Source: a virus
IMG/VR virus record: IMGVR_UViG_3300044720_000104
Span: 1 to 22,010 of that record
DNA: 22,010 nucleotides
Direction: 5' to 3' (one strand)
How positions within the stretch are numbered: the stretch's first letter is position 1; each line of letters opens with the position of its first letter. The notes beneath the pieces were generated by a model. It made no database searches and was not told where the DNA came from. It saw only the letters and a list, made by a program, of their open reading frames with translations. Positions 1 to 22,010 of the stretch are shown here, in pieces. The translations under genes were made by a program, and so were the position numbers.

Positions 1-2139
1 ATTTGGAACGACCACGGCCATTGGGCTGCCACAACCATTTTTCGGAGCGCCGCCCGCTACACAAAAACCCTTTTCAACCTTTCTCCGAACCCTTTTCATT
101 CTTTTCGCGCCGCTACAGTGGACCTCTTTGATCGGCCGCATCCGTCCATGAACCGACAGCTCTTCTGGGAGATGGTCGTGACATGGAATTGTCTGCGTGG
201 CGAATTCTTCATCCTGCCACTCAACGGAATGGATCAGCCTGTGGACCTCGCGGCCAGCGCGCCACTCGTTGAACGCCTGGTCACGCTCGCGCCCGAAATG
301 TTCTGGCACAATGTGGTGGGTTACGATCTGGCTGGCTGGCGTTACACTGGCTCGCCGCTCGTCACGCCGATCCCGTCCGAGTTCCTCCTGCCGAGTGAAG
401 TCATCCATTCGCGGCAGCCCAATCCCTATCTCTACTGGCGCGGCCTGTCTCCGCTCATCCTGGCGATGGTGCCGGCCGCTGCCGACTTCGCGGCGAGCAA
501 ATACAACCAGGGGTATTGGCTCAACAACGCGGACACCGGCGTGATCGTCACGACCGAACAGCAGGCCACACCGGAGCAGCGCGCCGCGATTCTTGCCGCG
601 CTCCGCGAACGCAAGCGCAAGGCCGGCACTGCGGATCGTCCGCTTTTTCTTTGGGGCGGCGCGAAAGTCGAGAAGCCGACGCTCTCCGGGATGGAGACGC
701 AGATGATCGAAAACCGGAAGATGAACCGGCAGGAAATTCTCGCGGTTTTCAAAATGACCGACAGCGTGATCGGTCTCACTGATTCCAAGAGCAGCGCGTT
801 GAGCGGAGGCGGCAGCGCGATCAACCAGGAGGAAATCAAATTCATCGAGTCCACGATCTGTCCACTCTGCGAACACATCGAAGCGGCCGTCGCGCCTGTC
901 GTGAAAACTTTCGGCGATGGTTTGCTCGGTTGGTTCGATGTGGATGGCTTGCCCATCATGCAGGAGGCGCGCCGCTCGCGTCTCGATTCCGCGATCAAAG
1001 CTTTCAGCATCGGCGCGACGTTCAACGAGTTGACCCGGCTCTACGATCTCGGCTTTGAAGAAAAGCCTTGGGGCAATAAATCATTTCTCCCGTTCTCGCT
1101 GCAGGAAGCCGGCAGCGTCGGCGCGGACCTTCCAGCGGAAGATGACCCGGCGACCGTGGGACAAGGGGACAAGGAGAAAGCGAACCCCTTCGCGCGGATG
1201 CAGAAGCTGCTTGGTGAGGTGATTGAAGTGAAAGCGTTGCCCGTTCCGATCCAACTCGGCCTCAAGGAGCTTTGGCAAAAACACATCGCCACGCGGCGCA
1301 AGAGCGTGAAGCAGATGGAGTCCAAGGTCTCGAAAGTGTTGCTCGCCTATCGTGCGACCACGTTGGAGAAACTGAGCAAGATCGAACTTCCAGCTTCCGT
1401 CTCCCAACTATCGGTCTTCGGCGCTGAGCAGCGCTCTCTCATCGATCTCATTTTCGATCCGAAGGCGTTTGGCAAATCGCTCCTCACCGAGTTGACCAAT
1501 CCAATCCTCTCGACTCTGCAGGCGGCCGGCACTGAGCTGCACACCGAACTCGGTATCGACGATCCCTGGAAGATGCCGCCGCAGAAAGCACAGCAATGGA
1601 TTAGCGCGCGCACGCAGAAAATCCAAAACGTGGGCGGGACCGTGCGCGAGCAGCTCAACACCGCGCTGAACGAAGGACTCGATGCCGGCGAGACCATGAA
1701 GGAACTCAGCGACCGCGTGCGCGGAGTCTTCAATCATCTCACCGATGTGGAAGCGGAACGCGTCGCGCGCACGGAAACGAACAGCGCCTACAATGTCGCG
1801 CGCCATGCGGCGATGAAGGATTCTGGCATCGGTTACAAAGCGTGGCTCAGTTCGCATGGTCCACACGTGCGCCCTGGTCATCTAGCCGCCGAAGAACAGT
1901 ATTCGGTGGAAACCCCGATCCCGGTGGATGAGCCATTCAGCGTCTACTTTCTCGAAGGCGGCTTTCCGAAATACGAAGACCTGATGTATCCCGGCGATCC
2001 CTCCGGTTCGCCGGGCAACATCATCAACTGCCAGTGCATCCAGCTCGCGGCGAAAAAGAAATCCGAGGATGAAAAGAGTTTTGTCTTCGCGGTCTGCGGC
2101 CTGGGCGAAGTCACGTTCACCAAGGAGGCGCGCACGTGA
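1..2139 (+). CDS. Portal protein fused to MuF head-morphogenesis domain (5' end missing)
   Basis: The reading frame is open from base 1, so the gene starts before the window. A GTG at 118 is internal: the 39 codons before it encode portal-like sequence. Numbering visible residues from base 1, about 1-360 resemble an HK97-family portal, the dodecameric ring at the head vertex through which DNA is packaged. A helical linker covers about 370-540. Residues about 544-685 match the MuF/SPP1 gp7 minor head family: RTETNSAYN near 590, VRPGHLAAEEQ near 623 and the terminal NCQC near 676. MuF proteins are usually separate products encoded just after the portal, so this is a translational fusion. The following protease gene overlaps by four bases (GTGA), which fits standard late-operon order. 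Portal and MuF assignments come from motif recognition; I am confident of both. Confidence 0.88.
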   Translation: MWNDHGHWAATTIFRSAARYTKTLFNLSPNPFHSFRAATVDLFDRPHPSMNRQLFWEMVVTWNCLRGEFFILPLNGMDQPVDLAASAPLVERLVTLAPEMFWHNVVGYDLAGWRYTGSPLVTPIPSEFLLPSEVIHSRQPNPYLYWRGLSPLILAMVPAAADFAASKYNQGYWLNNADTGVIVTTEQQATPEQRAAILAALRERKRKAGTADRPLFLWGGAKVEKPTLSGMETQMIENRKMNRQEILAVFKMTDSVIGLTDSKSSALSGGGSAINQEEIKFIESTICPLCEHIEAAVAPVVKTFGDGLLGWFDVDGLPIMQEARRSRLDSAIKAFSIGATFNELTRLYDLGFEEKPWGNKSFLPFSLQEAGSVGADLPAEDDPATVGQGDKEKANPFARMQKLLGEVIEVKALPVPIQLGLKELWQKHIATRRKSVKQMESKVSKVLLAYRATTLEKLSKIELPASVSQLSVFGAEQRSLIDLIFDPKAFGKSLLTELTNPILSTLQAAGTELHTELGIDDPWKMPPQKAQQWISARTQKIQNVGGTVREQLNTALNEGLDAGETMKELSDRVRGVFNHLTDVEAERVARTETNSAYNVARHAAMKDSGIGYKAWLSSHGPHVRPGHLAAEEQYSVETPIPVDEPFSVYFLEGGFPKYEDLMYPGDPSGSPGNIINCQCIQLAAKKKSEDEKSFVFAVCGLGEVTFTKEART

Positions 2140-3113
2140 AAGGAATGAAGCGCATCACCAGAGACGCCTTCGACAAATACCGCGAACAAATGGGCGCGGA
2201 ATATGTTGATGACATTCTCGCAAAGCTTGGACTCGGTCCGAAATACGTTGCACCGGAGAAGCAACTTTTCAAATGCGCGCGCTGCGGTGGCGAGAACGCT
2301 TACTGGCACGAGTTCGGTGCCGACTGTGATGCAGGCCAGAACTACATGGCGCTCTATTGCCCCGACTGCGGTCATGAGGATGAGAACCCCAAGAAGCAAA
2401 TCATGAAACCACTCACTGAAGAATTTGGCGACCGCCTGGTCACGCTGCACACCGGCGCAGTTGGGTTGCGCGGCGGCATCATCAGCGAAGTGAAAGCCGT
2501 CGCGGATGACGAGAGCTGCCTTGACTTCATCGGCAGCGACAATCGCGTGGACCGCTACGGTGAAGTGATCGAGCAAGACGGTTGGGACACGAAAAACTTT
2601 CTGGCTAATCCCGTGATTCCTGACTGCCACGATTATTCCAGCGTGGCCCGCATCCTGGGCCGCGCGAAATCTCTGGCCGTGAAAGATGTGGCAGGCCGCA
2701 AGGCCCTGCACAACCGCGTCAGCTTCGCGATGGACAACCCACTCGGCGCGATGGCGTTCAAGATGGCGAGCAAGGGTTTCATTCCCGCGCAGAGCGTCGG
2801 CTTCATCCCGCTCACCTGGACCAACGGTGTCGGCAAAGACCAGCCCGCGCGCACTTACAAGAAATGTGAGTTGCTGGAAATTTCCCTGGTCGTGGTCCCG
2901 GCCAATCCCGGCGCGACGAACCAAATAACGAAAGCGCTCAACGAAGGCGCGATCAACAAGAGCGACCTGCGCGCGTGCGCGGAGTTCTTCAAACAATTTT
3001 GCAGTGGCCAGGGAGACGACGAAGCCAAGGCCCGCGCAACCGGCTCGTCAGTCCATTTTGCGCAGTTGCTGTCAATCGGGCGAGCCACGACGGCCGCGCT
3101 CAAACACACGTAA
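2136..3113 (+). CDS. HK97-type prohead protease with N-terminal zinc ribbon
   Basis: This is the serine protease that cleaves the capsid protein's scaffold-like arm and itself during head maturation (peptidase U35/S78 family). Residues about 125-265 carry the fold: DFIGSDNRVDRYGEVI, a candidate catalytic His165 in PDCHDY, candidate Ser220 in AQSVGF, and the late strand ELLEISLVVVPANP. Residues 47-78 add a zinc ribbon (C47xxC50 and C75xxC78), which is not part of the usual protease domain. The GTG start overlaps the portal stop (GTGA) and has a strong AAGGAGG ribosome binding site at 2122-2128. At 325 residues it is longer than typical members, because of the ribbon and a C-terminal tail. It lies directly before the capsid gene, as expected. 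Confidence 0.88.
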   Translation: MKGMKRITRDAFDKYREQMGAEYVDDILAKLGLGPKYVAPEKQLFKCARCGGENAYWHEFGADCDAGQNYMALYCPDCGHEDENPKKQIMKPLTEEFGDRLVTLHTGAVGLRGGIISEVKAVADDESCLDFIGSDNRVDRYGEVIEQDGWDTKNFLANPVIPDCHDYSSVARILGRAKSLAVKDVAGRKALHNRVSFAMDNPLGAMAFKMASKGFIPAQSVGFIPLTWTNGVGKDQPARTYKKCELLEISLVVVPANPGATNQITKALNEGAINKSDLRACAEFFKQFCSGQGDDEAKARATGSSVHFAQLLSIGRATTAALKHT

Positions 3114-3123
3114 ACCAAAATCG
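3112..3123 (+). repeat. 12-base leader repeat, copy 1
   Basis: AAACCAAAATCG lies 8 bases before the capsid start codon. An identical copy lies 10 bases before the next gene's start (4721-4732). Neither start has a recognisable Shine-Dalgarno motif, so this A-rich leader may help translation, or it may be part of a dispersed degenerate heptamer repeat. Confidence 0.5.
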
Positions 3124-3131
3124 TAATTCAC

Positions 3132-4661
3132 ATGCACAATCTATTGTTCAAACGATACAAGCACACGACCGCATTGCTTGCTGTCATCATTAGCGCGGCC
3201 CTGCTCGTCGCACTCTCGTTCATCCCGGTCGCTGCCGGCATTAGTGTCGTTGGTCTCTACCAGCTCAGCCAGTTCGCCATGTCGAAGCGCTCGCTGCACT
3301 GCTACACCGGCGTGCTCACGCCGGAGCAGGTTAAAGAGTTCGAGAAAATCTGCGGTGAACTCAAAGGCCACGCCGAACATTTCCCACTGCTGAAACAACT
3401 TGCCGAGAAGGGCGATGGCGGCTGGGAGGAAACGAAGAAAACGATCAAGGGGCTGGTCGATCTCATCAACGGCGAAAAGAAGCGCGTGGATGAACTCCAG
3501 GCGACGGTCGGCAAGATGAGAAAAGAATTGGCCACGCGCGCCAGCGGAACGGGCGTGCGCTGGATCAAGAACGTGCCCTTCGTCACGGACGATTGCGCGC
3601 AGCACATCGCCGCCTCGTTTGTCCTGGACTGCGCCCGGCTCGGTGCCAAGGCGATGAAGCAGTTGAATAAGAGCGAAGCGCAGCACGAAGGGCTGATTGC
3701 CAGAGCGTGTGAGCTACTCGGTATCGAAGTGAAGACCGCGATGGGAACAACCCAGGCACCATTGCCGACGAACTTCATTTCGCAGATCACCGAACTTGTC
3801 TTTGCTTATGGCCAGGCCCGGCAATACGCCACGGTCTACCCACTCGGCGCTGGCACCACGAAGCTGCCACGCCTCACGGCGGGTGAAGATGACTTCGGTT
3901 TCCTCGGCGCGGGTCGCGCAGCGGGAATGAGCGCGGCGATTGGCGAGAAGCGCGTGGGCGTTACGCTCGTGTCTTTCGATCCATCGAAGGCGGGCGGCAT
4001 CATTCGCATTCCGTTCGAACTGGAGGAAGACACGTTCATCCAGCTCGGCCAATTCCTGAGCCGCTACATAGCGCGCCAGTTCGCCAAACTGGAAGACAAC
4101 ACGCTGTTCCTCGGCGATGGCACCGCCACTTACGGAAACATCTCGGGCATCATTAAGTATGCCCAGACGAATACGGATTACCTACTCTCTCTCGAAGCAG
4201 GCAAAACCAAGCCGAGCGATGCGACGCTGGACGACTTCCGCAACCTGCGCAACAAGGTGAGCGCGGCGGTGCTCTCGAACATGGCGGCCAATGGCCAGAC
4301 CGCTGCCGCTTATTACCTGCATCCGACCTGGGACGCGAAACTGGTCTCGTTCAACGACAAGAACCAGCCGTTCAACTATCAGCGCGGCAACGGACTCGCG
4401 GGCGCGACGCTCGACGGGTTCCCGGTGCGTTGGGTTGGAGCCATGCAGCCTTACGGCACCGCGGCCGCCGCGAGCAAGCAGATCGCCGTCTTCGGCGACA
4501 TTGCCTATTGGTATCTGGGAGAGCGCGGTTCCACCCGCATCGACGTGAGCACGGAAGTGTTCTTCGCCACGGATGAGCTCGCGATGCGCGCGCTCGAAAG
4601 CATCGATGTCCAGGCGCTGGCGACCGATGCCGTCGCGTCGATGCAGACCCCGGCTGCGTAA
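3132..4661 (+). CDS. Major capsid protein, HK97 fold, with N-terminal membrane segment
   Basis: This forms the icosahedral shell. After a charged helical region (about residues 60-140, rich in K and E, resembling the HK97 delta or scaffold domain) comes the capsid body. Typical segments are FLGDGTATYGNISGII near 334 and RSTRIDVSTEVFFATDELAMRA-like sequence near the C-terminus. The N-terminus is odd: basic residues (KRYKH) precede a hydrophobic stretch at about 14-48, like a membrane anchor or signal sequence. An internal ATG at 3279 would remove it and leave 460 residues. I keep the first ATG because it sits 18 bases after the protease stop and the positive-then-hydrophobic pattern looks selected. 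No clear Shine-Dalgarno motif precedes either start. Confidence 0.85.
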   Translation: MHNLLFKRYKHTTALLAVIISAALLVALSFIPVAAGISVVGLYQLSQFAMSKRSLHCYTGVLTPEQVKEFEKICGELKGHAEHFPLLKQLAEKGDGGWEETKKTIKGLVDLINGEKKRVDELQATVGKMRKELATRASGTGVRWIKNVPFVTDDCAQHIAASFVLDCARLGAKAMKQLNKSEAQHEGLIARACELLGIEVKTAMGTTQAPLPTNFISQITELVFAYGQARQYATVYPLGAGTTKLPRLTAGEDDFGFLGAGRAAGMSAAIGEKRVGVTLVSFDPSKAGGIIRIPFELEEDTFIQLGQFLSRYIARQFAKLEDNTLFLGDGTATYGNISGIIKYAQTNTDYLLSLEAGKTKPSDATLDDFRNLRNKVSAAVLSNMAANGQTAAAYYLHPTWDAKLVSFNDKNQPFNYQRGNGLAGATLDGFPVRWVGAMQPYGTAAAASKQIAVFGDIAYWYLGERGSTRIDVSTEVFFATDELAMRALESIDVQALATDAVASMQTPAA

Positions 4662-4682
4662 TCACTCTATGTAAAAACACAC

Positions 4683-4713
4683 GCCGCCCCGTGCGAAGCG
4701 AAGGCGGGGCGGC
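4683..4713 (+). terminator. GC-rich hairpin after the capsid gene
   Basis: A perfect 9-bp inverted repeat, GCCGCCCCG (4683-4691) with CGGGGCGGC (4705-4713), encloses a 13-base loop. It sits 21 bases after the capsid stop. No T tract follows, so it is not a classical intrinsic terminator. It could partly terminate transcription or stabilise the abundant capsid mRNA at its 3' end. Confidence 0.5.
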
Positions 4714-4720
4714 AATTCCA

Positions 4721-4732
4721 AAACCAAAATCG
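4721..4732 (+). repeat. 12-base leader repeat, copy 2
   Basis: AAACCAAAATCG is repeated exactly from 3112-3123, again just before a start codon (ATG at 4743). Around it, 4715-4748 reads as a degenerate 7-base period (CCAAAAT, CGAAACT, CGAATAT). Confidence 0.5.
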
Positions 4733-4742
4733 AAACTCGAAT

Positions 4743-5363
4743 ATGAAAAGATTATTTCTCGCGGGCGTTGCCGGGCTGCTGCTCTCAACTCTCAACTCTC
4801 AACTCTCAACCAGCTGGGCCGCTTCACCGACCTACGTGACCAAGACCGCGCTGGGCGGCGGCCATACCAATCCGATTACCGGTGGGGCCACTGCCATCTT
4901 CAAGGCCGATCCCAATTTGCAGCTTCGGATCGTGGGCTTGAACTGGAACAGCGATTCCAACACGGCCGCCGCCATTTTCTATCCCGGCGCTGCGGCCTAC
5001 GCGGTCATGTTCACCAATCCGACCACCACGTTCACCACGCAATACGTGGATCGCACGGCCGGGATGGTTCCGCAAACCGAGTTCGTCCTCGAACATGCGG
5101 GCGTTGCCTACATCTGCACGCTGGTTAGTACCAACAGCGCGACCAACGCCGTCTTCAATCCGGGCGCGTTCGGCGTGTTGTCGAGTGTGGGCGACAGCCT
5201 CTACGCCCTCGGCGTGTCGAACTCGATCCCCATCGGCGCGACGACCAACGCCCAGAACGGTGAAGCGATCTACGTGGGTCCGGTCGGACGGCCTGTCGTG
5301 GTCCGCATCGCGCCATCCCTGGTGACGAACAAGATCAACACCGTCACGGGCCGCTACGAATAA
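4743..5363 (+). CDS. Beta-rich secreted-type protein, possible capsid decoration protein
   Basis: A 206-residue protein that I do not recognise by family. Residues 1-27 look like a signal peptide: MKRLF, then a hydrophobic core, then a WAA cleavage-like end. The remainder is rich in T, N, A, V and G and looks beta-structured (TNPTTTFTTQYVD, YVGPVGRPVVVRIAP). Its position right after the major capsid gene is where head decoration (cement) proteins are often encoded, so that role is plausible but unproven. A true signal peptide would be odd for a virion part assembled in the cytoplasm. Codons 14-23 are encoded by four perfect copies of a 7-base repeat. A hairpin (4683-4713) and leader repeat lie upstream, so it may be transcribed at a different level from the capsid gene. 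Confidence 0.6.
   Translation: MKRLFLAGVAGLLLSTLNSQLSTSWAASPTYVTKTALGGGHTNPITGGATAIFKADPNLQLRIVGLNWNSDSNTAAAIFYPGAAAYAVMFTNPTTTFTTQYVDRTAGMVPQTEFVLEHAGVAYICTLVSTNSATNAVFNPGAFGVLSSVGDSLYALGVSNSIPIGATTNAQNGEAIYVGPVGRPVVVRIAPSLVTNKINTVTGRYE
4782..4810 (+). repeat. (CTCTCAA)x4 heptanucleotide tandem repeat
   Basis: Four perfect tandem copies of CTCTCAA plus one further C lie inside the signal-peptide-coding part of the gene at 4743. The unit is not a multiple of three, so each gain or loss of a copy shifts the reading frame. Confidence 0.9.
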
Positions 5364-5392
5364 AACCATCACATCGAAAGAACGAGGAACCG

Positions 5393-5596
5393 ATGCAAGA
5401 GCCGCCGAAGGATCGAATGATGAAGTCGAGAGAAGTCACTACTCGGCCTTCGTCGGCTTCTAGCGAACTGCTGCCGCAGGGTGAACCACAGCGCGGGGAA
5501 TGCTCCGTGTGCAACGGCGCAATCGTCCGCTACGGCACCGGCATTTGGCACCACGTCACGTTCACATCCGGCCACGGCGCTTTTCCAAAACGATGA
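5393..5596 (+). CDS. Small CxxC putative zinc-binding protein
   Basis: A 67-residue protein with no family I can name. The N-terminal half is polar and probably disordered. The C-terminal half holds CSVCNGAIVRYGTGIWHH, a Cys-x-x-Cys followed by His-His that could bind zinc. The ATG is preceded by GAGGA at 5384-5388, a reasonable ribosome binding site. It is the last gene of the head block before the non-coding, highly folded stretch at 5619-5916. It could be a small head or connector accessory protein, but only position suggests that. Confidence 0.55.
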   Translation: MQEPPKDRMMKSREVTTRPSSASSELLPQGEPQRGECSVCNGAIVRYGTGIWHHVTFTSGHGAFPKR

Positions 5597-5618
5597 CCCT
5601 CTCGATCCAAAAGCAAAA

Positions 5619-5693
5619 TGCCCCCCGCACGTTGAGACGCGCGGGAGGCAGCTTGCCTCAACGGCGAAGTGAACCCGCGCCGCACGGGGGGCA
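5619..5693. other. Folded domain 1: closing stem with internal pseudoknot-capable repeats
   Basis: The outer stem is TGCCCCCCG (5619-5627) with CGGGGGGCA (5685-5693). Inside, GTTGAG (5631-5636) matches CTCAAC (5657-5662) and GCGCGGG (5639-5645) matches CCCGCGC (5674-5680), giving interleaved order. AGGCA/TGCCT (5646-5650/5654-5658) is a small inner hairpin that competes with CTCAAC by two bases. Confidence 0.6.
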
Positions 5694-5711
5694 AAGTAAA
5701 TCGCCTGCCAC

Positions 5712-5789
5712 CGGTGAAAAGTCTGGCCCACGCTTCCTCACGTGTCCAGTTCGTGAGTGCGCGTGCTGGACAGGCCAGACCGTTCACCG
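5712..5789. other. Folded domain 2: long arm with two mutually exclusive inner hairpins
   Basis: The base stems are CGGTGAA/TTCACCG (5712-5718/5783-5789) and GTCTGGCC/GGCCAGAC (5721-5728/5773-5780). Above them, fold A pairs CACGC/GCGTG (5729-5733/5761-5765) and CTCACG/CGTGAG (5737-5742/5752-5757). Fold B pairs TGTCCAG (5743-5749) with CTGGACA (5766-5772). Both folds stack directly on the base stem, but on opposite strands. Confidence 0.65.
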
Positions 5790-5796
5790 CCGCAAT

Positions 5797-5873
5797 GCAG
5801 TCATCCCTGCTGTCGGATGCGTTGTTGCGCCGCACGCATCACGGGCGAAAGCGGTTCGACTGCTGCAGCAGTC
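5797..5873. other. Folded domain 3: shared pairing partner and 16-bp perfect palindrome
   Basis: GACTGC at 5858-5863 can pair with GCAGTC at 5797-5802, enclosing hairpin GATGCGT/ACGCATC (5816-5822/5834-5840). It can instead pair with GCAGTC at 5868-5873, forming the palindrome GACTGCTGCAGCAGTC (5858-5873). That local hairpin is extended by AAGCGG/CCGCTT (5849-5854/5878-5883), which in turn excludes the CGGTC/GACCG hairpin (5874-5890). Confidence 0.55.
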
Positions 5874-5922
5874 CGGTCCGCTTCAGACCGAGAGCCGCGC
5901 GGGGATCAGCCGCGCGACAAAA

Positions 5923-6240
5923 TCACTCCAGTTCGATGGCGTTCCATCGCTCAATCAAAACGTCCCAGTCATCGGCATCAAGTTCCCCAAGATGGTAAAA
6001 CGGCGCCAGCGCGATTTGAGCCGCGAGGGATTGCAGGTCGGTGTTGGCATGAATCTCGATGGTAGCGAGGAACTGATCTCCGCTGCCAACCTGAGTGAGT
6101 TTCACCAACGCCTCTTTGGTGGAGGCTCGTTTAACATCCACGTCGTAGCCGCCGTTGATAGTGATGTTCACGGTATAGCTCAGCCCATTGGACACAGTGC
6201 CATAGTGGTTGTCGTTTCTGCGCTTCAACGTCTTGTTCAT
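5923..6240 (-). CDS. Unknown 105-residue protein on the opposite strand (moron-like)
   Basis: This is the only gene I accept on the minus strand. I do not recognise the family. Residue and codon use look natural: YTVNITINGGYDVDVKRA suggests beta strands at the N-terminus, and a helical acidic C-terminus follows (GELDADDWDVLIERWNAIE). There are no cysteines, membrane segments or signal peptide. I chose the ATG at 6240, preceded on its own strand by AAAGG, rather than a GTG 11 codons further out. It lies inside a plus-strand late operon between a head gene and a connector gene, with a folded region downstream and a palindrome upstream. That is the usual arrangement of a moron, a gene added to a phage with its own expression signals. 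The opposite-strand reading here looks like an antisense shadow. Confidence 0.7.
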   Translation of the reverse strand: MNKTLKRRNDNHYGTVSNGLSYTVNITINGGYDVDVKRASTKEALVKLTQVGSGDQFLATIEIHANTDLQSLAAQIALAPFYHLGELDADDWDVLIERWNAIELE

Positions 6241-6278
6241 AACTGCCTTTTTGTTTTCGGTTCCGGGTCTCACGCCGG

Positions 6279-6294
6279 GTCAGTTGTTACTGAC
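6279..6294. promoter_or_regulatory. Palindrome between divergent genes (possible operator)
   Basis: GTCAGT-tgtt-ACTGAC is a perfect 6-bp inverted repeat with a 4-base centre. It lies 38 bases upstream of the minus-strand start at 6240 and 65 bases upstream of the plus-strand start at 6360. It could be a repressor operator or a small hairpin. I see no convincing -35/-10 pair in this 119-base gap. Confidence 0.4.
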
Positions 6295-6359
6295 ACGCCC
6301 ACATTATCAGGAGTCGGCCAGGCGGCTATTGGAAAACCACAACCCCATTTCCAACCGCA

Positions 6360-7007
6360 ATGAACGCCGGCTTCTCCAATCTCGCGACGTTGAAAGCAAA
6401 CGTTCTTGCTGTCGAGTTACGGCCGCGCACGACGTGGGACACGCAGCTCGCGGCGATTGGCCTCGGTGTGGCCAGCGCGATTGAGAATCATTGCAGCCGT
6501 AAGTTCGCGCGCGTGGCAGGCGACACGGAAACTTTCGCGGCCGATTACTCGCACTTCCAGCTCTCGCGCAAACCCGTCGAAGCCATCTCCAAAATCGAAC
6601 TGAAGCTGAGCGAGGCCGATGGATGGACCACTCAAGTCATCAACGATTTCGTTCGCACGATCGATTACGAGCGCGGGTTCATTTATTTGCCGGACGTGGA
6701 TGCTGGTGAAGCCGATCAATTGATTCGATTCACATACACGGCCGGCTACTTCTGGGAGACAAAAGAAACGTCCGACGCCGGCTATCCAACGGCGCAACCA
6801 GTTGGATCGGCTCCGGTGCCCGAAGATCTAAAACTTGCCTGGCTGTTGCAGGTCCGCACGACATGGCAATCGGTGGACAAGCTTGGCACCGACATTACAA
6901 AGACCGGTGCGGCTGGCGAATTTGTCACCGGCTCACTCCCTGGACTCGATCTGATTCCAGGCGTGAAGCAAATGCTTCGGCAATTCATCCGGGAGGCTTG
7001 GGTATGA
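6360..7007 (+). CDS. Head-tail connector protein, HK97 gp6-like
   Basis: This 215-residue protein likely forms the ring (adaptor) docked under the portal. The N-terminal part matches the family pattern: short helices (LATLKANV, TWDTQLAAIGLGVASAIENHCSRKF), then beta strands. The C-terminus has the usual helical ending (DLIPGVKQMLRQFIREAW) that inserts toward the portal. It is longer than the ~100-residue minimal gp6 proteins because of a beta-rich middle, as in longer connector families. The start is an ATG without a clear Shine-Dalgarno motif, after a C- and A-rich leader. The stop overlaps the next start (ATGA at 7004-7007), so the two are probably translationally coupled. Confidence 0.75.
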   Translation: MNAGFSNLATLKANVLAVELRPRTTWDTQLAAIGLGVASAIENHCSRKFARVAGDTETFAADYSHFQLSRKPVEAISKIELKLSEADGWTTQVINDFVRTIDYERGFIYLPDVDAGEADQLIRFTYTAGYFWETKETSDAGYPTAQPVGSAPVPEDLKLAWLLQVRTTWQSVDKLGTDITKTGAAGEFVTGSLPGLDLIPGVKQMLRQFIREAWV

Positions 7008-7555
7008 GCGAGCAATACCAAATCTCCATCGGCGAAGAAGCGCGGGCGCTGATCGAACGGTTCAAGACTCCGCGCGGAGCTTACGAGGCGGCTGCGCTGG
7101 TGATGGATGAGGAGAACCAAATCACGGTCTCGAACATTCAGCGCCTCTATCTTTCCTTTCCAAAGAGCGGCCCCACGCAGGCTATTGGTTGTCGTGTGCA
7201 ATCGAACCGGTTGCGCGCATCCATCCGAGCCAGCACGCCCCGCGTTGTCGCGAGTGGCTCGGGCTTCGCCATTGATTCCTCCATCGGCTCAAATGTGAAG
7301 TATGCCGGCGTCCAGGAATGCGGTTACGCCGGTGAAGTCACTGTCGCGCCACATGTCCGCAAACGAACAGAGAACGCAGTTGTTTTTGGCCAGCGCCGCA
7401 AAGTGCGGAAGGCAGACAGCGAAGTGCGCGGGCATAAGCGCAAGCTGAACATCGAAGGGCGCGGCTTTATTCAGCGCGGCGTCTTTGATCGCGTGCCCGA
7501 TTACGGCAAGGCGATGAGCGCGGCCATCGTCACGTTTCTCGGAGGTGCCAAGTGA
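7004..7555 (+). CDS. Head-tail or tail completion protein, HK97 gp10 / virion-morphogenesis-like
   Basis: A 183-residue protein. Middle residues about 65-125 show the family pattern: SNRLRASIRAS, a variable strand, then NVKYAGVQECG, which corresponds to the 'YA..hE.G' signature of gp10-like and phage virion morphogenesis proteins. The C-terminus (GRGFIQRGVFDRVPDYGKAMSAAI) corresponds to the final helix after the 'RPFL' turn. These proteins join or complete the neck and tail. I start at the ATG at 7004 because GGGAGG at 6991-6996 is well placed and it overlaps the upstream stop; a longer upstream extension would run antisense-like over the connector gene. Lysine and arginine clusters near residues 115-150 are notable. 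Confidence 0.65.
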   Translation: MSEQYQISIGEEARALIERFKTPRGAYEAAALVMDEENQITVSNIQRLYLSFPKSGPTQAIGCRVQSNRLRASIRASTPRVVASGSGFAIDSSIGSNVKYAGVQECGYAGEVTVAPHVRKRTENAVVFGQRRKVRKADSEVRGHKRKLNIEGRGFIQRGVFDRVPDYGKAMSAAIVTFLGGAK

Positions 7556-8265
7556 TCGCGCAACTCGGCACGGAAATCGCCGACCATCTCAGCGCCGACG
7601 CGCTCTTCAGCCAATCACGGCAACTCGCTGATCTCAGTTACGTCGTGATACCGGTCATCAGTTCCGTGGATCGCGATCTCGCCAATGTTGTGGACCGCGC
7701 GGGCAAGCTCGGCGCACTTGTCACTATCATCATCACGCGAGCCACTTGCAAAAAGTGGGATGTATTCGGTCCTTACTTTGACAACATCGAGATCGAGGCC
7801 CGCGCGGAAGAACGCGTCTCGCTCAACCGTGGTGCGACTGAAGCGCCTTCGGAATTCGGCAGCCTGGTCTCTTCGCTCTCGATGATCTTGCGCGTGTGCT
7901 CATTGCTTCACCAATGGCTTCCGCAATCACTTTCCGCGCCGCTGGCTGTCACGGGTTTCGATGAGGAATCGACCGGCAACAACGATCATCAGGTGCATGT
8001 GGCCAAGATCACCACGATGGGTGGTTTGAGTTATCTCATGCCCACGGTGGCCACGCCCGCGATTGTAAACAACGCCGGAACACTCACGCTCACATGCACC
8101 ACGCCAGGTGCGGCAATTTTCTACACCATTGACGGGCGAAATCCCGTGCCGAGGTCCGGCACGTTCTACACCGCGCCGTTCGCACCGGGCGCGGGCAAAA
8201 CCGTGAAAGCAAAAGCATGGCTCGCCGGCTACCAGGCCAGCGGCGTCGCAGCACTGAACACATAA
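7552..8265 (+). CDS. Tail-terminator-like protein with C-terminal chitobiase-type (CHB_HEX_C) domain
   Basis: Two parts are visible in 237 residues. Residues 1-160 resemble tail terminator/completion proteins that cap the tail tube: a strand (ALVTIIITRATCKKWDV), then IEIEARAEERVSLNRG and a helix ending LRVCSLLHQWLP. Gene position between neck and tail tube genes fits. Residues about 166-236 match the chitobiase/beta-hexosaminidase C-terminal domain: TPGAAIFYTIDGRNPVPRSG, then VKAKAWLAGYQASGVA. That small beta domain is usually found on secreted enzymes and adhesins, so on a neck protein it could be a surface-exposed decoration. The GTG start overlaps the upstream stop (GTGA) and has GGAGG in good position. 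The CHB domain is clear; the terminator role is less certain. Confidence 0.6.
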   Translation: MIAQLGTEIADHLSADALFSQSRQLADLSYVVIPVISSVDRDLANVVDRAGKLGALVTIIITRATCKKWDVFGPYFDNIEIEARAEERVSLNRGATEAPSEFGSLVSSLSMILRVCSLLHQWLPQSLSAPLAVTGFDEESTGNNDHQVHVAKITTMGGLSYLMPTVATPAIVNNAGTLTLTCTTPGAAIFYTIDGRNPVPRSGTFYTAPFAPGAGKTVKAKAWLAGYQASGVAALNT

Positions 8266-8579
8266 TGAGAATCAAAAACACTTCCGCCAAAAACGCCTGT
8301 GGCGCTTTCGATCTCGATTGCGCCCCGCCCATTCCCTGCGAATTGGAAAAGGGACACGAGGGCGAACATCAATGGACCGGCATTCGCACCGTGCCCAAGC
8401 CCCACTCGGAAGAAACCGAGGAAAAAGAATTCACCAAAACTTTCCGCATCGTCGCGCCAGCGCCGGTCCCGGAAGTGGCACCGGCCACACCGGCGTTGCC
8501 GGAAAATGTGAAGCAGCGCGGCGTGCGGGTGGAAAAAATTCTCGCGGGTCAGTCAACCAACAACTCTCAACCTTCCTGA
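8265..8579 (+). CDS. Small Cys/His putative metal-binding protein
   Basis: A 104-residue protein starting at the ATG that overlaps the upstream stop by one base (TAATG). Residues about 12-36 hold C-x7-C-x5-C followed by GHEGEHQW, a Cys-His arrangement typical of small treble-clef or zinc-knuckle proteins. The rest is acidic, then Pro/Ala-rich (APAPVPEVAPATPALP), and probably disordered. The last codons carry a piece of the CTCAAC-type repeat (AACTCTCAACC at 8563-8573). I cannot assign a function. It sits between the tail-terminator-like and tail tube genes, a position often held by small accessory genes. Confidence 0.6.
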   Translation: MRIKNTSAKNACGAFDLDCAPPIPCELEKGHEGEHQWTGIRTVPKPHSEETEEKEFTKTFRIVAPAPVPEVAPATPALPENVKQRGVRVEKILAGQSTNNSQPS

Positions 8580-8582
8580 TTT

Positions 8583-9551
8583 ATGGGCGATCCAGTCTTG
8601 CCAGTCATTAACGCCGGTCCGGCGATTGTCACCTTCAACGGTTATTCGTGGTACACCGAGAGCGGTGTCGAGCTAAACCCTGATCGGCAATCGTTCATCA
8701 TTACCGAAGACAGCCAGGGTGAAATCGACGAGCGTCACAAGTCGCTGATCAACCGGATTTCACTCACGCCGGTTGGGGAGATTGAATCGCTCTCCAGTTA
8801 CTACCCATACACCGCTGCGAGCGTGGGCAAATCGATCTTCGGCAGCGCGAATCTTCCGCTTGTGATCGTCACGAAGTTTGGTGGCGCGGCGAACACCGGC
8901 CAGATCACCACCTTCCCTCGCGCGGGCGTCGATCCCGAGAACATGTCGCAGATGCGGCTCTCTTCGCAGAAGACGCTATACGGCCCGATGGGCTTCCTCG
9001 CCCTCGGCAGCGCGACCGTGCAGGATACGAACGCTTCCTTTTGGTCCGTGCTGGCCGATTCCGCGTTTGCAGATACGGGCTACGACGAGACGAAAGTCGT
9101 CACGGATATGTATTCGGCCGCGTGGGGCGCATCCCCGTTTGCATCAATGGGCGCGCTCGAAGGCTTCATGGTCGATTTCAAAGGGAAGAACCTCATCATT
9201 CCTGATGACGGCGTCGGCATCGCCGATGTGCATCTCGGCAGCCTCAGGGCATTTGCCAAGTTTCGGCCGAACAATCTCACCGAGGCAAACATGCGCACGC
9301 TGATGGCCTACCAGGACGCGGCCGCGATCCGTCCGGGCCAGAGCTACGCGAACCGCAATCGCGACCTCATCATCACCGGCGCGGGCAACAACGGCCTCAC
9401 GCTCACAGTGACTCTGCCGAAGATGGGGCCGAAAGACGCGAAGCTCGTTTACAAAACGGGCGAGCATCGTAACGGCGACGTGGCCTTTGTGCAGAAGCGC
9501 ACAGCGACCATCGGCGTTTACAACAATCCCTGGACGCTCGCGATCAGCTAA
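8583..9551 (+). CDS. Probable major tail (tube) protein
   Basis: A 322-residue protein with balanced beta-rich composition. It opens with an INAGPAIVTFNGYSWYTESGVEL segment and an early polar run (ITEDSQGEIDERHKS), and ends in strands (DAKLVYKTGEHRNGDVAFVQKRTATIGVYNNPWTLAIS). Similar openings on tube proteins pack into a beta-barrel ring around the lumen. I infer the tube role mainly from gene order (after neck and terminator, before the tape measure), size and composition, with no decisive motif. No Shine-Dalgarno motif is visible before the ATG. The stop is followed three bases later by the next gene's GTG start. Confidence 0.5.
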   Translation: MGDPVLPVINAGPAIVTFNGYSWYTESGVELNPDRQSFIITEDSQGEIDERHKSLINRISLTPVGEIESLSSYYPYTAASVGKSIFGSANLPLVIVTKFGGAANTGQITTFPRAGVDPENMSQMRLSSQKTLYGPMGFLALGSATVQDTNASFWSVLADSAFADTGYDETKVVTDMYSAAWGASPFASMGALEGFMVDFKGKNLIIPDDGVGIADVHLGSLRAFAKFRPNNLTEANMRTLMAYQDAAAIRPGQSYANRNRDLIITGAGNNGLTLTVTLPKMGPKDAKLVYKTGEHRNGDVAFVQKRTATIGVYNNPWTLAIS

Positions 9552-9554
9552 AGT

Positions 9555-10037
9555 GTGGGACTGCGCATCACCATCACCCCTCAAGACAATGGCGGCGTCG
9601 TCATTGGCTCGCCGGTCGAACTCTGCAATTCGCCGGACCCAATCGCGGTCAGTGGTTTGCGCATCAACGGCAAGCCCATCCTGCAACTGGCGGACTTCAT
9701 GCGCGCGGACTTCGGGCGTGTCTTTGATCGGAAGAACCGCCGTGTCAGCGTTTCGTTCCGGGCGTTCCGTGGAAAAAATAGCAGCGGTGTTGAGTTCTCC
9801 AGTTTCATGGAGACGTTTGTTCATGGCTTCGACTGCGCGGCGTTCGAGAGTGTCTGCCCGCACTTCGGGCTTATCACCCTCGAAGCCCGCGAGGGCGCGA
9901 GCACTGTGCTGCGCTACCTGGACAAGTCCGGCCTGCAGGAGATCGGCGGTATCGAAGAAATCATCGGCTGCGGTTTATTCCAAAGCTACCAGATTATCAG
10001 CGGCACTCCGCTTACGGCACTGCCCGTCTCTACATGA
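9555..10037 (+). CDS. Unassigned tail-region protein
   Basis: A 160-residue protein with a GTG start three bases after the tube gene stop. I do not recognise it. It looks globular: strands (LRITITPQDNGGVVIG), a helix with LQLADFMRADFGRVFDRKNRRVSVSF, and a compact C-terminal part with four cysteines. In many phages the one or two genes between tube and tape measure encode tail assembly chaperones, often with a -1 frameshift. I see no overlapping frame that suggests one here, and the protein does not look like a chaperone. Its stop overlaps the next start (ATGA at 10034). Confidence 0.6.
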   Translation: MGLRITITPQDNGGVVIGSPVELCNSPDPIAVSGLRINGKPILQLADFMRADFGRVFDRKNRRVSVSFRAFRGKNSSGVEFSSFMETFVHGFDCAAFESVCPHFGLITLEAREGASTVLRYLDKSGLQEIGGIEEIIGCGLFQSYQIISGTPLTALPVST

Positions 10038-10726
10038 GTAGCTTCAACACAACCGACCATGTCATCGCGATCTTTCCCTCGCGCATCGGGGACTCAAAGC
10101 AGTTCCTCGTCATCAGCCAGGAAGGTGCGGCTGGTTCGATGGAGATTTACAAAAAGGTTGGGGGTAAATTTCGATTCGCATTGTTCGAGGACGATGGGGC
10201 AGGCGGGACACTCTACGATGTCGCGAACATTACCAGCGTCCAATTCCTGATCTCGAACAGCACGACGAACTTCGTCCTGGAAGTAAAGGCCGGACCATTC
10301 GCCAACATCACCGCGCCGCAGTGGAATGGCGGACGCAAGCCGGCTGCCGAACATTTCCTTTTCCAATTCTCGTCGGACACGCTGAACCTGGCGGCCGGTG
10401 AATATACTCTGTCGATCACCGGCAACACAGACGATCCGCTTGCCCCCGTGGATTTCTATGTGCAAGCCGCGCTCACGGTGCTGCCACGCGCCGATGCGTC
10501 CGGCCAGGCCACTGCGCTGACCGACTCGGATATTCTCACCGCGCTCAGCCAGCAGGTGAATGCCACGCTGGCGAGCAAGGCGGACAAGATCGGTGCACCC
10601 GGTGATTCCATCACGCTGACGGCCGTGAACCCGGCCACCGGCCAGAAAGCGCGCGTCATTCTCCAACTCGTCTTCGATCCTGTGATAGGCATCGTCTTCG
10701 CCAACAACCCGGAAGTATTACCATGA
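10034..10726 (+). CDS. Beta-rich tail or baseplate-type protein of unknown role
   Basis: A 230-residue protein with no named family. Residues about 40-160 contain alternating strands (FRFALFEDDGAGGTLYDVANITSVQFLISNS, EYTLSITGNTDDPLAPVDFYVQAALTVLP). This resembles the N-terminal domain of baseplate upper (BppU-type) proteins, which anchor receptor-binding proteins and also describe a polynomial-like beta sandwich. Residues about 165-190 form a helix (DSDILTALSQQVNATLASKADKI). It overlaps the gene on each side by four bases (ATGA), including the large fibre downstream, so a role in attaching that fibre is a reasonable guess. This is inference from composition and context. Confidence 0.5.
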   Translation: MSSFNTTDHVIAIFPSRIGDSKQFLVISQEGAAGSMEIYKKVGGKFRFALFEDDGAGGTLYDVANITSVQFLISNSTTNFVLEVKAGPFANITAPQWNGGRKPAAEHFLFQFSSDTLNLAAGEYTLSITGNTDDPLAPVDFYVQAALTVLPRADASGQATALTDSDILTALSQQVNATLASKADKIGAPGDSITLTAVNPATGQKARVILQLVFDPVIGIVFANNPEVLP

Positions 10727-13404
10727 AGAAACTGTTTTTCATTTCTGCTCTCTGCTTTCTGTTTTCCGCTGCCGCGCAAGCGGACTTCCGGATTTATCGC
10801 ACGCTGCAGCTCACTAACGCCGCCAACCTCACGAACGGCAGCGCCTTCACGCTCGGCAGCGACACGCGCACCGGCACGAATGGCGTGCTCGCCAGCACGT
10901 TGTTCTACCAGCTCACCAACCGCGTCGATAAGATGCGCACCAATCTCTACAACGCCATCGCTGCGAATCCATTCAGTGGCATCACCACGATCATTGATCT
11001 TACGGGGACTAACAGCCTCACCTTCATCGGTGGCACGAATGTGAATTTCTCGCTGAGCGTGTATGGCAGTTGGGCCAACATCAGCAACTACACGAGCACG
11101 GTGTTCAGCTCTGCGGCGCTCATCACGCCCTACACGATTCAATCGAACGTGTTCCGGGAATGGCAAATGTCTCAGCTCGCGGACATGCTCAACTGGGCGA
11201 CCAACCAGTTCAGCAACACGATCACAGTGCTGTCTCGGTTTCTCAGCACGCGCACGAACGGACAGCACGGCACCAACATATATTTCGAGCTAGGCAACTG
11301 GGGTGGCGCGCTCAGCAATGCGCAACTCAGCGGCGCGCTCTTCACGAACGGCACGCTTTATCTCACGAGCGCACCAACGGTGAAGACGATTGTGGCTCTC
11401 ACAACGAACACGACCTTCATCAATTCCAACGCGGGCGGGCAGGGCTTCTTCTTTCCCGATCAGAACACTTCGAAAGACCCGGACACGGGTTATGCAAACA
11501 ACATCATCGCGGCCGTTGGTGACATCTACGACACGTATCCCGGCTTCAACGAGGAGCAACTCTCTTTTGATTTTTTTGCTGATGCTATCGTCACCATCCT
11601 GGGGAACGCGAAGCTCACCAACTCCCAGTTCTTCGGCCCAACCAACACCGTGCGCGGAAACCTACAGTTCGCCGTCGGCTCGGCGCTCCAGAGCGCGGAC
11701 ACGCTGGAGAATTGGAACTACAAATCGCTGGCGGAGGTCAAAGATTCTTCCACGGCCCTTCGGCCCAACGATTTCCCAGCCTCACAATACTCTTTCAACG
11801 GGACGAACCTCACGATCAAGTCCGGCGCGAACCTTACCAACGTCGTTTTCTGGGGACCGATCACGGTGAATGGAGTCTTCAACGGCGGTCTCTATTCCAA
11901 CATCACGTTCAACGCCGGCAGCGGCATCGTTGGGAACCTCATCGCCACGAACGCGAACATTTACGTCCTGCTCTCGACCAACTTCACGTTGAGCAACGGC
12001 TCAATGACGCTCGGCAATTTGTATGCGACCGCATTGCGTGGACCGACCACGAACTTTGGCGCGATGGCTTTTGTGCCAGCCTACGTCACGACCATGAGCG
12101 CCGGTGCGAATTCCATTACGCGGCTCACGAACAATTTGATCTTTTTCTCCGGGAGCGCGAGCGCTTCGTTCGACTCCATCACCACGAATCTCGGCGGCGG
12201 CGATTTCTTCTTCGGCTGGAACAGGAGCGGCGGGTCCATCGCGATCAAGCACGAGAGCACCGCCACCGCTGAGGGTCTGGTCAATCCGGGGACGCGGATC
12301 AACACGCCCGATGGCACGACGGTCAATTGGCCAAACAACACCCTCGCACTTTTTTGGCACGAGGCCGGTTCAGTGAACCGATGGCTCCCGACCGTGTTTG
12401 CGAACACAAACGCGCTCGCGACCAACGTGGTCCTGCAGAGCGTCGGTAACACCAACGCGACACGCATCGGACTTGAATCCACGAACACCAGCGGTGGCGT
12501 TTTGCAGCTCAAAACGCTGAGCGCTGGAAACTCCATCACGCTAACCAATGAAGGAACCAACGTGGTCGTTGCCTTCAGCGGGACAACCGGAGAAGCGAAC
12601 GTGAACGGCGAAGTCTCGGTCACTAACGCGGCGCGCTTCGGTCTTGTGAATGGCAAGAGCGGCGTCACCAATCTCACGCGGTCCATTTCGCCAGGCTACG
12701 GACTCAGCGGCACGAACGAGGGAACGAACATTGTCCTCGCGATCAACCCGGCCGTCGTTGCGTCGCAATCCGATCTGACGACGCTGAGCAACAACCTCGC
12801 AGACGTCGCCAACTGGCCCGGCTACTCCGGCCAGTTCGGCCAGACGCAAAGCGTTTACGCGCTCGGATGGAACCAGATCACCGCCACACCGTGGGGCACG
12901 TCGGGCACCGTGCTGACGAACGGAAATTATCGACTGTTCCCTTGGTTCAGCGGCAGCGGTGGTGTGATCACGCAGATGTCCTGCAATGTGAAGACGGCCC
13001 CAAGCGGTAACATCCGATTCGGTATTTACGAGTCCACGTCCACGAAAAACTTTTGGCCGTCCAACCTGGTTTACGACTCCGGCTCGGCCGTATCGGCGGT
13101 GGCGATCATGACGAGCAACTGCACGGTCACGATCAAACCGGCTCGCATGTATTGGTCGGTGGTCCAGGCAGACGCCGCCTCGGCCGTTGCCGCCCCGACC
13201 GCCTTCGCTGCGCACCAGGTCGCGCTCGGCTTCCCATCGCTCGCGGCCATGTCGGTATCGGGCGGCGCGCCGCTCGCCTTTGAATATCAGCCCGGAACGT
13301 ATGGGACTTTGCCCTCGACATTCCCGGCCGGTTCCACTCCGGCGAACGTCATTTGGCAGACCGCCTCCGGCTACACGGTGATCTTGGCCGCCCGGTTCCA
13401 ATGA
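10723..13404 (+). CDS. Large Asn/Thr-rich fibre-like protein with N-terminal signal peptide
   Basis: An 893-residue protein. Residues 1-20 form a textbook signal peptide (MKKLFF, hydrophobic core, AAAQA). Residues about 25-690 are rich in N, T, S and G with recurring 'NLTNG', 'TLTNEGTNVV' and 'NVVF' phrases, as in beta-helical or fibrous stalks. Residues about 700-825 resemble a fibre-tip or carbohydrate-binding beta sandwich (NIRFGIYES, NLVYDSGSAV, ARMYWSVVQA), followed by a C-terminal tail that could fold as a trimer tip. The likely role is host attachment. GGAAG lies just before the ATG, which overlaps the upstream stop (ATGA). A cleavable signal peptide is unexpected on a phage fibre, and the position upstream of the tape measure gene is also unusual. 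Confidence 0.65.
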   Translation: MKKLFFISALCFLFSAAAQADFRIYRTLQLTNAANLTNGSAFTLGSDTRTGTNGVLASTLFYQLTNRVDKMRTNLYNAIAANPFSGITTIIDLTGTNSLTFIGGTNVNFSLSVYGSWANISNYTSTVFSSAALITPYTIQSNVFREWQMSQLADMLNWATNQFSNTITVLSRFLSTRTNGQHGTNIYFELGNWGGALSNAQLSGALFTNGTLYLTSAPTVKTIVALTTNTTFINSNAGGQGFFFPDQNTSKDPDTGYANNIIAAVGDIYDTYPGFNEEQLSFDFFADAIVTILGNAKLTNSQFFGPTNTVRGNLQFAVGSALQSADTLENWNYKSLAEVKDSSTALRPNDFPASQYSFNGTNLTIKSGANLTNVVFWGPITVNGVFNGGLYSNITFNAGSGIVGNLIATNANIYVLLSTNFTLSNGSMTLGNLYATALRGPTTNFGAMAFVPAYVTTMSAGANSITRLTNNLIFFSGSASASFDSITTNLGGGDFFFGWNRSGGSIAIKHESTATAEGLVNPGTRINTPDGTTVNWPNNTLALFWHEAGSVNRWLPTVFANTNALATNVVLQSVGNTNATRIGLESTNTSGGVLQLKTLSAGNSITLTNEGTNVVVAFSGTTGEANVNGEVSVTNAARFGLVNGKSGVTNLTRSISPGYGLSGTNEGTNIVLAINPAVVASQSDLTTLSNNLADVANWPGYSGQFGQTQSVYALGWNQITATPWGTSGTVLTNGNYRLFPWFSGSGGVITQMSCNVKTAPSGNIRFGIYESTSTKNFWPSNLVYDSGSAVSAVAIMTSNCTVTIKPARMYWSVVQADAASAVAAPTAFAAHQVALGFPSLAAMSVSGGAPLAFEYQPGTYGTLPSTFPAGSTPANVIWQTASGYTVILAARFQ

Positions 13405-14102
13405 ACGTTCTCCGCGCCATATTCCTGGCGTTCGCGCTGCCGATGGCGCTGCTGTGGGAGATCGTCAAGGAATGGTTTTCCCGCGCTCGCGATTTCGGCT
13501 CCGGACTGCTGGTCTGCGTGGGTTATGGACTGGAAGGTTCACGGTCCGTTGTTCGTGGTTTGTTGTTTCTCCTTTGCGTCATGGCGGCATTGCGTGCCTC
13601 CTCGGCGTTGACCAACGTGGTCGTGCTGAACTGGCCCTGGGCCACGAACGGCCCCGCGGAAGAATACGCGATCTGCGGCAGCCAGGAGATCCGCTATACG
13701 GTCCTCAATCTGCCGGTCGAACCCGAGCGCTACGCGGAGGGAAATACGAACCGCAACAAATTCAACGTGCCGGGCGGTGGCTACCACTTCCTCGGCTTCT
13801 CGACCAATGGCGAGTTTCGTTACACCAACGTGGCGGGCCGCATCGATTACATTTGGGACATCGACTGCCCTGGAAACGATTACGGACCCGACCGGGTGAA
13901 CTGCGTGACCAACCGGATCGAGCAATGGATCTACTCGCTCGAAGCGATGCGGTTTGAAGTGTCGATCTTTCGTGGCGAGCCGCACTGCTGGGACACAGCG
14001 CACTATCGCACCGTGTGGGACCAGTTCCCGGACTACATCGGCGATGGCTGGTGGAAGCTCACCAACGGGCCCATCCGCATCCGACTGGAGCAAATGCTGT
14101 GA
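13401..14102 (+). CDS. Membrane-anchored protein with two N-terminal hydrophobic segments
   Basis: A 233-residue protein I do not recognise. Hydrophobic segments lie at about 3-22 (VLRAIFLAFALPMALLW) and 52-64 (RGLLFLLCVMAALRA), separated by a charged stretch. The second, with ASSA after it, could be cleaved like a signal peptide. The remainder (70-233) is a soluble domain with four cysteines in its second half, rich in W, Y and N, and likely exported. I start at the ATG that overlaps the fibre stop (ATGA); extending upstream would only read through the fibre gene. Codons about 46-57 are encoded by a degenerate 7-base repeat. Possible roles include entry, lysis or superinfection functions, but none is supported by a motif. 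Confidence 0.6.
   Translation: MNVLRAIFLAFALPMALLWEIVKEWFSRARDFGSGLLVCVGYGLEGSRSVVRGLLFLLCVMAALRASSALTNVVVLNWPWATNGPAEEYAICGSQEIRYTVLNLPVEPERYAEGNTNRNKFNVPGGGYHFLGFSTNGEFRYTNVAGRIDYIWDIDCPGNDYGPDRVNCVTNRIEQWIYSLEAMRFEVSIFRGEPHCWDTAHYRTVWDQFPDYIGDGWWKLTNGPIRIRLEQML
13537..13571 (+). repeat. Degenerate heptanucleotide repeat (GTTCGTT type)
   Basis: Five consecutive 7-base units start GTTCACG, GTCCGTT, GTTCGTG, GTTTGTT and GTTTCTC. They lie inside the membrane-anchored protein gene, just before its second hydrophobic segment. Period seven matches the CTCTCAA array at 4782, although the unit differs. Confidence 0.65.
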
Positions 14103-16183
14103 GTGACCAGGCCAACATCGTTGACATCATCATTCGGATGCGGGCTGAGGGCCGGCCCGACGCGGAGCTCGCGCAACGTCTCGAACAGATGGGCGCGCAC
14201 GCCACTGATGTGGCGACCGCCTTCGATCAACTTTCCAACTCGAACAAATCCCTGGCCGACGCAATGGGCAGGGTGCGCGAACAGAGCGAACGCGCTGCAG
14301 CGGCTCGCCGCGCCGAGATGCAGGACGCACAGGAAGCGGTCACATCTAAAGTTGCGCAAGCCAATGCGGCCAGGGAGGCGATAGATAAGATCGACGCGGC
14401 CGAAAAGCATGCGGCCGAACAGTCTCAGCAATTTGCGGAATCGCAAAAATCCCTCGCGGAAGCGATGGCCGCAGTGCGGGAGGAAAGTGAGAAACGTTCC
14501 CAGACACGGAATGAAGGGCAAGTCGTCCGCGACAACAGCGCAATTGCGGCTGCCGCTGAAGCACGCGCAGAAGGCCAGGCTAAAGCAGCCATCGCCGCTA
14601 CGATTGACGAAAAGCGAAAGAAGGCCAAAGCGTCCGACGAAAACAAAGAAGCCCTTGCCGCCGAAGCCCGCGAGTTGAACAAACTCGCGCACGAACAAGA
14701 TGACGAGGAGAAGGCCACAAAGAAAAATACGGAGGCCAAGAGAGCGCAGAACCAGGCGTTGCAAGGACTCTCCCGCGTTTTTCCAGAAGTAGCGGGGACG
14801 ATTAAAGCAATACTGAGTCCTCTCGGTGCGATGCTCGCCATGCTGGGCAGTGGCATTGCATTAGTCTTGCGGTCGGAACAGGCATGGCGAGCTGCGGAAC
14901 TGCGCATTGCCGCCGTTAAGCGCGCGAATGAAGTGCTCAACGAAACGCAGAGAACCTCCGCTGAGTTGATGACGGCAGCGGCGGGCAATTATGATGCGCT
15001 GGTAACCAGCCTGACCAAATACACGACCGAACTCGACAAGGCCACCGAAGCGCAAAACCGCCTGAGCGCGGCCATCGTGGCCAATCGCCAGATCAACGTG
15101 CGTAGCGACGATGAAATTCTCCGCAGGCAATTACTGGAGATCGATAAAACCAAATCCGAGCGGGTGAAGGACCGCATCGCTGAGATCAATGCGATGCCAA
15201 ACAAGACCGAGCAACAGAAGCGAGCGCTTCGCGCCGGAGCCGAGAAATATGTCGATGACCGGACGGAACCGGAGTCCAACAAAATCATCCAGCGCGACAA
15301 AGCGATCCGCGAAGCCGCCGCCCGCAAGGAGGCCCAGGCGCTCGCGGACAAGACACAGGACGCCGAGCGCACGGAGAAGGCGGCCGAGCAAGCCCGCGCT
15401 CTCGCTGCGAAACTCGCTTCCCAAGCCGCCGACATGACGCCACACATCTCCGGACTCAAGGAAGAGGAGCAGTCGGCGAAGACCATGCGCGACCAGTATA
15501 AGAACTCCACCGAAGAATCGTTGAAGGAATTGGAAGCCAAAATCGTGGGGTTAAACGAACTGCTGCACCGCAATCCAACCGACGCGTGGCTCGGTTTAGA
15601 CGACAAAGAAGTGGGCGCGTGGGAGTTGCCAAATGTCCGGCAAGCAACCGGCACAGCAACAAAGGTTTCCCGAGAAGACATCAAAAAGCGGCGCGATGCG
15701 TTGAAAGAGCAGGCCCAAGGCATTCGCACAAGCCAAAGGGAAATGGATCAATTGGCGGATGATCAGGAGACGCCGACATCAGCGACCAAAATCAGAGAAC
15801 GCGCCGAGCAAAAGCAAAAAGAGATCGCCGCTGAAGCAGAAGCCGCCCGTCAACGCGCTATTCAACTTGAGGCCGAAGCGCGCAAACAACGCGACGAGGC
15901 GGGTTTCCTGAAAGGCGACCGCGCTGGCGCGGACGTGGGCCAGCGGCGCAACAACGACAACATCGAACTTCGGCGTCAGGTGGAAGCCCAACGGGCCGCC
16001 GAGAAAGCCGAAAAAGAAAAGGCCATCGACGAAGCCGCAAAAAACTTCCAGGGCGCGGCGCTTGAACTGCAAAACGCGGCCGGCTCGGTCGCGGCCGGCA
16101 ACGACGCTATCAAAGCCTTTGCTTCCAACATCACCAAACAAATGGAAGACCTCCGCCTGTACGTCCGCGACCAGATCACTTGA
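14099..16183 (+). CDS. Coiled-coil tail tape measure protein candidate
   Basis: A 694-residue protein, starting at a GTG that overlaps the upstream stop (GTGA) with GGAG about eight bases before it. Nearly all of it is Ala, Glu, Lys, Gln and Arg in heptad-like coiled coils. There is one hydrophobic segment at about 234-258 (IKAILSPLGAMLAMLGSGIALVL), the usual pattern of a tape measure protein that fills the tail tube and enters the membrane. At roughly 1.5 angstroms per residue it would set a tail near 100 nm. The gene after it looks like a baseplate hub, which fits. I see no peptidase or lysozyme domain. A scaffold-like coiled-coil protein is the main alternative. Confidence 0.7.
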   Translation: MSDQANIVDIIIRMRAEGRPDAELAQRLEQMGAHATDVATAFDQLSNSNKSLADAMGRVREQSERAAAARRAEMQDAQEAVTSKVAQANAAREAIDKIDAAEKHAAEQSQQFAESQKSLAEAMAAVREESEKRSQTRNEGQVVRDNSAIAAAAEARAEGQAKAAIAATIDEKRKKAKASDENKEALAAEARELNKLAHEQDDEEKATKKNTEAKRAQNQALQGLSRVFPEVAGTIKAILSPLGAMLAMLGSGIALVLRSEQAWRAAELRIAAVKRANEVLNETQRTSAELMTAAAGNYDALVTSLTKYTTELDKATEAQNRLSAAIVANRQINVRSDDEILRRQLLEIDKTKSERVKDRIAEINAMPNKTEQQKRALRAGAEKYVDDRTEPESNKIIQRDKAIREAAARKEAQALADKTQDAERTEKAAEQARALAAKLASQAADMTPHISGLKEEEQSAKTMRDQYKNSTEESLKELEAKIVGLNELLHRNPTDAWLGLDDKEVGAWELPNVRQATGTATKVSREDIKKRRDALKEQAQGIRTSQREMDQLADDQETPTSATKIRERAEQKQKEIAAEAEAARQRAIQLEAEARKQRDEAGFLKGDRAGADVGQRRNNDNIELRRQVEAQRAAEKAEKEKAIDEAAKNFQGAALELQNAAGSVAAGNDAIKAFASNITKQMEDLRLYVRDQIT

Positions 16184-16186
16184 GCG

Positions 16187-17974
16187 ATGCCACAAACATT
16201 CATCACCGTGGAAGTCGTCGCTGGCGATCACAAGACCGCTGAGGATTGGGGACTCGACCACCGCTCGTTCAAGCGCCGGCGGAAAATAAAATCCATCTCG
16301 GTCTTTACCTTTCGCGCGGCCGTCAAGGACTTCACTGCTGATCCGGTCTTTGCCGAAGACGATCATCTCATCATTCGCACGGGCGTGTTGAAGGATGGCG
16401 ATGGCGACCTTGTGCCCAACAGTGGCATCGTCCGCTTCCGTGGCATCGTGACCGAAATCCCGCGCGACAGTGATCCCGAAAACGAATCGCTCGACTATGA
16501 AGTGAGTGATCCCTGGTATTGGCTGGAGAACACCGTCTTCCAACAACAGACACTCGCGTGGAACGGTTCAGCGTTTGCGCCCTACGACACCAGTCACATC
16601 CTTATTCCGTATCAGCGCGGGCCGAGCGCCTGGACCGTGTTGAGTGCTGAAGCGCAAATTCGCGAAGCATGCCGTTGGGTGATCGAGGAAATCACCCCGC
16701 CGTGCCCCATGCAAATCGGCACCATCGAGATCGATCCGGACAGCTACGATGGCGGCACCGTTCCACTCGATGAAGAGCGCGACGTGCTCTGCAGCCAGGT
16801 CGTCACCAAAATGCTGCGCTGGGCACCGGACGCCGTCCCGTGGATCGATCACACCACGGGCCCGCCGACGTTACATTGCCGTCGCTGGAGCACGCTTCCC
16901 TCTGTGTCACTCGCCCTCTTTAATGGTGTCACCGTCAGCAGCGCCATTACACCACTCTACCGGCTGCAGCTCCCCGGCGTGTTGCTTCGCTTCGAGCAAA
17001 TGAATGTCGTCACCGTGGACGGGAACGAAAAAAGCACTCTCAGTTTGAGCGAGCAAAAATATCCGCCAGCCACGACCGGCCGGGAATTGGGTTGCCTCAT
17101 TCAGACGATTGACCTCGTCGGATCGCGTGGCGTCGTCAGCAGTGCCGATATTGCCGTGCTCCCAATTAAAGCCGACAGCGCCACGGCCGCCGAAAAAGTT
17201 CTCTGGTGGCAGCAGCGCGTGAACTGGATGCAAGACCCCCGCGTGAGCGACATCGTCATCAGCGAGGTGACCAGCGAGAGCGACGATGACCTGGGCCTCC
17301 CCAACGAACTCGACGAATGCCAGATTCCCCCGTGGCTCGAATACGATGCCGCCGCAAATCCTGACGGTGTGAAAAGTGAACGAGTTGTCTTCAAGGCCCG
17401 CGTGACCTACAAAAAATGGAAGGACGATGCGAAGACCGTTCTGGAGTTCGACACCACTGCTACCAGCACGCCGAACTACATCACCGTGGAAATCAATTCC
17501 ACCAACGCCATTACGAAGCTTTATTCAGTCGGTGAAACTATTCAGCAGCAGGAACTAGAGCCGCCCGGCCTCGCGCGTTTCATTTACGATGGACTGGGCA
17601 TCCTCCATTACCAGGGAGCCATCACGATCACGCGCGCGGAGATCGCCGAAGAAGTGAATCTCGGCCAGCGGATCAACCTCACGGGCGGCCGCATCGAATG
17701 GCAAACGATGAACGCAATGGTCGTGGCCATCACCGATGACTTCGGCACCGGCACTACGACCGTGGAATTCGGCCCGCCATCATTTCTCGGTGCGCAGGAA
17801 ATGATCGACTTCCTCCGCACCAACCGTTTCCGCACGCGTAACATGTCGCCCAACCTTCCCCAGACCGGCCAGGCGAGCGGGGCAAACAACATCGATCTCG
17901 GCAAACATCTTCCAAGGCGTAACGCCACCACGAGTCCGGGCGGAGGAGGCGGCGCGCCTCCGGTCTATGCCTAA
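16187..17974 (+). CDS. Baseplate hub / tail-tip protein, gp27/gpD-like
   Basis: A 595-residue protein just after the tape measure candidate. Residues about 75-115 show the hub-family pattern in which a conserved 'FRGIVTEI' strand is followed by 'ESLDYEVSDPWYWLENTVF', as in late control D and gp27-like proteins that form the trimeric ring at the tail tip. A beta-rich second half (ITITRAEIAEEVNLGQRINLTGG) resembles the second tube-like domain. The C-terminal 30 residues are Gly/Pro-rich and flexible. Its stop overlaps the next gene's start by eight bases, so the pair is likely coupled. The hub assignment is by motif and position, with moderate certainty. Confidence 0.65.
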   Translation: MPQTFITVEVVAGDHKTAEDWGLDHRSFKRRRKIKSISVFTFRAAVKDFTADPVFAEDDHLIIRTGVLKDGDGDLVPNSGIVRFRGIVTEIPRDSDPENESLDYEVSDPWYWLENTVFQQQTLAWNGSAFAPYDTSHILIPYQRGPSAWTVLSAEAQIREACRWVIEEITPPCPMQIGTIEIDPDSYDGGTVPLDEERDVLCSQVVTKMLRWAPDAVPWIDHTTGPPTLHCRRWSTLPSVSLALFNGVTVSSAITPLYRLQLPGVLLRFEQMNVVTVDGNEKSTLSLSEQKYPPATTGRELGCLIQTIDLVGSRGVVSSADIAVLPIKADSATAAEKVLWWQQRVNWMQDPRVSDIVISEVTSESDDDLGLPNELDECQIPPWLEYDAAANPDGVKSERVVFKARVTYKKWKDDAKTVLEFDTTATSTPNYITVEINSTNAITKLYSVGETIQQQELEPPGLARFIYDGLGILHYQGAITITRAEIAEEVNLGQRINLTGGRIEWQTMNAMVVAITDDFGTGTTTVEFGPPSFLGAQEMIDFLRTNRFRTRNMSPNLPQTGQASGANNIDLGKHLPRRNATTSPGGGGGAPPVYA

Positions 17975-20900
17975 AATTCCTTATGTTCCAGTCGGCCAGG
18001 AACCGACGCCGCCGCACACGGTCGCATTGTGGACGTCACTCAATGCGAAGGTCGAAGCGATCCTCAACGGGCGTTCCTACGTTTTCGCGTGGAACCCGGC
18101 CGTGTCAGCGCAAATGCCGGCGATCCTTTTCGGCAAGCGATTCTTTTTCACGAACGGGACACCCACCATTTACGCGCAGATGGTTCCGGGCGCGGTCACC
18201 TACCTCGTCAATGCGCCCGATCCAGTAACGGGGTTACAGGTCCAAGCGACGAGCGTGCGCAGTTACGACCACTCTTATTTCCTCGCCGCGATCGCCAATG
18301 CAACCGCGACGGCGTTCGATACCGCCAAGCACATTGCCACCGTCAATCGCATCCTCAGCACCAGCTCTTATCCGCCCGGCATTGGCATCATCGATCACGT
18401 GAGCCTCTTCGAGCATTCGATGGCCGTGGCCACGAAACAATTACAGGGACCGGGCGATCCTGCGCCGCGGACTTACTGGTTGCGCGAAGGCGGTAATATC
18501 AATCAGGCGTCGCCGGTGCCGGACAAGCGGCTCGATTATGGTTGGGCCGATTTCATCATCGAAGGGCCGGCCGCCATAAACATTCCGAGCCCGCAGGACA
18601 CGAAGTTTCCGGTCGTGTGTTTCCACAACCTGAATCTATTCGCGTGTGACGTGACGTGGCACGGCGGGACGTTCACGTTGCAGCCTGGCGAATGTCGAAC
18701 GGTTCGCCGCACCTGGAACACGCCGCTGAATCGTTGGGAGAATTACCGTTTCACGCTTCGTTACTTCGTAGTGCCTGAAATTGGCGACGCGCATTTCTTC
18801 TGGAGCTTCGCGAGCAATCACGTGACCGCGCGCGATGGCAATCCCGGCCCGGACATCGACGACAATGCCGTGACGGCCGCTGCGTCCATGCAGCGCCACA
18901 ACGTTGCGAACAAGGCGTGGGTTTATGAACTGGTCCGGCACTTCAGCAACCCGGACCACTTTGCCTATTTCAAACGCGACCCCCATGAGCTGTGTGACAT
19001 CAACGATCTCTATGTTGAACAGGACTTGGGCACCAGCGCTTGGAAGCGTAAACACTTCGACGATCTCAAAGGCCGCGTCACGGCTCCGGGGGATTTGCTC
19101 CTGGCCGATTTCATTTACCACGGCGCGGCGCTGGACGACACGACCAGCGCGGATGGTGAGCTATGGATCGTACGCGTGCCCAAAGGCGCACCGCCTCCAC
19201 AGCCCGTGACGTACGACAAGGTCAAGTTCCGAGGCTTCGCCGATCCGAATCGGCTCGCGGAATTTGCTGCGCACAAGCTGGCGTGGGGGACTGACGCCAA
19301 TGGTAACGCCACCATCTATTCCACCGACGCGGCCCATGACGTGTGGCTCGTCGGCACGGGCACCAACCTGCTTAAAGACCCATTGTATGCGCGCGATGCG
19401 CCACAGGTGATTCGCACAGCCGTCCGGCTCGACACCGCGTTCAAGCTCGACACGAAAATCTTTGAGAACCGTGTCGGTGGAATTGATCAGGACATCTTTG
19501 GCGTGAGTAACTTCACGCGAAGTGATGTATCGAGCTATCGGCTCCATCAACGCAGCGTTAGCCTCACGCCCAACGCAAAACAGTTCTACAACCCGGCCGG
19601 CCAACTCATCACCGTGCCAGGCGATGCGTTGCCGCTCTTGATCGAGGCACCCGGTCCGGCGCAGGGAATCACCGCCATCCAGAGCGTGAAGGTGGCCGAC
19701 CTGCTCACGCTGGCCCACTTCGGCGGATTAGCCGACGCCAATACGTCCTACGAAAATGTCGCATTAGTCATGACGCCCGAAGGCTTGGTGCTGAAGTTCA
19801 TTGAGAGCGTGCGCGCTGACGCGTTGCCTGATTTGGTTGCGCTGCAAACCACGAGGCGCGCCACGGCGCTGACGCCGCGCGATCTCAGCTACACTTACAA
19901 CGCGGCCACGGATCGCTTCGAACTCAAACACTGCATTCGCTTTCGCGGCCAGGGCTTCGGCTACGGTCAGCACGGCCGCATCAACGCCGGTTTCTTCACC
20001 ATGCGTCGCGGAAGGTTTCGGTGCCTGGAATACATCGATGAGTTGAGCGGAAAGGACGGAAAAGATTTCACGTTGCCGAGCCATCCCATCAGCGAAACGC
20101 GCGTGCGGCTCTTAAGGCAGATCGGAAAGCTGGGCGGCTGGTACGACGGCGGTGCCCTCGGACAATTCTACGCGCATGAGATTGATGCGGTCGCTGGTGG
20201 CCACCTCATGGGCATTGGATCGCCGACGCCGCTGGATGGCCTTGTGGCGTTCGATGCGTTCAAAGACACGATGATTGGGCCATTCAATTGGTTTATCCTC
20301 AACAGCGGCAACTTGGCCGGACCAGATTATCCGGCGCGCGTGGCACCGACACCGCGCGCGGTCACACCGCAGCGCACCAACATAATTCTGAGCACGGAAA
20401 GTTTTAATGCATTGGCCCAAAGCGGGAACCAATGTGTGGATGGTGCTCTGCTGGATTGGCGCGCGCTCCGTGTCTGGCACGGCCGCGTGCTTGACTTCAA
20501 CACGCTGCCAAGCTGGACCTCCTTTGGGAATCTCCCTATGCCCATCGACACTGCCGTCCGGATTGATAACGCACCTGATGCAACCTATTGGCTGAGTTGG
20601 TTCGCGGCAAACAATGTGACGGTCGCGAATGGCGGCAACGTGAATGATTTCCCGGCCAACTTCGCCACGCTACGCAATGAGTTCAATCAGTCCCGCAGCT
20701 TCACGTGGCAAAACCATTTTCATTTGAGCAACTGCGCGTTGGCGGGCACGCGCAGCATTTACGTGACGGGCCAAGCGAACCCGGAAACGTGGAACGTATT
20801 CAGCGGCGCACTCACAATGACCATGACCGACTTCACGCTCAACGCGCCCACAAACATCGCGGGGTCCCAAGGCGCGGCGGTGATTGCCGTGCCGGAATTC

Positions 20901-22010
20901 GAGAGTGCGCCGGGCATCCCGCTCACCATCGGCCTGCGGACGAATTACACAGCGGCGTTGAAGTGGCTCACCTTCACGAGCCTGCGCGCGTTGGTGGAGC
21001 GCTATATTAATTTCGCGCATGCCGAGGTTTTCGTGCCGCTCGCTCTCGAAGTCTTTGAGTGCCCTGACTTTGCTCGGAGCAGCGTGGTGGGCAGCAACCA
21101 GAATGTGATTTACACGGGCGAGCTCGCCGCGCGCCGGAACAGCGGTAATGCGGCCGCGACCATCACGGACCTGAACTCCATAAGTGTGACATCGAACTCG
21201 ACCACCGCCCTGCCGATTCCGCACAAGCAAACCGCCTTCCGATTGGCGAGGCTTGAGAGCGAAGCCGAATGGAAGTTACCTGTGCCGAGCGACCGGCCTC
21301 GGCTGATTTATTCCCAGGGCAACAGAACGTCTGGCAAGTACCGGTACCAGCCGTTTTATCACATGGCGGTGAGCTTCAACATGCAGACCGACTCGTTTGG
21401 CCGCTACGTGTTAAATTCGTCTCAGTTTGGTGGCGGCGGCGGTGGCGGTTATTTGACCGTGCCGCCATTCTTCCCGCCCGATCTTGCGCAAGTCCTGCCC
21501 AATCCCGCTGTCGATGGCAGTGGCTCGCAAGGCAACCCTTGGCCGTCTGGCAGTATCTTCGGCAGCCGTACGAGCGTGCATCGCCAAGCCGGGCCGCGCC
21601 AATTTTGGGAGTTTGAAATCCCGACGGTAGTGGATAAGGCCAAGCGCGCGGAAAATTACTGGCGGTACCTCAACCGCGAGGAGAGCCACATTGCCTGCCA
21701 AATCGTGGCCACGCCTGGCGTCAATCCGAGCAGGGACTTTTGCTACGTGCCTCAGCAGCAATGGGGGCAGGAAAAGGATTGGTGGCTTCAGGGCGCTGAT
21801 CCTTATCTCCAAAGCGCCTTGGGCATTCACGCCCAACCGCTCAGCCTCGCTGAACCGTGGGTGCCCGGCAACGCCCCTCGCCGGAACATCAGCGCTGGCC
21901 ACGGCGAACTGCGGACGGTTGGAGTGGGTGTCACGATTCTGACCCCCAAACCCGATTCCGCTGCACGGGTGGTTTACGACGGTAGTCGGCCGGCCATAAC
22001 ACTCCCTTGA
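17967..22010 (+). CDS. Giant tail-tip / host-interaction protein (1347 residues)
   Basis: The largest gene here, complete: its TGA stop is the last three bases of the window. I do not recognise a family along its length. It is beta-rich and aromatic (W, F, Y, N) throughout, without long coiled coils or a signal peptide, like the large multidomain proteins at siphophage tail tips. A seven-glycine run near residue 1156 is a flexible hinge before a proline-rich stretch (PPFFPPD). Overlap with the hub gene (eight bases) and its position at the end of the tail block support a central fibre or host-recognition role. A GGAGGAGG sequence at 17942-17949 is 17 bases from the ATG, farther than usual, so coupled reinitiation is more likely. 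I see no lysozyme, peptidase or pectin-lyase motif. Confidence 0.6.
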   Translation: MPKIPYVPVGQEPTPPHTVALWTSLNAKVEAILNGRSYVFAWNPAVSAQMPAILFGKRFFFTNGTPTIYAQMVPGAVTYLVNAPDPVTGLQVQATSVRSYDHSYFLAAIANATATAFDTAKHIATVNRILSTSSYPPGIGIIDHVSLFEHSMAVATKQLQGPGDPAPRTYWLREGGNINQASPVPDKRLDYGWADFIIEGPAAINIPSPQDTKFPVVCFHNLNLFACDVTWHGGTFTLQPGECRTVRRTWNTPLNRWENYRFTLRYFVVPEIGDAHFFWSFASNHVTARDGNPGPDIDDNAVTAAASMQRHNVANKAWVYELVRHFSNPDHFAYFKRDPHELCDINDLYVEQDLGTSAWKRKHFDDLKGRVTAPGDLLLADFIYHGAALDDTTSADGELWIVRVPKGAPPPQPVTYDKVKFRGFADPNRLAEFAAHKLAWGTDANGNATIYSTDAAHDVWLVGTGTNLLKDPLYARDAPQVIRTAVRLDTAFKLDTKIFENRVGGIDQDIFGVSNFTRSDVSSYRLHQRSVSLTPNAKQFYNPAGQLITVPGDALPLLIEAPGPAQGITAIQSVKVADLLTLAHFGGLADANTSYENVALVMTPEGLVLKFIESVRADALPDLVALQTTRRATALTPRDLSYTYNAATDRFELKHCIRFRGQGFGYGQHGRINAGFFTMRRGRFRCLEYIDELSGKDGKDFTLPSHPISETRVRLLRQIGKLGGWYDGGALGQFYAHEIDAVAGGHLMGIGSPTPLDGLVAFDAFKDTMIGPFNWFILNSGNLAGPDYPARVAPTPRAVTPQRTNIILSTESFNALAQSGNQCVDGALLDWRALRVWHGRVLDFNTLPSWTSFGNLPMPIDTAVRIDNAPDATYWLSWFAANNVTVANGGNVNDFPANFATLRNEFNQSRSFTWQNHFHLSNCALAGTRSIYVTGQANPETWNVFSGALTMTMTDFTLNAPTNIAGSQGAAVIAVPEFESAPGIPLTIGLRTNYTAALKWLTFTSLRALVERYINFAHAEVFVPLALEVFECPDFARSSVVGSNQNVIYTGELAARRNSGNAAATITDLNSISVTSNSTTALPIPHKQTAFRLARLESEAEWKLPVPSDRPRLIYSQGNRTSGKYRYQPFYHMAVSFNMQTDSFGRYVLNSSQFGGGGGGGYLTVPPFFPPDLAQVLPNPAVDGSGSQGNPWPSGSIFGSRTSVHRQAGPRQFWEFEIPTVVDKAKRAENYWRYLNREESHIACQIVATPGVNPSRDFCYVPQQQWGQEKDWWLQGADPYLQSALGIHAQPLSLAEPWVPGNAPRRNISAGHGELRTVGVGVTILTPKPDSAARVVYDGSRPAITLP

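What the first reader, a model, noticed from the sequence alone, without database searches (positions are those of the whole stretch)
5619..5916. Undescribed, densely folded ~300-base element inside a phage late operon
Five consecutive structured units, each with perfect stems of 5-9 bp, fill a stretch that has no convincing gene. About half of its bases can sit in perfect helices at once. It lies between convergent genes inside an otherwise plus-strand structural operon. I know phage-associated large RNAs such as GOLLD and ROOL and the phi29 packaging RNA, and I recognise none of them here. Possible roles are a phage regulatory RNA, a structured 3' UTR and terminator of the minus-strand gene, or a recombination/cruciform site.
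Basis: partly seen in the sequence, partly recalled or inferred. Interest (0 to 1): 0.8.

Follow-up and report, generated by a model that had tools for sequence, protein, structure and literature searches.

The report
Folded tail of reverse phage gene
In a virus of Verrucomicrobiota bacteria, a 300-base non-coding stretch really is unusually strongly folded, most likely because it is the untranslated tail and transcription stop signal of a small reverse-oriented extra gene found only in this virus, so it is more ordinary than a new class of RNA.

Summary
5611-5922 is the most structured 300-base stretch of the 22-kb window (z about -6 to -7 on the minus strand, about -4 to -5 on the plus), is non-coding in all six frames, and has no Rfam match. 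The excess is strand-biased to minus. It comes mainly from two units: a 14-bp terminator stem followed by TTTTGCTTTT (5650-5619), and a 76-base hairpin (5788-5713). The rest (5796-5922) is near chance when folded alone.

Ten related phages with the same gene order have 145-331 bases between the flanking genes, against about 1000 here. The stretch is therefore part of a ~750-base insert: a minus-strand ORF (6240-5923) with phage-like codon usage, plus its 3' tail and terminator. Neither has a detectable relative, so covariation cannot be tested. Best reading: structured 3' UTR and intrinsic terminator of a moron-like accessory gene. An independent small RNA, a plus-strand mRNA element or a DNA inverted repeat remain possible.

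Its arms change together: 21 of 22 late-gap members pair at both variable positions, against 3 of 39 chance matches.

The parts
5923..6240 (-). small accessory ORF (105 aa, orphan), ATG at 6240 preceded by AAAAAGG
   Evidence: codon usage like the phage genes (0.26); no relative; absent from relatives
5611..5922 (-). densely folded non-coding stretch read as the 3' UTR of the minus ORF
   Evidence: z -6.3 to -7.2 on minus; non-coding in six frames
5894..5918 (-). 9-bp hairpin immediately after the stop codon (GTCGCGCGG/CCGCGCGGC)
   Evidence: part of 5796-5922, which alone is near chance
5713..5788 (.). 76-base hairpin; arms of 17 nt, 88% complementary, at 5712-5728 and 5773-5789
   Evidence: z -4.3 minus and -5.05 plus; inverted repeat I1
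5619..5650 (-). intrinsic terminator: 14-bp stem, 4-base loop, tail TTTTGCTTTT; extended pairing 5612-5657
   Evidence: 14 pairs, next best 8; stem probability 0.99
5600..6350 (.). approximate extent of the insert between the small late ORF and the head-tail adaptor gene
   Evidence: gap 145-331 bases in ten relatives, about 1000 here

Best explanation
The stretch is the non-coding tail of a small gene on the minus strand. A cassette of about 750 bases (ORF 6240-5923 plus the folded stretch 5922-5611) was inserted into the gap between the capsid-side genes and the head-tail adaptor gene, in reverse orientation. RNA polymerase leaving the ORF transcribes a string of local hairpins and stops at the strong intrinsic terminator at 5650-5619. 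The terminator keeps the accessory transcript from running on as antisense into the capsid genes, and the hairpins probably shield its 3' end from exonucleases. Shown: insert absent in relatives, ORF with phage codon usage, minus-biased folding, canonical terminator shape on that strand. Inferred: that it is transcribed, that it is one transcript with the ORF, and the protective role.
For: Starts directly behind the ORF's stop codon and ends at a 14-bp GC-rich stem followed by TTTTGCTTTT on the same strand, the best such site by far in 20 kb. Folding excess larger on minus than plus for the whole stretch in every measure; the terminator rod folds well only on minus (z -4.5 against -2.1). Six-frame coding scores negative in the stretch, phage-like in the ORF. 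Ten relatives with both flanking genes lack the insert. [quoted passage not shown]
Against: No sigma-70-like promoter was found upstream of the ORF or anywhere in 4-8 kb. A 300-base 3' UTR with this much structure is far more than a terminator needs. The hairpin 5713-5788 folds as well on plus as on minus, which a minus-only RNA does not explain. No expression data; no relatives, so no selection on the structure can be shown.
Confidence: 0.55

Rival explanations
1. An independent phage-encoded structured small RNA on the minus strand, about 300 bases, transcribed from its own promoter or processed from the ORF's transcript, acting in trans or on the overlapping late mRNA.
For: Strong minus-strand folding with tandem local hairpins and a terminator at the 3' end; non-coding.
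Against: No promoter-like site, no Rfam match, no homologue by DNA, pattern or single-sequence covariance model; parts 5796-5922 near chance.
Confidence: 0.16
2. A plus-strand element of the late mRNA: hairpins between capsid and connector genes that stabilise the capsid message or damp downstream expression. The insert would have brought an extra copy of a function this gap often carries.
For: Other phages of the group have strong hairpins in the same gap, including a covarying one and, in L015, an unrelated 70-base one; the hairpin 5713-5788 is as good on plus.
Against: The whole stretch folds worse on plus in every measure; on plus only 39% of bases lie in perfect helices, not clearly above shuffles (27/300).
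Confidence: 0.14
3. A DNA-level inverted repeat: a relic of a small mobile element, a recombination site or a cruciform, which explains both the insertion and the symmetric hairpin 5713-5788.
For: 17-nt arms, 88% complementary, 44 nt apart; equal fold on both strands; lies in an insert.
Against: No second copy in this record or in 388 Verrucomicrobiota genomes; the terminator rod is strand-specific; no insert-bounding repeats stood out.
Confidence: 0.1

Closest known systems
Phage morons / accessory genes with their own transcription signals (e.g. genes 45 and 60 of Serratia phage eta, PMC3918226)
   Same: Extra small gene interrupting an operon, absent from relatives, with its own terminator.
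   Different: No promoter found here; 3' tail is unusually long and folded; codon usage is phage-like rather than foreign.
Rho-independent (intrinsic) terminators
   Same: GC-rich stem directly followed by a T-rich tail on the gene's strand.
   Different: Very long stem (14 bp plus 6 further pairs) preceded by some 250 bases of other hairpins.
Large phage-associated RNAs in Rfam (GOLLD, ROOL) and phi29 packaging RNA
   Same: Structured non-coding sequence in a phage genome.
   Different: No covariance-model match at gathering score or in the permissive list; no conserved relatives.

Membership tests
Intrinsic terminator | GC-rich hairpin immediately followed by a U tract on the transcribed strand | tested here: met
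   14 pairs, 10 GC, tail TTTTGCTTTT
Intrinsic terminator | stops transcription in vivo or in vitro | not testable with these tools
   needs RNA-seq or an in vitro transcription assay
Phage moron | inserted between genes that are adjacent in relatives | tested here: met
   gap 145-331 bases in ten relatives, about 1000 here
Phage moron | own terminator | tested here: met
Phage moron | own promoter | tested here: inconclusive
   no sigma-70-like site; a lone GATAAT at 6308-6303 has no -35 at normal spacing (by eye); the host's promoters are not covered by the scan
Phage moron | base composition or codon usage unlike the phage | tested here: not met
   codon score 0.26, inside the range of the phage genes; a common but not obligatory trait
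Conserved structured RNA class (Rfam-type, incl. GOLLD, ROOL, pRNA) | match to a family covariance model | tested here: not met
Conserved structured RNA class (Rfam-type, incl. GOLLD, ROOL, pRNA) | homologues with compensatory changes | tested here: inconclusive
   no homologue found to test

The most novel reading that the evidence does not exclude
5611-5922 encodes a new phage small RNA, expressed from the minus strand inside the late operon and working on the overlapping capsid/connector mRNA or on a host target, with the small ORF as its partner.
Probability: 0.12. Interest if true: 0.55.

Novelty: new member of a known kind. Interest (0 to 1): 0.25.

Why it matters
As a terminator-tailed accessory gene it is one more case of the plasticity of phage structural operons, with an unusually folded 3' tail. 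If the tail were an active RNA it would be a new phage RNA lineage. Its neighbour, the conserved hairpin inside a small late ORF, may matter more: there the RNA or DNA pairing appears to dictate which amino acids the peptide carries.

Tried and rejected
A coding explanation for 5619-5916: the long + ORF 5500-6363 and five other overlapping ORFs have negative codon scores. Rfam at gathering and permissive thresholds; tRNA/tmRNA. Homologue hunts: blastn in phages, ORF by tblastn in phages, in IMG/VR and in bacterial genomes (the weak hits are short local matches, mostly inside long ORFs, at the level expected for 388 genomes); DNA in 388 Verrucomicrobiota genomes, only 20-45 base chance matches; an 18-base exact pattern in IMG/VR; a single-sequence covariance model of 5611-5795 in 289 genomes and 41 loci, whose one genome hit at E 0.008 is what chance gives over 289 genomes. 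Structure prediction of the ORF product failed (pLDDT 38.5), so no fold search was made. A first sliding-window fold timed out and was rerun coarser. The global minimum-energy fold rearranges when some 10 bases of the 3' end are trimmed, so only the local hairpins are trusted.

Full report
WHAT WAS CHECKED. The window is a 22,010-base IMG/VR virus record. Its genes read as a tailed-phage late block: portal with a Mu F-like part, prohead protease, major capsid protein, head-tail adaptor, then further genes up to the end of the record.

The stretch 5600-5922 folds at -174 kcal/mol on the minus strand, z -6.9, and -153, z -4.25, on the plus strand. With pairing limited to 90 bases, which suits a string of local hairpins, minus gives z -7.2 and 60% of bases in perfect helices of at least 5 bp against 35 +- 7% in shuffles (0/300); plus gives z -4.7 and 39% (27/300 shuffles as high). 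Over 218 windows tiling the record it is the extreme case: 28 kcal/mol below its shuffles on minus, where the mean is 1.6 and the sd 5.8. A regression-based scan with 250-base windows, which cut the element up, rated it lower (z -3.4 at 5626), so the exact z depends on the frame chosen. No frame of 5600-5922 looks coding, and Rfam and ARAGORN find nothing.

ANATOMY. Two units carry the signal. The first is a 14-bp stem with a 4-base loop at 5650-5619 on minus, followed at once by TTTTGCTTTT; among 21 terminator-like sites in 20 kb it has 14 pairs and the next best 8. It is strand-specific (rod z -4.5 minus, -2.1 plus). The second is a 76-base hairpin at 5713-5788, whose 17-nt arms are 88% complementary; it folds equally on both strands (z -4.3 and -5.05). 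The remaining hairpins, 5796-5922, are near chance when folded alone (z -2.1, -1.3). The global fold is not unique: trimming about 10 bases of the 3' end changes the long-range pairings.

SURROUNDINGS. Directly upstream on minus is a 105-codon ORF (6240-5923) with a plausible ribosome site (AAAAAGG) and phage-like codon usage (0.26; phage genes 0.11-0.33). In ten relatives the distance between the upstream gene (g4743) and the adaptor gene (g6360) is 145-331 bases; here it is about 1000. So the ORF and the folded stretch are one insert of about 750 bases. Neither has a detectable relative, and the ORF's structure could not be predicted.

MOST LIKELY MECHANISM. Transcription of the accessory ORF runs through the folded stretch and stops at the intrinsic terminator before it can become antisense to the capsid genes. 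The hairpins between stop codon and terminator plausibly protect the 3' end. Position, orientation, terminator and insert status are shown; transcription and protection are inferred. The lack of a recognisable promoter is the main weakness; the scan covers only sigma-70-like sites. Rivals are an independent small RNA, a plus-strand late-mRNA element, or a DNA inverted repeat; the symmetric hairpin 5713-5788 keeps the last two alive.

In this phage group a small late ORF (window 5393-5596, peptide M-x-x-QPP[KRQS]DRM...RP[LV]A in most relatives) sits at the same gap. Its start and its middle form a long hairpin. In 15 aligned arm pairs five positions change on both sides and the covariation score is 0.26 against 0.107 +- 0.018 in shuffles, with no slid register above 0.106. 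The arms were aligned by hand on their common register, which favours pairing, and related sequences can beat such shuffles, so a second test was made: a degenerate pattern that allows arms to match or mismatch was run over IMG/VR. Of 22 matches in the late gap, 21 pair at both variable positions (AA/TT, CA/TG, CG/CG, TC/GG), while only 3 of 39 matches elsewhere do (counted by hand from its table; some late-gap matches are near-duplicates). One coupled position is a silent third base of a proline codon, so protein-level selection alone does not explain it. Other phages of the group without this ORF have different hairpins just before the adaptor gene, so the gap seems to favour structure. Strand and function are open.

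VERDICT. It is not shown to be a new RNA class.

Noticed in passing
window 5398-5460; also L005, L006, L007, L008, L010, L012-L015, L021, L024, L027, L028, L031, L039, L040 and loci: A conserved hairpin inside a small late ORF (peptide QPP[KRQS]DRM...RP[LV]A) between capsid and adaptor genes; arms covary, including a silent proline third base coupled to the K/Q/R/S codon. Possibly more interesting than the given finding; strand and function unknown.
   Followed up: partly
L015 about 2820-2950 (and its near-duplicate L016): An unrelated long nested hairpin (GGACCGCGAGC...GCTCGCGGTCC) in the same capsid-adaptor gap, minus-strand z -6.6, followed by AATTTTTAATTTTTAATTTTT repeats.
   Followed up: no
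L018, L022, L030, L036, L038 just upstream of base 3001: Different strong hairpins between the capsid gene and the adaptor gene in relatives that lack the small ORF.
   Followed up: no
L046 9780-9890: A near-perfect inverted repeat of about 30 bp (TTTTTCTTTGGCGATCCCGCCTTCGC / GCGAAGGCGGGATCGCCAAAGAAAAA) close upstream of a portal relative.
   Followed up: no
L010 about 13400-13450: GGCGGCCGGCC...GGCCGGCCGCC palindromic hairpin directly behind the major capsid gene.
   Followed up: no
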